Origin: Methylomonas sp. 11b
GTDB taxonomy: Bacteria > Pseudomonadota > Gammaproteobacteria > Methylococcales > Methylomonadaceae
Direction: 5' to 3'
NCBI RefSeq assembly: GCF_000515215.1
Contig: NZ_KI911557.1
Coordinates: forward strand, 248,001-312,000
DNA length: 64,000 nucleotides
The notes under the pieces: generated by a model
Databases searched by the model: none
The model's input: the letters and a program-made list of their open reading frames with translations, nothing else
What the model was told of the DNA's origin: nothing
Made by a program: the position numbers and the translations under genes
Shown here: positions 1 to 64,000 of the stretch, piece by piece
Layout of the letters: every line of letters starts with the position of its first letter
Position numbering within the stretch: the stretch's first letter is position 1

Positions 1-3000
1 TAAGGTTAGCCAATCGCTAGGCGACCAATAAACATAAGCCATATGTGTGGCTTCATTCCGGCTAAATTGCGAGGAAATATTGCTAGTCGACTGCTGGCCG
101 TCACGCCAAATAATTTCCCCACCCATAAATAGATTATGTGTGGGTTTGTAGTCTAAACCTGCCGCATATTGCCATGCGGCAGAGCCATTATTTTCGTCGT
201 AAAATTGATTAAAACCGGCTACCTGCGTGGGTTCTATAGTTTGATTATTAGTTAGCGGTCTTTTTATGGTGCGGAAGGCCGCGCTGCGTAAGGTCAGGTT
301 TTGCGTGGGAGTCCAAATAAGGCCGAATTTAGGGTTTAACTGATACTTCTTAAAGGTGGTGTCTTCGTAAGAGTCGTAACTAAGACCTAAAGTAGTGTTT
401 AAGTTAGATGACAGTCTATATTTTAAATAACTGTAAATATTGAAATACTCTGTTTGCCGTTCACTAAGCCGAGAAAAGGTAAATAACGGACTGGTTGTTA
501 CGGCAAAAGGCGCGGTGGTTCTGCGCCCCAAGCTTCTGGATAAAATGTCATTGTCTAAATTGATATAACCTGCACCGCTGGTTATATCGAAATCTTCATG
601 AGTAAAAATGTACTGTAGCTCGGTTTGGTAGCTTTTAATAGCCGATATGTCATCGGTGAAGCGGTTGAAACTGATTGGACCAGCGACCGTTAATATACGG
701 TCATTAATTTCGTTCTTGCGGGTCGTATAGAAAGACGAAAATAATATGTCCTGATGGTTATCGATTCGGTAGTGTGCGCCGACTCGAGCAGTGTCTTGCT
801 TTATGGTTTGTCTTTGGTTCGGGGCGCTGAACCCGTTCAACCGAAAAGGCGTATCCCCGCTTTGAACATCTTCAGTCTTTAACTCCACCTGAACATTCAA
901 ATCCTGGGTGATGGCGTATTGGGCAAAGGCATTGTAGATGTCTTGCTTGTAGTCGTCGTTTTGCCGAAAGCCGTCTGTTTGATAATGAAATTGCCCAAAG
1001 CTCATCGATAGTTTGTCGTACACGCCGGAGACGATGGCGTTATCGGTGAGGGTGTTGCGGCTGCCGTAGGCGCCGTTCATAACCAAATGCGCGCCGTTGC
1101 CGGTGTACAAGGAGTCGTATTCGTTCACCGATAAACTGCCTGGTCCGGTGCTGTTCAGAATGCCGATATTCTCCCCGGTCAATTGCGGTTGTACCGGGGT
1201 GATATTGATCGGTTGCAGCAACTGCGCCTGCAACAGTTCGCTGGCGCGGGCGACGCGGTAGCGCGGTTGACCGACGTAAGCATCCGACAGGAAGCGATGC
1301 GCGGACGGATCGGTGGCATCGTGGCCCAAGGACTTCCAGGCTTCCTTCAACGCCACCCGGCCAAAACCCAGATCGTTATAAATACGTGCCAAGTTGGCGG
1401 TGCGGGCGGCAGCGTCTTCGTCCAGCAGCAGTTTCGAGCGGTACACGCCGCGATTTTCGTTCAGTTCTATGGATTGCTGCATGTCGCGCAGGGCTTCGAC
1501 CGGGCGATTCAAGGATTGCTTGCGTAGTGCATCGTAAAAATACGGCGTGGGGTCTTTCGGATCGTGTTGCTTCGCCAAGTCAAATTGATCGCCAGCCAAC
1601 GCCGGGCGTTTTTCTTCGTAATAGGCTTTGCCCAGATAGCTGCGTAACAAGGAATTGTTCGGGTCCAGAATAGCGGCAATTTCCAGGTCGCGGCGGCCGG
1701 CTTCCAAGTCGCCGCTGCGGATTTTCGTTAGACCCAAACCCAGTCGCGGCAGTGGCGCGGTAGAGTCCAGTTGCACGGCTGCTTCGAAATGCCGCAAGGC
1801 TAGGGCGGTATCCACTCTGAATAATTGCGAAAAGCCTTGCACGGTTTGGGTTCTTTCTAAATTGGGGTCCAGCATAAAAGCCTTGGTCGCTGACTCAGCG
1901 CTTTCGGTGCGCAAGCCCAAGGCCAATTGCAGTTCGGACAGCCGCGCCCAAGTCATCGCATCGTTAGGTGCTAGCTGACTAGCATGTTGCGCCGCTGCTA
2001 AAGCTTTTTCCAGTTCGAATCCGGCTTGTTGGCTATACGATAATGCTGAATAAGCAGTAGCCGATTGCGGATTTGCCGTCACCGCGCGCTCGGCCAGATT
2101 CAGCGCGTCGGCTTTGCGATTTTGGGTGAGCGCCAGAACACTTTCCAGTGCGAAAGCGTCCGCGTCATTCGTATTGATGGAGCGCAAGGCTTGAATATCT
2201 TGCATCGCCAACTGGCTTTGCCCGGCTGTCAGCCTGATTGCCGCGCGGGCTTTCAAAAACGCTGAAGACTGTTCAGCCGGGGGCGTCCGGTCCAAAGCGG
2301 TGAGTGCCAAATCGACCCGGCCTTGCCGATAATTCTGCATCGCGGCGCGTAGAGCAGGCGTTATAGGCGCGTCGGACTCGGAATAGGGTAAAAGTGGCGG
2401 GTAATACAAGGCCCAATTCACCGCATCGGCGGGTTTAAGATCGATTCGCGCGCGTGGGGCCTGGCCCAACAAGGTTTGCCCGGCTTCTCCGGCTTTTAGG
2501 TGAATGTCGCCATAGGTATTGAAAAAGCGCACGGCGCCTTCGTAAACCCATAATTCGGCGCTGCTATCGTCGGCTCGTAACGCAAACTCGGTGCCTTCCG
2601 GTCCGGCGTTAGCGATGGGCGTGGTGATTTGTAATTGCTTGGGGGTGCGGCTGATGAAATGCACAAAGCCTTTCAGCAAATCGACCAATGTGGCTTGATT
2701 GCGGGCGATGCCGTTTAAAGTGAGTACAGTGCCTTCGGCAAGGCGCAGAGTGATGCCGTTGGGTAGCAACAAGGATGCGCGGCTATAGGCTTCGACTCGA
2801 ACCCGGCTGCCTTCGCAAAGGCTTTGCTCGAGTTGCGCCGGTTGCCATTGTCCCTTGGCGCCGACGTCGTAAAACAAGGTGCCTTGCAGCGAAACCAGTT
2901 TGGCGGCTTTTTCCACGCTACAGCTTGTCGCGGTCGCATCGGTTTCTGCCAAACACATTGGCGCAAATAAAACCATGAAGCAAATCACAAGGCAGCGCAT
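1..3000 (-). CDS. FecR - TPR - outer-membrane beta-barrel protein (3' end cut by window edge)
   Basis: The reading frame stays open from the ATG at 3000 down to base 1, so at least 1000 residues are visible and the C-terminus lies outside the window. A signal peptide of about 18 residues is followed by a FecR-like region (about 30-180, with a STP/TP-type core such as LQITTPIANAGPEGTEF). TPR-like helical repeats follow at about 210-520. After about residue 600 the protein alternates aromatic and polar residues, as in the strands of a TonB-receptor-like barrel. FecR domains normally sense or bind at the periplasmic face; here one seems joined to a TPR scaffold and a barrel. An outer-membrane location is inferred. 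The substrate is unknown. The start is supported by the signal peptide directly after it. Confidence 0.75.
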   Translation of the reverse strand, partial: MRCLVICFMVLFAPMCLAETDATATSCSVEKAAKLVSLQGTLFYDVGAKGQWQPAQLEQSLCEGSRVRVEAYSRASLLLPNGITLRLAEGTVLTLNGIARNQATLVDLLKGFVHFISRTPKQLQITTPIANAGPEGTEFALRADDSSAELWVYEGAVRFFNTYGDIHLKAGEAGQTLLGQAPRARIDLKPADAVNWALYYPPLLPYSESDAPITPALRAAMQNYRQGRVDLALTALDRTPPAEQSSAFLKARAAIRLTAGQSQLAMQDIQALRSINTNDADAFALESVLALTQNRKADALNLAERAVTANPQSATAYSALSYSQQAGFELEKALAAAQHASQLAPNDAMTWARLSELQLALGLRTESAESATKAFMLDPNLERTQTVQGFSQLFRVDTALALRHFEAAVQLDSTAPLPRLGLGLTKIRSGDLEAGRRDLEIAAILDPNNSLLRSYLGKAYYEEKRPALAGDQFDLAKQHDPKDPTPYFYDALRKQSLNRPVEALRDMQQSIELNENRGVYRSKLLLDEDAAARTANLARIYNDLGFGRVALKEAWKSLGHDATDPSAHRFLSDAYVGQPRYRVARASELLQAQLLQPINITPVQPQLTGENIGILNSTGPGSLSVNEYDSLYTGNGAHLVMNGAYGSRNTLTDNAIVSGVYDKLSMSFGQFHYQTDGFRQNDDYKQDIYNAFAQYAITQDLNVQVELKTEDVQSGDTPFRLNGFSAPNQRQTIKQDTARVGAHYRIDNHQDILFSSFYTTRKNEINDRILTVAGPISFNRFTDDISAIKSYQTELQYIFTHEDFDITSGAGYINLDNDILSRSLGRRTTAPFAVTTSPLFTFSRLSERQTEYFNIYSYLKYRLSSNLNTTLGLSYDSYEDTTFKKYQLNPKFGLIWTPTQNLTLRSAAFRTIKRPLTNNQTIEPTQVAGFNQFYDENNGSAAWQYAAGLDYKPTHNLFMGGEIIWRDGQQSTSNISSQFSRNEATHMAYVYWSPSDWLTL

Positions 3001-3153
3001 TTTATCTCCGAAAGATGTTTTTTTTCGGATGATAAAGTCTGAAACCCTAACTGATCAAGGTAATAATTAACTTTGCCCTAGATTTTCTTATTTTTGTCAA
3101 TTGGCCCAATGTGCAGTAGCGATAATGCGTTGTCGATAATCGCTATACGCAGC

Positions 3154-3819
3154 TCACCATGAGGCTGGTGGGGTGGTTTCGATTCTGAGGGTTTTTTCGT
3201 CGACGCTGATGTAACCGCCTTTGGTTAGTTCTTTCATTACTTTGTTAATCATTTCCCGAGACGAACCCACCATCGTCGCCAGCTCTTGCTGGGTCGGGCG
3301 ATTGTGAATCACATAAACGTCGCCGTCCTTTTCCGCCATATCTTGCAGCACTTTAATGGTACGTTCGTAAACATTCGACAAGGCCATTTGTTTGACTTTC
3401 TCGGTCAGGAATCTGACTTTTTCCGCCAATACTTTAAGCAGGGCAATCGCCGCATCGGGGTGTAGTTTCAACCAGTGGATGAAATCGGTTTTGGCAATGA
3501 CTGCACACACGGTTTTTTCCTGGGCTTCCACGGCGGCGGAACGGGGTTCGTCGCTGAGCAAGGCCAATTCGCCGAAATACGAGCCGGCTTCCTGAATCAA
3601 TAAGGTTACTTCCTTGTCTTTGTCGTTACTGCCGAACACCCGCACCTTGCCGGACAAAATGACATACATAGAGCTGGTCTGGTCGCCCTCGGCGATAATC
3701 ATCGCCTTTTTCGGGAATTTAATGACCTTGGCCCTTGCTGCCAAGGCCTCCAAAGCCTCCTCGGGCAAATCGGCGAGAAAGGGAATGTTGCTCAGACTGG
3801 TGATGACTTCTGCTTGCAT
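3154..3819 (-). CDS. Crp/Fnr family transcriptional regulator
   Basis: A 221-residue protein with an N-terminal cyclic-nucleotide-binding-type beta-roll (about 10-130; FGELALLSDEPRSA resembles the phosphate-binding cassette) and a C-terminal winged helix (about 150-215). The recognition helix region is TQQELATMVGSSREMINKVM. The length is typical of the Crp/Fnr family. The N-terminal cysteines that hold the Fe-S cluster of FNR are absent, so oxygen sensing of the FNR type is unlikely. The cassette segment RSAAVEA keeps the Arg-Ser expected of a cAMP-type pocket, but the ligand cannot be assigned. It stands alone between the barrel protein and the GGDEF/EAL gene, all on the minus strand. Confidence 0.9.
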   Translation of the reverse strand: MQAEVITSLSNIPFLADLPEEALEALAARAKVIKFPKKAMIIAEGDQTSSMYVILSGKVRVFGSNDKDKEVTLLIQEAGSYFGELALLSDEPRSAAVEAQEKTVCAVIAKTDFIHWLKLHPDAAIALLKVLAEKVRFLTEKVKQMALSNVYERTIKVLQDMAEKDGDVYVIHNRPTQQELATMVGSSREMINKVMKELTKGGYISVDEKTLRIETTPPASW

Positions 3820-4043
3820 GATGAGGCTATAACCGCTTGATTTAGTAGAGTGCCGCTTTCGATAACGGTCTGTTTGTATGTGACGCCTAGCTTACTAAGT
3901 TTGCGTCATGATAGTGAAGTATTTCACACATTGCCGGCCAATTAAATCACAGACATACCACTTTTGCGGCGAAAGTGGGAATAGCGCTCAATGCATTGGC
4001 GGGTGTCAACTTTGCAAATGCCAGCCCGCCAAGCGTCTGCCGT

Positions 4044-7000
4044 TTATACCAAGCGTTTGCCGGTACGCAGCAAGGCCTCGAATTCCGCTGCCGGTAATGG
4101 CTTGCTGAAGTAATAGCCTTGTATCTCGTCGCAGTGGTGTTCGCGCAGAAACTGGCAGTGTGGTTCGGTTTCCACGCCTTCGGCGATCACCTTGAACGCC
4201 AGGTTGTGCGCCAGTGCAATCACCGCCAAGACAATAGTGGCGTCTTCCGGGTCGGTGAGCATGTCGCGGACGAAGGATTGATCAATTTTTAGGGTATCTA
4301 CGCGAAATCGTTTCAAATAGCTGAGGCTGGAATAGCCGGTACCGAAATCGTCTATGGACAGCTTCACGCCGGCGCTCCGGAGCTGGCTAAAAGTGGCGAT
4401 GACCTTCTCGACATCCTCAGCGATCAAACTCTCGGTCAGTTCCAGTTCGAGTTGGGAGGCCGGCAGGCCGGTGGCTTCGAGCGTATTCATCACCCAACTG
4501 ATCACATCCTGCTGTAGAAATTGGCGTGCGGATATGTTGACCGCCACGCAGACCGGCGGCAAACCGGCGTCTGTCCAGGCTTTCGCCTGAGCGCAAGCCG
4601 CGCGCAACACCCAATCGCCTATGGGTACGATAAGCCCGGAGTCTTCGGCGATTGGAATGAACTGGGCGGGAGAGACCGCACCCATCTCGGGATGTTGCCA
4701 GCGCAATAAGGCTTCGCAGCCGGAAATTTGCCCGTTTTTCAGGTTGACCTTGGGTTGGTAGGCCAGCTGAAACTGTCCCGCCGCCAACGCTTCCCGCAAG
4801 CGCGTTTCTATATTGACACGGCGCAGGGTTTCCTCGCTCATCTCGCGGGTGAAGAATTGACAGGTGTTGCGGCCTAGGTCCTTGGCGCGGTACATCGCCA
4901 CGTCAGCGTTGTCGATCAGCGCCTCGGCAGTTTCGCCGTCCTGCGGGAACACGCTGACGCCAATACTGACGGACAAATGGATATTACGCCCCTGAACTAG
5001 CAGTGGACTATCAAGATGCTGGACCACTTTTTGGGCGAGGAAATAGGCATCGCTATCTTTGTTTAGATCAGTCAGCAAAATCAGAAATTCGTCACCGCCC
5101 AGGCGAGACACGGTATCGCCGTCCCTGATCAGGCTGCCTAGCCGTTCGGCGGCGACCTTCAATACCGCGTCGCCGAATGGATGGCCGTAGCCGTCGTTGA
5201 CTACCTTGAAGCGATCCAAATCCAGATATAACAGTGCCAGCTGGCTACCGGCGCGGCGCGCGTGGGCGATGGCTTGGGCAATGCGGTCCTGGATCAGGTC
5301 GCGGTTAGGCAGGCCGGTCAAGCCGTCGTAGGTGGCCAGATAGCGAATCTGCAATTCGGCCTGTTTACGCGCGGTGATGTCCTGGATGGCACCTATCATC
5401 CGCACGCCGCGCCCCGTGTCGTCACAGAGCAATTGGCCTCGGTCAAACAAGTCGGCATAGCTGCCGTCCTTTCGCCGAAAACGGTATTCCTCAGACCAGG
5501 TTTTCTCGCTGCCGGCTACTGTGGCTTGAAGGTGTGCTACCACACGGTCGCGGTCGTCGGGGTGAATGCGGCGGGCCCAGAAATCGAATGAAGACAAAAT
5601 CTCGTCAGCGTTGTAGCCAAACACAATTTGAAAGTTCTCGCTCCACCAGATGTCGTTGCTGGCGAAGTCCCAGTCCCACACGACATCTCCTGTCGCGCGG
5701 GTGGCGGCGTGGAAGCGGGCTAAGCTTTCCCGCAACGCAGCATCCGCGCGTTGTCGTTCCGAGATGTCGTTTAGAAACAGCGTGCGGACTTCCAAGCCGT
5801 TGCGTCTAAAAGCCGCTACCCGCAATTCCGCGTCGAACACGCCTTGGGCGCCGAGAAATTGAAACGCGCCGGAATCCGTGGTGCTGAGGATCTCGGCCCA
5901 ATCAGCGCGGCCGTCGGGTGCGAACACAGCATCGGTGATGTACTTACCAAGAATGTATTCACGCGCCAGGCCAAACAAACGTTCAGCGGCCGCGTTCCAT
6001 TCTATAACGGTCAGCTGGTGATCCAGGCTAAAGATCGCGGTATGGGTGGAGTCGAAAATAGCGCCTTTTAAGGCCAGAGAAGCGGCTTGCTGTTCTTTGG
6101 CTTCCAGCAGTTGTTTAACGGCCACGGCCATGTGGTCGAGTGCTTCACCCAGAATCTGGGTTTCCCGGAATTCGTTCGTGGCGAAAGTGGCGGCCGCCGG
6201 GGCTTCTAGTTCAGTATGGCCGATGCCGGCAACCCTGCGTTCCAGCACCGCCAGCGGTTTGCCGAAGCGCCGGGCCATGCGCATCGAGACCAGCACCAGT
6301 CCCGCGGTAATTGCCACGCCCATGCCGCCCACCTGATATAACTGGCGGCGTAGCATGTCCTCGATATACGACACTTTTCGCGAGGTAATGACCAACCAAG
6401 ACATGCCGCCTTTCAGCGGCATGCGCCGGGCGGCAACCCAGCGTTGTTCACCTTCCACTAGCATGCGGTCTAGGAATAATTCGCCGGCGAAATTCAGCAA
6501 AGGGTTCAACTCGGCGGGCAAGGGCAGTGGTGCCCGGCCTACTTGCAGCGGATCGCCGATTAGGCGCGGAGCGGCTCCCAGCTCAAGGATCTGAAACTGG
6601 GAGTGATATTCCGTACCTATGGCGCGTAGAAAGCTATTCAAGGCCGGGATGTCGAAGTCGGCATCCAGAACGCCGATCAAACGACCGCCGGCATCTTTGA
6701 GCACTTTGCCGTAGCTGAAGCCCCACAAGGGCTCATTGCCAGTGAAAGGTGCCGCCCAGCGGTAAGCCGGAACCCAGGTGTCGCCGCTTGGACTGCGCAA
6801 AGCGGCTTCGTAGAACGCGTCGCTGCGGGGATCGTAGTGTTGGTTGTGCAGCTGTTGATGGAGCACGAATCCCTGCTCGGTCAATATGAACTTTCGCGCC
6901 AGCGGGCCTTCCGTTCGGTTGCCCGGGAATAGCCAAAGTAAAATCTCGCCATTTGCAGTGCGTTCCAACGCGCCGTATTCGCCTGAAGCCGCCAGGGAGA

Positions 7001-7361
7001 TGCCCAGGTAACTTAATTCCGGGCGCTGTTCGAATGCAGCCAGTGAATATTCCAGTGTCGATTGTAAAGTGGCGCCCGTTACCTCCGGGGCAATCGCGGC
7101 ACGTTCAGCGGATTCGGCTGTCATCTCTGCCGCCCGAATCAAAGTCAGCAGGCGTTCGGTCGCGCGGTCCAGGGTTTCTTTCACCTCGCGCCGGGTGGTT
7201 TCCTCGGTGCTGGTGACGCTTTGCCAAGTCATTCCTACTAAAAGCGCCAGACCAAGCAACATCACCAAACCCACGATATTGGAAATTAAAACTCGGGTAA
7301 ATGAGGGCGCAACGGCCTCAGGTAACACTGTTTGTTCCGCGGGTGAAGGCGTGTTTTTCAT
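4044..7361 (-). CDS. Membrane sensor diguanylate cyclase/phosphodiesterase (Cache-like, HAMP-like, PAS x2, GGDEF, EAL)
   Basis: An 1105-residue c-di-GMP turnover protein. TM1 (about 23-48) and TM2 (about 343-363) bracket a periplasmic Cache-like sensor. A HAMP-like linker, two PAS/PAC domains (about 440-540 and 550-670), GGDEF (about 675-840) and EAL (about 850-1100) follow. The GGDEF signature is intact (RLGGDEF), with an RxxD inhibitory site (RDGD) five residues upstream, so cyclase activity and product inhibition are possible. The EAL domain has CEALLRWQHP, VNISARQF, DDFGTGYSSL and AEGVET, so phosphodiesterase activity is also likely. The net direction in the cell cannot be told from sequence. 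It is a single gene facing the Crp/Fnr regulator. Confidence 0.93.
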   Translation of the reverse strand: MKNTPSPAEQTVLPEAVAPSFTRVLISNIVGLVMLLGLALLVGMTWQSVTSTEETTRREVKETLDRATERLLTLIRAAEMTAESAERAAIAPEVTGATLQSTLEYSLAAFEQRPELSYLGISLAASGEYGALERTANGEILLWLFPGNRTEGPLARKFILTEQGFVLHQQLHNQHYDPRSDAFYEAALRSPSGDTWVPAYRWAAPFTGNEPLWGFSYGKVLKDAGGRLIGVLDADFDIPALNSFLRAIGTEYHSQFQILELGAAPRLIGDPLQVGRAPLPLPAELNPLLNFAGELFLDRMLVEGEQRWVAARRMPLKGGMSWLVITSRKVSYIEDMLRRQLYQVGGMGVAITAGLVLVSMRMARRFGKPLAVLERRVAGIGHTELEAPAAATFATNEFRETQILGEALDHMAVAVKQLLEAKEQQAASLALKGAIFDSTHTAIFSLDHQLTVIEWNAAAERLFGLAREYILGKYITDAVFAPDGRADWAEILSTTDSGAFQFLGAQGVFDAELRVAAFRRNGLEVRTLFLNDISERQRADAALRESLARFHAATRATGDVVWDWDFASNDIWWSENFQIVFGYNADEILSSFDFWARRIHPDDRDRVVAHLQATVAGSEKTWSEEYRFRRKDGSYADLFDRGQLLCDDTGRGVRMIGAIQDITARKQAELQIRYLATYDGLTGLPNRDLIQDRIAQAIAHARRAGSQLALLYLDLDRFKVVNDGYGHPFGDAVLKVAAERLGSLIRDGDTVSRLGGDEFLILLTDLNKDSDAYFLAQKVVQHLDSPLLVQGRNIHLSVSIGVSVFPQDGETAEALIDNADVAMYRAKDLGRNTCQFFTREMSEETLRRVNIETRLREALAAGQFQLAYQPKVNLKNGQISGCEALLRWQHPEMGAVSPAQFIPIAEDSGLIVPIGDWVLRAACAQAKAWTDAGLPPVCVAVNISARQFLQQDVISWVMNTLEATGLPASQLELELTESLIAEDVEKVIATFSQLRSAGVKLSIDDFGTGYSSLSYLKRFRVDTLKIDQSFVRDMLTDPEDATIVLAVIALAHNLAFKVIAEGVETEPHCQFLREHHCDEIQGYYFSKPLPAAEFEALLRTGKRLV

Positions 7362-8059
7362 GGTTGTTTGGTCAATGGCTATAGCTATGAACTGATCTTG
7401 TCAGCGTATTTCGGGCAGTATGCTGCGCAGCATTTAAATAAGCAAAAGCGGCTTGCAATGTCGTTCCAAACGATCTTGTGTTTTGCCGGAAATACCATCT
7501 TATGCGGTCCAAGCGGCCCGGGTAGTGTGGCCAGGATTAAGCCTAAGCGGCAGCTGCCGACCAATTCGGCTATGAAAAGCTACCAGTTGCTATCAATGTC
7601 GTCATTTGCATTAAAGATATTGCCATTCAAATCAGCCCTATTTATCCCTGGTGCCTCGTTCGGGCTGAGCTTGTCGGAGCCTGAGCTGGTTGGTCTTTCG
7701 ATAGACTCAGTACCGAGGCATTAAGGCGAACGTCATTTAAGGCCCGTATTAATAATTGTAGATGCTGAAGACGATCTTTAAATTTAGGCTGTGAAAAAGT
7801 TTCGCAATATACACATCCAGCCAAGTACCGCGTTTAGCGTAGCCGCAGTAGCTGCACGAATGCCCGTCGAATGAAAAACTACCCGGATTCGCAGTGGAAT
7901 TTGTCACAGCTTTCCAGGGTGGCGAACGCCTAAAGTATCAATACCCGCTCAAGTTCACAAACCGGTAGGTGGGGATGCGGCTGGCAAGCAATTTTGTCGG
8001 TATCGCAGTCGTTGGGCCGGCGGTGCGCCAGCCTCGTAACTTTATTAAGGAGAAAGACA
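7362..8059. other. Intergenic region holding one degenerate dispersed repeat
   Basis: About 700 bases between the divergent GGDEF/EAL gene and the peptide-export locus. No convincing gene is seen. Positions 7657-7732 hold a repeat-like block that starts with CGTTCGGGCTGAGCTTGTCG and ends with GGCGAACG. It resembles the widespread 'gagcttgtcgaa...gcgaacg' intergenic repeats of proteobacteria. The promoter for the downstream operon should lie in 7740-8045, but I could not pick boxes with confidence. AAGGAGA at 8047-8053 is the ribosome-binding site for the next gene. Confidence 0.5.
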
Positions 8060-8245
8060 ATGTCTCAAAAATCCAAATTCGATCAAGACCTGAAAGTCTT
8101 GCCAGCAGAGGATTTAAATCGGGTGTCCGGCGGCTTGATTGGTCCGGATCAAGATTTAAGCCAATTTCCGCGCAAATTTTGGCCGGTGATCAATCCCGGC
8201 GCGTTCAACGTCAAAACCGTCGTGGCCAATCTCGTCGTGAGATAA
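8060..8245 (+). CDS. Double-glycine leader peptide, bacteriocin/RiPP-type precursor 1
   Basis: A 61-residue peptide with a strong AAGGAGA ribosome-binding site just upstream. The first 25 residues form a typical double-glycine leader ending in LPAEDLNRVSGG: acidic and hydrophobic positions, then Gly-Gly. Cleavage after Gly25 would release a 36-residue core that begins LIGPDQDL and ends in NLVVR. The core has no cysteine, which argues against a lanthipeptide or disulfide product. The next gene also encodes a GG-leader peptide, and a C39-protease ABC exporter and HlyD adaptor lie in the same orientation downstream. Whether the product is antimicrobial, a signal or something else is unknown. Confidence 0.8.
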   Translation: MSQKSKFDQDLKVLPAEDLNRVSGGLIGPDQDLSQFPRKFWPVINPGAFNVKTVVANLVVR

Positions 8246-8274
8246 GGCTTTTTAAATTATTTAGGAGAACTGTC

Positions 8275-8565
8275 ATGTCAAACAAAACTACTCGAATTTC
8301 TGCCGATGAATTATCCGCCTTTGCCGCACAAGGCATAGAACGCGCTTTGCAAGCCCGGGAGGCTGCCGGCGTGGAATTGAATCAGGAGCAACTCGATCAA
8401 GTCAGCGGCGGGGCCTCGTTAAGCTTGGTGCTTAATAAAGGCATTATCGCCGGCGGCCCCTGGTTCGATCAGTTTAGAGGATTGAATAACGTCATTACCA
8501 ACCCAAGTGCCGGCGGTTTGGCCGGGGGCTTGGGCGGTCTGCAAGGAGCAACCCAGCTGGGTTGA
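8275..8565 (+). CDS. Double-glycine leader peptide, precursor 2
   Basis: A 96-residue peptide starting at the ATG that follows TTAGGAGAA by a few bases. The leader is 46 residues, longer than in the first peptide, and ends in ELNQEQLDQVSGG. The predicted 50-residue core begins ASLSLVLNKG and ends in a glycine-rich stretch (AGGLAGGLGG), like many pore-forming or microcin-type peptides. There is no cysteine in the core. It lies 29 bases after the first precursor and 7 bases before the cysteine-rich gene, so the genes probably share one transcript. No immunity gene is recognisable by similarity. Confidence 0.8.
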   Translation: MSNKTTRISADELSAFAAQGIERALQAREAAGVELNQEQLDQVSGGASLSLVLNKGIIAGGPWFDQFRGLNNVITNPSAGGLAGGLGGLQGATQLG

Positions 8566-8572
8566 TAGTGCC

Positions 8573-9007
8573 ATGACCTTGGAGAACCCAGTGTTATGTC
8601 CCAGCGCGCAGCCGGAATGGGAAGGTGCCCAAGTCATCGGCGTGATGACCGGCACCGCGGATAAACCGGAAATGGCCTATCTGAGTGCCCCGCAACCGGT
8701 GACCGAGCAATTGCTCGAATTGGCTGGCCCTGTCAGCCCGGCGGAAGTATTCCGCTTTTCCGCGCCGTGCGCTTGCAGTGGATGCGGGCACTACGCGGAG
8801 GCGGAATCCAAATGCCGATTGGCGGAAAAAGTTGTGCGCTTTACGCCGACGGTCACCGAGCAATTGCCGGTTTGCGCGATTCGTGCCGACTGTCGTTGGT
8901 GGCTACAGGAAGGCCGCTCGGCGTGTTTTAGATGTCCGCAAGTGGTGACCAATAACCTCAAGCCGACCGAAGACATGCGGCGGGCGGCCGACTACGGCGT
9001 TCTCTGA
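8573..9007 (+). CDS. Cysteine-rich protein of a GG-peptide export locus
   Basis: A 144-residue protein of unknown function. The start is the ATG 7 bases after the second precursor. The second half is rich in cysteine: CACSGCGHY, then a lone Cys, then CAIRADCRWW, then ACFRCP. That makes nine or so cysteines, mostly in pairs, suggesting a zinc or iron-sulfur site. No membrane segment or signal peptide is seen, so it is probably cytoplasmic. Its place between the precursors and the exporter suggests a role in maturation, immunity or regulation of the exported peptides; that role is only inferred from position. Confidence 0.7.
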   Translation: MTLENPVLCPSAQPEWEGAQVIGVMTGTADKPEMAYLSAPQPVTEQLLELAGPVSPAEVFRFSAPCACSGCGHYAEAESKCRLAEKVVRFTPTVTEQLPVCAIRADCRWWLQEGRSACFRCPQVVTNNLKPTEDMRRAADYGVL

Positions 9008-9051
9008 GGGGTTTGGTCAGAATGTCAAAATGGTGAGAAGGAAACGGCGTT

Positions 9052-10299
9052 ATGAAACATGAGTTATTTCGACAACAAGCCTTGGACTTTAAAAAAGACA
9101 AGCCCTTAGGGGAGGTTATTCACGTGGAATCCTTGTCGTTTGCCTTTCTCACCGCTTTAGCTGTCAGCAGCGCTTTGCTGTTGGTCGCCTTTGCCTTTTG
9201 GGGCGAATACACCCGAAAATCTCATGTGAACGGTTATTTGTCGCCGAGCATGGGTTTGATTAAGGTTTATGCGCCGCAGGCCGGCACCTTGATCGAAAAG
9301 CACGTACGCGAAGGGCAGGCCGTTAAAGCCGGCGACACTTTGTTCGTGTTATCGACAGAGATCAGTTCGCGGGAAACCCCGCAAGCCCAGGCGGCGGCGA
9401 TTGAGCAATTGAAACAGCGCCGGGAAAGCCTGGAAACCGAGCTGGTGAAACAAGAGCAAATCGATCAGATTCAGTATCGTTCCGTGTTGGATAGACTGCA
9501 TGGCATGCAGCGCGAATTGCAGCAAGTCAATAGCGAGATAGACACCCAGCAACAGCGCCTGGCCGGCGCCGCCGCCACCTCGCAGCGCTATCAACAACTA
9601 TTGACCACGAAATTCGTTTCGGCGGTGCAAGCGCAGCAAAAACAAGACGAATGGCTGGATCACCAAGCCAAATTGCAAGCCCTGCAACGCGTGCAAATGA
9701 CTTTGCAGCGCGACATCCGCTCCGCACAGCTGGAAGCGGACAGTAGCCAGATGAAATTCAAAAACCAACGGGCGGCCATAGAACGAAATATTTCGACTTT
9801 GGCGCAAAACATTACCGAATCCGAATCGCGCCGCAACATTGTGATTACCGCGCCGCACGACGGCACCGTCACCACGATCCTGGCCGAACAAGGGCAAAAC
9901 GCCACGACCGCCAATCCTTTGCTGTCCATTCTGCCGCTGGGCGCCAAGTTGCAAGCCCAGTTATTGGTGCCGTCCAGTGCGGTGGGCTTTGTCGAGCAGG
10001 GTCAGACCGTGTCGGTGCGTTACCAAGCTTTTCCCTATCAACGCTTCGGTAGTCATCAGGGCCGGATTGTCGAAATCGCCAAAACTTTGATTACACCCAA
10101 AGAAGCCGATTTGCCGGTGACTTTGCAAGAGCCGGTGTACCGGGTCACCGTGGAGATCGATAAACAAGCGGTGCAAGCTTATCGCCAGGATATTCCGCTG
10201 CAATCCGGCATGCTGCTGGACGCGGACATCTGGCTGGATCATCGCCGCCTGATCGAATGGGTATTCGATCCTCTTTACAGCATTCTAGGACGGGTTTAA
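9052..10299 (+). CDS. HlyD/CvaA-type membrane fusion protein of peptide exporter
   Basis: A 415-residue periplasmic adaptor. One N-terminal membrane anchor (about 28-53) is followed by a half-lipoyl segment (GTLIEKHVREGQAVKAGD), a long coiled-coil hairpin (about 115-260; many Q and E residues), the second half-lipoyl region (APHDGTVTTILAEQGQ), and a beta-barrel domain. This is the CvaA/HlyD architecture that bridges an inner-membrane ABC exporter and an outer-membrane TolC channel. The C39 ABC exporter starts 2 bases after its stop codon. No TolC homologue is in the window, so a housekeeping TolC is presumably shared. Confidence 0.92.
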   Translation: MKHELFRQQALDFKKDKPLGEVIHVESLSFAFLTALAVSSALLLVAFAFWGEYTRKSHVNGYLSPSMGLIKVYAPQAGTLIEKHVREGQAVKAGDTLFVLSTEISSRETPQAQAAAIEQLKQRRESLETELVKQEQIDQIQYRSVLDRLHGMQRELQQVNSEIDTQQQRLAGAAATSQRYQQLLTTKFVSAVQAQQKQDEWLDHQAKLQALQRVQMTLQRDIRSAQLEADSSQMKFKNQRAAIERNISTLAQNITESESRRNIVITAPHDGTVTTILAEQGQNATTANPLLSILPLGAKLQAQLLVPSSAVGFVEQGQTVSVRYQAFPYQRFGSHQGRIVEIAKTLITPKEADLPVTLQEPVYRVTVEIDKQAVQAYRQDIPLQSGMLLDADIWLDHRRLIEWVFDPLYSILGRV

Positions 10300-10301
10300 C
10301 C

Positions 10302-12425
10302 ATGACTATGCAACACATCCTCGACTTTTCCGGCCGCAGAAAAACCCCGCTAATTCTGCAAACCGAAGCGGCCGAATGCGGTCTGGCATGCCTGGCGATG
10401 GTGGCCAATTTCCACGGTCACCGGGTCGATTTAGCTAGTCTGCGGCAGAAGTTTTCGCTGTCGCTGAAAGGCTCGACCTTGAATCATCTGATCCAGATCG
10501 CCAACCAATTGCATCTGGGCTCGCGGCCGGTGCGGGTGGATTTAAACGAACTGAGCAAACTTAGCCTGCCGGCCATCTTGCATTGGGATTTCAATCATTT
10601 CGTGGTGTTGACTCAGGTCAAACGCGGCGTGGCGACGATACTCGATCCGGCCAAAGGCAGGGTCCATATACCCTATACCGAAGTCTCCAAACATTTCACC
10701 GGTATTGCCCTGGAATTGCAGCCCACCCAAGCGTTTACTGCAAAAACCGAACGTCAACAAATCAAGCTATCCCGCCTCATCGGCCAGTTAAACGGTGCCT
10801 CCAGCGCTACCTTGCAAATCATTTTATTGGCTGCGGCCATAGAAGTGTTTGCAATCGTAGCGCCTTTTTTTATGCAACTGGTAGTCGATAACGCGGTGGT
10901 TGCCAAGGACACTAATCTGTTGAGCGTACTGGGTTTGGGGTTCTTGCTATTGGCCTTGATTCAGATAGCCATTACCGCGCTACGCTCCTGGGTGGTACTG
11001 GTGCTGAGTACCTCGGTTAATTTGCAGATGATGAGCAATCTGTTCGGGCATTTGTTGCAGTTGCCGATGAATTTCTTCGAGAAGCGCCATCTTGGCGACA
11101 TCGTCTCGCGCTTCGAATCCTTAAATGTGATTCAAAGAACTCTGACCACCAGCTTTCTGGAAGCCATCATCGACGGGGTGATGGCTTTAGTTACTTTGGG
11201 CATGATGATGGTGTACAGCTGGAAACTGGCAGCCATCGTCAGCCTGGCGGCGTTGCTGTACGGCATTTTACGCCTGGCTTCGTTTTCGCCGTTGCGCGCA
11301 GCCAGCGAAGAACAAATTTTGCGCGCCGCCAAGCAGCAAACCAATCTCTTGGAAACCGTGCGCGGCATGCAAAGCGTGAAGTTATTCAACCGGCAGTTGC
11401 AACGTCGGCACGGCTATCAAAACTTGATGGTCGATCATTTCAACGCCGGCATTCGTGTGCAAAAGCTGAATATCATCTACCGGGCGCTGAACAGCTTATT
11501 GTTTGGGGTGGAAAACATCGCGGTGATCTGGCTGGGCGCTTTGTTTATTCTGGATGGCGGGTTTTCGGTGGGGATGCTGTTTGCCTTCATGTCCTTTAAA
11601 GATCAATTCACACATCGGGTCGGCAGTTTCATTGAGAAAGGCATCGAATTTAAGATGCTGGGCTTGCATACCGAGCGCGTCGCCGATATTGCGCTGGCCG
11701 AAGCCGAGGACGAGCATTTTAGCGGTGCCCGCCACGAGCAATTGCCGGCATCGATTCAAATCCGCAATCTGGATTTCAGTTACGCACCATCCGAGCCGCC
11801 GGTGCTGAAAAATCTGAATCTGGATTTTGCCGAAGGCGAGTCGGTGGCGATCATCGGCCCATCCGGTTACGGCAAAACCACGCTGGCCAAATTGATCCTG
11901 GGTTTGTTGCAGCCTAGCGCCGGCGAGATCCTGATCGGCGGCGTGCGCCTGAACCGCATCGATACTCACGATTACCGCAATATGGTGGCGGCGGTCATGC
12001 AGGAAGATCAATTGTTCGCCGGCTCGATTGCCGACAACATCTGTTTTTTCGATCCGGAACCGGATCAAGCCTGGATCGAAACCTGCGCGCAACTGGCGGC
12101 TGTGCACCAGGATGTGATGACCATGCCCATGGGCTACAACACGCTGATAGGCGACATGGGCACCGTGTTGTCCGGCGGGCAGAAACAAAGAGTGTTGCTG
12201 GCCCGGGCCTTATACAAACGCCCAAAAATCTTGATATTAGACGAAGCCACCAGTCATTTGGATGTGGCACGCGAAAAGTTGGTGAACGGCGCGGTGCAGC
12301 AACTAAAACTGACCCGCATCATCATCGCCCATCGTCCGGAGACCATTGCTTCGGTGGATAGGGTGATTGATTTACAGGCCATCGCCGCACTTAGCGACAA
12401 GCACTATGTATCACAGGCTGCTTAG
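10302..12425 (+). CDS. Peptidase-containing ABC exporter (C39 - TMD - NBD), CvaB-like
   Basis: A 707-residue exporter that would cut GG leaders and pump out the core peptides. The C39 peptidase (about 10-140) has its catalytic Cys in TEAAECGLACLAMV, His in HFVVLTQ and Asp in ILDPAKG, so it should be active. The membrane domain (about 160-440) has about six helices. The ATPase domain (about 480-700) has Walker A GPSGYGKTT, Q-loop MQEDQLF, signature LSGGQKQRV, Walker B ILILDEATSHLD and H-loop IIAHRPE. The start at 10302 puts the C39 domain near the N-terminus and directly follows the adaptor stop. Confidence 0.95.
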   Translation: MTMQHILDFSGRRKTPLILQTEAAECGLACLAMVANFHGHRVDLASLRQKFSLSLKGSTLNHLIQIANQLHLGSRPVRVDLNELSKLSLPAILHWDFNHFVVLTQVKRGVATILDPAKGRVHIPYTEVSKHFTGIALELQPTQAFTAKTERQQIKLSRLIGQLNGASSATLQIILLAAAIEVFAIVAPFFMQLVVDNAVVAKDTNLLSVLGLGFLLLALIQIAITALRSWVVLVLSTSVNLQMMSNLFGHLLQLPMNFFEKRHLGDIVSRFESLNVIQRTLTTSFLEAIIDGVMALVTLGMMMVYSWKLAAIVSLAALLYGILRLASFSPLRAASEEQILRAAKQQTNLLETVRGMQSVKLFNRQLQRRHGYQNLMVDHFNAGIRVQKLNIIYRALNSLLFGVENIAVIWLGALFILDGGFSVGMLFAFMSFKDQFTHRVGSFIEKGIEFKMLGLHTERVADIALAEAEDEHFSGARHEQLPASIQIRNLDFSYAPSEPPVLKNLNLDFAEGESVAIIGPSGYGKTTLAKLILGLLQPSAGEILIGGVRLNRIDTHDYRNMVAAVMQEDQLFAGSIADNICFFDPEPDQAWIETCAQLAAVHQDVMTMPMGYNTLIGDMGTVLSGGQKQRVLLARALYKRPKILILDEATSHLDVAREKLVNGAVQQLKLTRIIIAHRPETIASVDRVIDLQAIAALSDKHYVSQAA

Positions 12426-12437
12426 ATGTCATAAAGG

Positions 12438-12505
12438 GTAGGTTGGGCTGAATCCAATGAAGCCCAACATTCTGATCTTGTTGGGCTTCGCTCTGCCCAA
12501 CCTAC
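12438..12505. repeat. Palindromic intergenic repeat (GTAGGTTGGGCT family)
   Basis: The block starts GTAGGTTGGGCTG and ends CTGCCCAACCTAC, with inner arms GAAGCCCAACA and TGTTGGGCTTCG. The RNA could fold into a long hairpin. The same family of palindromes is scattered between genes in many proteobacteria. It sits 12 bases after the exporter gene and may act as a 3' end stabiliser or weak terminator. Confidence 0.7.
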
Positions 12506-12625
12506 ATTTAACGTTTACGACAGCCCCGGTTAGGAGAGGAAGCCTGCGAATAACGCTTCCGCAGTCTCCAATTCAATCAAATCAGGTTTTGCTTCCAAGC
12601 CTGTTTAAATCAGAGGAATGCTGTT

Positions 12626-12988
12626 ATGAATATGCTTAAATCGATAGTCTCCGCAGTGACAATGACTTTAATCTTCGCTACTGCTATTGCCGCGCCTGCG
12701 GACATTAACAAAATCTTCAGTAAGCTGCCTTCGATTACCCAGTATGAACGCACTTGTTTGCTGTCGTACGCGACAGCCGCCGAGTTAAAGGCTTGTATTG
12801 CCAATATGCCGAATACCGAATACTACAGCAGAGTCAGGACAAAAAGTTTAGGCCGTCTGGATCAATTGAATACCATAGCGGCGGATTTGAATGCCAGCCC
12901 GGACTTGACGCCGATGGAAAAATTTTGCCTGTTTACTTCAACGCCAGCCTGCATGGATGCCTGCATTCAGGGTTGGGTGTGTCCGTAA
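12626..12988 (+). CDS. Small secreted cysteine-containing protein, unknown function
   Basis: A 120-residue protein with a clear signal peptide (hydrophobic about 8-22, cleavage near AIAAPA). The mature part, about 97 residues, has six cysteines (RTCLL, KACIA, FCLF, ACMDAC, WVCP), which would permit three disulfides in the periplasm or outside the cell. An AGAGGAA ribosome-binding site precedes the ATG. It follows the peptide exporter by 200 bases with a repeat between, so it may or may not belong to that locus. I do not recognise the family. Confidence 0.65.
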   Translation: MNMLKSIVSAVTMTLIFATAIAAPADINKIFSKLPSITQYERTCLLSYATAAELKACIANMPNTEYYSRVRTKSLGRLDQLNTIAADLNASPDLTPMEKFCLFTSTPACMDACIQGWVCP

Positions 12989-13106
12989 TGGTGTTTGCGC
13001 TTGTTGTACAAAATCCGGGGAGCCTTGTTAATAATCCTCGTCCCTAACCAAACCGGATTCGTTATAAAATCTCGTCGACATTTTGCCCATTTTACGACTG
13101 GATTTT

Positions 13107-13451
13107 ATGAATAACGCTATTGAAATGCATGCCGCCGACGATATTTTTTCCGAAGCTTTCTTATTGGGTAATTTAGGCGCACCGTTTATTCTGGGAATGG
13201 CGGTCGGCTATTTCGCTAAAAAAATGCTACGTACGGCTTTGTTCGTGGGCGGGGCGATTGTATCGATTTTGTTCGTTGCCGAATATTATGATCTGATCAA
13301 CATCAACAACATGGCCTTGGAAAATGCGGCTAACTCAGCCGCTGAGGTTGCCAAGGAATCCGGTAGTTTTTTGCTGGACCGGCTAGCGGTGTTTACCAGT
13401 CGGGGCGTTAGTGGCGCGGGCGGTTTTTTTGTGGGATTTAAACTCGGGTAA
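13107..13451 (+). CDS. FUN14 family membrane protein
   Basis: A 114-residue protein with the FUN14 pattern: a glycine-rich first helix ending in GMAVGYFAKK, a second helix (LFVGGAIVSILFVAEYYD), and a C-terminal glycine-rich helix (GAGGFFVGFKLG). FUN14 proteins are small membrane proteins of unclear role in bacteria; in eukaryotes they include the mitophagy receptor FUNDC1. An upstream in-frame codon would add eight residues, but the ATG at 13107 fits the family start better. It stands alone, with repeats downstream. Confidence 0.75.
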   Translation: MNNAIEMHAADDIFSEAFLLGNLGAPFILGMAVGYFAKKMLRTALFVGGAIVSILFVAEYYDLININNMALENAANSAAEVAKESGSFLLDRLAVFTSRGVSGAGGFFVGFKLG

Positions 13452-13501
13452 AGCGGTTTTTATTTTCTTGCGTCACTACCATTAAATTTAGATCAGATGG
13501 T

Positions 13502-13587
13502 TCCCTCTCCCCGTGGGAGAGGGAGATAAATGAGTAAAAAGCTTTATTTTGATTCCCCCCATCCCACCTTCTCCCAGAAGGAGAAGG
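13502..13587. repeat. Two adjacent intergenic hairpins (CCCTCTCCC-type repeat)
   Basis: TCCCTCTCCC at 13502-13511 pairs perfectly with GGGAGAGGGA at 13515-13524 across a three-base loop. CCTTCTCC at 13567-13574 pairs with GGAGAAGG at 13580-13587. These match a common dispersed repeat type. They lie between the convergent FUN14 and tail-collar genes and could end transcription from either side, though no long T run follows. Confidence 0.6.
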
Positions 13588-13673
13588 GCTTCTTGCTTAG
13601 CTAAATAGCAGCTACGTTACGCTTTGGGAGCCACCATCCGCACATGCGAAGCAGATTTATACCATCCCAGCCC

Positions 13674-14336
13674 TTAATTTCGGCTAGGAAAAATACCTTG
13701 TGTGGCCACACAGTATTTGACACCTAAAACAGGCGAACGGATATACAAGGGCTGGTTTGCACCCGCGATGCCAACCGTGGTCGTCGCCGACGCGGAAGTG
13801 CTGATGGCGCCTGGGTCTAGCGATGCATTAGGGGTGGCGTTCGAATACAGATTATCTCTGGATGCCGAAGTCGCCAATACTTTACCGGAGGGATTGGTGG
13901 AGTTGCCGGCAGTGCTCACCGCGTTAATCGAAGCAGAGACAGTGACGTTGGTTTGCGCCGAGTGGTTGTGCGCGGGCATTTGGTTTGGGAGTATGGTGAT
14001 AAATTCCGAACCGGTTTCTTCTCCCACCTGGATAGGCGATAGCCCCGGACCTTGCCCGTCGCCTATTGGCGACCGGCCGCGCAGGTCCGGCAATGCGAAA
14101 GTCTGCCGCCCATCGCCGCCATACTGCGTGCCCAATAACGAAAATAATGCTGTATTTTGCTGAATGCTCAGGGTCTGTCCGGCGGCTTCGAGGTAACCGC
14201 GAGGGCAGAAATTAAAGCTAAATGTGCAAATCTCGCCCAGAAAGGGATCGGAGCCGCAAGCCGAGGCAGATACCGGTAATCCGGTGATAGCTATCATGGC
14301 CAGTTTCAAGAGTGGTTTGTTGAATGATTTTGACAT
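13674..14336 (-). CDS. Secreted phage tail-collar (microcystin-dependent-protein-like) protein
   Basis: A 220-residue protein with a tail-collar domain at about 32-110. Typical segments are FLGEICTFSFNFCPRGY, QNTALFSLLGTQYGGDG and FALPDLRGRSPIGDGQGPG, then an NQMPAHNHS motif. In family relatives the collar domain begins at residue 1; here it follows a signal peptide (about 1-26) ending ASA, so the product is likely exported. The C-terminal half is rich in Ser, Thr, Asn and Ala and ends with paired hydrophobic strands. Function is unknown; surface adhesion is a guess. It lies 27 bases after the PEP-CTERM gene on the same strand. Confidence 0.85.
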   Translation of the reverse strand: MSKSFNKPLLKLAMIAITGLPVSASACGSDPFLGEICTFSFNFCPRGYLEAAGQTLSIQQNTALFSLLGTQYGGDGRQTFALPDLRGRSPIGDGQGPGLSPIQVGEETGSEFITILPNQMPAHNHSAQTNVTVSASINAVSTAGNSTNPSGKVLATSASRDNLYSNATPNASLDPGAISTSASATTTVGIAGANQPLYIRSPVLGVKYCVATQGIFPSRN

Positions 14337-14363
14337 GTCGAGTACCTTTGAGTTGAATTGATA

Positions 14364-15296
14364 TTAATTGAAAGCGAAGTGACGATGTTTGCTGGTAAGG
14401 ACTGAGACTAAGCCGATCGCCAGCAGCCAAAGCGTTTCCGGTTCCGGTACTGTGTTGTTGGTTTGTTTGGTAACCGAATCGACTGTAATCAGGCTGGAAG
14501 CGTTTATCGAAAATCTGCCGGAGTCGGCGCCGCCATATATGAACAGATCCGGATTGCTATCGCCAAAGCTGATTAAATCGCCTGGGTTCAGCAGAAATGA
14601 CAAGAGTAAGGTGCCGACGTCTGACAACGCGCCGCCTACGCCGCTACCAATATCGGTAAATGGAGAGCTGGGTATGAATTTTTCGTTACCGAAAAGGGTG
14701 TCCGAGACTACTTTAGAAAATACTAATTCGCTGCCATCTGCTTTGAAAAAAGCGATCTGTGATTCGGCGAATTCACCGTTATCGTTTAGCACTTGGGTAT
14801 CGATTGCTTCGACTTGATGGCTGTAATGGAATTGTAAGTTCACCACAAAACTATCCACAGCCGATTTGTTTTCAATCGAAAAGGTATAGTCGCCAAACAG
14901 GGGGCTGATGCCCGACGGTTCGGTGCCGCCAGTGCCGCTAGCGCTTAAGTTTATGCCAAAGCCGTCGCCGATGTGGCTTAAGGTGCCTGACAACGGATCA
15001 GGGCCTGTGATCGTGGAGCCAACCAGTGTGGTCGTGGAGGTAGAGCCGGCGATAATGCTGGTCAGCGAACCCGCCTGGGTAGCGTTTACAGGATCGGACG
15101 GGGAGCCGGAACTATCAAACTCCGCCGAGCCGCGAATCACAATATTGCTGTCAAAAGCCGCGGCCGACACCGATCCGGAATGCGCGCCGAGTAGCATTGT
15201 AACTGCCAATGCGACATTGCAAAGTCGGCTAGCATGGTTTGAGGGTAGGGTCTTAAAATCGCTACCGAAGCTCTTTTTAAATTTAATTGATTCCAT
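14364..15296 (-). CDS. PEP-CTERM sorted exported protein
   Basis: A 310-residue exported protein. The signal peptide (about 22-46) ends GSVSAA. The body is rich in Ser, Gly, Asp and Asn. The C-terminus has VPEPETLWLLAIGL, a hydrophobic stretch and a basic tail (SKHRH), which is the PEP-CTERM sorting signal read by exosortase EpsH/XrtA. No exosortase gene is in the window. I chose the ATG at 15296 because AGAGG lies upstream and the signal peptide follows at the right distance; an upstream codon would add 16 residues. Such proteins are often part of the exopolysaccharide matrix. Confidence 0.85.
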   Translation of the reverse strand: MESIKFKKSFGSDFKTLPSNHASRLCNVALAVTMLLGAHSGSVSAAAFDSNIVIRGSAEFDSSGSPSDPVNATQAGSLTSIIAGSTSTTTLVGSTITGPDPLSGTLSHIGDGFGINLSASGTGGTEPSGISPLFGDYTFSIENKSAVDSFVVNLQFHYSHQVEAIDTQVLNDNGEFAESQIAFFKADGSELVFSKVVSDTLFGNEKFIPSSPFTDIGSGVGGALSDVGTLLLSFLLNPGDLISFGDSNPDLFIYGGADSGRFSINASSLITVDSVTKQTNNTVPEPETLWLLAIGLVSVLTSKHRHFAFN

Positions 15297-15931
15297 CTTG
15301 ATACCTCTATATTTGATTAGATTTAGTGTTTTATTAATGGGCATTTTTTGCTGAAAAAATATTTATATTAATGACCTGTTGCATGAAAAAATACAGGTGT
15401 CTAGTAACTATTTAAATGCAGTCAATTAAAATAATTTTTCATGCTGCTAAATGCCATTTTCTAAATGTCTAAATAAATTTAATTAACTTATTTCTGTTTT
15501 ATTCAAAAAATTGTATTACGTGAATTAATAGCCAATTCTTGTGCCAGTTATTAATTTCATGCGTGAAAATAATTTATCTTTATGTTTTTTAAGGGGTTTT
15601 ACGGCGATGCTTGGCTGGAAGAACCAGCGTGTACAATTGATGCGGGAGCGATTTGGCACGATATGTCGCTTGAGGTACGAAATATCGTTTTTATGTAGGG
15701 ACGGGGTTTGACTTATTGGTTCGCTCGATAGAGCTAGTAATTGAAAGTAGGCTTTTTTAGCTTAAAAAATGACTAAATAGGTATTAGAAGGCTTTATCCG
15801 CTGGCTGGTAAAACTTCAAAAGCCCCTGTTAGCAAGGCAAATAACTTCAACAAACAGGTAAAACAAAGCATCTAAATTGGCAGCACGCAAATGCGCGGAT
15901 ATGCGCATTGATAGTGAAAGTAACGGATTTT
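15297..15931. other. Long AT-rich intergenic region without visible genes
   Basis: About 635 bases between two minus-strand genes. The part at 15345-15600 is much more AT-rich than its surroundings and should contain the promoter of the PEP-CTERM gene. No conserved RNA, tRNA or convincing reading frame is seen. Confidence 0.5.
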
Positions 15932-16759
15932 CTATGTTAAGGATAGCGGAGGCTGCGGTTCGCCGATTTCGTCGATCAGCACTGTCTGGCCGACTGACAA
16001 GCTGCCGGGTTTATCGTGCAAGGCGTTTTGCCCAAAATAGACTTTGTTTTGCCATTTGCGCAGACGATTCAGCGTCGTCAAGGGTTCTTTGCCGGTTTCG
16101 GCGGTTAGCGGGTCTATGGTCGGTACCGAACAGCGCGAGCAGGGTTTGGGCAATCTAAAACCAATATCGTTGATTCTAAGCCGTCGCCAAGTATCTTCGG
16201 CGTAGCTATCGCTATCGGTGACGACCAGGTTCGGCCGAAAGCGAATCATGTCAATTGCCAACGGCATGGCTTGGTTAAGGGCGTTTAAGGAATTCTCCGA
16301 CACGATCAAAAACGGAAAGCCGTCGGAAAATGACGTTTGGTCGCTTTCCAACGCATAGTTAGGATCGACCTTGCGAACATCGTCATCGCTTTGGTAAACC
16401 AGTCGGCACTCGGTTTGTAAAAAATCGCTCAGCCAGGCATCGGCACTATCGCCGCAGGTTTTGGCGACACAACAGTCGTGCCAGACCACCACTTCAATGT
16501 CGTCGCCGTCTGTAGCTTGCAAAGGCAGGGCTAGATCCGCTTGATTGGGAGCCGACAAAATTAATTGTTGATCTGCAATGCGGGTTTTAATCAACGCCAT
16601 TTTTGGTAAACGGCGTTGGCTGAGGAACTGTCTATCGCTGTCTATCAGCATCCATTTTCTATCGTACAGCAAGCCCTTCTGATCAACCGGCCAGTGTGCC
16701 ACACGAATTCCGGCCAGCGATTTGACCGGGTATATATAAATTTCACTGAGTATCGGCAT
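15932..16759 (-). CDS. MOSC domain protein (YcbX-like, without ferredoxin domain)
   Basis: A 275-residue protein with the MOSC N-terminal beta-barrel (about 1-115; IYIYPVKSLAGIRV at the start) and a MOSC domain (about 120-265). The conserved RFRPNLVV segment and the cysteine motif PCSRCSVPTID, thought to bind the molybdenum cofactor sulfur, are present. E. coli YcbX has an extra C-terminal 2Fe-2S domain that is missing here. The likely role is a molybdenum-dependent reductase of N-hydroxylated compounds or sulfur carriage; its partner is not known. It is 12 bases after a PilZ gene. Confidence 0.88.
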   Translation of the reverse strand: MPILSEIYIYPVKSLAGIRVAHWPVDQKGLLYDRKWMLIDSDRQFLSQRRLPKMALIKTRIADQQLILSAPNQADLALPLQATDGDDIEVVVWHDCCVAKTCGDSADAWLSDFLQTECRLVYQSDDDVRKVDPNYALESDQTSFSDGFPFLIVSENSLNALNQAMPLAIDMIRFRPNLVVTDSDSYAEDTWRRLRINDIGFRLPKPCSRCSVPTIDPLTAETGKEPLTTLNRLRKWQNKVYFGQNALHDKPGSLSVGQTVLIDEIGEPQPPLSLT

Positions 16760-16771
16760 ATTATTTTGCTG

Positions 16772-17161
16772 TTAGCTGAATAGCAGATCGGTTTGGGTAT
16801 GCAGTAAATGCTCTGCTAAATGTTTTTCAATGTTGTCGAACTTGATGCCGTAACGGCCATTTTCCCGGTCGCAATGTACAACAAGTGCGGAGATATCAAA
16901 ACGCTTGCCGTCGGCGAATAGTAAATACAGGAATATGCGCTTATTCTTACCGAGTTTTTTCTCGCTGAATATCGCCGCGCCACGGCTACTGACATCCCGC
17001 AACACGACCGGAAACAAGCGTGGAAACCAGATGCTTTTGACTTTAACGGCAGCACGGATGTCGTTGCGTCGATAGCGAACCGCACTACGCTTGTTAGACC
17101 ATGAGCTATCAATCGTGACCTCTTGATCGAGAAAATCTAAAGAGAAATCTGGCTCAGACAT
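16772..17161 (-). CDS. PilZ domain c-di-GMP binding protein
   Basis: A 129-residue single-domain PilZ protein. The c-di-GMP binding residues are in RRNDIR (the RxxxR motif) and DVSSRGAAI (the D/NxSxxG motif). With the GGDEF/EAL proteins at 4.0-7.4 kb and 20.8-22.4 kb, it adds a possible receptor for the signal. The target is unknown. It is probably co-transcribed with the MOSC gene 12 bases downstream. Confidence 0.88.
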   Translation of the reverse strand: MSEPDFSLDFLDQEVTIDSSWSNKRSAVRYRRNDIRAAVKVKSIWFPRLFPVVLRDVSSRGAAIFSEKKLGKNKRIFLYLLFADGKRFDISALVVHCDRENGRYGIKFDNIEKHLAEHLLHTQTDLLFS

Positions 17162-17299
17162 GGCAAACGCGGCGAATGTAAAGGTGGCTAAGTATTGATG
17201 TTAAACCACTAAAATTCAATAGAGCGGGACGATTATTGACAGAGCCCGGCCGAACCGAATCCGTTAAAATAGCGCTTTTATGTCGTTCCGTATCGGATT

Positions 17300-18523
17300 A
17301 TGAAAAAAATTGCGATTATTTCATTTTGTTTTTGTTGGATTTTAGCGTTGTTGCTAAGCGACGCAATTGCCGCGCCTGCCAAGAAAGCCGCACCGGCCAA
17401 ACCGCAGGTCACCAAGCCCGCCGAGCCTGCCAAGCAGATAGTCAAAATCGGCTATTTCAGTCAGGAGCGAGCAGCGCCGGCAGCCTTGTCCAACCTTGAT
17501 CCGTTTATCCAGAACAAAGGCCAGATCGGTGCCGAATTGGCGATTGCCGACAATAATACCACCGGGCAATTTACCGGCCAGCACTACGAGTTAAAGAAAG
17601 TGGTGGTGCCGGTTGGCGGCGATTTACAGCAGGCCTTCAATCAATTAGGCGACGATGTTGGTTTGGTGGTGTTGAACGTGCAGTCTGACCAACTAAACAA
17701 GCTCGCCGACTCGCCGGTGGCGAAAAACAAATTGCTGTTCGATGCCGCTACCAGCGACGACGAGTTGCGCAACACGGATTGCCGCCATCAGATTTTGCAC
17801 CTATTACCCAGCCGGGCCATGCGTGCCGATGCGCTGGCGCAATATATGCTCAAAAAACGCTGGCAAAACTGGTTTTTGGTGATAGGCCCCACGCCGGAAG
17901 ACAAGTTATATGCAGCGGCCATTAAACGCGCGGCCAAGAAGTTTGGTATCAAACTGGTCGCGGAAAAAGCCTGGACCAACGATTACGATGCCCGCCGTAC
18001 CGCCCAATCCGACGTGCCGGTATTTACCCAAGTGGACGATTACGATGTGTTGGTTGTTGCAGACGAACAGGGCTTGTTTGGCGAATATCTGGATTACCGG
18101 ACCTGGAAACCGCGGCCGGTGATCGGTACCCAGGGTTTGATCGCCACCGCTTGGCATAGAACTCATGAACAATGGGGCGCGGTGCAATTGCAAAATCGCT
18201 TCAAGGACACGGCAGGCCGCTGGATGGAAGAAGAAGATTACGCGGCCTATCTGGCGGTGCGGGCGATAGGCGAGGCCAGCGTTCGCAGCAAGTCCAATCA
18301 AACCCAGGCGATCAAGGATTATGTGTTTTCCGAGGCGTTTGCGTTGCAGGGCTATAAAGGCATGCCTTTGTCGTTTCGCCCTTGGGACGGGCAATTGCGA
18401 CAGCCCGTTCTGTTGGCCGCGCCACGTTCCCTGGTGGCCGTGGCACCGGTTGAAGGTTTTTTACATCCTAAGACCGAGCTGGATACTTTGGGCTATGACC
18501 AGCCGGAAACGGCTTGTAAGTAA
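17300..18523 (+). CDS. ABC transporter substrate-binding protein of the PQQ-alcohol-dehydrogenase-associated type
   Basis: A 407-residue periplasmic binding protein. A signal peptide (about 1-25, ending AIAA) is followed by a low-complexity Ala/Lys/Pro linker and a type I periplasmic-binding fold (IVKIGYFSQERA at the start; ELAIADNNTTGQFTG resembles Leu/Ile/Val-binding proteins). The overall sequence fits the family linked with PQQ-dependent alcohol dehydrogenase systems. The expected ABC partners and quinoprotein genes are not next to it; uvrB follows after 36 bases. The ligand is unknown. Confidence 0.75.
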   Translation: MKKIAIISFCFCWILALLLSDAIAAPAKKAAPAKPQVTKPAEPAKQIVKIGYFSQERAAPAALSNLDPFIQNKGQIGAELAIADNNTTGQFTGQHYELKKVVVPVGGDLQQAFNQLGDDVGLVVLNVQSDQLNKLADSPVAKNKLLFDAATSDDELRNTDCRHQILHLLPSRAMRADALAQYMLKKRWQNWFLVIGPTPEDKLYAAAIKRAAKKFGIKLVAEKAWTNDYDARRTAQSDVPVFTQVDDYDVLVVADEQGLFGEYLDYRTWKPRPVIGTQGLIATAWHRTHEQWGAVQLQNRFKDTAGRWMEEEDYAAYLAVRAIGEASVRSKSNQTQAIKDYVFSEAFALQGYKGMPLSFRPWDGQLRQPVLLAAPRSLVAVAPVEGFLHPKTELDTLGYDQPETACK

Positions 18524-18559
18524 CATGGTGTTAACCAAAATCCTAAGTGGGTTACAAGA

Positions 18560-20656
18560 ATGAGTGACAAACGGCGCATGGAAATCAGTCAGTCGGCGAT
18601 CACTGGCATTCTTGGTGTGGAGGAGGCGAGGCCGCAAAAAAAAGGGCCGGCGCATAAACCGTTCAAGATTCAAAGCCGTTATCAACCGGCCGGGGACCAG
18701 CCTACTGCCATCGCCGAGTTGGTGGATGGCATCAACAATGGCGAATTGCATCAAACTCTGTTGGGCGTGACCGGCTCGGGCAAGACCTTTACCGTCGCCA
18801 ATGTGATCCAGCAAACCCAGCGGCCGGCAATGATCATGGCGCCAAATAAGACGCTGGCGGCACAGCTGTACGGCGAAATGAAGGAGTTTTTTCCGGATAA
18901 CAGCGTCGAGTATTTCGTTTCCTATTACGACTATTATCAGCCCGAAGCCTATATCCCGGCCTCCGATACCTTCATTGATAAGGACGCCTCGTTGAACGAA
19001 CATATCGAGCAAATGCGGCTATCGGCTACCAAAGCCTTGCTGGAAAGGCGCGATACTATCGTGGTGGCCACTGTTTCGGCGATTTACGGCTTGGGCGAGC
19101 CGGAATCCTATTTCCAGATGGTGCTGCATCTGGTGCGCGGCGATATGATCAAGCAGCGCGACATCCTGCGCCGTCTGGCTGAGATGCAGTACACCCGCAA
19201 CGATACCGAACTGCGCCGCGCCACTTATCGAGTGCGCGGCGAGGTGATCGATGTGTTTCCGGCCGAATCGGAAGAACAGGCCTTACGAATTGAGTTGTTC
19301 GACGACGAAATCGAGCGCTTGTCGATGTTCGACCCGCTGACCGGCGAAGTCACTCAGCGCTTGGCACGTTTCACGCTCTATCCAAAAAGCCATTACGTCA
19401 CGCCGCGCGACCAATTGCTCAGTGCGGTAGAGAAAATCAAAATCGAACTGGCCGAACGCCTGGAACAATTGCGCGACAATCATAAGCTGGTGGAAGCGCA
19501 ACGCCTGGAGCAGCGCACGCTGTTCGACATCGAAATGATCATGGAAGTCGGCTATTGCTCCGGTATCGAAAATTACTCTCGGCATTTGTCCAATCGTGCG
19601 GATGGCGAATCGCCACCGACCATGTTCGATTATTTGCCTAACGATGCCTTGGTGATCATCGACGAAAGCCATGTCACCGTGCCGCAGATCGGGGCAATGT
19701 ATAAAGGAGACCGTTCGCGGAAGGAAACCCTGGTGGAGTATGGCTTTCGCTTGCCATCGGCCTTGGACAACCGGCCGCTCAGATTCGAGGAATTCGAACA
19801 AATCTGCGGCCAGCGTATCTATGTGTCCGCCACGCCAAGCACTTACGAGAAAGAACATTCCGGCGCGGTGGTAGAACAGGTGGTTAGGCCGACCGGCTTG
19901 GTCGATCCGTTGGTCGAAGTGCGGCCGGCGACCCGCCAGGTCGACGATCTGTTGTCGGAAATCACGAAACGCACCGCTGTTCAGGAACGGGTGCTGGTCA
20001 CCACCTTAACCAAACGTATGTCCGAGGATTTGACCGATTATTTGATGGAGCATGGCGTCAAGGTACGTTATCTGCATTCGGACACCGAAACGGTGGAACG
20101 GGTGGAGATTATCCGCGACTTGCGGCTGGGGGTGTTCGATGTGCTGGTCGGGATCAACTTGTTACGAGAAGGGCTGGATATACCGGAAGTGTCGCTGGTA
20201 GCGATTCTGGATGCGGATAAGGAAGGTTTCCTGCGCTCGTTGGTATCGCTGGTACAAACCATAGGCCGGGCGGCGCGGAATGCCAACGGCAAGGCCATAT
20301 TGTACGGCGACAAAATCACGCGCTCTATGCAGTTGGCTATCGACGAAACCGAACGGCGCCGGAATAAGCAGATAGCGTTCAATAAAGAACATAATATCGA
20401 GCCTAAAACCATTTTCAAATCGGTGACCGATATATTGGAACTCTCGATTCCCGGTTCCGGCGGTTCGATTTCCAATGCCAGAGCCAAAGTCGCCGAGCCG
20501 GCTGGGAATTACAAGGCGATGACACCGAAACAGGCCGCCAAAGCCTTGAAACAACTGGAAGAAAAAATGTATCAGCATGCCAAAAATCTGGAATTTGAAG
20601 ATGCCGCCCGCGTCAGGGATCAGATCAAATTGTTACAAGCCGAGATGGTCATTTGA
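18560..20656 (+). CDS. uvrB: Excinuclease ABC subunit B
   Basis: A 698-residue UvrB, the damage-verifying helicase-like subunit of nucleotide excision repair. Walker A is GVTGSGKTF (about 69-77). The beta-hairpin region has [10 protein letters not shown], and motifs [14 protein letters not shown] and QTIGRAARN follow. The C-terminal UVR domain (about 655-695; [20 protein letters not shown]) would bind UvrC. The N-terminus is about 25 residues longer than in E. coli; a second ATG seven codons in is an alternative start. A binding-protein gene precedes it by 36 bases. Confidence 0.98.
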
Positions 20657-20789
20657 GGGGCTTGAGTTTGTAATTAATGCCTTGGCTAACTATTATTTAG
20701 TGAATGTTGTCGAGGCCCGTCGCTTGCAAGCTTGGTCGGCAGAAGCTAAACGACGATAGCGAATTCATGAAACAGACGCTGGGAAAAAG

Positions 20790-22409
20790 ATGATACCCGC
20801 CAAAAACATATTGAACGAAAATGTTCGCGTGCTGAAAAGCGAGGTATCTAAAACCACATATCAAGGCGTGGCTATCGCGCTTGCCAGCATTATCAGTGCG
20901 CTGTTGGCGTTGAGTTATTACTACGTCGGCGAAATCTCTTTAAACGGCATCATCAAAGCACAAACCGAAAACTATGGCTTGTGGATGCTCGAAGCTTTAC
21001 CGTTCATTTTCGGGTTTTGGGGCCAATATTCCAGCTCGGTAATCGCTTATCAAGCTGGGGCGATGATTTTGGATCAGACCCAGGAATTGCGTTCCCGAGC
21101 CGAATCGCTGGAAAAACAAGTCAGTTATTCCACCACCCACGATTCGGTAACAGACTTGCCGAATCGGGTATTGTTCTACGACCGGGTGGAACAAGCGATT
21201 TTAGCCGCCGGCAATCAAAACAAAATGCTGTCTATTTTGCTGGTGGAAGTGGCCAATTTTAAGGAAGTGTACGACACACTGGGCCGTAACAGCAGCGATC
21301 TAATCCTGAAACAGATAGCCACACGTTTGCAAAGCGTGGTGTTGGGCACCGATAGCGTCGCCCGTATCGACGGCAATATTTTCAGCGTCTTGTTGTCGGC
21401 GGTGGATAACGAAACAGCCGGCCTCACCTTGGCGAAAAATATCCAGGCGGCTCTGGATCCGGCGTTTAAAGTCGAACGTCTGAGTCTGGTGATTCATAGC
21501 AATATCGGCATCGTTAATTTTCCCGAGCACGGCGACGATGTGGATACGCTGGTGCAAAAAGCCGGCGTGGCATTATTCGTTGCTGGCCAGTCACACGAAG
21601 GTTACACCACTTACGCGCCGTCTTACGACGATCACAGTCCTCGCCGTCTGACCTTGATGAGTGAACTGCGCCAGGCCATCGAAAAAGAACAATTACATAT
21701 TTACTACCAGCCCAAAGTGTCGGTGGCGACAGGGCAAGTTTATGGTGCGGAAGCGTTGGTGCGTTGGCAGCATCCCAAGCACGGCTTTATCTCGCCCGAC
21801 GAGTTTATTCCGATGGCGGAGAGAACCCGAGTGATCAAGCATCTGACTTCCTGGGTGTTGAAACAATCGTTTAAGCATTGCGCCGAATGGCGTAAACGCG
21901 GCTGGGAATTGATTATTTCAGTTAATCTGTCCGCCAAGGATTTGCACGATCCGGAACTGCCGGATGTGATGGCTGGTGTGGCGGCGGCAGCCAATATCAA
22001 GCCGGGTTGGATGATGCTGGAAATTACCGAGAGCTCTATCATGACTGATCCGGAGCGGGCAATGGAAGTGATTCAGCGTCTGAATGAAATGGGCTACAAA
22101 TTGTCGATTGACGACTTTGGCACCGGTTATTCGTCACTGGCTTACTTAAAACGCATGCCGTTGACGGAATTAAAAATCGATAAATCGTTTGTCGTCGATT
22201 TGTTGCATAGCGAAAACGATGCGGTGATCGTCAAAGCCACCATCAATCTGGCGCACAATCTGGGTTTGCAGGTCACGGCCGAAGGCGTGGAAACTCAGGA
22301 AATTATGGACAAACTCAGCAGTTATAAGTGCGATTTGGCGCAGGGTTACTTGTTTAGCAAGCCGATGCCGTTCGAGGATTTTGGTGTGTGGCTGGAAGCC
22401 CATCGTTAG
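20790..22409 (+). CDS. EAL phosphodiesterase with degenerate GGDEF domain, membrane-anchored
   Basis: A 539-residue protein with two N-terminal membrane helices (about 27-47 and 62-92), a coiled linker, a GGDEF-like domain (about 115-270) and an EAL domain (about 285-535). The cyclase signature is broken: where RxGGDEF is expected the sequence is RIDGNIFSVLL. The EAL domain keeps AEALVRWQHP, VNLSAKDL, ITESSIM, DDFGTGYSSL, LKIDKSFV and AEGVET, so it should be active. Net role: c-di-GMP breakdown, with the degenerate domain perhaps binding GTP as an activator, as in other proteins of this type. A DksA-like gene follows by 33 bases. Confidence 0.92.
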   Translation: MIPAKNILNENVRVLKSEVSKTTYQGVAIALASIISALLALSYYYVGEISLNGIIKAQTENYGLWMLEALPFIFGFWGQYSSSVIAYQAGAMILDQTQELRSRAESLEKQVSYSTTHDSVTDLPNRVLFYDRVEQAILAAGNQNKMLSILLVEVANFKEVYDTLGRNSSDLILKQIATRLQSVVLGTDSVARIDGNIFSVLLSAVDNETAGLTLAKNIQAALDPAFKVERLSLVIHSNIGIVNFPEHGDDVDTLVQKAGVALFVAGQSHEGYTTYAPSYDDHSPRRLTLMSELRQAIEKEQLHIYYQPKVSVATGQVYGAEALVRWQHPKHGFISPDEFIPMAERTRVIKHLTSWVLKQSFKHCAEWRKRGWELIISVNLSAKDLHDPELPDVMAGVAAAANIKPGWMMLEITESSIMTDPERAMEVIQRLNEMGYKLSIDDFGTGYSSLAYLKRMPLTELKIDKSFVVDLLHSENDAVIVKATINLAHNLGLQVTAEGVETQEIMDKLSSYKCDLAQGYLFSKPMPFEDFGVWLEAHR

Positions 22410-22442
22410 ATACAAAGCTATGCATAGTCAGGAGTCGCAATA

Positions 22443-22655
22443 ATGTCCACGGCCTGGGCCGGCGGTACCGACGCCATTTTAGAAAGAATGGACAAGATGA
22501 CCGAGCTTTTTGTTGCCGAGACGCGAAAAGCCATCTATACCGGCGAATCCGCTAACCATTGCGCGGAATGCGGCGAACCGATTCCGGAAGCGCGGCGTCA
22601 GGCAATTGCCTGTAAATATTGTTTGTCTTGTCAAACCGAGCTGGAAAAAGGCTGA
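22443..22655 (+). CDS. TraR/DksA-type zinc finger protein
   Basis: A 70-residue protein with a four-cysteine zinc finger: CAECGEPIPEARRQAI followed by CKYCLSC. This is the C-terminal finger of DksA preceded by only a short helix. Small TraR-like proteins can bind RNA polymerase in the secondary channel without ppGpp; the short length suggests a TraR-like role, but no conjugation genes are nearby. AGGAGTCGCAATA upstream supplies the ribosome-binding site. Confidence 0.88.
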   Translation: MSTAWAGGTDAILERMDKMTELFVAETRKAIYTGESANHCAECGEPIPEARRQAIACKYCLSCQTELEKG

Positions 22656-22670
22656 CGTAGCGCTATTTTA

Positions 22671-23804
22671 TTAAGTGCGTTTAAACGGCAGATAATTCGC
22701 CGCGTCTTGTTTGTAATGTTGAAGCGCTTTTTTTTCCCGGTCCACGAATTGCGTGACGGCTTTAGCAAAGTCGGCATCCTTTAACCAATGCGCGGAATAG
22801 GTGGTGACCGGCTCGAAGCCACGGGAGATTTTGTGCTCGCCTTGCGCGCCGGAATCGAAGCGGGCCAAGCCGTGTTCTATGCAATAGTCCACGCCCTGGT
22901 AATAGCAGGCTTCGAAATGCAGTGCGTTGTATTCCGCTTGACAGCCCCAATACCGGCCATATAGGGTATCTGAACCGATAAAGCTCAAGGCTGCGCCCAC
23001 ATAGGTATCATCTTTAACCGCCAAAACCAGCATTAATTGCTCGGGCATGGTTCGCGCGATTTGCTTAAAAAACGCCAGATTTAAGTAAGGTTCGGAGCTG
23101 CGTTTTAAGTAAGTCAGCGCGTAAAAGCGAAAAAACACCTGCCATTGGGCGTCGGTAACCTCTCTTCCGGGAACACGCAGCATATCGATACCTTGCTCCG
23201 CCACCCGGCGCCGCTCGCGTTTGATCATTTTGCGTTTGTCGGCACTTAGGGTCTGTAAAAAATCCGAAAACGTCAGGTAATTTCGATTAAACCACTGAAA
23301 CTGCACGCCCTCGCGGACGCTTACTCCCAAGGCTTGCAACCAATCAAGCTGGGCATGTTCGGGAAACAAGCAGTGCCAGGAGGAAATGCCGCGCCGCTCG
23401 GCCACTTGTTGAATAAAACCCAACAATAAGGTGCAGACTGACGCTTGATTAACCTCCCTAGCGCATAGCAGACGTGGTCCTTGGCAGGGAGTAAACGGGA
23501 TAGCGCTGACTAATTTTGGGTAATAGGCTAGGCCATGCTGTTGGTACGCTTGGGCCCATTGGTGATCGAACACATATTCCCCCCAGGAATGGCTTTTTAA
23601 ATACAGTGGTAATATCGCCAGCAATTGCTGCTGGTCCATAACTAGTAAATGCGCCGGCTGCCAGCCTGTCTGTGTGCAAACCGCATTGCTTTGTTCAAGT
23701 GCGGATAAAAACTCGTGACGTAAAAATGGATAGTCGGTGCCGGACAGCCGATTCCAAGCAACGGCGTCGATTTGCGCCATGCTGTCGATTTGTTTTACTT
23801 CCAT
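22671..23804 (-). CDS. GNAT/FemAB-like acyltransferase (DUF482, COG3146 family)
   Basis: A 377-residue protein of the family often annotated as 'peptidogalycan biosynthesis protein'. It has an acyltransferase-like fold with GNAT-type segments (LMLVLAVKDDTYVGAALSF, LYGRYWGCQ) and a conserved C-terminal region (FDSGAQGEHKISRGFEP). The substrate is unknown; cell-envelope aminoacyl transfer is suggested by distant similarity to FemAB. It is convergent with the zinc-finger gene and divergent from the methyltransferase gene, with 50 bases between the two starts. Confidence 0.85.
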   Translation of the reverse strand: MEVKQIDSMAQIDAVAWNRLSGTDYPFLRHEFLSALEQSNAVCTQTGWQPAHLLVMDQQQLLAILPLYLKSHSWGEYVFDHQWAQAYQQHGLAYYPKLVSAIPFTPCQGPRLLCAREVNQASVCTLLLGFIQQVAERRGISSWHCLFPEHAQLDWLQALGVSVREGVQFQWFNRNYLTFSDFLQTLSADKRKMIKRERRRVAEQGIDMLRVPGREVTDAQWQVFFRFYALTYLKRSSEPYLNLAFFKQIARTMPEQLMLVLAVKDDTYVGAALSFIGSDTLYGRYWGCQAEYNALHFEACYYQGVDYCIEHGLARFDSGAQGEHKISRGFEPVTTYSAHWLKDADFAKAVTQFVDREKKALQHYKQDAANYLPFKRT

Positions 23805-23854
23805 TTTTAATCACAGTAGAGTTAAAGCATCAAAATACCATCAAAGCATTGCTC

Positions 23855-24457
23855 ATGACGATACAGAAACCATTTTCCCAGGCTTGCGAGAACAATAAGG
23901 AGCCGATTTTAGACATTATCAAAACGGTCTTTAGCCAACCGACCACGGTTTGGGAAATTGGCAGCGGTACAGGGCAGCACGCCTGTCATTTTGCCGAGAA
24001 TCTGCCGCATTTGGCATGGCAGCCAACCGATAGGGCGGAGAATCTGGCGGGGATCGATTTATGGCGGAACGAGGCACAACTAGATAATCTTCTGCCGCCG
24101 CTAAGCTTGGATGTGGCGGATACGCTATGGCCGTGCGAACGAATTGATGCGGTGTTTACCGCGAATACCCTGCATATCATGAGTAGCGACGAAGTAAGGC
24201 TGTTATTTGAACGGCTGGCGACTTATTTGAGTGCCGAGGCGACGATGTGTATCTACGGTCCATTCAATTATGCTGGCGCGTATACCAGTGAAAGCAACGC
24301 GCGTTTCGATTTGTGGTTGAAAGAACGGGATGCTTCGAGCGGGATAAAGGATTTTGAAGAGATCATGCGCTTGGCCGAAAATGCTGGCTTGGAATTAGAG
24401 GCCGACCATGCCATGCCCGCCAATAACCGGCTATTGGTTTTGCGGAAGAGGGCATAA
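23855..24457 (+). CDS. SAM-dependent methyltransferase, DUF938 family
   Basis: A 200-residue class I methyltransferase-like protein. The SAM-binding motif is VWEIGSGTGQHACHFA (about 32-47). Later elements are FTANTLHIMS and CIYGPFNYAGAYTSESN, both typical of DUF938. The start at 23855 gives the normal family length; the longer upstream frame overlaps the divergent acyltransferase gene and is unlikely to be translated. The substrate is unknown. Confidence 0.88.
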   Translation: MTIQKPFSQACENNKEPILDIIKTVFSQPTTVWEIGSGTGQHACHFAENLPHLAWQPTDRAENLAGIDLWRNEAQLDNLLPPLSLDVADTLWPCERIDAVFTANTLHIMSSDEVRLLFERLATYLSAEATMCIYGPFNYAGAYTSESNARFDLWLKERDASSGIKDFEEIMRLAENAGLELEADHAMPANNRLLVLRKRA

Positions 24458-24546
24458 GGACCAAAGTCTGACGCTTTACGTTGCGCAAGTGGCTACGTGT
24501 TATGCTCCTGTCATCAATTAAAATTTTCCTATTCACGGAGTGGACG

Positions 24547-25137
24547 ATGCAAAACATAGTAACGATTTTTCTTTTAATCGTGACCTTGATGCTGCCCGGT
24601 TGCGGTTACAACACCTTTCAAACGCAAGACGAACAAATCAATGCCGGTTGGGCGGAGGTGCTGAATCAATATCAACGCCGCGCGGATTTGGTGCCGAATC
24701 TGGTAAATACGGTAAGAGGTTACGCCAGCCATGAGAAGGAAGTTCTGGAAGCGGTAACAGCCTCGCGCGCCAAGGTGGGTAGCATTCAAGCGACGCCTGA
24801 GCTAGTAAATGACGAACAGGCCTTTGCCAAGTTTCAGGCGGCGCAGGGCGAATTAAGCTCGGCTTTGTCGCGCTTGATGGTGGTATCCGAAAACTATCCA
24901 CAATTGAAAGCCGACACCAATTTTCGCGATTTACAAGCGCAACTGGAAGGCACGGAGAACCGCATCACCGTGGCGCGCAATCGTTACATCGCAGCGATCA
25001 AGGAATACAACATCACCGTGCGTTCCTTTCCCAGCAATCTGACCGCGATGCTGTTTGGGTATAAGACCAAGCCATCATTTACGGTGGAAAACGAAAAAGC
25101 CATATCCACGGCGCCGGTGGTCGATTTTGGTAAATAA
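24547..25137 (+). CDS. lemA: LemA family lipoprotein
   Basis: A 196-residue LemA-family protein. The N-terminus has a hydrophobic segment and a lipobox-like LPGC (Cys about 18), so it may be lipid-anchored. The coiled-helix domain has the hallmark QYQRRADLVPNLVNTVRGYA and FRDLQAQLEGTENRI. The ATG at 24547 is placed at the start of the signal sequence; the longer frame begins with a weak codon. It is the first gene of a three-gene operon with two TPM-domain genes, and the gap to the next start is 1 base. The function of LemA is not settled; envelope stress or assembly roles have been proposed. Confidence 0.92.
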   Translation: MQNIVTIFLLIVTLMLPGCGYNTFQTQDEQINAGWAEVLNQYQRRADLVPNLVNTVRGYASHEKEVLEAVTASRAKVGSIQATPELVNDEQAFAKFQAAQGELSSALSRLMVVSENYPQLKADTNFRDLQAQLEGTENRITVARNRYIAAIKEYNITVRSFPSNLTAMLFGYKTKPSFTVENEKAISTAPVVDFGK

Positions 25138-25138
25138 A

Positions 25139-25990
25139 ATGGGGGAGGCTGCCGGGTTTCCACGGTTGCTAGTCGCCGTTTTGCTGGTCGCTTGCCTGTT
25201 TGCGAAGGCTGTTATTGCCGAACAAGCGGTGCCCAATCTTGAGCAGCGCGTAACCGATCTGACCGCCACACTGTCCGCCCAACAGAAAACTACGCTGGGA
25301 CAGCGCTTACAGGCTTTTGAGCAACAAAAAGGCACTCAGATTGCGGTATTGATCGTAGCCAGCACTCAGCCGGAAGACATTGCGCAATACGCCATTCGCG
25401 TGGTCGAACAATGGCGTCTGGGCCGCAAGGGCGTCGATGACGGCATACTGATGTTACTGGCCAAGGATGACCGCGCCACGCGCATAGAAGTGGGTTACGG
25501 TTTGGAAGGCGTGGTGCCGGATGTGTCGGCCAAGCGGATCATCGACGACATCATGATCCCGTATTTTCGGCAGGGCGATTATGCCGCAGGGATAAATGCC
25601 GGGGTAGATAGCTTGATCGGCTTGATTCAAGGCGAACCTTTGCCGGCGCCAGCTGCTCCACGTGCTATAGATGGTCCGTTGAATCAATACTTTCCCTATC
25701 TGTTTTTGCTGGCGATTGCGGGCGGCGGCATTTTGCGCGCGGTGCTGGGGCGATTTCTCGGCGGGTTGATTAATGGCGGCGTGGTGGGTGTCCTGGTGTG
25801 GTTTCTGGGCGGCGGCTTATTGTTCGCATTGCTGCTGGCGTTTGTGGCCTTCCTAATGACGCAAAGTAACGGTCGCGGTTTTCGTGGCGGTAGAGGCGGC
25901 GGCTTTGGTGGAGGCGGATTCAGTGGCGGTGGCGGGTTCTCCGGCGGAGGCGGCGGTTTTGGCGGCGGCGGTGCGTCGGGGAGATGGTAG
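25139..25990 (+). CDS. TPM domain membrane protein (YgcG family)
   Basis: A 283-residue protein starting 1 base after the lemA stop. A signal peptide (about 8-28) leads to a periplasmic TPM domain (about 30-170; VPNLEQRVTDLTATLS, RKGVDDGILMLLAKDD and RIEVGYGLEG). Membrane helices at about 190-240 and a tail made almost only of Gly, Phe, Ser and Arg (about 245-283) follow. This is the usual YgcG layout. TPM proteins in plants assist photosystem repair; in bacteria they pair with LemA, with unknown function. Confidence 0.92.
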   Translation: MGEAAGFPRLLVAVLLVACLFAKAVIAEQAVPNLEQRVTDLTATLSAQQKTTLGQRLQAFEQQKGTQIAVLIVASTQPEDIAQYAIRVVEQWRLGRKGVDDGILMLLAKDDRATRIEVGYGLEGVVPDVSAKRIIDDIMIPYFRQGDYAAGINAGVDSLIGLIQGEPLPAPAAPRAIDGPLNQYFPYLFLLAIAGGGILRAVLGRFLGGLINGGVVGVLVWFLGGGLLFALLLAFVAFLMTQSNGRGFRGGRGGGFGGGGFSGGGGFSGGGGGFGGGGASGRW

Positions 25991-25993
25991 ACG

Positions 25994-26494
25994 ATGCAAG
26001 TGTTTAGATTCCTGAAGCATATTGTCAGCGGCCCTTGGCGCGTGCGTCTGGCGTTCCCCAAACGCAGCTTGCAAGCCATTGAAGCGGCGATTGCAAATAG
26101 TGAAACCTCGCATTTAGGGGAAATCCGTTTCGTTGTGGAAAGTGCGTTGGAGATAGGCGAGTTGTTGCACGGTATTACGCCGAGACAACGCGCGCTAGAA
26201 GTATTTTCACAATGTCGAATCTGGGATACCGAGCATAATACCGGCGTGCTAATTTATTTGCTGCTGTCGGACCGCGATGTCGAGATCGTCGCTGATCGCG
26301 GCATACACACTAAGGTCGGCGAAGCGGTCTGGGCGCGGATTTGTCAAAACATGGAAGCACAGTTTAGGGCTGGTCGATTCGAACAAGGCGTAGTCGAGGG
26401 GATTGCCCAAATATCCGCTCAGTTACAACAGCATTTTCCGGCGTCCGCCTTGGATAATCCGAACGAATTATCTAATGCGCCGATTATCCTCTGA
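25994..26494 (+). CDS. TPM domain protein, second of the LemA operon
   Basis: A 166-residue TPM protein without a signal peptide or membrane segment. It has FPKRSLQAIEAAIANSE, HNTGVLIYLLLSDRDVEIVA and GIHTKVGEAVW, the conserved parts of the short TPM subfamily that is commonly encoded next to LemA and YgcG. It starts 3 bases after the preceding stop, so translation is probably coupled. It probably acts on the cytoplasmic side of the same complex; that is inference from gene order. Confidence 0.9.
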   Translation: MQVFRFLKHIVSGPWRVRLAFPKRSLQAIEAAIANSETSHLGEIRFVVESALEIGELLHGITPRQRALEVFSQCRIWDTEHNTGVLIYLLLSDRDVEIVADRGIHTKVGEAVWARICQNMEAQFRAGRFEQGVVEGIAQISAQLQQHFPASALDNPNELSNAPIIL

Positions 26495-26617
26495 ATCCAT
26501 TTTTTCCGCCGATTGCAAGTGATTTTTGTGTGGCCTCCTCTTGAAATTTTTGCTGTATAACACCATATCGCCATAGAACCGCTAAGGTTTTTACATGCAA
26601 CAAAGAGGAGAATCGAC

Positions 26618-27046
26618 ATGAGTAACTTAAGCCCATTTGTTAGTCGCGGTCTGTTTGACGAACTGTTTCGCGATGTTAATCCCGGTTATTACATCAAGCC
26701 GCTACATGGGGATGGTTTGCCAGCCCAGATCAAGGTTGATGTGAAGGAAAATCCCGGGGAATTTGTCGTCCAGGCCGAAATTCCGGGTGCCGGTAAAGAG
26801 AATATCCATGTGGATATCGACGGCAATGTGGTTGCCATCCGCGCGCAAATTAACCAGATGGACTCGGAAAATAAAGACGATAAATTGCTGCGTAGCGAGC
26901 GCTATTTCGGTGAAGTATCGCGCAGTTTTCAACTATCGGCCGAGATCGACGAAGCGGCCAGCAAGGCCCGTTACGAGAACGGTATATTGACGCTAAATTT
27001 GGCGAAAAAGTTGAAAAAAAGCGGACAACGGATGACTATCGATTAA
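26618..27046 (+). CDS. Hsp20 / alpha-crystallin small heat shock protein
   Basis: A 142-residue small chaperone. The alpha-crystallin domain covers about 38-135, with KVDVKENPGEFVVQAEIPG and the end motif ARYENGILTLNLAKK. A strong AGAGGAG ribosome-binding site lies 6-7 bases before the ATG. The Hsp20 role is to hold unfolding proteins until Hsp70/ClpB refolds them. No clear CIRCE or sigma-32 promoter was recognised upstream. A weak hairpin (AAGCCCTA/TAGGGTTT) overlaps its stop codon. Confidence 0.93.
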   Translation: MSNLSPFVSRGLFDELFRDVNPGYYIKPLHGDGLPAQIKVDVKENPGEFVVQAEIPGAGKENIHVDIDGNVVAIRAQINQMDSENKDDKLLRSERYFGEVSRSFQLSAEIDEAASKARYENGILTLNLAKKLKKSGQRMTID

Positions 27047-27111
27047 GCCCTACTTAGGGTTTCCTGCATCTAGTTCGGCTGCCGTGTAGGCGGCATTGTT
27101 GGGCTAGATGC

Positions 27112-27141
27112 GGGCTATCGATGATCAAACGTCGATAGCCC
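27112..27141. other. Perfect 10-bp hairpin between convergent genes
   Basis: GGGCTATCGA at 27112-27121 pairs fully with TCGATAGCCC at 27132-27141 over a 10-base loop. The loop contains the stop codon of the minus-strand membrane protein gene, so the arm at 27132-27141 is coding. No T run follows, so it may be a transcript-end stabiliser instead of a classical terminator. Confidence 0.5.
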
Positions 27142-27652
27142 ACTTGCGCCAAGCCCAAACCAGCAAGATAGTAAAAACCCCGAAAACACCTAAAAACACG
27201 CAAATAAGATACAGGAAACCCACCGGTAAAAAATCCAACAGTGCGTTGCTAATACTGAAGGGTGCAAATGGCTGCATGTCTGCATGCATCATACTGTCTA
27301 GCAACACATGAGAAAACGTGCCGATAAAGGCACCAGCAATGGCGGGTGTCCATGAGATATCGGCTTGGGTACTGAGCCAACGCAGGTATTTTGGTTCAAG
27401 GCCGGCATTCCAAAACCGTAATAAGGAAGCACAAAACGGTTTGCCGACCAATACAGAAAACGCGCCAATACAGATTGCGCCAAGATAGGTGTGAGTCACA
27501 CCATGTAAAACACTATCCCCGCGGACCATGCGCACCAGGGGTTCTATATCCATTAGAACCTGGGAAAATCCGAACACCGTCAAGCTGAAATATTTACCGC
27601 AAACCGCTTTGATTGCTGTGCCGGGCCCCATGTGGAAAGGCGTGAAAGGCAT
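27125..27652 (-). CDS. Membrane-bound metal-dependent hydrolase-like protein
   Basis: A 175-residue protein with about four membrane helices. It begins MPFTPFHMGPG, like the PxTPxH start of small membrane proteins of the YdjM / DUF4184 type. Histidines and acids within or next to helices (HGVTHTYLG, SHVLLDSMMHAD) may bind a metal. Catalytic activity has not been shown for most members. It is followed by convergent Hsp20 and preceded by the reductase gene at 27728. Confidence 0.65.
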   Translation of the reverse strand: MPFTPFHMGPGTAIKAVCGKYFSLTVFGFSQVLMDIEPLVRMVRGDSVLHGVTHTYLGAICIGAFSVLVGKPFCASLLRFWNAGLEPKYLRWLSTQADISWTPAIAGAFIGTFSHVLLDSMMHADMQPFAPFSISNALLDFLPVGFLYLICVFLGVFGVFTILLVWAWRKWAIDV

Positions 27653-27727
27653 GGAAGCTCAGGTGGATGGGATTAGAGGAACTGTTATGGGTACGTCGAC
27701 AGGCGCACCCATTAACATCATGTTAGA

Positions 27728-29467
27728 TCAATAAACGTCCCTGACGTAGCGCTTATCTTTTTTCAGTTGGTTGACGTACTCGACCGCCTCGATCAGGGTT
27801 TTCTTGCCGTGCTCGCGGATCACATCGTGCAGGGCTTGATCGACGTCTTTCGCCATCCGGTAAGCATCGCCGCAGACGAAGAAGTAGCCGCCTTGTTCCA
27901 ACCAGGCATAAAGTTCGGCGCCATGCTCCTTCATACGGTCCTGAACATAGATTTTTTCCGCTTGGTCGCGCGAGAAAGCCAAATCCAGCTTGGTCAACAG
28001 GCCGCTGGTTTGCATCGCTTCGATTTCGTCACGGTAGATGAAATCGGTGGAGGCATTGCGATCACCGAAAAACAACCAGTTTTTGCCAGTGGCTTTACGG
28101 AATTCGCGTTCTTGCAGAAAAGCGCGGAACGGCGCGATACCGGTGCCTGGTCCAACCATGATCATCGGCAAACTATCATCGGCCGGCACGCGGAAGTTGT
28201 TGTTGGGCGTGAAGAATATCCGCACATCGCTTTCTTCATTAACTAAATCGGCCAGATAGGTGGAGCAGACGCCTTTGTGTTGGCGGCCGTGCGCGTCGTA
28301 ACGCACGCTTGCGACGGTCAAATGCACGCTGTCCGGATGTTTCTTGCCACTGGAGGATATCGAGTAGGCGCGATGTTGTAGCGGTTTTAATAAACGCAAA
28401 AATTCGGCGGCGGAAAACTCTACCCCGGGGAATTGCAGCAATAGATCGAGTATGTCGCGGCCCCACAGATAATCGGCCAGCTTTTCCTTATCGCCGGATA
28501 ATAGTAAAGCGTTCAACGCCTGATCACCGGAACGGCTGGCGATTTCTTCAATCAGTTCTTTGCCGGGTAATTTAATCTCGAAATGTGTACGCAGAGCATC
28601 CGACAGCTTCATTAGCTCGCCATTGACCGGTTCATCTTCTGCACCGGTGCAACCGATGGCTTTGACAATTTGCGCGACCAGATCCGGGCAGTTAGTCGGG
28701 ATTACGCACAAGGCATCGCCCGCTTCGTAACTGAGGCCGGAGCCATCAATGGAAATTTCGTAATGCCGAGTTTCTTTCGACGAATCCAATGCCGTGACGA
28801 TGCGGTTGACGCGCATTTTGGCCGGAAACGGATTTTTGCGGTTGTAGACCGATTTGGCAGGTTGGGTTTCGGTATCGACAACCGCAACTGTGCTGGCACC
28901 TTCCGCCATCAACGGAATCACTTCGCTCAGCCATTTTTCCGCCGGCGTTTCGAAATCCACGTCGCAATCGACGCGGTCGAACAGGCGTTTAGCGCCCAGA
29001 GCAGCCAATTTGTTATCCCAGTCTATGCCGGCCTGGCAGAACAAGTCGTAGCTGGTGTCACCCAAAGCCAATACCGAATAATTGACATTTTCCAGGCTCG
29101 GAGCCGCATCGCTATTCGCGGCTTCCCACAGCATTTCCGCGTTGTCCGGCATCGCGCCTTCGCCATATGTGCTGGTAATGATCAACAAGTACTGCATTTG
29201 CGGCAATTGCCCAATCTCAACTTCATCCATGCTTTTAACGACAGGTTGTAAACCATGCTTTTTAGCCGCGTTGGCGGCGTCGTTGGCTAGCGACTCGGAG
29301 TTACCGGTCTGGGTGCCGTAAAGAATGTGCAAGGTGCGGGCGTCGGCTTGATTGACGCTGCCGGCGCTATGCAGCATGTGGCTGTGCATGCCGGCGAAAA
29401 AGCCGCCTAGCCAGGCGCGTTGGGTGTCACTGTAAGGAGCGTTTTGAGGGATAAAAGGTGCTTTCAT
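27728..29467 (-). CDS. cysJ: CysJ-like NADPH sulfite reductase flavoprotein (diflavin reductase)
   Basis: A 579-residue diflavin reductase. An N-terminal helical part is followed by a flavodoxin domain (about 47-190; YGTQTGNSES, TSTYGEGAMPD, LGDTSYDLFC), a connecting FAD domain (about 215-430; RAYSISSS, GVCSTYLAD) and an NADPH domain (VGPGTGIAPFRAFLQER, FFGDRN, end DKRYVRDVY). The order and length match CysJ of assimilatory sulfite reductase, which passes electrons from NADPH to the CysI hemoprotein. CysI is not in the window. Instead the gene starts 100 bases after the glutamate synthase gene on the same strand, so an electron-donor role for that enzyme is worth considering. The specific symbol is by similarity only. 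Confidence 0.88.
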   Translation of the reverse strand: MKAPFIPQNAPYSDTQRAWLGGFFAGMHSHMLHSAGSVNQADARTLHILYGTQTGNSESLANDAANAAKKHGLQPVVKSMDEVEIGQLPQMQYLLIITSTYGEGAMPDNAEMLWEAANSDAAPSLENVNYSVLALGDTSYDLFCQAGIDWDNKLAALGAKRLFDRVDCDVDFETPAEKWLSEVIPLMAEGASTVAVVDTETQPAKSVYNRKNPFPAKMRVNRIVTALDSSKETRHYEISIDGSGLSYEAGDALCVIPTNCPDLVAQIVKAIGCTGAEDEPVNGELMKLSDALRTHFEIKLPGKELIEEIASRSGDQALNALLLSGDKEKLADYLWGRDILDLLLQFPGVEFSAAEFLRLLKPLQHRAYSISSSGKKHPDSVHLTVASVRYDAHGRQHKGVCSTYLADLVNEESDVRIFFTPNNNFRVPADDSLPMIMVGPGTGIAPFRAFLQEREFRKATGKNWLFFGDRNASTDFIYRDEIEAMQTSGLLTKLDLAFSRDQAEKIYVQDRMKEHGAELYAWLEQGGYFFVCGDAYRMAKDVDQALHDVIREHGKKTLIEAVEYVNQLKKDKRYVRDVY

Positions 29468-29536
29468 TTCATTACCATCTGTGGACAGGTGTCAGGCTGT
29501 CCAGTCACTGTATTTGGTTCTTGCCAATCGCGGTGT

Positions 29537-29561
29537 GGAGGGTGCGTGGCAGGCACCCTCC
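29537..29561. other. Perfect 9-bp hairpin in the gap between glutamate synthase and reductase genes
   Basis: GGAGGGTGC at 29537-29545 pairs with GCACCCTCC at 29553-29561, with a 7-base loop. It lies within the 100-base gap just after the glutamate synthase stop. No T run follows on the minus strand, so it is more likely to be an intercistronic RNA hairpin that sets relative expression or stability than a terminator. Confidence 0.5.
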
Positions 29562-29567
29562 ATGGGC

Positions 29568-32500
29568 TTAGGCGGACGCGCTTTGCAGCATGTCTTTAAC
29601 GATAGACAGGCTTTCCAAGCTCGCCAGATTTTTATCGATGGACGGCAGGCCGGCCAAAGCGACACGATTGAATCTATCCTGTTCGATGATCCAGGCCGTG
29701 GAGCCGATCGAGTAAATGCTTTGCACGTCGCGCAGCATCAGCGTGGTTTTGTAGTCGTTCAGGCGTTTTTCCGCCATCAACGCCGCTAACTGGCCGTCAT
29801 CGTATTGGCTGTAAGCTTCGCGGATATTTTTAATCAGGGCGTCTTGCAGTTTGCGCGGACGTTCCATGACTAACTTGTAAGCATGTTTATCAACTAAGGC
29901 TTCGGTTGCAGGTTGGCCGGCTTTATTCAGTTGATCGCGGGCAATTTGCTGCGCTTTATCGATCACCGCATAGCTGTTGATCAGTTTCAAAGTGAGATCG
30001 GTGTCGGTTTCGCCGTAACCGGGGATAGCACCGTCGAACAGTGGTGTGTCGTTTTTGTAAGCCTGTTTGATTTGCTCGATTTGCTTTTGCGCAAATGCCA
30101 CCGACAATTCTTCGATCATAGCTTTGCGATCCAAAGCTTTGCTCAGGTATTCGGCCGTTTGCGTGCGGTTTAACCAGAGCGGCAAGGCAAATTTGAAGTG
30201 CTGACGCTCGTTGGTCCAATTAGCCAGAATGGCCTGGGCTTTTTCCGAGCCGGTATGTTCAACATGTTGCTCCAGCATGTACAAAATGAATTGCTCATGA
30301 CTACTTGCTACATCGGTGTGATCGGTCAAACTGTGTATCGATACCGAGGTGTCGTCATACAAATCGTCTAAGCGATTATCAGGGTCGTATTGGTAGGCAT
30401 TACCGCCAGACATTCCGGTGCAGAAGCCTTTACCAAAACCGCCCAGATTCAATACCGCGCCGTTAATCATGTATTCGCAGGCAAAGTCACCGACGCCTTC
30501 GACGACAGCCATCGCGCCGGAGTTACGTACTGCAAAACGGTCTCCGGCTTCGCCATTGATAAAGGTTTTGCCGCCGGACGCACCGAATAGTGCAAAGTTA
30601 CCGATCAACACGTTCTCGCCAGGCAACTTGGAGCCGCCGCCGGGAGATTTGATAACGATGGTACCGCCGCAAGCGGTTTTGCCGACGCCATCGTTGCAGG
30701 TGCCGGTGTGCTCCATACGCATGCCGTCGTTGTTGAACGCGGCGTAACTTTGACCTGCCGAACCATGGGTGCGGACGATAATGGAATCGTCGGCCAGATA
30801 GCGGCGGCCATGCTGGTTGGTATAGATGATGGGCGACGCAGCTACTTGTTCCGAACTTAATTCATAAGCCAACAAGCGTTCCAGATCGACCGCGGTTTGA
30901 CCGCCGACGGTTTTATTACGGTTGTTCAGTTTGAATTCGTCCCCTTCGACGACTACCTGTTTTTGACCTTTTTCGAACAACGCCGATTTGACGCGCGCGA
31001 AGATCAAATCGTCGATCGCGAAATCTTTTTCCAGATAAATCGGTTTCTCGATTTTAATGACTGGTACTTCCGCCAGTAGTTTTTGCAGGTGGATTTGGCC
31101 GACCATGCTGGGGTGGTCGATCAGATGCAGCAACTCGGTTTTACCACGAATTTCCTGCAAACTGGTGTAACCCAGGTCAGCCAGGATTTCGCGCACTTCG
31201 TGGGCCAGGTTCATAAAGAATTGTGCCAATACACGCGGATCGCCTTTGAATTCTTCGTGGGCGGTGGTCAACCCGGCGGGGCAGCGGATATTGCAGTTTT
31301 TCGCCATCACGCAGCGCAGCATCATCAGCGCGGTGGTACCGAACTCGAAGGAATCGCCGCCGAGAATAGCCGATTTCACCACGTCGGCACCGTTTTGGTG
31401 AGCCGCACTGCAACGCAGAATGACCTTATCGCGCAAACCGTTGGCAGCCAACGCTTGATGCACTTCGGCGATACCGATTTCCGGCGAGCGGCCGGTGTTT
31501 TTCAAGCTGGTAACAGCCGCCGCGCCGGTACCGCCGGTGTTGCCCGCTACGTTGATTACATCGGCGCCGGCTTTGGCAACACCAACTGCGATGGTGCCTA
31601 TGCCTTCCGAGGAAACCAGTTTTACCACCACGCGGACGCGGGCTGCCTTGGCGTCATGGATCAATTGGCCCAAGTCTTCGATGGAATAGGTATCGTGATG
31701 CGGCGGTGGGCTGACTAGTTCCACTTTGGGTGTGCCGCCACGTAGCGCAGCAATTTCCACCGATACTTTGGGTGCCGGTAATTGACCGCCTTCGCCAGGC
31801 TTGGCGCCTTGGCCGATTTTAATTTCGATTTCCTCCAGATTCGGATCGGCCAAATAGCCAGCCCAAACACCGAAGCGGCCGGAAGCGAACTGTTTGATTT
31901 TGCTGGAACGAATTGTGCCAAAGCGGCTGGAGTGTTCGCCGCCTTCCCCGGAGTTGCTCATACCGCCGGCAATGTTGGTACCTTGCGCCACTGCTTCGTG
32001 GGCTTCGGCCAGCAGCGCGCCGTGACTCATCGCACCGGATGCAAAAGTCGGAGTGATTTGATGGGCGGGCTGAACAAGGTCCAGCGCTATCCGCGAGCGG
32101 GCAGGGCGCACGTTGCTCAGATAGTTGTAAATCAGACTGTCGCTGTCGTTCGCCCGCAGACTGATACTGTCGTTTTCCAGGGTTAAACCGAAATCGTTAC
32201 CGGCAAAGCGAGCTTTTAGGTGTTCGGCTAATTGTTCCAGACGCGCTTTGCTTGAATTCTCGGTAAACCGAATGCTAAACACCACGCCGTTGCTTTTCTC
32301 GACTTGTAGGCCGCGGATCAGGTAATTATTGTTACCGTGCAAATCCTGGCTGCCCAAAAGGCGATCAAAATCGGCTTTGCTGTTAGCGTCGCTGACATCG
32401 GCCGGAAACTCCATTACATCGCGCAAAGCAGCTGGGCGGTTCGCCCGCTCCTGAGCCAGGTTGTGGGTAAAGCTGCGATAAGCCGGAGTAATACCGAAAG

Positions 32501-35051
32501 CGTCAATTTGCGCCGGTGTGCGTTTCTCATAGCCGAAATCCAAATACGCCGTATCGCTGGCTTCCGGCGCTTGTTGTGGCGCTATGTACATGATCGCTTC
32601 ATCGGTCATGTTGATATATTCGCGCACCGCCGTGTTGCCAAACGTGTGGCCGGCACCTTCGTTACGCTCTTTGAATAGGCCTAGAAACGGAATATCGTTT
32701 TCGCTTTTTACGGATAGCGCCTTATGGTGCCATTCCGTTGCGCTGGCGGCGATGTCACTGTAACGCACCCCGCCGACGGAAGCATTGATGTTGGGGAAAT
32801 ACGGTTTTAATTTCGGTTCGTCGGTATCCAGGTAATTGGATTCGAAAAACTCGCCGCCGATATAGCTTTCAGCGGTACACAGGCCGAATTTGCCCATGGT
32901 TTTCATCAGCGATTTTTCGACACCTTTTTGAAAGCTGTATAGCGCTTTTTGCTGGGCTGCCGGATCGGCGTATTCGGTTGTTACCCGGTTATGGACACTG
33001 AGCGGGCAGATGGCGGATGCGCCGAAACCCAGAATGGTGGCCACGTCGTGCGGGCTGGCTGCCTGGCCGGTTTCCATGATCAATGAGCTATTAAAGCGCA
33101 AGCCATGTTTTACTAAATGCTGGTTGGCTGCGGCAATGGTCAACAACGCAGGGATGGCGGCTTGGGTTTTGCTGATATTGGCGTCGCTCAGAATGATGAT
33201 GCCGGTATTGCTGCGCGCGGCTTGTTCGACTTCTTTGCAGACAGTTTGCAAAGCTTGTTCCAAAGCCAGTTCGTTTTGCGCGGCATTTTCAAAGTTCGGA
33301 GTGTATAGCGCCTCTATAGTCGCAGTTTTTACTTGGCTTTGTCTGCGAATCTGTTCCAGCTGAGTGCGTTGCAGGATCGGCGATTCGATCATCAGCTGTT
33401 TGCTGTTCTGCGGTGCAAAAGTCGGTTTGGCACCCAAGGCTACGCGCAAGGTCATGCCGTCGCTTTCACGCAGAGAGTCCAGTGGCGGATTGGTAACCTG
33501 AGCAAAGCGTTGGCTGAAATAACGTGACATACCGCCTTCAGACGCGCTCAAAGCGTTCGGCGTCAGGCCGTAACCCATCGCCGAGACTTTTTCCAAGCCG
33601 GTTTGCAGAATAGGGTCCAGCAAAAACTTAAAACTTTCCTGGTTCAGCGAATAAGCAGTGTGACGTTGATCGATATTCAGTTCATGCTCGTTGTTGAGTT
33701 CCGTAAGCTCTACTTTGGGCAATTCGCTGATGTGAAGGCAGCTTTGTTTTAGCAGCGCTTTATAGTCTCTTTCCTTGGCCAAACGTTCCATGACTTGATG
33801 GCTATTGTATGACTCACCGGTGTTATGGTCGAAATACAGCATGCCGCCAGCCTCGATGCGGCCACGTCTTAGCACTTTTTCGGGTGGGAAATCGATCTGG
33901 CCGGCTTCGGACATCACCGCCAGATACTCTGCGGTTTCGACAGAGCGCAATGGCCGTAAGCCCAGGCGGTCCAGGCGGGCACCGACACGGATGCCATCAT
34001 TGAAGATTAACGCCGCCGGGCCGTCGTTTTTCTCTTCGTATAGGCTGAAATATTCCAGCATGGCACGCACGTCTGCCGATAGGGTTGTATCGTTTTCCCA
34101 GGCTGGCGGCATCATTGCCAAAATGGCGGTGACGATATCCAGCTGATCTTCGTTAATGCGGCGGGTCAGTGTTTGATCCAGGCGACCGGAATCCGATTGT
34201 CCGCAGGGAAACACGACATGTTTGTTGTTTTGCCGAGCAATAGCATTTTCGCTGAGGCGGTTTTTCTTGTCGGTGTTCAACTCGCCGTTATGCGCCATAT
34301 AACGAAACGGCTGGGCCATCATCGTCGCCGGCGCGGTGTTAGTGGAAAAACGGGTATGGAAGAACAGTGTGCTGATTTCGTGGTCGGCGTCGTACAAGTC
34401 GACAAAGTAGGGGATGACTTCAAACGAGTTCAGGCGGCCTTTATAAACCTGGGTGCGGGAACTCATCGACAACGGATAAAAACCTTTCAGTTCCGGGCGA
34501 GTAAAGCCGTTGGCTTCTATCGTTAACAGCGCGGACTGAATATGTCTTTCAAAAGCCTCGTGACTGGCATCTTTAAGGGATTTTGGGCGACCGAAAATGA
34601 CCTGCTTGATCGGTAATTGCGCGCGCAACGCCGCCGCATTTAACACCGAGCTGTCAACAGGCACTTCCCGCCATTTGATAATGGGCAGATCGAATTGCAG
34701 AAATTGTTCTTCGACCAGCTTTTGTGCTTCAGAATCGTAATGGGCGTGATCTTCCGGGAAGAAAAAGTTGGCTACGCCGAATTGTCCCAGTTCCAGGTCA
34801 TCATTCCCTGTGACCTTACGGAAAAACTTCAGAGACAAATCGATATTAACGCCGGCGCCGTCGCCTATGCCTTCCGCGCTCATGCCGCCGCGATGCGGAA
34901 TCGTACACAAGGCTTCGTGTGACTTGACTAGGAGCTCGTGGGTCTGTTTGCTGTCTTTGCGGGTGATAAATCCGACACCGCAGCTATCCTGGGAGAGATC
35001 AGCGTCGTAAAGCATGTGTATTGCGTTAATTTTCTGGGCGTTTTTAATCAT
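29568..35051 (-). CDS. gltB: Glutamate synthase large subunit, extended 1827-residue form
   Basis: Makes two glutamates from glutamine and 2-oxoglutarate. The glutaminase domain starts at Cys24 (SCGVGF) after a 23-residue propeptide-like leader, as expected for an N-terminal nucleophile enzyme. The central domain is at about 450-800. The FMN-binding synthase domain (about 860-1270) has FASGAMSHGALL, GEGGE and a glycine-rich TGGTGAAAV. The last domain is a GltB C-terminal beta-helix. The Fe-S ligands are Cys1247, Cys1253 and Cys1257, spaced C-x5-C-x3-C, whereas known GltB has C-x5-C-x4-C. The protein is about 340 residues longer than E. coli GltB, and about 200 of the extra residues lie after the usual end. 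No gltD gene is adjacent; a CysJ-like reductase is. Confidence 0.92.
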   Translation of the reverse strand: MIKNAQKINAIHMLYDADLSQDSCGVGFITRKDSKQTHELLVKSHEALCTIPHRGGMSAEGIGDGAGVNIDLSLKFFRKVTGNDDLELGQFGVANFFFPEDHAHYDSEAQKLVEEQFLQFDLPIIKWREVPVDSSVLNAAALRAQLPIKQVIFGRPKSLKDASHEAFERHIQSALLTIEANGFTRPELKGFYPLSMSSRTQVYKGRLNSFEVIPYFVDLYDADHEISTLFFHTRFSTNTAPATMMAQPFRYMAHNGELNTDKKNRLSENAIARQNNKHVVFPCGQSDSGRLDQTLTRRINEDQLDIVTAILAMMPPAWENDTTLSADVRAMLEYFSLYEEKNDGPAALIFNDGIRVGARLDRLGLRPLRSVETAEYLAVMSEAGQIDFPPEKVLRRGRIEAGGMLYFDHNTGESYNSHQVMERLAKERDYKALLKQSCLHISELPKVELTELNNEHELNIDQRHTAYSLNQESFKFLLDPILQTGLEKVSAMGYGLTPNALSASEGGMSRYFSQRFAQVTNPPLDSLRESDGMTLRVALGAKPTFAPQNSKQLMIESPILQRTQLEQIRRQSQVKTATIEALYTPNFENAAQNELALEQALQTVCKEVEQAARSNTGIIILSDANISKTQAAIPALLTIAAANQHLVKHGLRFNSSLIMETGQAASPHDVATILGFGASAICPLSVHNRVTTEYADPAAQQKALYSFQKGVEKSLMKTMGKFGLCTAESYIGGEFFESNYLDTDEPKLKPYFPNINASVGGVRYSDIAASATEWHHKALSVKSENDIPFLGLFKERNEGAGHTFGNTAVREYINMTDEAIMYIAPQQAPEASDTAYLDFGYEKRTPAQIDAFGITPAYRSFTHNLAQERANRPAALRDVMEFPADVSDANSKADFDRLLGSQDLHGNNNYLIRGLQVEKSNGVVFSIRFTENSSKARLEQLAEHLKARFAGNDFGLTLENDSISLRANDSDSLIYNYLSNVRPARSRIALDLVQPAHQITPTFASGAMSHGALLAEAHEAVAQGTNIAGGMSNSGEGGEHSSRFGTIRSSKIKQFASGRFGVWAGYLADPNLEEIEIKIGQGAKPGEGGQLPAPKVSVEIAALRGGTPKVELVSPPPHHDTYSIEDLGQLIHDAKAARVRVVVKLVSSEGIGTIAVGVAKAGADVINVAGNTGGTGAAAVTSLKNTGRSPEIGIAEVHQALAANGLRDKVILRCSAAHQNGADVVKSAILGGDSFEFGTTALMMLRCVMAKNCNIRCPAGLTTAHEEFKGDPRVLAQFFMNLAHEVREILADLGYTSLQEIRGKTELLHLIDHPSMVGQIHLQKLLAEVPVIKIEKPIYLEKDFAIDDLIFARVKSALFEKGQKQVVVEGDEFKLNNRNKTVGGQTAVDLERLLAYELSSEQVAASPIIYTNQHGRRYLADDSIIVRTHGSAGQSYAAFNNDGMRMEHTGTCNDGVGKTACGGTIVIKSPGGGSKLPGENVLIGNFALFGASGGKTFINGEAGDRFAVRNSGAMAVVEGVGDFACEYMINGAVLNLGGFGKGFCTGMSGGNAYQYDPDNRLDDLYDDTSVSIHSLTDHTDVASSHEQFILYMLEQHVEHTGSEKAQAILANWTNERQHFKFALPLWLNRTQTAEYLSKALDRKAMIEELSVAFAQKQIEQIKQAYKNDTPLFDGAIPGYGETDTDLTLKLINSYAVIDKAQQIARDQLNKAGQPATEALVDKHAYKLVMERPRKLQDALIKNIREAYSQYDDGQLAALMAEKRLNDYKTTLMLRDVQSIYSIGSTAWIIEQDRFNRVALAGLPSIDKNLASLESLSIVKDMLQSASA

Positions 35052-35303
35052 TGCTATCCAGATCCTCTCTTACTGATTAAATGCGCTAGCCGGTATTTTC
35101 CTTACCGATAGTGCCGTTTATGGTTTTTCTGCCTGCTGCGTGTTAGAGTCGTCCTATGCGGCGAGAACCCCTAATTAACTTCGGAATTTCAGTTGGCGAA
35201 ACTTTGTAATTCTACCATGTTGCGCGGCCTCTGTCATTTCGTAAAGCCAATGGCGGCGTCGTTCTCTCGTCTGGCCTTTAGTTTTAAAACTTTGTGAAGA
35301 AAT

Positions 35304-36524
35304 ATGAAAGAACAATTTGATGTGGTGATCGTCGGCGGGGGAATGGTGGGTGCCGCCGTGGCTTGTTGCCTGGGCGGCAGCGAGTTAAAAGTAGCTGTGA
35401 TAGAAGCGCAGGTTCCAGAAGCTTTTTCCAGCGAGCAGCCACATGATTTAAGGGTTTCAGCCTTAAGTATCGCCTCGAAAAACATTCTGGAAGCTGTTGG
35501 CGCTTGGGAAGGTGTGACGTCACGGCGCTATTGTCCGTTTAAGCGCATGCGGGTTTGGGAAACGGCCGGCGACACCACCTTTAACAGCGATGACATTCGC
35601 TATCCCGAGCTGGGCTATATTGTCGAAAATCGCATCACCCAGCTGGCATTATTGGATAGGCTGCCAAGTTTTGACAATATCGAATTACTGATGCCGCAAA
35701 CCATCACCAAAATAAATTACGATGGTCGCGAATCGGAGTTGGTATTAGCGGACGGTCGCGTGCTTCAGGCAAAGTTGCTGGTTGCGGCAGATGGCGGACA
35801 GTCGCGAGTCAGGCAGGCGGTAGGCTTGGGCGTGACCAGTTGGGATTATAACCAGCATGCCCTAGTGATTTACATAGAAACCGCCTATCCGCAGCAGGAC
35901 ATCACCTGGCAGCGTTTTGTGTCCAGCGGTCCGCAAGCCTTTTTGCCGTTGACAGGCAATTACGGTTCCATCGTTTGGTATCAATCCCCCGATGAAGTTC
36001 GACGTTTACAAGCCTTGTCTTACGAGCAATTACGGGATGAGCTGGTAGCGGCTTTTCCCGATTGTCTGGGCGAGGTCAAGCAGGTGTTGGGTGTTGCGAG
36101 TTTCCCACTGAAGCGGCAGCATGCGCAAAGCTACGTGAAGCGAGGTGTGGCTCTGGTGGGCGATGCAGCGCACATGATTAACCCATTGGCCGGCCAGGGC
36201 GTCAATATCGGCTTGCTGGATGCTGCGGCGCTGGCGGAAATACTGGTCGATGCCCGCAAACGCGGCAAGGACATCGCAGATCTGGCGGTGTTGCAGCGTT
36301 ACGAAGCGATGCGCCGCAACGAGAATCTGAAAATGATGACCTTAATGGATGTGTTTTATCGGTCATTTAGTAACGACATTTTGCCGATTAAACTGCTAAG
36401 AAATCTTGGTCTGGGTTTGGCCCAACGCATCACTCCCGCCCGCAACAAAGCGATGAAGGCTGCGATGGGGTTGGAAGGTCGTCTGCCGAAATTAGCTCGC
36501 GGCGAACGTTTGTTAGCTAGATAA
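35304..36524 (+). CDS. UbiH/UbiF/VisC/Coq6-family FAD-dependent hydroxylase
   Basis: A 406-residue flavin monooxygenase. The dinucleotide motif is VVIVGGGMVGAAVA at the N-terminus, the DG motif is LLVAADGGQSRVR (about 155), and the FAD-ribityl motif is GDAAHMINPLAGQGVNIG (about 285-302). Family members hydroxylate the ring of ubiquinone precursors at C1, C5 or C6; which position applies cannot be told from sequence alone. It is divergent from the glutamate synthase gene and convergent with glnD, with a 4-base gap to glnD's stop. Confidence 0.9.
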   Translation: MKEQFDVVIVGGGMVGAAVACCLGGSELKVAVIEAQVPEAFSSEQPHDLRVSALSIASKNILEAVGAWEGVTSRRYCPFKRMRVWETAGDTTFNSDDIRYPELGYIVENRITQLALLDRLPSFDNIELLMPQTITKINYDGRESELVLADGRVLQAKLLVAADGGQSRVRQAVGLGVTSWDYNQHALVIYIETAYPQQDITWQRFVSSGPQAFLPLTGNYGSIVWYQSPDEVRRLQALSYEQLRDELVAAFPDCLGEVKQVLGVASFPLKRQHAQSYVKRGVALVGDAAHMINPLAGQGVNIGLLDAAALAEILVDARKRGKDIADLAVLQRYEAMRRNENLKMMTLMDVFYRSFSNDILPIKLLRNLGLGLAQRITPARNKAMKAAMGLEGRLPKLARGERLLAR

Positions 36525-36528
36525 GGCT

Positions 36529-39174
36529 TTAGCTTTTCAGGCTCAAATATCGCAACATGGTGGTGCGTATTTGGGCTTTTTTGTCCTCGTCTGTGATAGG
36601 CATTGACTGCTGGTCGCTGATGTAGAACATGTCTTCCGCGCGACTGCCTATCGTGGTGATTTTTGCATCGTGCAATTGGATGTCCAACTCCGTAAACGCC
36701 TTGCCTATGGTAGACAGCAAACCGGCGCGATCCGTGGTAACTAATTCGATCACGGTGTGTTTGTGCGATGGATCTTCCAGAAAGGTGATACTGGTTTCAA
36801 TCGGAAAGTGCCGGGCCTGACGGGATTGCTTGTGGATATTCTTTGAGGCTTTAACCTTTTTGGCAATCAAACCTTGGCGTAGCGAGGTGCAGATGTGCAC
36901 CTCGCGATACAAGTCGTTAATGGCTTCGCCGGATTGTTCCAGCACCTGAAAACTGTTCAAGACGTACTGATCGGCAGTGGTAATGATTCTGGCATCCAGA
37001 ATCGTTAAGCCCAGGTGGTCCAGGGTGGCGGTCGAAATTGAAAAAATTTGCGCTTCGTTACGGGTGTAAACGAAAATCTCCGCGCTGCCGCGCTGGGTTT
37101 GCGGCCGCAATAGCACCAGCGGCAGTTCGCTTTCCTGGCAGGCCGCGATCGCAATTGTGTGCCAGGCTATTTCGTCCGCAGAATAGCGCAGAAAATAGTC
37201 GTCACTGAGATGCTGCCAAGACTGTGTAATATTGGTTTTGGATATGCCCAGTTTCAAAAGCTCGTCGCGCGCTTCTTTTTTGTTTTCCTGTACCCGTTCA
37301 GATCGGACCATCGGATTTTGTAGTCCGCGATGCAAGGCTTGGTGGGTGGAAATATACAAATCTTTCAGCAATACATCTTTCCAGGCATTCCACAGGCTAG
37401 GATTTGTGGCGCGAATGTCTGCCACTGTTAGCAGATATAAATAATTTAGCCGCTCTATACTGCCGACTTCCTGGGCGAAGGTGTGGATGACGTCCGGGTC
37501 GCTGATGTCCTTGCGTTGTGCAGTCATCGACATCAGCAAATGCTGACGAACCAGCCAAGTGATCAACTTGGTGTCGTGGCTTGATAATTCGTGCTGCTGG
37601 CAAAAATTGTTGGCGATGGTTTCGCCTAGCGTGGAATGATCCCCGCCCCTGCCTTTAGCTATGTCGTGAAACATGGCGGCAATGTACAAAATGTCAGGCT
37701 TTGAAATCAGTAAAAAAATATTATTGCAAAACGGCAACTCCTTATTGTGTTTGGCCAGCGAGAAGCGCCGCAAATTACGAATAACAAACAGAGTGTGCTC
37801 GTCTACGGTATAGATGTGGAATAGGTCGTACTGCATGCGCGCCACGATATTGGCGAAATCCGGCAAATAGGCGGCGAGTACGCCGTAGCGGTTCATTCGC
37901 TTGAGTTGGCTGGTAATGCCTCGAGGCTGTCTGAGAATATCCATGAACAGGCGGTTGGCCTGTTTATTGGCGCGGAAGTCGGCATTGATCAGGTGCAGAT
38001 TTTTGCGAATCAAACGGATGGTGCTGGCACGAATTCCCTTCAAAGAGGGCGATTGTTGCAAGATTAAAAAAATTTCCAGCAAAGCCAGCGGTTGTTTTTG
38101 AAATACGTCTTTGTGGCTGACTTCCAGATAGCCATCAATCGAGGAAAAATTGGCGGTGATAGGGATTGGGGCCAGGCTTTCCTTATTGCTGATCAGTCTC
38201 TCGTTCAGCAGTTGTAACAGCATTTCGTTCAGACGCTCGATATCCACGACAGTTTTGAAGTAAAACTGCATGAATTGCTCGACATCCGGTTGCTCGTTCT
38301 TATCGATGTAGCCGAACTGGCTGGCTAACTCGCGTTGGTAGTCGAACACCAAGCGGTCTTCGCAGCGGTTGGTCAGATTGTGTAGTGCAAAGCGCAGGCG
38401 CCAGAGGATGTCGCGAGCGGTAATGAGGTTGTCGTATTCCGATTTCGGTAAAAAACCGTACTTGATTAACTCTCGGAGAGACGATGCGTTGTAATGGCGT
38501 TTGAATACCCAGCTGATTACCTGCAAGTCGCGGAGTCCGCCCGGACCTTCCTTGATGTTCGGTTCCAGGTTGTAAGCGGTGTCGTGGAACTTGCTGTAAC
38601 GCTTTTGTTGTTCAGCCATTTTGGCTGGAAAAAATTGTTCCGATGGCCAGAGTGTTTCGGAATTTACCTGGTGTTTTAAATCGCTAAATAGTTCGGAGTT
38701 GCCGGTAATCAGGCGCATTTCCAGCAGGTTGGTAAATACGGTTTGGTCGTCCTCGGCAACAGCCAGGCACTCTGTTACGCTACGCGTACTAAGTCCTGGT
38801 TTTAAGCCAATATCCCATAGGAAGTTACAAAAACCGGATACTTGCTGTTGATAGTCTATCGGGTTGGCTGCGCCGAGCAACACCAAAATATCGATATCCG
38901 AGTAAGGAAACAATTCGCCTCTGCCGTACCCGCCGGTCGCGATCAGGCTGTGGCAGCTGGCGGCTGCGTCGAGGAAATGCAGCCAACAGGCGGTCAATAG
39001 ATTGTCGATGAACCGAGCTTTCTCGGTCAGCAGGCCGACCGTCGCCTGGTCCGGGTTAAAGCGCATTTTTAACTGCGCATTTTCCTCGTTAATCGCATTT
39101 TTGAATTTGGCGACCGGATTGTCGCCCGCGAAACAGTTGAGAAAATCATTCTCGGTGAACAGCGCTTGGCTCAC
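36529..39174 (-). CDS. glnD: [Protein-PII] uridylyltransferase / uridylyl-removing enzyme
   Basis: An 881-residue GlnD when started at the GTG at 39174. It senses glutamine and adds or removes UMP on PII. The nucleotidyltransferase motif is GGYGRGELFPYSDIDILVL; the HD domain has MFHDIAKGRGGDHS; and two ACT domains close the protein (about 700-780 and 815-880; ELVTTDRAGLLSTIGKAF). I chose GTG because it overlaps the map stop codon as GTGA and has GGAAGAG just upstream. The in-frame ATG at 39240 would lie 70 bases inside map and adds residues unlike the family. The link to glutamate synthase next door but one is functional: both serve nitrogen assimilation. Confidence 0.93.
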   Translation of the reverse strand: MSQALFTENDFLNCFAGDNPVAKFKNAINEENAQLKMRFNPDQATVGLLTEKARFIDNLLTACWLHFLDAAASCHSLIATGGYGRGELFPYSDIDILVLLGAANPIDYQQQVSGFCNFLWDIGLKPGLSTRSVTECLAVAEDDQTVFTNLLEMRLITGNSELFSDLKHQVNSETLWPSEQFFPAKMAEQQKRYSKFHDTAYNLEPNIKEGPGGLRDLQVISWVFKRHYNASSLRELIKYGFLPKSEYDNLITARDILWRLRFALHNLTNRCEDRLVFDYQRELASQFGYIDKNEQPDVEQFMQFYFKTVVDIERLNEMLLQLLNERLISNKESLAPIPITANFSSIDGYLEVSHKDVFQKQPLALLEIFLILQQSPSLKGIRASTIRLIRKNLHLINADFRANKQANRLFMDILRQPRGITSQLKRMNRYGVLAAYLPDFANIVARMQYDLFHIYTVDEHTLFVIRNLRRFSLAKHNKELPFCNNIFLLISKPDILYIAAMFHDIAKGRGGDHSTLGETIANNFCQQHELSSHDTKLITWLVRQHLLMSMTAQRKDISDPDVIHTFAQEVGSIERLNYLYLLTVADIRATNPSLWNAWKDVLLKDLYISTHQALHRGLQNPMVRSERVQENKKEARDELLKLGISKTNITQSWQHLSDDYFLRYSADEIAWHTIAIAACQESELPLVLLRPQTQRGSAEIFVYTRNEAQIFSISTATLDHLGLTILDARIITTADQYVLNSFQVLEQSGEAINDLYREVHICTSLRQGLIAKKVKASKNIHKQSRQARHFPIETSITFLEDPSHKHTVIELVTTDRAGLLSTIGKAFTELDIQLHDAKITTIGSRAEDMFYISDQQSMPITDEDKKAQIRTTMLRYLSLKS

Positions 39175-39935
39175 AGCTCTTCCTGTCTCAGCGTCAAAAT
39201 CTCGTAGCCGGTATCGGTCACCAAAATCGTGTGTTCCCATTGTGCGGACAAACTACGGTCTTTGGTCACTGCAGTCCAGCCGTCGGCGAGGATTTTCATA
39301 TGGCGTTTGCCTTGATTGAGCATGGGCTCTATCGTAAAAATCATGCCTGGTTCGATTATCTCGCCTTCACCGCGTTTGCCGAAATGCATCACGTGTGGAT
39401 CTTCGTGAAACTTTTTGCCTATGCCGTGACCACAGAACTCTCTGACGATGGAATAGCGATTGTTTTCGGCGTGCTTTTGAATGGCGTGGCCTATGTCGCC
39501 GAGGCGGGCGCCGGGCTTGACTTCCGCTATCCCCAAAAACAGGCATTCGCGGGTGATATCTACCAAGCGTTTGGCGTGTGGGCTGACATCGCCGATGCAA
39601 AACATTTTGCTCGTGTCGCCGTGGTAACCGTCTTTAATCACCGTGATATCGATGTTGACGATGTCGCCGTTCTTCAGTTTTTTCTCGCTGGGAATGCCGT
39701 GGCAAATTTGTTGATTGATGGATGTGCAAATCGATTTAGGGAAGCCGCGATAATTTAAAGGCGCGGGAATAGCGTGTTGCACATCGACGATGTAATTGTG
39801 GCAAATTTGGTCAAGCTCTTCGGTGGATATCCCGGCAACGACGTAGGGGGCGATCATTTCAAGTACTTCTGCGGCCAGTTTTCCGGCAACGCGCATCTTG
39901 TCGATTTCTTCAGCGGTTTTTATGGTAATAGTCAT
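39171..39935 (-). CDS. map: Type I methionine aminopeptidase
   Basis: A 254-residue enzyme that removes the initiator methionine. Metal-binding residues appear in order: NIDITVIKDGYHGDTSKMF (two Asp), GHGIGKKFHEDP (His), MIFTIEPM (Glu) and QWEHTILVTD (Glu). The start at 39935 gives MTITIKTAEEIDKMR, as in E. coli; the longer frame would add 19 residues without support. Map is divergent from rpsB, the usual gammaproteobacterial arrangement, and overlaps glnD by 4 bases. Confidence 0.97.
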   Translation of the reverse strand: MTITIKTAEEIDKMRVAGKLAAEVLEMIAPYVVAGISTEELDQICHNYIVDVQHAIPAPLNYRGFPKSICTSINQQICHGIPSEKKLKNGDIVNIDITVIKDGYHGDTSKMFCIGDVSPHAKRLVDITRECLFLGIAEVKPGARLGDIGHAIQKHAENNRYSIVREFCGHGIGKKFHEDPHVMHFGKRGEGEIIEPGMIFTIEPMLNQGKRHMKILADGWTAVTKDRSLSAQWEHTILVTDTGYEILTLRQEEL

Positions 39936-40089
39936 CGGCAGGTGGCTAATTATTGGGATAAAAGCGAGTGCGGGCCCGTTTTTGCTATCCAATCAAGATG
40001 CTTTCGCAGGCAAACGCCGACAGGAGTCTATCAGAGTTGAAGTTGTTGTGAAATTCTAATCATGGTATAAAGGCAAGTTCACTATGTAA

Positions 40090-40216
40090 CCAATACTCAC
40101 ACTTGTCGACACGGTCGGTGGGGTGCTGAAAGTCTATTGCAGATTTTCGGTCACTGATCGGGGCGGGTGGAGGCGTAACCCAACGCCGAATTATTCGGCA
40201 ATTTTAGGAGAACTAA
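40090..40216 (+). promoter_or_regulatory. Candidate S2 autoregulatory leader (t44/tff-like) before rpsB
   Basis: The map-rpsB gap in gammaproteobacteria holds the t44/tff leader, through which ribosomal protein S2 is thought to control rpsB-tsf. Here the sequence contains GGGTGGAGGCGTAACCC directly followed by AACGCCG, giving a paired GGCGTAACCCAACGCC element, then GGAGAACTAA before the ATG. The identification rests on position and on this local likeness; a covariance search was not possible. Confidence 0.45.
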
Positions 40217-40960
40217 ATGGCAGCAGTGTCAATGCGTCAAATGCTGGAAGCGGGTGTTCACTTTGGACATCAAACCCGTTACTGGAACCCGAAAATGGCT
40301 TCCTACTTGTTTGGAGCCCGTAACAAAATTCATATCATCGATTTGGAACAAACGCTTCCTTTGTTTAACGATGCGATGAACTATCTTGGTCAAATGACCG
40401 CCAACAAAGGTACCATTCTGTTTGTTGGTACCAAAAAAGCGGCGCGTAAAGTCGTGGCGGAAGAAGCAAAACGTTGTGGCATGCCCTACGTCAACCATCG
40501 TTGGTTGGGCGGCATGTTGACCAACTTCAAAACCATCAAAAAATCCATCAACCGTTTGAAAGAACTGGAAGCGATGAAAGCCGATGGCACCTTGTACCAA
40601 CGTTTCAGCAAAAAAGAAGCTTTGGGCATGGAGCGCGAATTGGAAAAGCTTGAGCGCAGCCTGGGCGGTATCAAAGATATGCGCGGCACACCCGACGCTA
40701 TTTTCGTTCTGGACGTAGGTTATGAAAAAAATGCCATTATGGAAGCCAAAAAATTAGGCATCCCGGTGGTTGGCGTGGTTGACTCCAATAACTCGCCCGA
40801 AAAAATTGATTATGTCATCCCAGGTAATGACGATTCTATCCGCGCAGTGACTTTGTATTGCCAAAGCGCTTCAGCCTCCGTGTTGGAAGCGAAAGCCTTG
40901 CGTATGGATGCTTCAGCCAAAGCCGACGATTTTGTAGAAGAAGTCGTAACGGAAGCGTAA
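40217..40960 (+). CDS. rpsB: 30S ribosomal protein S2
   Basis: A 247-residue S2. The sequence begins [20 protein letters not shown] and contains [20 protein letters not shown] and the PDAIFVLD region, the S2 signatures. S2 joins the 30S head late in assembly. The ribosome-binding site is TTAGGAGAA, 7 bases before the ATG. It is the first gene of the rpsB-tsf-pyrH-frr-uppS-cdsA-dxr-rseP run; a terminator-like hairpin follows before tsf. Confidence 0.99.
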
Positions 40961-41030
40961 GTTTTAAACGCGCTCGGCCAAAGCGGTTGAGCGCCGCTGA
41001 ATCTGGTATTCAGAACAGACTGTCTTTTAA

Positions 41031-41057
41031 ACGCCTCCTTTGTGAGGCGTTTTTTTA
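41031..41057 (+). terminator. Terminator/attenuator between rpsB and tsf
   Basis: ACGCCTC at 41031-41037 pairs with GAGGCGT at 41044-41050, followed by a run of six or seven T. This is a classical intrinsic terminator form. In E. coli a similar site lets only part of the transcripts read on into tsf. Confidence 0.9.
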
Positions 41058-41079
41058 GTTAATAAAATTTGAGGAAAAA

Positions 41080-41961
41080 ATGATGAGTATTAGTGCGGCG
41101 ATGGTCAAGGAATTGCGTGAGCGTACCGGCTCAGGCATGATGGAGTGCAAGAAAGCCCTGGTTGAAGCCAATGGCGATATGGAACTGGCCATTGAAAACA
41201 TGCGTAAAGCCGGTCTTGCAAAAGCCGATAAAAAATCCGGCCGTATCGCGGCGGAAGGCATTATTGGTGTTAAAGTTTCTGACGACGCTAAAACCGTTGT
41301 TATGGTAGACGTTAACTGCGAAACCGATTTCGTTGCCAAAGGCGATGATTTTATTGGTTTTGCTAATGATGTCGTCAACAGCTTGTTGAATGCGAATGTC
41401 AATAGCGACGAAGAGTTACAAGCCATGTTACTGAGCACTGGCGTCAGCGTAGACGATACTCGTCGTGCGTTGATTGCTAAAATCGGCGAAAACATTACTG
41501 TGCGCCGTTTCGTTAAATTCACCACCACTGATGGTGGTCAGGCAGCTTACCTGCACGGCAGTAAAATCGGCGTTATCGTCGAATTGACCAAAAACGATCC
41601 AGCTTTGGGTAAAGACGTGGCGATGCATGTTGCTGCTGCCAAGCCTGAATATGTGTCGGATGATCAAGTATCGGCCGATGTCATTGCCAAGGAAAAAGAA
41701 ATTTTTGCTGCGCAAGCACTGGAAAGTGGCAAGCCTGCCGAGATCGTTGAAAAAATGATCGGCGGTCGTATCAATAAATTTCTGGCGGAAGTCACGTTGT
41801 TGGGTCAGCCTTTCATCAAAGACGACAGCGTTACCGTTGGTAAATTGCTGGCATCTAAAGGCAACGCTGTAGTGCGTTTTGCTCGTTTCGAAGTGGGCGA
41901 AGGCATCGAGAAAAAAGAAGAAGATTTTGCCGCCGAAGTTATGGCACAAGTTAGAGGCTAA
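41080..41961 (+). CDS. tsf: Elongation factor Ts
   Basis: A 293-residue EF-Ts, the nucleotide exchange factor for EF-Tu. The N-terminal UBA-like part ([19 protein letters not shown]) is typical, as are [12 protein letters not shown] and the repeated core subdomains. Two ATG codons lie back to back; GAGGAAAA fits either. A second terminator follows its stop. Confidence 0.99.
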
Positions 41962-41974
41962 ACGCCTCCTAATA

Positions 41975-42000
41975 AAACCCGGTTCGCCGGGTTTATTTAT
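41975..42000 (+). terminator. Intrinsic terminator after tsf
   Basis: AAACCCGG at 41975-41982, loop TTCG, CCGGGTTT at 41987-41994, then ATTTAT. The extra-stable UUCG-type tetraloop and the perfect stem support real termination. pyrH may have its own promoter in the 45 bases that follow, or be read by partial read-through. Confidence 0.85.
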
Positions 42001-42045
42001 ATTAGTTCGTTGCTTTTAACCCATGTTTACGGTGGATATTTGATT

Positions 42046-42765
42046 ATGAGTCAATTGATTTGTCAGAGAATTTTACTTAAATTGAGCGGCGAAGCACTGG
42101 CGAGCGAACGCGGCGGCAGTATCGATCCCGATATAGTGCAACGCTTGGCTCAGGAAGTGAAAGACTTGTGCGATGCAGGTATCCAGGTCGGCTTGGTCAT
42201 CGGTGGCGGCAATATTTTGCGCGGCGGCGAGAAAGCATCTGAAGGCCTGAATCGGGTCACCGGCGATCAAATGGGCATGCTGGCAACGGTCATTAATGCT
42301 TTGGCCATGCAGGATGCGCTGGAGTATCTCGGGCAGCCTGTTAGGGTGATGACTGCCCTGAAAATCAATCAGGTGTGCGAAGACTATATCCGTCGCCGGG
42401 CCGTCAGGCATTTGGAAAAAGGTAGAGTGGCTATTTTCGCTGCCGGCACGGGCAATCCGTTTTTCACTACTGATACCGCCGCCAGTTTACGCGCCATAGA
42501 GATAGATGCCGAGTTGATGATTAAAGCGACGAAAGTTAAAGGCGTTTATTCGGCGGACCCGAATAAAGTCGCGGACGCAGTATTCTATCCTCGTCTGACC
42601 TATGACGAAGCCATCGACCAGCGCTTGAATGTCATGGACACCACGGCCTTGGTCTTGTGCCGGGACAATAATCTGCCTATGCGGGTAATGAATGTATTTG
42701 AGCCGGGAGCGATCATGCGCTTGATGCGCGGTGAAGATATAGGCTCCCTAATCGAGAGGAACTAA
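42046..42765 (+). CDS. pyrH: UMP kinase
   Basis: A 239-residue UMP kinase that makes UDP from UMP and ATP. Motifs: LKLSGEAL (lysine and glycine at the phosphate site), [26 protein letters not shown]. The ATG at 42046 was chosen over a start 12 codons upstream because it gives the normal length and start ([18 protein letters not shown]). The enzyme is normally a hexamer regulated by GTP and UTP. frr begins 4 bases after it. Confidence 0.98.
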
Positions 42766-42769
42766 CAAA

Positions 42770-43327
42770 ATGATCAGCGATATTCAACAAGATGCCGCAT
42801 CACGTATGGTGAAAAGCATCGAGTCCTTGCAAAAAGCATTTACCAAAATTAGAACCGGGCGCGCCCATCCCAGTTTGCTGGATCAAATCAGTGTGACTTA
42901 TTACGGCAATGAATCACCTTTATCTCAGGTTGCTAATGTGTCCGTCGAGGACGCGCGTACTTTGAAAGTCGTGCCTTGGGAAAAAAGCATGATCCAGGCT
43001 ATCGAAAAAGCCATTATGTCTTCCGGTTTGGGTTTAAACCCTGCTACACAAGGCACGGTGATTCGCTTGCCTTTGCCGGCACTGACCGAAGAGCGCCGCC
43101 GCGATTTGGTTAAAATCGTCAAAAATGAAGCGGAACAAGGTCGGGTAGCGATTCGAAATATTCGCCGTGACGCCAATGCCGCGATCAAGGACGCGTTGAA
43201 AGAGAAACTAATTTCCGAGGACGACGCACGTCAGGCCGAAGAAAAGATCCAAAAGCTCACCGATCAATACATCAAGGAAGTAGAGAAGCATCTTGAAGAA
43301 AAAGAAGCCGACTTGCTTTCCATGTAA
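42770..43327 (+). CDS. frr: Ribosome recycling factor
   Basis: A 185-residue protein of standard length. It has [15 protein letters not shown] at the head and [23 protein letters not shown] in the three-helix bundle. With EF-G it splits the post-termination ribosome. It lies 4 bases after pyrH and 12 bases before uppS. Confidence 0.99.
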
Positions 43328-43339
43328 CCGAGAGGCGAG

Positions 43340-44104
43340 ATGACTGCTGCTGATAACGATAAACCGGCGATAAATAACGGCAACCCACGGCATATTGCCA
43401 TCATCATGGATGGCAACGGTCGCTGGGCGCAAAAACGCTTGATGCCCAGGATCATGGGGCATTATGCCGGCGTCAAGGCGGTCAGGAAGATCGTCGAATA
43501 TTGTGCCAAACAGAACATCGAAGTGCTATCTTTGTTCGCTTTTAGCAGCGAAAACTGGCGCAGGCCGCAGGATGAAGTCAGTTTGCTGATGGAACTGTTC
43601 ATGAACACGCTGCAATCCGAGGTTGACAAGCTCGATAAAAATAACATCAGGCTGAAAATCATCGGTGATAAAAGTGCGTTTCCGGAAAAGCTGCGGGAAA
43701 AAATCGCCACTGCCGAAGGGCAAACAGCACAAAACGACGGATTGACATTGTTGATTGCCGCCAACTATGGCGGACGTTGGGACATCACCCAAGCATTGCG
43801 GAAAATCGTTGCCGGGGTAAAATCGGGCGAGATTGACGAACAAGCTATTTCAGAGCAGCTCGTCAATCAGTATCTGGTTACCGCAGAGTTACCCGAGCCT
43901 GATTTGTTTATCCGTTCGGGCGGCGAAGAACGCATCAGTAATTTTCTGCTATGGCAATTGGCGTATACAGAATTTTATTTTACTGATGCGCTTTGGCCCG
44001 ATTTTGATCAGAAAGCGTTGGAAAAGGCTATCGGTAGCTTCAAAGGCCGGCAAAGGCGCTTCGGACACACTGGCGAACAAGTCATCGATAACAGAGTTCT
44101 CTAG
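43340..44104 (+). CDS. uppS: Undecaprenyl diphosphate synthase (cis-prenyltransferase)
   Basis: A 254-residue enzyme that makes the C55 lipid carrier for peptidoglycan and other cell-wall polymers. HIAIIMDGNGRWAQKR carries the catalytic Asp and the diphosphate-binding segment; FAFSSENWRRP, EPDLFIRSGGEERISNFLLW and YTEFYFTDALWPDF complete the family signature. A 14-residue N-terminal extension precedes the conserved start. The gene precedes cdsA by 38 bases. Confidence 0.98.
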   Translation: MTAADNDKPAINNGNPRHIAIIMDGNGRWAQKRLMPRIMGHYAGVKAVRKIVEYCAKQNIEVLSLFAFSSENWRRPQDEVSLLMELFMNTLQSEVDKLDKNNIRLKIIGDKSAFPEKLREKIATAEGQTAQNDGLTLLIAANYGGRWDITQALRKIVAGVKSGEIDEQAISEQLVNQYLVTAELPEPDLFIRSGGEERISNFLLWQLAYTEFYFTDALWPDFDQKALEKAIGSFKGRQRRFGHTGEQVIDNRVL

Positions 44105-44142
44105 GGATTTTTCTATAACCATAATAATTAAAAATCAAACAC

Positions 44143-45066
44143 ATGTTATTAAAACGCATCTTAACCGCGCTAGTACTGGCTGCCGTGTGCATCACGGCAG
44201 TTATGCAATTGCCAGCCCTTTATTTCTCCCTCTTTATCGCAGTCATTACCTTGATAGCCGCCTTTGAATGGATGGCCTTGACCGATGTCAACACAGTCAC
44301 CCGGAAAATAATTTTCGTAGCGTTTCTGATTTTGCCAATGCTGGGCGTTACTTACTGGACAGTGTTGTTGGAACTGCTAAGCGAAGCGATGGAATGGCCG
44401 GAAATCAAGGATTATTCGGATGCATTGGAATGGTTTGTCATCGCTCCTGTGATGTTTTGGGTGTTGATGATGGTTTTGATCCGAAAAGCCGGTTCCCAGT
44501 TGATAAATATCGAATTCAAATCGCGGCTCAAGACGTTCAGCGGTTGGTTGGTATTGCTTTCGGCGTGGATGTTTCTCAGCAAATTAAGGGCTTATTACGG
44601 TCCCGGCATGGTGATCTACTTTTTGCTGTTGATTTGGGCTGCGGATATTTCCGCCTTCTTTTCCGGTAAAACTTGGGGCAAAGACAAGCTGGCTCCGGAA
44701 ATAAGCCCAGGTAAAACGGTCCAAGGCATGTATGGCGCCTTAATATCTGCTGCTGTATGCGGTATAGGTTTTACTATCTATGGTTGGATTACCGCAACTC
44801 AGCCGGAACAGGCTGACTCTGGAGCATTAAGATTTCTGAATGGATTGGTTTGGACCGATATGTTGATTTTGTCGGTCATGACCGTGTTGATTTCGATTTA
44901 TGGTGATTTGTTTTTTAGTCTGATCAAACGTAAAAAAGGTGTTAAAGACAGCGGTAACTTGTTGCCTGGCCACGGCGGCGTATTGGATAGGGTGGATAGT
45001 ATTATCGCGGCCGCACCTTTTTTCTATGCTGGCATTTTATTGATTGGTAGGGTGTTTTACGCATGA
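44143..45066 (+). CDS. cdsA: Phosphatidate cytidylyltransferase
   Basis: A 307-residue integral membrane enzyme that forms CDP-diacylglycerol. There are about eight membrane helices. The signature near the end is [20 protein letters not shown] followed by GVLDRVDS. The last bases overlap dxr by four (ATGA), so translation is likely coupled. The N-terminal [13 protein letters not shown] fits a usual CdsA start. Confidence 0.96.
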
Positions 45067-46247
45067 AAGGTATTTGCATACTCGGAGCCACCGGCTCGAT
45101 TGGCGTCAGCACACTCGATGTCGTAGCGCGCCATCCTGATCGATACAAAGTGGTGGCATTAACCGCCAACGGTAATATCGACGCCTTGTTCGAACAATGT
45201 CTGGCACATAGACCGGAATATGCGGTAGTCGCCAATCCGGACAATGCTCAAGCGTTTAAAGATAAAATCGCCGGTTCGCCGGTCGCCGGCATGAAGGTAC
45301 TGGCCGGCGCAGATGCCTTGACGCAAGTCGCCACCCTGGACAATGTCGATGCGGTAATGGCCGCTATCGTTGGCGCAGCAGGTTTGTTGCCAACCTTGGC
45401 GGCCGCGAAAGCCGGCAAAACGGTATTGCTGGCCAACAAGGAAGCCTTAGTCATGTCCGGGCAAATTTTTATGCAAGCGGTCGCCGAAAACGGCGCTACG
45501 CTGCTACCGATAGACAGCGAACACAACGCAATATTTCAATGCATGCCGGCCGGTTACACCACCGGGCATACTGCCAAACAAGCCAGACGCATTTTATTGA
45601 CTGCATCCGGCGGTCCGTTTCGACAAACGCCGATAGCCGATCTGGATACCGTTACGCCCGACCAAGCGGTGGCACATCCAAAATGGGATATGGGCCGGAA
45701 AATTTCCGTAGATTCGGCGACGATGATGAACAAAGGCTTGGAGTTGATCGAAGCCTGTCTGCTGTTCAATATGGACCCCGATGCCATTCAAGTGGTGATT
45801 CATCCGCAGAGCATCATTCATTCCATGGTTGATTATGTCGATGGCTCGGTATTGGCGCAAATGGGCAACCCCGACATGCGTACGCCAATCGCGCACGCGA
45901 TGGCTTGGCCGGAACGGTTCGATTCCGGAGTCGCACCGCTGAATATTTTCGAAGTCAAACACATGGATTTCGAACAGCCCGATTTACAGCGTTTTCCTTG
46001 TCTGAGATTGGCCTACGAAGCTATCAAAGCCGGTGGCATTATGCCGACTGTTTTGAATGCAGCCAATGAAATTGCTGTAGAAGCCTTTTTGAACGAGCAG
46101 GTGCGCTTTACCGATATTGCGCGCATCATAGAGCGGAGCATGGCAAAATTTAAAGCCGATTGCGCCGATACGCTCGAACATGTCCTAGCAGCCGACCAGC
46201 AGGCCAGGGACGTTGCTAATGCAGTGATTGCCGAGCTCAAACACTAG
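45063..46247 (+). CDS. dxr: 1-deoxy-D-xylulose 5-phosphate reductoisomerase
   Basis: A 394-residue enzyme of the MEP isoprenoid pathway; it turns DXP into MEP with [18 protein letters not shown] is the NADPH motif; [22 protein letters not shown] and ASGGPFR form the metal and substrate site; [11 protein letters not shown] and [10 protein letters not shown] follow. It lies between cdsA (4-base overlap) and rseP (3-base gap), the standard order. Confidence 0.99.
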
Positions 46248-46250
46248 TTA

Positions 46251-47615
46251 ATGGATACTTTGCATACCTTGTTTTATTTTATCGTCGCCATCGCAGTACT
46301 GGTGGCGTTTCATGAATACGGCCATTTTTGGGCGGCGCGCAAGGTAGGCATCAAAGTTATTCGTTTTTCCATTGGTTTCGGCAAGCCGCTGATTAGCTGG
46401 CAAAAAAGCCCCGCCGATACTCAGTTCGTCGTCGCTGCGATTCCGTTGGGCGGCTATGTAAAAATGGTCGACGAACGCGAAGAAGCCGTTAAAGCCGAGG
46501 ATTTGCCCTATGCATTCAACCGGCAGCCGTTGCTGGCCCGAACCGCCGTAGTCGCCGCCGGACCTATCGCCAATTTACTGCTGGCCGTGGTTTTATTTTG
46601 GTTGGTGTTGGTCATCGGCGAAGCCGGGGTCAGACCGGTCATCGGTGGGGTGGAGGCCGGATCTCTGGCCGAGCAAGCCGGTTTTGCAACAGGCGACGAA
46701 ATCGTCAGTATCGACGACACCCCAACGCCGACCTGGATAGAAGCCCTGGATACCTTGTTGACCTTGGCGATTGACGGTAAAACCGAGATCAGCGTGCTGA
46801 CTAAAGCGATAGACGATAGTCAACAAATTCGCTTGATTCACCTAACTGAACAAGATGTACAAACTCCGGAAACGCTACATAAGCGTTTGGGTTTGAAGCC
46901 TTGGGTACCGACTATAAAGCCGGTTATCGGCAAGCTGCTTGACGATGGGGTTGCCAAACAAGCTGGTTTACAAAGCGGGGATTTAATTCTCAGCGCGGAC
47001 GGCACCGCCATTACCGACTGGCAACAATGGGTGGATTATGTGCAGGCCCGGCCGGATGTCGAAATTAAATTATTGCTGGAGCGCAGCGGCGCGCAATTGC
47101 CATTAAGCATCACGCCGCGTAGCGAGCAGCAGGGCGAGGGTAAGGCAGTCGGTAAAATCGGCGCAGGTGTCGACGCGCCGAAAGAATTGCTGGACTCCAT
47201 GATGGTGATACATGCCTTATCGCCTTTGGATGCAGTGCCAGTCGCCGGAAAGAGAGTTTGGTTTTATGCGGTGACGACTCTAAAAATGATGGGAAAAATG
47301 GTGGTGGGTTCCGCTTCAATCGAGAATTTGAGCGGCCCCATCAGCATTGCCCAATACGCCGGTCAATCGGCTGAAATGGGATTTACTGCATTTCTGAAGT
47401 TTCTAGGTTTGGTTAGCGTCAGTCTGGGTGTGTTGAATTTACTACCGGTGCCGGTGCTGGACGGCGGTCATTTGCTGTTTTTCGCGGTTGAGGCCATTAA
47501 AGGCAGCCCGCTTCCGGAAAGAATGCAACTGTATTTTCAGCAAGCCGGCATGCTGCTATTAATGCTGCTGATGGGCTTGGCGATGTTTCTCGATATAGGT
47601 AGATTATTTCAATAA
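46251..47615 (+). CDS. rseP: RIP zinc metalloprotease RseP
   Basis: A 454-residue site-2 protease that cuts anti-sigma factor RseA in the inner membrane. The zinc motif HEYGH is at 21-25 in the first helix; a second site motif PVPVLDGGHLLFF lies in the third transmembrane region. Two PDZ domains (about 115-200 and 205-290) sit between. In many gammaproteobacteria bamA follows; here dsbC does, after 63 bases. Confidence 0.97.
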   Translation: MDTLHTLFYFIVAIAVLVAFHEYGHFWAARKVGIKVIRFSIGFGKPLISWQKSPADTQFVVAAIPLGGYVKMVDEREEAVKAEDLPYAFNRQPLLARTAVVAAGPIANLLLAVVLFWLVLVIGEAGVRPVIGGVEAGSLAEQAGFATGDEIVSIDDTPTPTWIEALDTLLTLAIDGKTEISVLTKAIDDSQQIRLIHLTEQDVQTPETLHKRLGLKPWVPTIKPVIGKLLDDGVAKQAGLQSGDLILSADGTAITDWQQWVDYVQARPDVEIKLLLERSGAQLPLSITPRSEQQGEGKAVGKIGAGVDAPKELLDSMMVIHALSPLDAVPVAGKRVWFYAVTTLKMMGKMVVGSASIENLSGPISIAQYAGQSAEMGFTAFLKFLGLVSVSLGVLNLLPVPVLDGGHLLFFAVEAIKGSPLPERMQLYFQQAGMLLLMLLMGLAMFLDIGRLFQ

Positions 47616-47678
47616 CGCTGAACAAAGCACCAGCGTTGTGGTCAACCACATTCCTTTCTAATCTTCCCTGGTAATTAC

Positions 47679-48389
47679 ATGAAAAAAATCACACACATTC
47701 TGGCTTTGACGCTACTGGCTTTGACTAGCCCAGCATTATTTGCCGACGAAGCCGCCATTAAAAAAGCCTTGAGTGAGTTTATGCCGGGGGGGCAGGTTGA
47801 CTCGGTGAAACCATCGGAAGTCAAAGGGCTGTACGAAGTGTCTATGGGTGGCAATATCTTTTATGCATCCGAAGACGGTAAATATTTATTGCAAGGGCAG
47901 CTCTTCGACGCCGAAGCAAAGAAAAATATCACCGAATCCAAGCTGGCTGACGTGCGTAAAGCCTCGCTGGATAAAGTCGGCGAACAAAAAATGATTATTT
48001 TCAAACCGGAAACCAGCAAACATGTCGTGTCTATCTTTACCGACATCGATTGCGGATATTGCCGCAAGCTGCACTCGGAAATCGATCAATATATGGCGCA
48101 GGGTATTACGATACGCTACATGTTTTTCCCTAGAGCCGGCAAAGGGTCGGATTCCTATAAAAAAGCCGTCTCAGTCTGGTGTGCTGCCGACAAAAATAAA
48201 GCGCTAACCACCGCGAAGAAAGGTGAGCATCTGGATGCAAAAACCTGCGAAAACCCTGTGGATGAACATATGGCCTTAGGTGAAGCGTTTGGTATGAACG
48301 GCACACCGATGATAGTCACGCAAAAAGGCAATATCTTGCCCGGCTATGTACCCGCTGCGCAATTGGCGAAAGTTCTAGCTAGCGAATAA
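47679..48389 (+). CDS. dsbC: Periplasmic disulfide isomerase DsbC
   Basis: A 236-residue thioredoxin-fold protein. A signal peptide (about 1-22, ending LFA) is followed by an N-terminal dimerisation domain (about 24-80), a linker helix and the thioredoxin-like domain with active site DCGYCRKLH. The cis-proline region is MNGTPMIV. Family members rearrange wrong disulfides in exported proteins. A bidirectional terminator follows. Confidence 0.95.
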   Translation: MKKITHILALTLLALTSPALFADEAAIKKALSEFMPGGQVDSVKPSEVKGLYEVSMGGNIFYASEDGKYLLQGQLFDAEAKKNITESKLADVRKASLDKVGEQKMIIFKPETSKHVVSIFTDIDCGYCRKLHSEIDQYMAQGITIRYMFFPRAGKGSDSYKKAVSVWCAADKNKALTTAKKGEHLDAKTCENPVDEHMALGEAFGMNGTPMIVTQKGNILPGYVPAAQLAKVLASE

Positions 48390-48401
48390 AAATAAGGAAA
48401 T

Positions 48402-48435
48402 AAAACCGCCAGTTTCAGCGCCGGCGGTTTTATTT
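48402..48435. terminator. Bidirectional intrinsic terminator between dsbC and the OmpA-like gene
   Basis: AAAACCGCC at 48402-48410 pairs with GGCGGTTTT at 48423-48431. A-rich and T-rich sides flank the stem, so it can end both the dsbC transcript (plus) and the convergent OmpA-like transcript (minus). Confidence 0.85.
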
Positions 48436-48444
48436 GTTTGGTAA

Positions 48445-49035
48445 TTATCGAATCGTCACTTCTACCCGACGGTTTCGCGGTTCGGACGTTTCATCGCCGG
48501 TCTTGATCAACAAATTCTTTTCGCCGTGCGATGTGACGGCGACTTCCTTCACATCCAGCTTACTAGGGTCGAACAAACGGCTTACCTGAACGGCGCGCTC
48601 ATTCGCCAATTTTTCGTTTTTGCCCGCATCGCCCACCGTATCGGTGTGACCGATCACTGAAATATCGGCGGCCGGATGTTTGCCGGCGGTTTCGATGATC
48701 TTGGGAATCAAAGCCGCCGATTCGGCGGTCAGCTTGGTGCCGCCGGTCTCAAAATACAATAAAAATATCTCCGGCAATACCGGCTCGGAAGCCAAGGCTC
48801 TGCCAAAGTCTTTATTGATCTTTTCTTGTTCGACTTTGAATACGGTTTTGGAGTTGTCCAGAGCTGCACCAAAACCGGCTTGTTCGATCACGGTTTCGCT
48901 GTTGGCACCGCTGAAAATCACTTTTCCGGTTGAGCCGTCGTGATCTTCCAGCAATACCAAATAAGATTTGGCGCAACCGCTTAAACCCAGTGCAGCGGCG
49001 AATGTGAGGATTTTGGGTAAGGAAATTGTCGTCAT
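48445..49035 (-). CDS. OmpA-family peptidoglycan-binding lipoprotein
   Basis: A 196-residue protein. The N-terminus has a signal sequence with lipobox LSGC, so Cys21 is the likely lipid site. The C-terminal OmpA domain (about 85-196) has FETGGTKLTAESAALI, ISVIGHTDTVGDAGKNEKLA, ERAVQVSRLF and EPRNRRVEVTIR, the peptidoglycan-binding fold. It follows a FecR-domain gene by 14 bases and lies downstream of a CHASE2 kinase, all on the minus strand. This trio is found together in several bacteria and may sense or signal envelope state. Confidence 0.92.
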   Translation of the reverse strand: MTTISLPKILTFAAALGLSGCAKSYLVLLEDHDGSTGKVIFSGANSETVIEQAGFGAALDNSKTVFKVEQEKINKDFGRALASEPVLPEIFLLYFETGGTKLTAESAALIPKIIETAGKHPAADISVIGHTDTVGDAGKNEKLANERAVQVSRLFDPSKLDVKEVAVTSHGEKNLLIKTGDETSEPRNRRVEVTIR

Positions 49036-49049
49036 GGCAAATACTCGGC

Positions 49050-49496
49050 TTATTCTTCAACTTTGACTAAAAAACGCGTGCCTCTTACCGCAATCACGCC
49101 GGTAGGAGTTTTTACCGTTACCGCTTCCGGCTTGAGTTTGGCGATGACGCCGGAAATATAATGCAGGGTGCCTTTTAATAGGCTGGCGTTTAATTGCAAT
49201 TTGTCCTGCTGGGGTTCGAATTGATAAGCTTCTATTTTGAATTCGGTATTCGGGCCGATCGACAAAATGGTATTGTCTTTCAGCGTTACCCCGGCAGCGC
49301 CGTTCTGGTCGGTTTTAATGACGTTGCCGACATGAATCGGCGAACCAAGGCTGGCTTTGATCGGGCCGCTACTTTCGTCAATAGTCGTTTGATCGTTGAT
49401 GGTTTTGATGTATCCGATGACTGTTTCATCGGCTGATACCGCATTCGGCATGCAAAGGGCTAACCCCAGGCTACAACAGGCGAAAAGACGTTTCAT
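49050..49496 (-). CDS. FecR-domain exported protein
   Basis: A 148-residue exported protein with a signal peptide (about 1-23, ending VSA). The FecR-type core (about 40-145) has SPIHVGNVIKTDQNGAAGV, LKDNTILSIGPNTEFKIEAY and the end motif VKTPTGVIAVRGTRFLV. There is no membrane helix or sigma-factor partner, so it is of the stand-alone type and not the anti-sigma type. It is co-oriented with the OmpA-like lipoprotein 14 bases away. Confidence 0.9.
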   Translation of the reverse strand: MKRLFACCSLGLALCMPNAVSADETVIGYIKTINDQTTIDESSGPIKASLGSPIHVGNVIKTDQNGAAGVTLKDNTILSIGPNTEFKIEAYQFEPQQDKLQLNASLLKGTLHYISGVIAKLKPEAVTVKTPTGVIAVRGTRFLVKVEE

Positions 49497-49780
49497 AATG
49501 GCCTCTACAAACGGTGTTTTTGGACATCAATAGCCGCGTGGGCGGTATTGAAATTTAGCGTGTAAGTATAGACAGCATTTAATTGTTGTTAGATTCAAGA
49601 GCTTTTTTGTTTTAGGGCTATTCGTTAACGCTGCTCTTGAATAATGTCTCACCGGCGAAGGCGGGAGCCCGGCGGCTATATGGGATTTGGTTCACTGTCT
49701 GGCTTCCGGTCGTGCGCGCCCAACATCGGAAACTAGCGCTTACGGAACGGTTACCGGTATTAGATAAAAACCTCAGCGGC

Positions 49781-52042
49781 TTAACGGATCAGTAATTCCA
49801 CCCAAAACGTGCTGCCCACACCCGGCGTGCTGCTAACGCCGACAGTACCGTTCATCAGTTCCGCAAGTTGTTTGGTAATTGCCAATCCTATACCGGTGCC
49901 TTCTATGTCGGTATTATCCGCACCCAGACGCTGAAATGATTGGAATAACAATTGCTGTTGTTGCTCCGCCAGACCTTTGCCGGTATCGGTAATAGAAATT
50001 CTTACCCGATTATCGTCTACCCGTCTGCTGCTCAGGTTAATGGAACCGTTGGGGCGATTATATTTCACGGCGTTGGACAGAAAATTCAATAAAATTTGTT
50101 TGGCGCGTTTCGGGTCAGCTTGTAGCCCAATGTTCTCGGGTAAGGGATTATCGACAATTAGCGCCAGGCCTTTATTTTGCACCAAGGGTGTGATCAGGGT
50201 TTGGCAATCGTTGATCAGCTCCACCAAATTGATGCTGCCGATATTCACGCTGATTTTGCCGGACTCGATTTTAGCCAGATCCAAAAGCTCGTTTATTAGC
50301 CCGAGTAAGTGTAGACCGGCCTTGAGTATTTCATTGACCGAGTCCAGGTGGGTTTCGGCCAAAGGGTGTTCCGGATCGTCCATTTGCATCAGCTGCGCAA
50401 AACCGATAATGGCGTTCAGCGGCGTGCGCAATTCGTGGCTCATTTGCGACAGAAATTGGCTTTTGGCCAAGCTGACTTGTTCGGTCCGGTTAATCAATTC
50501 TCGCATTACGGTTTGTTCTTCGGCTTTTTTCAGCAGCATTTTCGCCATGAGCACCCGTTCGCCAATATCGTTGATGGTCAACACCGTGCCCATCAGTGCG
50601 CCCCGACTGCCTATCAAAGGGGCGATGGTCAGATTGGCGTTCATCGCGTAGTGGTCGGAAATGGATAGGCGAGTATTGCTGATTTTCAACGGTCCCTGAT
50701 TGATGACGCTTTGCTGTATCAATTCAGCGATTCGATGCGGTTTGCCGTCTATTTCCAGGCTAAATATTTCGTCGATATTTTGGCTGGCGGTCTTGGGGCG
50801 TTTGCTGCCGATGATATCCAGAGCGGCGGCATTCATGTATTCGATTGAGCCTTTATTATCTGTGGTTATGACACCATCGACGATAGCGTTTAAGGTGATG
50901 TAGGCGCGTTTGCGTTCCGCGAATAAGGACTGGATCAGTTTCTCAAAATGCCGCCAGCTGCGTAGTGGATAGCTGATTATTAACACCAGTAACGCCACGG
51001 ACGGTGCAAACCAATAGTGGCTGGTATGCAGTAAGACCAAGCAAAACAGTAAAATTGCCATCGATAGTATCGAGACAGCCAGTGCCAGCCAGCGCAGTGA
51101 AAAACAAGTGCTGATCTTGACGGCGATACCGGCTATCGCCAGGCTTAAGAGGAATTGCCAATGGCCCGGTAACGGCTGCCAAAGGGTTTGCTTTATGAGG
51201 CCATCCAAGCCGGCTGCGACGAAATCCACCCCGCTCATGGGCCGATCACCGACAGCCAAGGGTGCCGGCAGGTCGCGTTCTATGCCGCTGGCGGTCAGCC
51301 CGACCAATATGTATTTATCGGTGAATAATTGTCCGGACACCTTCCCCGACAATACGTCCAAATAAGAAACTCTAACGAAATCGCTGCCCGGCGCAAAGAA
51401 CGGCAACCACACCCGATAATCGCCATGTATGCTTTCTGGCGATGTTTCGGTCCGTAAGCCCGGTAAATCGGCAAGTATTTCCGGATGGTTCAAAGAATAA
51501 ATAGTCAGCGGCATCGCCAACCACTGCGAGTCGCCCAAGGACAATTGCAACAAAATGCTTCTACTGATGCCGTCCTTATCCAAATCGACATTGGCATGCC
51601 CCAACACAGCGTGTTTGGCGAATTCAGGTAATGGCAGCGTTTCCACTACGTTATTGCCATTGCGTTCGACAATAACCGGCAGTATTACTTGTTTGTTACT
51701 CGCTAGTGCGCGGCTTAAGTGCGCGTCCAATTCAGGATGTTGCTGATCCGCTTCGGAAAAAATAAAATCCAACGCAATCGCCTTGGGTTTTGCCGACGCC
51801 AGCGTCTCCAGCAGGCGAGCGTGAATATCTCTGGGCCAGGGCCAGCGCCCTAGTTTTTGCAGGCTTTTTTGATCGACTTCGATAATGACAATATCTTTTG
51901 AAGCCGGCGTGGCCAGCAGCTTCAGTTGGGCATCATAAATCCACCGATCAAAGCGCCACAGTGCATCCGTATAGCTTAAGCCAACCGTTAGAACGATCAG
52001 CGCAATGACGATCAATGATTTTTCGAAGTGGCGTGTCGCCAT
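49781..52042 (-). CDS. CHASE2-PAS sensor histidine kinase
   Basis: A 753-residue kinase. One N-terminal helix (about 8-27) leads into a large CHASE2 periplasmic sensor (about 28-290); three close helices at about 300-370 follow. Then come PAS (about 385-500), HisKA (SQMSHELRTPLNAIIGFAQL) and HATPase (FLSNAVKYNRPNG, DTGKGL, GTGIGLAITKQLAELMNG). No receiver domain is attached, and no response regulator lies nearby. CHASE2 kinases or cyclases next to FecR and OmpA-like genes suggest a joint envelope-sensing unit; the ligand is unknown. Confidence 0.93.
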   Translation of the reverse strand: MATRHFEKSLIVIALIVLTVGLSYTDALWRFDRWIYDAQLKLLATPASKDIVIIEVDQKSLQKLGRWPWPRDIHARLLETLASAKPKAIALDFIFSEADQQHPELDAHLSRALASNKQVILPVIVERNGNNVVETLPLPEFAKHAVLGHANVDLDKDGISRSILLQLSLGDSQWLAMPLTIYSLNHPEILADLPGLRTETSPESIHGDYRVWLPFFAPGSDFVRVSYLDVLSGKVSGQLFTDKYILVGLTASGIERDLPAPLAVGDRPMSGVDFVAAGLDGLIKQTLWQPLPGHWQFLLSLAIAGIAVKISTCFSLRWLALAVSILSMAILLFCLVLLHTSHYWFAPSVALLVLIISYPLRSWRHFEKLIQSLFAERKRAYITLNAIVDGVITTDNKGSIEYMNAAALDIIGSKRPKTASQNIDEIFSLEIDGKPHRIAELIQQSVINQGPLKISNTRLSISDHYAMNANLTIAPLIGSRGALMGTVLTINDIGERVLMAKMLLKKAEEQTVMRELINRTEQVSLAKSQFLSQMSHELRTPLNAIIGFAQLMQMDDPEHPLAETHLDSVNEILKAGLHLLGLINELLDLAKIESGKISVNIGSINLVELINDCQTLITPLVQNKGLALIVDNPLPENIGLQADPKRAKQILLNFLSNAVKYNRPNGSINLSSRRVDDNRVRISITDTGKGLAEQQQQLLFQSFQRLGADNTDIEGTGIGLAITKQLAELMNGTVGVSSTPGVGSTFWVELLIR

Positions 52043-52194
52043 GGAATTTACTGTGCAAAGTGGAAATACTTGGGAAAGTATACTAGTTGCAATCGCAATT
52101 AGTTAATGTAAAACAAGGTTTTCCGCTGTTAGCTGCCTGGCTGCACGAGGTAAATTGTCTGAACAATGCTGCGTGCCGCGAACATGTCTGCCTA

Positions 52195-54795
52195 TCAACG
52201 CTTGTTGACTTTTAGCAGCGCTTTCAAACGATATAAGGCGTCCAATGCTTGCCGAGGACTCAAATGATCGGGATCGAGTTCTTCCAGCAGCACGACAGCC
52301 GGATGGCATTCCTGGCTGGTAAATAAGTCGAATTGGTTGATTTCGCTATGATTTTGCAGCTCAATGTAGGCGGTGTTTTCCAATTGCGCCAGTTTATTTT
52401 TGGCGTTGGCAATCACGTTCTGCGGCACTCCGGCCAGCGCCGCCACTTGCAAACCGTAGCTTTGACTGGCCGGGCCGTCCTTGACGGCGTGTAAAAACAC
52501 GATCTTGTCGCCGTGCTCCATCGCATCCAAATGGATGTTGTGGATATTGCTTTGTTCTTCGGCCAGCGTAGTTAATTCGAAATAATGGGTCGCGAATAGC
52601 GTGAACGCCTGGGTATGGCGGGCCAGATAATCGGCGCAGGCCCAGGCCAACGATAAGCCGTCGAAAGTGCTGGTGCCGCGGCCGATCTCATCCATCAGGA
52701 TCAAGCTGTTGCTGGTGGCATTATGCAGAATATTCGCGGTTTCCGACATTTCCACCATAAAAGTCGAGCGGCCGCTGGCCAGATCGTCGGAGGCGCCGAT
52801 GCGGGTAAATATCTTGTCTATCGGTCCGCAACGTAGCGATTGCGCAGGCACGTAGCAGCCAATGTGCGCCAGCAGCACGATCAGCGCGGCCTGGCGCATA
52901 TAAGTCGATTTACCACCCATGTTCGGGCCGGTGATGACCAGCATCCGGCGCTCTGTCGAAAAATTCAGGTCGTTGGCGACGAAGGGAATGCTGGAGAGTG
53001 CTTCCACCACTAGATGTCGACCGGCAACGATGTCGATGCCGGGTTGTTGATCCAATACCGGTTGCGACAAGTTTAAGGTTTCGGCGCGTTCGGCGAAATT
53101 TACCAATACATCCAGTTCGGCCAACGAGTTGGCACAATGCTGTAGATCGAGTAGGGCATCGCCCAGCGTATCCAGCAATTGATCGTACAAAGCTTTCTCG
53201 AAGGACAGCGATTTTTCTCTGGCACTGAGCACTTTGTCCTCAAACGACTTCAGTTCCGGAGTGATGTAACGCTCGGCACCTTTCAGCGTTTGCTTGCGGG
53301 TGTAATGCATTGGCACCTTGTCGGCCTGAGCATTGGAAATCTCGATGTAATAGCCGTGCACCCGGTTGTAATTCACCTTGAGTGTAGCTATGCCGGTAGC
53401 GGCTCGCTCGCGCTGTTCCATGTCGATCAAGAATTGGTCGGCGTTCTGGCTGAGATTACGCAGCTCGTCCAGCTCCGGGTGGTAGCCGGGGGCAATCACG
53501 CCGCCGTCGCGGATCAAGACCGGCGGATTATCGATGATGGCGCGTTGCAGCAGGGCCAATAATTCCGGTTGTTCGCGCAGTTGCGAGCGTAGGTTTTCCA
53601 GATGCGGGTTATCGCTGTCGGCCAGCTGACTTTGTAAAGCCGGCAAGGTCGCCAATGTATGGCGCAGCACCAGTAGATCGCGTGGCCGCGCCGATTTCAA
53701 CGCAATGCGCGAGCTGATACGTTCTATATCGCCGACCTGACGCAGACTGCCTTGTAGGTCTTTATATAATTGATTCGCCAACAGACTGGCGACGCAGGCA
53801 TAGCGACCATTGACAACAGCATGATCCCGCAAGGGCCGGTGTATCCAGCGCCGCAGGCAACGGCTGCCCATCGCGGTGGCGGTCTTATCCAAGACGCCCA
53901 GCAAGGTGTATTGCATCTGGCCGCTGGGATGGCTGTCCAGCTCCAGATTGCGGCGGCTGGCGGCGTCCAGACTGATGCTGTCGTCGCAGTTCTCGACCCG
54001 AATGCCTTGAATATGGGGCAGGGCGCTTTGCTGAGTGTCGCGTACGTATTGCAGCAAACAACCCGCCGCGCAAATCGCCGCCGGCAAATGCTCGCAGCCA
54101 TAACCTTTCAAGTCGTGGCTATTGAACTGCTTCAAAATCAATAGCCGGCAACTATCAAGGTCAAAATGCCAGGGCGGACGCTTACATAAGCCGCGGCGTT
54201 CCTTGACGGCGGGCGGTAGTCTAATATCTTCGCTATACAGCAGTTCCGCCGGATTCAAGCGCTCGATTTCGCTAAGCAGCTGGGTTTCGTTGTCCAATTG
54301 TTGCAGCGTAAATTTACCGCTGCCTAAATCCAGACAGGCCAGTCCGAACAACTTGTCGAATACTGCCAGAGACACAAGCAGATTGTCCTTGCGATCCTCC
54401 AACAAGGCTTCGTCGGTGACAGTGCCTGGCGTGACGATGCGCACGACTTTGCGTTCCACCGGCCCTTTGGATTTGGCCGGGTCGCCGATTTGCTCGCATA
54501 TCGCAATCGATTCGCCTTGTTTCAGCAGGCGGGCGATGTAGTTTTCCGCCGCATGGTAAGGAATGCCGGCCATAGGGATTGGTTGTCCACCGGATTGGCC
54601 GCGAGCGGTTAGCGTAATATCCAATAACTGCGCGGCCTTTTTTGCATCATCGAAAAACAGCTCGTAGAAATCGCCCATTCTGTAAAACAGCAGCGTGTCA
54701 GGCTGGCCGGATTTGATGCGCATATATTGTTGCATCATCGGGGTGTGCTGTGTTTCGTTGCCTTGCCTGCTGTCTTGTTTTGTTTGGATATTCAT
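52195..54795 (-). CDS. mutS: DNA mismatch repair protein MutS
   Basis: An 866-residue MutS. The mismatch-reading Phe-x-Glu is in [11 protein letters not shown] near the N-terminus. Walker A is [16 protein letters not shown] and Walker B is [24 protein letters not shown] follows. The ATG at 54795 gives the normal [14 protein letters not shown] start; the longer frame adds 28 residues that run toward the integrase promoter and are unlikely to be translated. The integrase gene is divergent from it, so mutS lies at the edge of the accessory island. Confidence 0.97.
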
Positions 54796-54886
54796 TCGTA
54801 AGTTAATGAAATAACAGATAATAGTTCTATGTTGTGAGCCGGGTTCACTCCAGCTACACTTTTCAAAACTTCCCTGCACTTTGCTG

Positions 54887-54961
54887 TTTAGTATAGGTTT
54901 TAGTATAGGTTTTTTCGAGTTATACTCGTGTCATCGATCAACATAAAAAACCTATACTAAA
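54887..54961. promoter_or_regulatory. Symmetric 12-bp repeat set directly before the integrase gene
   Basis: TTTAGTATAGGT occurs twice in exact tandem (54887-54898 and 54899-54910) and once inverted as ACCTATACTAAA at 54950-54961, whose last base touches the integrase ATG at 54962. Between them is a short palindrome CGAGTTATACTCG (54916-54928). Such spacing suits binding sites of a dimeric regulator or arm-type sites of the recombinase. Confidence 0.75.
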
Positions 54962-56251
54962 ATGCAATTCGATGCCCGCACCGCTAAAGCTTTGCAGCCA
55001 GGACAGCATATGGCTTTTGACGATTACCCAGGACTGCGTTTGTCTGCCATGGCAAAAGTGAGAACTTGGTTTTATCGGTATAGAAGCACTGTTGATGGAC
55101 GCCTTAGGCAGGTGTCAATTGGTCATTGGCCATCTATGTCATTTCCCGTGGCTATTGTCGCTTGGGAAGCTTTGAAAAACCAGCGTGATTCTGGTAATGA
55201 TCCTGTATTAGAGGCAAAGCAAGCTAAATTAGAGGCAAAAGCTTTAATAATAAAACAAGAGGCGGCAAATTCTGAAAACGCTTATACAGTCCGAGTGCTG
55301 TGTGATGAATATTTAGCTGGACATGTTTGTCGCCACAGAGCCAAAAAAGGTTCTACTGAAATTACTAGGATGTTTAACACGATGCTGGGTGATATGGCGG
55401 ATTTACCATCCACTGCAATTACCCGCGCAATGGCTTTTGATTTGATTCAAAAGTACGCCGCAATATCGCCCGTGCAGGCCGGAAAATTACGATGTGAGTT
55501 AGGAGCAGCATGGGATTATGCAATGGATGCCGGCAGACTACCTGAAGCTGCAGTAAATTGGTGGCGCTTAATTTTACGTGGAAAAATTAGATCAAAAGGA
55601 AAGACCATAGAAGGTAAGAACATCGGCGTGGTTAAACGCGTACTCACTGAAGACGAAATCGGTGAATTGATAGCTTGGCTTCCAAATTTCGCACCGATAA
55701 TTACTGACGTTCTAATGTTATATCTTTGGACCGGAACTCGTGGCTCAGAAATTGTCGGCATGTCAGGAACTGAAATTAGTGAAGAGGGCGGTCAAGTTTG
55801 GTGGACGATACCGAAAATTAGAACGAAAAATGCTCGACATGAAACTGCTACAGATCAAAGGGTGCCCTTATTCGGTAGGGGTTTGGCAGTGGTGTTACGG
55901 CGGAAAAAATTATATGGAGACGGTTTTCTATTTCCATCCCGTCATAAAGTGGGGCACATCGAACAAAAATACGTCACTGAACAGGTGTTTTATAGACAGC
56001 CCTATAGTCAGATACGCCCTGAGCAGGTGAGGCCTCGATTAACGGTGACTCATTGGGCACCGCATGATTTGCGACGGACTTCACGCACCTTGCTTGCAAA
56101 ATTAGGATGTCCAGATTCCGTAGGTGAAACGATTCTCGGTCATATGTTACCCGGTGTGGTAGGAACTTATAATCGGCATCAATATGACGATGAAAAACGC
56201 CTATGGCTCTTTAATCTGTCAGAGCATCTTGAGTCATTGGCACATTTCTAG
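54962..56251 (+). CDS. Tyrosine recombinase/integrase with DUF4102-like arm domain
   Basis: A 429-residue integrase. The N-terminal arm-binding domain (about 1-90) has FDDYPGLRLSAMAKVRTWFY and RQVSIGHWPSM, as in P4-type integrases. A core-binding domain (about 110-215) follows. The catalytic set is complete: Arg260 (TGTRGSE), His368 and Arg371 (HDLRRTS), His394 (LGHM) and Tyr403 (GTYNRHQY). It should therefore be able to cut and join DNA. The codon use looks more A+T-rich than that of mutS beside it. The partner sites are unidentified, though the repeats before the gene and a tRNA-like piece at 56545 are candidates. Confidence 0.95.
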   Translation: MQFDARTAKALQPGQHMAFDDYPGLRLSAMAKVRTWFYRYRSTVDGRLRQVSIGHWPSMSFPVAIVAWEALKNQRDSGNDPVLEAKQAKLEAKALIIKQEAANSENAYTVRVLCDEYLAGHVCRHRAKKGSTEITRMFNTMLGDMADLPSTAITRAMAFDLIQKYAAISPVQAGKLRCELGAAWDYAMDAGRLPEAAVNWWRLILRGKIRSKGKTIEGKNIGVVKRVLTEDEIGELIAWLPNFAPIITDVLMLYLWTGTRGSEIVGMSGTEISEEGGQVWWTIPKIRTKNARHETATDQRVPLFGRGLAVVLRRKKLYGDGFLFPSRHKVGHIEQKYVTEQVFYRQPYSQIRPEQVRPRLTVTHWAPHDLRRTSRTLLAKLGCPDSVGETILGHMLPGVVGTYNRHQYDDEKRLWLFNLSEHLESLAHF

Positions 56252-56513
56252 ATTTAGGTTTGCCGTTGCGTCCGCCTATTGCCGTATTAGGGGGGGGTAA
56301 TAAATCGGAAACAGGACGCGACTCAGCCCATTCTTCAATTTCGCGTAGTAACCAGCAGGAACGGCGTGCAGATGCTTTACGAGGCTTAGGGAACTCATCG
56401 GCACGAATCAATGATTGGATGGTAGATTCAGAAAGCCCTGTGACTTCTGAAACCGCCTCAAGATCAATCATGATGGGTCTCAATACCGACTGACGTTTCT
56501 GGGAGTTACTCAT
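56211..56513 (-). CDS. AlpA / excisionase-like helix-turn-helix regulator
   Basis: A 100-residue protein with a MerR-type short HTH: DLEAVSEVTGLSESTIQSLI, then FPKPRKASARRSCWLLREIEEWAESRP, the typical AlpA layout. The C-terminal tail is basic and rich in Pro and Asn. AlpA proteins control the integrase or excision of P4-like elements; some act as recombination directionality factors. The 3' end overlaps the integrase 3' end by 41 bases on the opposite strand. The ATG at 56513 begins MSNSQKRQS; the frame extends upstream through a tRNA-like sequence. Confidence 0.8.
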   Translation of the reverse strand: MSNSQKRQSVLRPIMIDLEAVSEVTGLSESTIQSLIRADEFPKPRKASARRSCWLLREIEEWAESRPVSDLLPPPNTAIGGRNGKPKSRNVPMTQDALTD

Positions 56514-56635
56514 GTATTTGTTGTCTACCAATAAATAGGTCGCTGGTTCGATCCGGCCTTGTTTTAAATAAAGCAATGACCGGATTGGTTGCCATTTTAT
56601 CTTACTCAGGATTCAAATATTTTTGGTTAACCTTC

Positions 56636-57103
56636 TCATAAATGTATTTTGCAGATGCTGCAGCGATCAGTGAGATCTTCACGGGCTTTTAACAAAACCC
56701 AAGATTGACATTGTGGACACTTCGAAAGTTGAACTCGTTTATCTTTGATGTCCTGTGCCACCACCCAAGCATCGGAAAACTCGAGTTGTCCCAAGGGATA
56801 TGATTTTTTATACGCATTAAAGGCAGTAATTAGCGTCTGGATTTGGCCTTCTTTCGATTTGGCCGTGGCAACCTGAAAACACACGGCGAAGATGGTTACA
56901 TCTTTATACTTACGGCGACTACCAGTCAAACCTCGGGTTGAAAACTTGATCGATCCACGGCTGGGCGATTGGCCATGTAATTGACGGTATGTCTGCCTCA
57001 GTAACTTTATCGGTACTCCCGTTGCTTGATGCACGATTTTGACTTTCGCATGGAGATTGAGCAGTTCAATTGCCAAGGTTTGCTGTTGATATTTCTTGAG
57101 CAT
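56636..57103 (-). CDS. FlhC-like transcriptional activator, second pair
   Basis: A 155-residue FlhC-family protein. AIELLNLHAKVKIVHQATGV, the LLRQTYRQLHGQSPSRGSI segment and FSTRG align by eye with the FlhC core (MELITLGARL, LYKELRGSPPPKG, FST). A C-x2-C-x15-C-x2-C zinc-binding set lies near the end (CPQC ... CSIC). FlhC works only with FlhD, forming the FlhD4C2 activator. Here its partner is the STAS-FlhD fusion gene ending 13 bases upstream. The GGGAGG site before its ATG is strong. It is shorter than E. coli FlhC (192 residues), mainly lacking the C-terminal tail. Target promoters are unknown. Confidence 0.75.
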   Translation of the reverse strand: MLKKYQQQTLAIELLNLHAKVKIVHQATGVPIKLLRQTYRQLHGQSPSRGSIKFSTRGLTGSRRKYKDVTIFAVCFQVATAKSKEGQIQTLITAFNAYKKSYPLGQLEFSDAWVVAQDIKDKRVQLSKCPQCQSWVLLKAREDLTDRCSICKIHL

Positions 57104-57115
57104 TAGCTGCCTCCC

Positions 57116-57709
57116 TTAATCAATAGTGCCGCTTAATCCAAGCATGGCTTCCACCATCGGAGGCGATTCTCTATTGATGTTTTGAATAAACTGACTCGAA
57201 AATCGAGGGGTAAAACATAGCCAGTTTGAGCGGGAAATTAAGTCAATGTCTTCTAAAGATAAACGACCAACTGCCAAGCGCATGGCCTCATCGGTAATCC
57301 CCAAGATTAATTCGGTCAGAACCGAGTTCTCCCGTGTGATTTCTCTGGCTTTGATGAGCCAAGTTTGATTCATGGCATAGATCTCTTCATCGCAACCCAG
57401 TTGATCTATCGTTGTCAGTTTGTCAAAGTAGGCCTCAAGATTTTTGAATGCTGACTGCATCATGTTGTCGACGTGCCCCGCCATATTGACTATTTTCAGT
57501 TTCGATTTCAGATAATCGGATCCGAATTCGGCGACCAGTGGCAAAAACAATTCCTGAAAGAACCCCTGCGTGATGGTTTTGACGTCCTTAAAATCAATCG
57601 TCAGCGATTGCTGATTGGCAAAGCATTCTCGGGCCAAGCGGGCTAGATTTTTGCCATGGATTGGCTGGGGTATTTGGGAATGGGTGGCTGTGACAACAAC
57701 GATATGCAT
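57116..57709 (-). CDS. STAS-like (DUF4325) - FlhD-like fusion protein
   Basis: A 197-residue protein with two parts. The first (about 1-105) has LTIDFKDVKTITQGFFQELF, then KLKIVNM, as in the STAS-like DUF4325 family. The second (about 108-175) has EIYAMNQTWLIKARE, LGITDEAMRLAVGRLSLEDI and SNWLCFTPRF, which match FlhD (IYDINLSYLLLAQ, LGINEEMATTLAALTLPQM, TNQLVCHFRF). A ribosome-binding AAGGAG lies before the ATG. Its FlhC-like partner gene starts 12 bases after it. STAS-like domains often take part in protein-protein or nucleotide control, so this could be a signal-controlled FlhD. I know of no named protein with this fusion. Confidence 0.75.
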   Translation of the reverse strand: MHIVVVTATHSQIPQPIHGKNLARLARECFANQQSLTIDFKDVKTITQGFFQELFLPLVAEFGSDYLKSKLKIVNMAGHVDNMMQSAFKNLEAYFDKLTTIDQLGCDEEIYAMNQTWLIKAREITRENSVLTELILGITDEAMRLAVGRLSLEDIDLISRSNWLCFTPRFSSQFIQNINRESPPMVEAMLGLSGTID

Positions 57710-57741
57710 GCGACTTCTCCTTAGTAGCTGATGGATCGTCT

Positions 57742-58359
57742 CTAACGAGCTCTTTGTTTGTTCAATGTGAGCATTTTTGATTTTGCGGAAACCCAGCGTC
57801 GCCGACCTGAGCGATCAGTCCACACCTCGCAGATAGGGCATTGACTAAATGCGGCTTCAGGGTGAATCATGCCTAGGTAACGGGCGCGGCAACGCCCGCA
57901 AAGAATGAAAACCAAATCACCCGCCGAGAGCAGGCTAATTAAATACCAAGCCCGGTTGATGTCTAACGGATAATGTTGGCTGGAGCGTGGTTGGATAAAT
58001 TGCCGATCGGCTAAAATTTTGGAAGCGACGTTGCTGTAGATCTCATAGGCCGTAACCAGTAAGGTTGCACTCAGGTTCGGAGTAGAAAGTCGGTGTCTGA
58101 TGTCTTCAATTATGCTTAAAAATAGCGAGGCATGAATGTTGTTGAACGCCGAGCGGATGGCCCATTGATGATCATGAGGCAGCATGCCTTGTTTGGGCGG
58201 TTGTCCTTGTACCGCTTTAGATAATTCGATGCTTTGCTTTCGGGTTAAATGGCAGAGTTGGCTGACAATCGGAGGACGTGCGCCAAGCTGGATTAGCCTT
58301 TCGGCCAATAGCAAGTCCGCGCCTATATTTGACCTGCTTTTAAAGGGCATTGGTTTCAT
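57742..58359 (-). CDS. FlhC-like transcriptional activator, first pair
   Basis: A 205-residue FlhC-family protein. It contains LLLAERLIQLGARPPIVSQL, then QSIELSKAVQGQPPKQGMLP, which follows the FlhC core (LITLGARL, LYKELRGSPPPKGMLP) closely. Near the end a C-x2-C-x16-C-x2-C set (CGRC ... CPIC) matches the FlhC zinc site. It overlaps the FlhD-like gene upstream by 20 bases, like a coupled flhDC operon. An ATG at 58350 is an alternative start. Together with that FlhD-like protein it should form an FlhDC-type complex, as do SetCD of SXT/R391 and AcaCD of IncA/C plasmids. Confidence 0.75.
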   Translation of the reverse strand: MKPMPFKSRSNIGADLLLAERLIQLGARPPIVSQLCHLTRKQSIELSKAVQGQPPKQGMLPHDHQWAIRSAFNNIHASLFLSIIEDIRHRLSTPNLSATLLVTAYEIYSNVASKILADRQFIQPRSSQHYPLDINRAWYLISLLSAGDLVFILCGRCRARYLGMIHPEAAFSQCPICEVWTDRSGRRRWVSAKSKMLTLNKQRAR

Positions 58360-58633
58360 CCGCAGTTCCAGTGATACACGGTTGGAGAAGATCCACATAG
58401 GCGACCATGGGCAAGTTGCTTGGAACATAAACCGGCAATAACTGAATCACTGCGCGACTGCTTTCGGCGTGTTCACGAAGTTGCTCCTGTGTCGTGCCGG
58501 CGAGATGGTCTATACCATTCCGATCTAATCCAAAGCGCCAGGCCGTTTCTTCAGGATTACTGCGTGCGCATTCCCTGGCTAGCATGAGATATTCGAAATT
58601 TAACCGGGCAAGATCTTCATCCAGTGTTGACAT
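58340..58633 (-). CDS. FlhD-like protein, first pair
   Basis: A 97-residue protein. LNFEYLMLARECARSNPEE, FGLDRNGIDHLAGTTQEQL and SRAVIQL follow FlhD (INLSYLLLAQRLI, LGINEEMATTLAALTLPQM, TNQLVCHF). Size fits FlhD (116-119 residues in enterobacteria). The frame is open 112 codons further upstream, but AGAGG just before 58633 and family length support this start. Its 3' end overlaps the FlhC-like gene. FlhD gives DNA-binding specificity to FlhC. Confidence 0.72.
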   Translation of the reverse strand: MSTLDEDLARLNFEYLMLARECARSNPEETAWRFGLDRNGIDHLAGTTQEQLREHAESSRAVIQLLPVYVPSNLPMVAYVDLLQPCITGTADETNAL

Positions 58634-59011
58634 AAACGCCTCTGAGTTGATTAACGACTGTTGTCGATATGCTAGGCAGGCAACGCGGAAATGTCCCGGT
58701 CGCAAAGTGACCTGATTTGGGTCACAAACCTCCGGAACCCCCGATAGATATGATTTGGCTTTGTTGAAAATAATTGTCCTATTGCGCTGGCGACGCTTTT
58801 TTCGGCAAATAACGGACGGCCAATTTGATAACGCCAGGCTAATTGCAGGGTCCAATGAATTGAATGATCCTGAAATTCTTCTAATCTCGTTCTGCTTACC
58901 AGGGACTTTGCCTACAAGAAGTAGAGCCTTAATTGGTGTTTGACCTGAATAATTGCATTCCAAAATCATTTTTATATTGCTTATCTTGAATTTGTTATGG
59001 AGGAAATTGTT
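58634..59011. promoter_or_regulatory. Divergent control region between flhD-like gene and membrane protein gene
   Basis: About 380 bases that must hold the promoters of the FlhDC-like operon (minus) and of the membrane protein transcript (plus). On the minus strand the frame is open without stop, but no protein family is visible in it. The AT-rich part at 58920-59000 is the best place for the rightward promoter. No clear operator was found. Confidence 0.4.
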
Positions 59012-59083
59012 ATGAATCGGCTATTCGCTAGCCAGACAACTACTGCTGGTTACCTGGTTTGGGGTGGTTTATGCGCGAGGTAA
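59012..59083 (+). CDS. Possible 23-codon leader peptide overlapping the next gene start
   Basis: ATGAATCGG... reads 23 codons to TAA at 59081-59083, with ATGGAGGAAATTGTT placing a perfect GGAGG before it. Its end overlaps the ATG at 59071 by 13 bases. The peptide has a short hydrophobic stretch (AGYLVWGGL). It may be a translation-coupling leader; or it may be chance. Length alone gives weak support, but the ribosome-binding site is the best in the region. Confidence 0.4.
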   Translation: MNRLFASQTTTAGYLVWGGLCAR

Positions 59084-60054
59084 TTCAATGCTTGATCGAT
59101 TGGTTGGATAGCGAGCCAAGCGATGAAAAAGGGCACCGCATATTGCGCGCGTTAGCCCAGGAATCGTTGAAGAAGTCAGAATTCGAAGAGTCGAAGCGCC
59201 GGTTCACGGCTGATGAAATCGTCGCCGCAGTCGGTGAATCTATAGGAATTTCCGATCCTAAAAAGTGGATCGACTGGCCGGGTTCATTGAAGAAATATTG
59301 CGAAACCCGAGAGCCGCAAATCTTAGAGTTTGCTCGTAAACGTGGGTTGTCTTGTTATCCAAAACCTGACCGTAAAAGCACAAAGGGCGGTCCGGGACAA
59401 CTCACGACGTTCTATATCAAGGCAGAACCGATACCGGAAATAACGGAAGAAGACCAAACGATTGACGGCGTCCTTGGCAGGAACAATGCAGCCGATTTGC
59501 AAGCCAGCTATCAAATGACTGAACTAGGTGAAGTCAAACCCAGTTGGATCGCGAGTCGGTTATTTCGGCGTGGACAAATCGAATTAAGACAATGGCATGT
59601 CTGGGTTATAGCGGGTTGGCTAGCAATCATAGCTGGGTTCTCGGTGTTAATTGCTTATGCTGGATGGCTATCGTTATCCGTACCCAGATCCGTGACAACG
59701 CAAGATTTGACATTACTGGTCAGTATTTTCGCGATTCCCTATGGTTCCTGGGTCACGATCATCAAGCCTTGGATATTATTGTTGGATGATCGAATCGTCG
59801 TAGCTCATGAACTGTTTACAAATTTTCATGAACAGTCTGCCCAGTTCGAACTGCTACGAGACGGGGATTTAAGAGTAATTCGGTTAGTTCGGTATTCGGC
59901 GGCATGTCCCATTTGTGGCGCCACTATTTATCTCGAAAAAGGCGAGCCGGATTACAGACGAAGATTGGTGGGGCGTTGTTATGAAAGCCCGAGAGAGCAT
60001 GTGTTTAGTTTTGATAGAATCACGCGTTGCGGGCGATTACTGGTTGATCGATAA
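59071..60054 (+). CDS. Unknown two-TM membrane protein with C-terminal zinc-ribbon-like motif
   Basis: A 327-residue protein that I do not recognise. The N-terminal 140 residues are soluble, charged and helical, with IDWPGSLKKYCE and RKSTKGGPGQ. Two hydrophobic helices lie at about 175-195 and 205-225. The cytoplasmic C-terminal part has ACPICGATIYL, then GRCYESPREHVF and RCGRLL, which looks like a zinc ribbon. The ATG at 59071 was chosen over a TTG four codons earlier. It lies at the right end of the island and is divergent from the FlhDC-like operon; it could be a target or a sensor for it. No relation to conjugation proteins is visible. Confidence 0.7.
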   Translation: MREVIQCLIDWLDSEPSDEKGHRILRALAQESLKKSEFEESKRRFTADEIVAAVGESIGISDPKKWIDWPGSLKKYCETREPQILEFARKRGLSCYPKPDRKSTKGGPGQLTTFYIKAEPIPEITEEDQTIDGVLGRNNAADLQASYQMTELGEVKPSWIASRLFRRGQIELRQWHVWVIAGWLAIIAGFSVLIAYAGWLSLSVPRSVTTQDLTLLVSIFAIPYGSWVTIIKPWILLLDDRIVVAHELFTNFHEQSAQFELLRDGDLRVIRLVRYSAACPICGATIYLEKGEPDYRRRLVGRCYESPREHVFSFDRITRCGRLLVDR

Positions 60055-60144
60055 CTTGTCGAGAGGAACTGCTGCCGCACAGTTTATTCTTATTTCAATA
60101 CATTTCATTTGCCCTACGACTAGCTGCGGCATACAATCGCCGCT

Positions 60145-60280
60145 GGTTTTAAGGTTCCCGCTCTTGGCGGGTGAAACTGGAAGTCGGTTAAATGCCGACG
60201 CTGCCCCCGCAACGGTAGGTGATTCGTCACGAGCCCGGAGACAGGCCTAAAACTGTAGTCAACAGTATTGCGGAGGGCGA
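60145..60280 (+). promoter_or_regulatory. Cobalamin riboswitch
   Basis: The core has GGTTCCCGC, GGGTGAAACTGGAAGTCGGT, then AATGCCGACGCTGCCCCCGC with the AACGGTAGGTG segment, and the B12 box-like GAGCCCGGAGACAGGCC. This is the standard order of the adenosylcobalamin aptamer. It lies 73 bases before cbtB, so it should shut off cobalt uptake and cobalamin synthesis when B12 is high. The expression platform is in 60250-60352. Confidence 0.92.
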
Positions 60281-60352
60281 TCTGTCAAATCGGTTTTTTT
60301 TGGTTTGTCTTTCCCTCTGTTATTCCGTCCACCTTATTCGGAACAGACAACC

Positions 60353-60529
60353 ATGAAAACACTCGCGGTATCTACCACCCTTTCTTCCTCAAAAATCCTG
60401 CCCGGCCTGAGTGCTATTGTTTTGGGCCTGACCGTCGTTTTAGGTTTGGGTTTCTTGCAGGACGCCAACAACTACCTGCATAACGCCGCCCACGACGGAC
60501 GCCATAGCGCTGCGTTTCCCTGCCATTAA
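60353..60529 (+). CDS. cbtB: Cobalt transporter subunit CbtB
   Basis: A 58-residue protein with one membrane helix (about 15-35). The C-terminus has the metal-binding histidines HNAAHDGRHSAAFPCH expected for CbtB. It works with CbtA, encoded 1 base downstream. The start at 60353 avoids 16 upstream codons that lie in the riboswitch region. Confidence 0.92.
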   Translation: MKTLAVSTTLSSSKILPGLSAIVLGLTVVLGLGFLQDANNYLHNAAHDGRHSAAFPCH

Positions 60530-60530
60530 C

Positions 60531-61178
60531 ATGGCGGATTTTCGTAGGCTGATCGCCATCTCGCTACTGGCGGGACTATTGGGCGGCTTGTTACTCAGCG
60601 TGCTACAACACTATCAAACCTTGCCCTTGATTTTGGCCGCCGAACAATTCGAAACGCCATCGGCTGAGCATGTGCATGACTGGCAACCGACGGACGGCTG
60701 GCAACGCAATGGCTTTACTTTGCTGTTCAATGGCCTGACCGGCTTCGGCTTTGCCTTGTTTATCAGTGTCGCCCTGTACTGGCGGGATCAACACGGTTAC
60801 CTGTACGGACTCGGCTGGGGTTTGGCCGGTTATTTGGTATTTTTTGTCGCGCCATCATTGGGCTTGCCGCCGGAGTTGCCGGGTACTGACAGCGCCGAAT
60901 TACATAGTCGCCAAGCGTGGTGGCTTTTTACGGCCGCCGCTACCGCGATTGGCTTGTTTGGTCTGTTTTTGACCAAACAGCGCTGGCTGCAAATCGGCGG
61001 CGCTGGCTTACTGGCCTTACCGCATCTGATCGGCGCACCGCATCCGGAGGTTGCTCAGGCTTTAGCGCCCGAAGCCTTACAACAGCATTTTGTGGTGTTG
61101 ACATCCATCAACAACGCTATTTTCTGGCTGACCTTAGGCGCAATATCGGGCCGATTGTTGCGTAAAGTAACGTTTTAG
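60531..61178 (+). CDS. cbtA: Cobalt transporter subunit CbtA
   Basis: A 215-residue membrane protein with about five helices. The N-terminal MADFRRLIAISLLAGLLGG, FNGLTGFGFALFISVALYWR, and APSLGLPPELPGTDSAELHSRQAWW follow the CbtA pattern. It imports cobalt for the corrin ring. It is 1 base after cbtB and ends next to the cobB start. Confidence 0.93.
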   Translation: MADFRRLIAISLLAGLLGGLLLSVLQHYQTLPLILAAEQFETPSAEHVHDWQPTDGWQRNGFTLLFNGLTGFGFALFISVALYWRDQHGYLYGLGWGLAGYLVFFVAPSLGLPPELPGTDSAELHSRQAWWLFTAAATAIGLFGLFLTKQRWLQIGGAGLLALPHLIGAPHPEVAQALAPEALQQHFVVLTSINNAIFWLTLGAISGRLLRKVTF

Positions 61179-61180
61179 TG

Positions 61181-62479
61181 ATGAATGCTACCGCAACACG
61201 CCATTGCCCGGCGATATTGATCAGCGCCCCTGCCTCCGGGCAAGGCAAAACCACCATAACTGCAGCTTTGGCCTATTACCATCGCCAGCAAAACCGAAAG
61301 GTACGCCTGTTCAAAACCGGCCCGGATTTTATCGATCCGCAAATCTTGAGCTTTGCTTGCGGACAACCGGTTTATCAGCTGGATTTATGGATGATGGGCG
61401 AAGCGCATTGCCGTGAGATGCTTTATAACGCCGCCGCCGACGCTGACGTTATCTTGATTGAAGGTGCCATGGGCTTGTTCGACGGCGATAGCAGCAGCGC
61501 CGATTTGGCACAAACACTAGACGTGCCTGTGGCCGTTGTCATCGATGCGGGCGGCATGGCACAAACTTTTGCCGCAGTAGCTTATGGCTTAGCCCATTAC
61601 CGTGCCAACTTACCGTTTGCCGGGGTCATCGCCAACAAAGTCGGCAGTCCTAGTCATGCCAAACTGCTAGAAGAAGCGTTGCCGAATAACATGCCTTTGC
61701 TGGTGGCGATGGCGAAAGACGACGCGGTCGGCTTACCTTCGCGACATCTGGGTTTGTTGCAGGCCGACGAAATCGGCGATCTCGATCTTCGCCTGGCGCG
61801 AGCCGCCGAATTGCTCGGCAGTCTTGCGCCGTGCCGATTGCCGGAGCCGGTCACCTTCGCGCCGATTACTACCGATCCGCCGCCGAAATTGCTGACTGGT
61901 AAGCGTATCGCGGTAGCTCGCGATGCCGCATTTTCGTTTATCTATCAAGCAAATCTGGATTGTTTGCAAGCCATGGGCGCTGAACTGACGTTTTTCTCGC
62001 CGCTTGCAGACCACGTATTACCCGAGGCAGACAGTGTTTATTTGCCCGGCGGTTACCCGGAACTACATCTCCAAACATTGGCCGACAATGTCGCCATGAA
62101 ACAAGCCTTGCAGCAACATCATCAAGCCAGTAAACCGATTTACGCCGAATGCGGCGGTTTTTTATATTTGCTGGAACGTTTGGCCGATAAACACGGCAAT
62201 GCGGCAGCGATGGCAGGATTACTACCCGGTAGCGTGCAGATGCAAAAACGGCTGGTCAATCTTGGCATGCACAGCGTGCAGTTGGAACAAGGTGAAATTC
62301 GCGGGCATAGCTTTCATCACTCGCAACTGGAAACCACACTGCAACCGTTCACCGAATCGAAGCCGCAACGCAATCGTAGTCGCAGCGAAAACTTTTACCG
62401 GGTGGGTTCGCTGCAAGGGTCTTATCTGCATAACTATTTCCCATTCAATCCGCAGGTTGCGGCTGGATTTTTTCTATGA
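61181..62479 (+). CDS. cobB/cbiA: Cobyrinate a,c-diamide synthase
   Basis: A 432-residue amidotransferase. The ATP motif is SAPASGQGKTTITAALA near the N-terminus; the glutaminase part has the nucleophile Cys in KPIYAECGGFLYLLE and HSFHHS. It turns cobyrinate into its a,c-diamide with glutamine and ATP. A GTG one codon earlier is an alternative start. Its end overlaps cobM by four bases (ATGA). Confidence 0.95.
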   Translation: MNATATRHCPAILISAPASGQGKTTITAALAYYHRQQNRKVRLFKTGPDFIDPQILSFACGQPVYQLDLWMMGEAHCREMLYNAAADADVILIEGAMGLFDGDSSSADLAQTLDVPVAVVIDAGGMAQTFAAVAYGLAHYRANLPFAGVIANKVGSPSHAKLLEEALPNNMPLLVAMAKDDAVGLPSRHLGLLQADEIGDLDLRLARAAELLGSLAPCRLPEPVTFAPITTDPPPKLLTGKRIAVARDAAFSFIYQANLDCLQAMGAELTFFSPLADHVLPEADSVYLPGGYPELHLQTLADNVAMKQALQQHHQASKPIYAECGGFLYLLERLADKHGNAAAMAGLLPGSVQMQKRLVNLGMHSVQLEQGEIRGHSFHHSQLETTLQPFTESKPQRNRSRSENFYRVGSLQGSYLHNYFPFNPQVAAGFFL

Positions 62480-63294
62480 GCGCTCACTCTATTCAGCCTA
62501 ATCAGCAGAAGGTCTGGTTTGTCGGCGCAGGTCCGGGTGACCCCGATCTAATCACCGTCAAAGGCCGCGACTTAATCGCCAAGGCTGACGCCATTTTGTT
62601 CGCCGGTTCGCTGGTACAAGCCGCCGCGACGCAATGGGCACCAAGCGCTTGCTTGATCAAAGATTCCAAAGACATGACTTTGGAGCAGATTACCAACTGG
62701 CTGACCGAACAAGCCGGTCCGGGCAAAACCGTCATTCGCCTGCAAACCGGCGACCCTGGCTTGTACGGTGCATTGATTGAAATGGTGCAACCACTGGATG
62801 CGGCCAACATTGCCGTCGAAGTAGTGCCGGGCGTCTCGTCGGCGTTTGCCGCGATGGCTTGTGCAGTCGAAAGCCTGACCTTGCCCGAAGTCACGCAGAC
62901 CGTGATTTTAACCCGTGTTGAAGGCCGCACACCGATGCCGGACGGTGAATCATTGCAAGAATTGGCCAGCCATCACACCACGCTGTGCCTGTTTTTATCG
63001 ATCACCTTGCTGCCCACGATCGAACGCGAGTTAAAAGACGCAGGTTGGTCGGATGATGCACCGGCATTGGTGGTCCACAAAGCCAGCTGGCCGGGTGAAC
63101 AACAGATTATTCGCGGCACCCTGGCTGATATTCGCGAACGCTGCCGGGCCGCCAAAATCAACAGTCAGGCCATGATCGTCATCAGCCCCACCTTGGGCGC
63201 GCGGCACTGGCCATCGTTAAAAAAATCCAAACTTTATGATGCCGGTTTTACCCATCGTTTTCGCCGCGCCGAGCGGCCTCAATCTAAGGAATAA
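62476..63294 (+). CDS. cobM/cbiF: Precorrin-4 / cobalt-precorrin-4 C11-methyltransferase
   Basis: A 272-residue SAM-dependent methyltransferase. VWFVGAGPGDPDLITVKG is the family start; ILFAGSLV, LQTGDPGLYGA and EVVPGVSSAFAAMA follow, then TRVEGRTPMPDGE. It methylates C11 of the ring. With CbiX as the next gene, the pathway is most likely the anaerobic (early cobalt insertion) one, so CbiF is the better name. Confidence 0.95.
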   Translation: MSAHSIQPNQQKVWFVGAGPGDPDLITVKGRDLIAKADAILFAGSLVQAAATQWAPSACLIKDSKDMTLEQITNWLTEQAGPGKTVIRLQTGDPGLYGALIEMVQPLDAANIAVEVVPGVSSAFAAMACAVESLTLPEVTQTVILTRVEGRTPMPDGESLQELASHHTTLCLFLSITLLPTIERELKDAGWSDDAPALVVHKASWPGEQQIIRGTLADIRERCRAAKINSQAMIVISPTLGARHWPSLKKSKLYDAGFTHRFRRAERPQSKE

Positions 63295-63296
63295 GT

Positions 63297-64000
63297 ATGA
63301 CAACCACCGTTCTCTTGGTCGGCCACGGATCGCGCAATCAGGCCGGCAACGATGAAATTCGCGAATTTCAACAACAATGGCAGGCGCAACACCCCGACTG
63401 GCGCATTGAGTTGTGCTATATCGAACTCGCCGAGGTGCTGTTGGAAGAAGGATTGAGCCGCGCCGCGCAAGGATCTAGCCGCGTGATAATCGTACCGCTG
63501 ATCATCAGCGCCGCCGGGCATGTGAAGATGGAGATTCCCGAGCACATCGAGGAAGCCCGCGAAAATTTTCCGGCGGTCGAATTCATCTACGCGCCGCATT
63601 TGGGCAGCAACGAAACATTACTGGCCATTCTGCAAAAACAGCTCAAAACGGCACTCAAATCTCTGGCGATGCCGGATCCAAAAACCACCGGTGTGATCAT
63701 ATTAGGCCGCGGCTCCTCCGACAAAGTCGCCAACGGGGAATTGGCAAAATTAGCGCGTTGGCTGTTTGAAGCTACCGAGCATGAACTCGTCGACATTGCC
63801 TTCACCGGTATTACCCATCCGCGTTTGGAAACCGCTGTGCAACGTCAAGTACGACTGGGCATGACGCAGATTGCGATTTTGCCCTATTACCTGTTTACCG
63901 GCTTGCTGATCGAGCGCATCGGCAAACAAATCGAACGCTTGCAAAGCCAATATCCGCAGATTGTCTTCGGTGCCGGTACGTATTTTGGTTTTGATCCGGC
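63297..64000 (+). CDS. cbiX: Sirohydrochlorin cobaltochelatase CbiX, long form (3' end cut by window edge)
   Basis: At least 234 residues are visible. The first CbiX domain has the catalytic LVGHGSRNQAGNDE and VPLIISAAGHVKMEI. A second, related domain starts about 120 with IILGRGSSDKVANGEL, where the active His is replaced by Arg (GRGSS for GHGSR). That is a two-domain, single-active-site layout. It inserts Co2+ into sirohydrochlorin, the first committed step of anaerobic B12 synthesis. It begins 2 bases after the cobM stop. Confidence 0.93.
   Translation, partial: MTTTVLLVGHGSRNQAGNDEIREFQQQWQAQHPDWRIELCYIELAEVLLEEGLSRAAQGSSRVIIVPLIISAAGHVKMEIPEHIEEARENFPAVEFIYAPHLGSNETLLAILQKQLKTALKSLAMPDPKTTGVIILGRGSSDKVANGELAKLARWLFEATEHELVDIAFTGITHPRLETAVQRQVRLGMTQIAILPYYLFTGLLIERIGKQIERLQSQYPQIVFGAGTYFGFDP

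Follow-up and report, generated by a model that had tools for sequence, protein, structure and literature searches.

FlhD/FlhC-type gene pairs, one of them STAS-fused, at the integrase end of an ICE-like element of Methylomonas sp. 11b

The window, that is, the whole stretch of 64,000 nucleotides from Methylomonas sp. 11b that was analysed, contains four consecutive minus-strand genes, hereafter the quartet. The features of the locus, in window positions, are the following:

52195..54879, minus strand: mutS, the host gene with the element at its 5' end; a neighbour in 7/38 loci.
54890..54908, no strand: 19-bp terminal repeat AGTATAGGTTTTAGTATAG, with a second copy at genome C1:472206-472224.
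54962..56251, plus strand: tyrosine integrase of the element (Pfam Phage_integrase 3.8e-10, Arm-DNA-bind_3 4.7e-8).
56211..56513, minus strand: AlpA/HTH_17-type gene, candidate excisionase (Pfam Phage_AlpA 1.2e-9; PHROG excisionase families).
56636..57103, minus strand: FlhC2, FlhC-like subunit of 155 aa (Pfam FlhC 2.7e-16; four cysteines; own clade).
57116..57709, minus strand: STAS-FlhD, with an N-terminal DUF4325/STAS-like part (residues ~1-92) and a C-terminal FlhD part (~105-167).
57742..58359, minus strand: FlhC1, FlhC-like subunit of about 205 aa (Pfam, structure 2avu_E, cysteines, tree).
58340..58633, minus strand: FlhD1, FlhD-like subunit of 97 aa (Pfam FlhD, Foldseek).
58707..58725, no strand: dyad GTGACC-N7-GGTCAC, located 73 nt ahead of the ATG of FlhD1, a candidate operator for the quartet.
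59059..60054, plus strand: predicted membrane protein of 331 aa that contains cysteine pairs and is oriented away from the quartet.
60305..63294, plus strand: start of a cobalamin/cobalt cluster (CbtB, CbtA, CobB, tetrapyrrole methylase; Pfam).

Regarding the families, the preliminary description had read the four genes as FlhD-, FlhC-, STAS-FlhD- and FlhC-like, and Pfam, the match to a solved structure and the predicted folds bear this out: the quartet consists of two real FlhD/FlhC-type regulator pairs, one of them STAS-fused. At the domain level we found both an FlhC domain with four cysteines and an FlhD domain or fold. FlhC1 matched Pfam FlhC at 1.2e-22 on the ORF 57742-58428, where 58428 is the start of the longest FlhC1 ORF, and the solved FlhC structure 2avu_E at 6.6e-14. 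All four cysteines of the described CxxC...CxxC set are kept in both FlhC1 and FlhC2. The FlhD scores of FlhD1 and STAS-FlhD were both under the Pfam cut-off: FlhD1 gave 2.9e-5 on the longer ORF 58340-58969 (24.7 bits against a cut-off of 27), and STAS-FlhD gave 0.024 for FlhD together with 6.5e-11 for the DUF4325 STAS-like family. The structure comparison proposed in the preliminary description agreed with the assignment, as the predicted single-chain structures of both proteins matched the FlhD fold, with 10/10 top Foldseek matches of the FlhD1 model being FlhD, at Foldseek E-values of 7e-3 or weaker. Homologues of FlhD1 numbered 91. The 20-base overlap of FlhD1 and FlhC1 is also as described, given the starts 58633 and 58359.

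The N-terminal domain of STAS-FlhD has a predicted STAS-like fold, in common with RsbV/SpoIIAA-type anti-anti-sigma and DUF4325/STAS proteins. It differs from the RsbV/SpoIIAA-type domains in being fused to FlhD and in the expected serine position, which varies when the alignment is read by eye at the site assigned after SpoIIAA: the putative phosphoserine site falls in an ITQGFF-like region and is mostly T/S, also D, A and P. A phosphoserine switch was considered, and this alignment, read by eye, gives it no clear support. Most likely the STAS domain serves as an added input or assembly module, and its partner is perhaps the HATPase_c_3 protein (552 aa) that the element carries. Within the searches made, STAS-FlhD would be the first FlhD to carry a signalling domain of its own.

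The quartet lies at the integrase end of an element of ~169 kb, E2 (genome C1:302.9-472.2 kb). The integrase-bearing island of the preliminary description is thus present, with its Phage_integrase gene and an AlpA/HTH_17 gene; its surroundings looked free of conjugation and mobilisation genes only because of the window edge, since the MPF_F/TraI_2 conjugation genes of the E2 backbone start past the right edge. Once the flanks had been read, a ~5-kb island lacking transfer genes was rejected. In E2 we found TraI_2 (which we take as a marker of MOBH), TraD and F-type genes, and the preliminary description was right to expect FlhDC relatives on a mobile element comparable to SXT/R391 and IncA/C. 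The traC gene of E2 is interrupted by a Mu-like prophage, and because of this split the window element is probably unable to transfer unaided. The genome has three such elements (E1, E2 and E3), each with the quartet near one end and each with a third FlhD-FlhC pair next to traG and a gene for a transglycosylase. These elements account for all of the genome's nine FlhC matches, three on each; two of the nine are below the family cut-off.

Copies of the mutS 5' end are present at the far end of the element; a clean attB was not found in the genomes lacking the AGTATAGG word upstream of mutS. The AlpA/HTH_17-type gene lies directly downstream of the quartet on the same strand, in an ORF open to 56576, and its Ka/Ks values of 1.54 (at a Ks of 0.01) and 0.35 mean that no selection on it is demonstrated. 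On the other side, the 331-aa gene keeps its position in 23/38 loci; its membrane and cysteine features were read by eye, and Pfam and further family searches found no convincing family for it. The cobalamin/cobalt cluster is apparent cargo, with CbtA near the quartet in 7/38 loci. Searches with HTH_3 and S24 did not find an HTH_3+S24 SetR-type repressor in E2 or E3; one HTH_3 protein of E2 (C1:387689) lies inside the Mu-like insertion, and one S24 match is in E1 (C1:178704).

For the conservation analysis, 37 of the STAS-FlhD places outside the window were taken with wide flanks; one 52-aa STAS-FlhD fragment (G028:C128) was omitted from a locus listing, and the record of plasmid AM2-LC (L109) carries no annotation. 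The complete quartet is present in 34/38 loci, with the same gene order in the locus maps. Three STAS-FlhD loci were found in Methylomonas sp. LW13. As to the suggestion that the four-gene set would recur next to integrases, the set does recur, and in 17/38 loci one of the three genes closest downstream belongs to an integrase cluster; a same-strand AlpA/HTH_17-cluster gene is there in 11/38 (both clusters were named by Pfam on one representative each). Ka/Ks was 0.05-0.27 for the four genes in the comparisons with unsaturated Ks; judged from these sequence comparisons, the quartet is under purifying selection. Furthermore, TraU was found in 21 of the 22 genomes with a strong STAS-FlhD match and in 6 of the 79 others (Fisher 2.3e-15), where weak FlhD-only matches, the only kind in G004, G012, G029 and G081, did not count as STAS-FlhD. 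The whole quartet also stands on a plasmid of Methylobacter that has tra genes, traD and mobH and is classed as non-mobilizable in PLSDB; the third pair was not found on it.

The dyad ahead of FlhD1 is exact in 25 of the 34 loci having FlhD1, and 14 loci were aligned for it. In this genome it occurs in perfect form just twice, ahead of the quartets of E2 and E3. A home-made EM search of the upstream regions of E2 and E3 found no convincing activator motif: the E2 scores were inside the range of three shuffles each, and those of E3 slightly exceeded all three shuffles (65.3 against 57.0-61.2 and 86.9 against 76.1-83.0). A CCC-N4-GGG word was noticed post hoc in the searched regions; as a -35 activator site it was rejected, its distance to the start codons being too short. 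RNAalifold on A4 gave no settled structure, and Rfam gave no match in the six scanned pieces of L069-L076 (L072 and L076 left out).

In the FlhC tree, built from 43 hand-chosen sequences without SetC of SXT and with long branches for which the tool warned that some joins may be false, FlhC1, FlhC2 and FlhC3 (of the third pair) are three separate lineages. FlhC1 joins E. coli FlhC, FlhC2 forms its own clade (support 100/98), and each of the three stands apart from the AcaC/AqaC/AsaC/Rts1 clade. On this tree we rejected the idea that a single D-C pair was recently duplicated in tandem. The doubled activator of the preliminary description holds in that there is more than one pair; there are three pairs and not two, and they are separate lineages and not copies of a duplicated pair.

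The third pair, FlhD3+FlhC3, lies outside the window near the other end of the element, in the position of SetCD/AcaCD. It adjoins the transglycosylase gene in 23/23 loci and has TraG in the same locus in 20/23; 20 of these 23 loci had been picked for their FlhD match. The context of traG and slt beside the pair, described for SetCD/AcaCD in PMC4542580, is matched by the third pair in comparison with pRA1, Rts1, pAQU1 and pAsa4, where TraF-TraH-TraG and slt are likewise the neighbours. The quartet, at the opposite end, lacks this context; it is the third pair, and not the pairs in the window, that holds the SetCD/AcaCD position. The third pair also occurs in G012 and G081, where STAS-FlhD has no strong match, so that an element does not require the quartet in every case.

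In SXT/R391 and IncA/C elements, the timing of transfer is set by master activators of the FlhDC type. SetCD of the SXT/R391 ICEs, AcaCD of IncA/C, AqaCD, AsaCD and SetC/SetD of Rts1 are likewise pairs of the FlhD-FlhC type, encoded by conjugative elements whose transfer genes are F-type. Rts1 also has RecT, exonuclease, MoxR, DUF3150 and VWA genes in common with the Methylomonas element. The compared parts of Rts1, pRA1, pAQU1 and pAsa4 have one pair, whereas the Methylomonas elements have three; of these, two form a block of their own at the integrase/attachment end, with one STAS-FlhD. As for the CI/LexA-like SetR repressor of the SetCD/AcaCD systems, the HTH_3 and S24 searches found no such HTH_3+S24 protein in E2 or E3. 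The FlhDC that controls flagella in E. coli and Cupriavidus necator (2AVU, 8J56) shares the fold and the cysteine set with the quartet, although every FlhC match of this genome is on an ICE-like element and reading the ORFs of the window by eye turned up no flagellar genes. In SGI1, according to PMC7826253, SgaCD/FlhDC and AcaCD, two FlhDC-family activators, are needed together for the replication of one element; there the two pairs come from island and helper plasmid, while in Methylomonas three pairs are on one element. The three-pair set with its STAS fusion looks new.

We consider it rather probable that the quartet and the third pair activate the excision and transfer genes of an SXT/IncA-C-like ICE of Methylomonas-type methanotrophs. 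The four genes would be transcribed as one operon and their products would assemble as FlhD1+FlhC1 and STAS-FlhD+FlhC2, so that the quartet would be the end module of a large ICE, a second, STAS-equipped activator module acting with the SetCD-type FlhD3+FlhC3 on element genes for excision and transfer. The most direct target may be the downstream AlpA/xis-like gene, by read-through or activation. More tentatively, and only as a possibility, the three FlhDC-family complexes might act in series, the STAS-equipped pair and a flagellar-like pair at the attachment end sensing host state and committing the element to excision and the SetCD-type pair then starting transfer. Circularisation of E2 would leave no more than about 30 kb between the two regulatory regions.

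Other readings start from the same observations. The tight packing of the genes on one strand and the 34/38 loci with all four in the same mapped order would also suit one mixed hetero-oligomer of FlhD1, STAS-FlhD, FlhC1 and FlhC2, resembling FlhD4C2 but with each subunit in two versions; we think this unlikely, as L061 and L063 have STAS-FlhD and FlhC2 without FlhD1 and FlhC1, and a deep split in the tree separates FlhC1 from FlhC2. Control of cargo or host functions, such as the 331-aa membrane protein or host motility, and not of transfer, is quite improbable: the quartet is kept in elements without the 331-aa gene (E1 and others), is tied to TraU across genomes and stands beside traD-mobH on a plasmid, and no flagellar gene was spotted beside it when the window ORFs were read by eye, even though the divergent gene adjoins it in 23/38 loci and FlhC1 groups with the flagellar FlhC of E. 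coli.

Finally, the quartet might be left over from an older set of regulators, in decay and redundant beside the SetCD-type third pair, which shares its elements and occurs without it in G012 and G081. Insertions in the quartet of L034 and probably of L057, and the split traC of the window element, point in that direction. Against it are the low Ka/Ks, the full quartet in most loci, the exact dyad in 25/34 and the Methylobacter plasmid with its quartet and no detected third pair, and we regard a remnant as very improbable.

Under the activator reading, the methanotroph elements suggest that a transfer switch can consist of three parts and include a STAS module, and therefore the input signal of the activator could be put to the test, in elements that gave no SetR-type repressor in the searches. 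Furthermore, the SXT/IncA-C-like backbone reaches into Methylococcales, where genes for cobalamin and for AcrB-type pumps are the apparent cargo of these methanotroph elements.

Four consecutive genes lie on the minus strand at 56636-58633 of the window. The ORF reading bore out both this arrangement and the 20-base overlap of the first two, given starts at 58633 (FlhD1) and 58359 (FlhC1). In order of transcription, the members of this quartet are:

58340-58633, minus strand: FlhD1 (ORF ending at 58340; Pfam FlhD 2.9e-5 at 24.7 bits, under the cut-off of 27)
57742-58359, minus strand: FlhC1 (Pfam ORF 57742-58428; Pfam FlhC 1.2e-22)
57116-57709, minus strand: STAS-FlhD (Pfam DUF4325 STAS-like 6.5e-11, plus a weak FlhD match, 0.024)
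56636-57103, minus strand: FlhC2 (Pfam FlhC 2.7e-16)

Both FlhC-like proteins retain the CxxC...CxxC sets read in them by the preliminary description, and a comparison of FlhC1 with solved structures gave 6.6e-14 for E. coli FlhC (2avu_E) and 5.7e-10 for C. necator 8j56_C. Regarding the neighbours, a gene at 59059-60054 encodes a probable 331-aa membrane protein with C-terminal cysteine pairs and is divergent from the quartet wherever present (23 of 38 loci). From 60305-63294 onward, CbtB, CbtA, CobB and a tetrapyrrole methylase form an apparent cobalamin/cobalt cargo. In two elements (L066, L067) a further divergent FlhD/FlhC-like pair seems directly adjacent to the quartet.

The preliminary description had reported no conjugation genes around the quartet, which proved to be an effect of the window edge, because such genes begin outside it, beyond its right edge. 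The window itself covers C1:248001-312000. The nine FlhC matches in the genome, two of them under the family cut-off, split 3+3+3 over three colinear ICE-like elements with about 40 genes in common in the same order: E1 (about C1:70-200 kb), E3 (about C1:1828-1979 kb; both extents approximate, ends unmapped) and the window's own E2, from 302.9 kb (mutS end) to about 472.2 kb. A 19-bp direct repeat flanks E2; no other perfect copy occurs in the genome, and a third place has 2 mismatches. E2 carries TraE, TraK, TrbI/TraB, TraV, DsbC-like, TraC, S26 peptidase, TrbC/TraW, TraU and TraN genes (TraE and TraC identified on the E1 copies and then located in E2), and further encodes a TraI_2 relaxase, TraD, DUF4400, a TrfA-like protein, TraF, TraH and TraG_N. 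RecT, YqaJ exonuclease, MoxR/CbbQ-type ATPase, DUF3150, CobT/VWA, DUF4942 and HATPase_c_3 proteins are also encoded. Rts1 likewise has annotated F-type tra genes together with RecT, exonuclease, MoxR, DUF3150 and VWA genes. AcrB-type pump genes were seen on E1 and E3; a 1,039-aa protein of E2 shares about 25% identity with their products.

The traC gene of E2 is split: residues 1-158 are encoded at 400.7-401.2 kb, whereas the part for residues 138-803 lies at 360.9-362.9 kb. E2 is therefore probably unable to transfer without help. With the 804-aa E1 copy as query, traC of E3 was found in one piece. The roughly 37.8 kb between the E2 pieces (C1:362900-400740, outside the window) encode a Mu transposase C-terminal domain and a Mu portal protein, with weak tail-sheath matches under the Pfam cut-off; a Mu-like prophage thus sits within traC of the window's own element.

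E2 is located at the mutS 5' end (window 52195-54962). At the far end (C1:472206-472560; G005:C1:2859400-2859900) the start region of mutS recurs in displaced copies, and E2 also has an integrase-like remnant there. ICEs of this type may change mutS expression.

Near the end of E2 opposite the quartet, after TraF-TraH-TraG and together with an SLT transglycosylase gene, a third FlhD (3.5e-11) overlaps a third FlhC (2.6e-4, under the cut-off). The order SLT-FlhD-FlhC held in 23 of 23 third-pair loci, 20 of which had been picked for an FlhD match, so that only SLT and FlhC count as independent; TraG was in the same locus in 20 (missing in L115, L123 and L127). The plasmids pRA1, pAQU1, pAsa4 and Rts1 likewise have, close to TraF-TraH-TraG, slt and an FlhC-family gene, with a neighbour gene occupying the D position, and PMC4542580 names the TraF-TraH-TraG/slt context for SetCD, AcaCD, SgaCD, AqaCD and AsaCD. 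For 17 of the 47 strong STAS-FlhD places (one fragment dropped), a further same-strand FlhD lay upstream at a distance of 81-252 kb, by a query that overlooks diverged copies such as that of E1 and with many remaining places on short contigs.

Across the loci read, all four genes were present in 34 of 38 loci (37 fetched with wide flanks plus the window), including L034, where an insertion interrupts FlhC2. STAS-FlhD and FlhC2 stood alone in L057 (with IS genes adjoining), L061 and L063, and this separate survival suggests that each D-C pair acts as a unit; L062 was incomplete at a contig end. In 17 of the 38 loci, the three genes closest downstream of the quartet included an integrase-cluster gene. 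In 11 they included a co-directional gene of an AlpA or HTH_17 cluster (15 and 41), and in 6 more a gene of 74-76 aa that has no Pfam match; Pfam typing of the clusters used a single representative each. Elsewhere the neighbours vary, for example an aspartokinase-like gene, and therefore the quartet appears as an end module at several sites.

A scan of genome contigs gave 28 loci, 25 of them under Methylococcales taxa; L130 was labelled Gammaproteobacteria only (match at 92%), and L156 and L157 were weak matches to the FlhD part. On a Methylobacter plasmid, typed as non-mobilizable by PLSDB, the quartet lies between a tra gene block and DUF4400-traD-mobH; no third pair was found there, by a search in which FlhC3 of the window genome itself scores close to the detection limit. 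Among 101 genomes, 22 had strong STAS-FlhD, 27 TraU and 21 both (Fisher 2.3e-15), and the STAS-FlhD/TraU counts within the genus were 18, 0, 3 and 16 (p 7.5e-8), p-values that are merely indicative because species share ancestry.

A dyad, GTGACC-N7-GGTCAC, lies 73 nt upstream of the FlhD1 ATG. Of the 34 loci that have FlhD1, 25 carry its exact form and several of the other nine have related forms by eye; the window genome has two perfect copies, upstream of the E2 and E3 quartets. The dyad may be an operator for the quartet's own control. SXT differs in that its SetR is an HTH_3+S24 protein (passages of PMC4542580), whereas we found no such protein on E2 or E3. Many E1, E2 and E3 backbone genes have ACCC-N2to5-GGG...CCC-N2to5-GGG leaders at most 60 nt before their ORFs (seen in L069, L070, L077, L091, L029 and L104, the last being the IncA plasmid pRA1, with the pattern before 4 ORFs). 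CCC-N4-GGG occurred 37 times in 16.6 kb of upstream regions versus 125 times in 446 kb of elements. The pattern looks like an unnamed RNA leader that may fold as a single long hairpin or as a pair of small ones; the leader pieces scanned against Rfam gave no match.

A tree built from 43 FlhC proteins placed the FlhC1, FlhC2 and FlhC3 types in one group each (support 95/93, 100/98 and 98/95), and AcaC, AqaC, AsaC and Rts1 SetC in a fourth (95/87). E. coli FlhC grouped with FlhC1 (97/90), a join that may be false according to the tool's warning, the branches being long. Ka/Ks was 0.17-0.23 for FlhD1, 0.13-0.27 for FlhC1, 0.06-0.16 for STAS-FlhD and 0.05-0.21 for FlhC2 (up to seven loci with unsaturated Ks; three for FlhC2). 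The tyrosine integrase at the mutS end had Ks of 0.03 (L044) and 0.07 (L042) against 0.62 and 1.46 for mutS, which speaks for horizontal spread of the element between hosts. The remaining element genes are mostly more diverged than the integrase (in L044, FlhD1 0.18, FlhC1 0.43, STAS-FlhD 0.80, the 331-aa gene 0.51, FlhC2 0.06), which marks the elements as mosaic.

The quartet might be a remnant, redundant with the SetCD-type third pair, which can exist without it, as in G012 and G081, two genomes with the third pair and no strong STAS-FlhD match; we consider this very improbable. Passages of PMC4542580 and PMC4207636 describe SetCD and AcaCD as FlhDC-family activators of element promoters, those of PMC4207636 also describe AcaCD triggering genomic-island excision, and those of PMC7826253 describe two FlhDC-family factors as required for SGI1 replication. 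Among the matches listed for the open-access literature (titles and abstract openings), there were no STAS-FlhD fusions, no three FlhDC pairs in one element and no SXT-like ICEs in methanotrophs. As regards a working quartet, one gene block would supply two D-C pairs, which would control excision via the adjoining AlpA/xis-like gene and, jointly with the third pair, early functions. That the quartet, with the SetCD-type pair, governs excision and early functions of the element is the best explanation, and a reasonably probable one.
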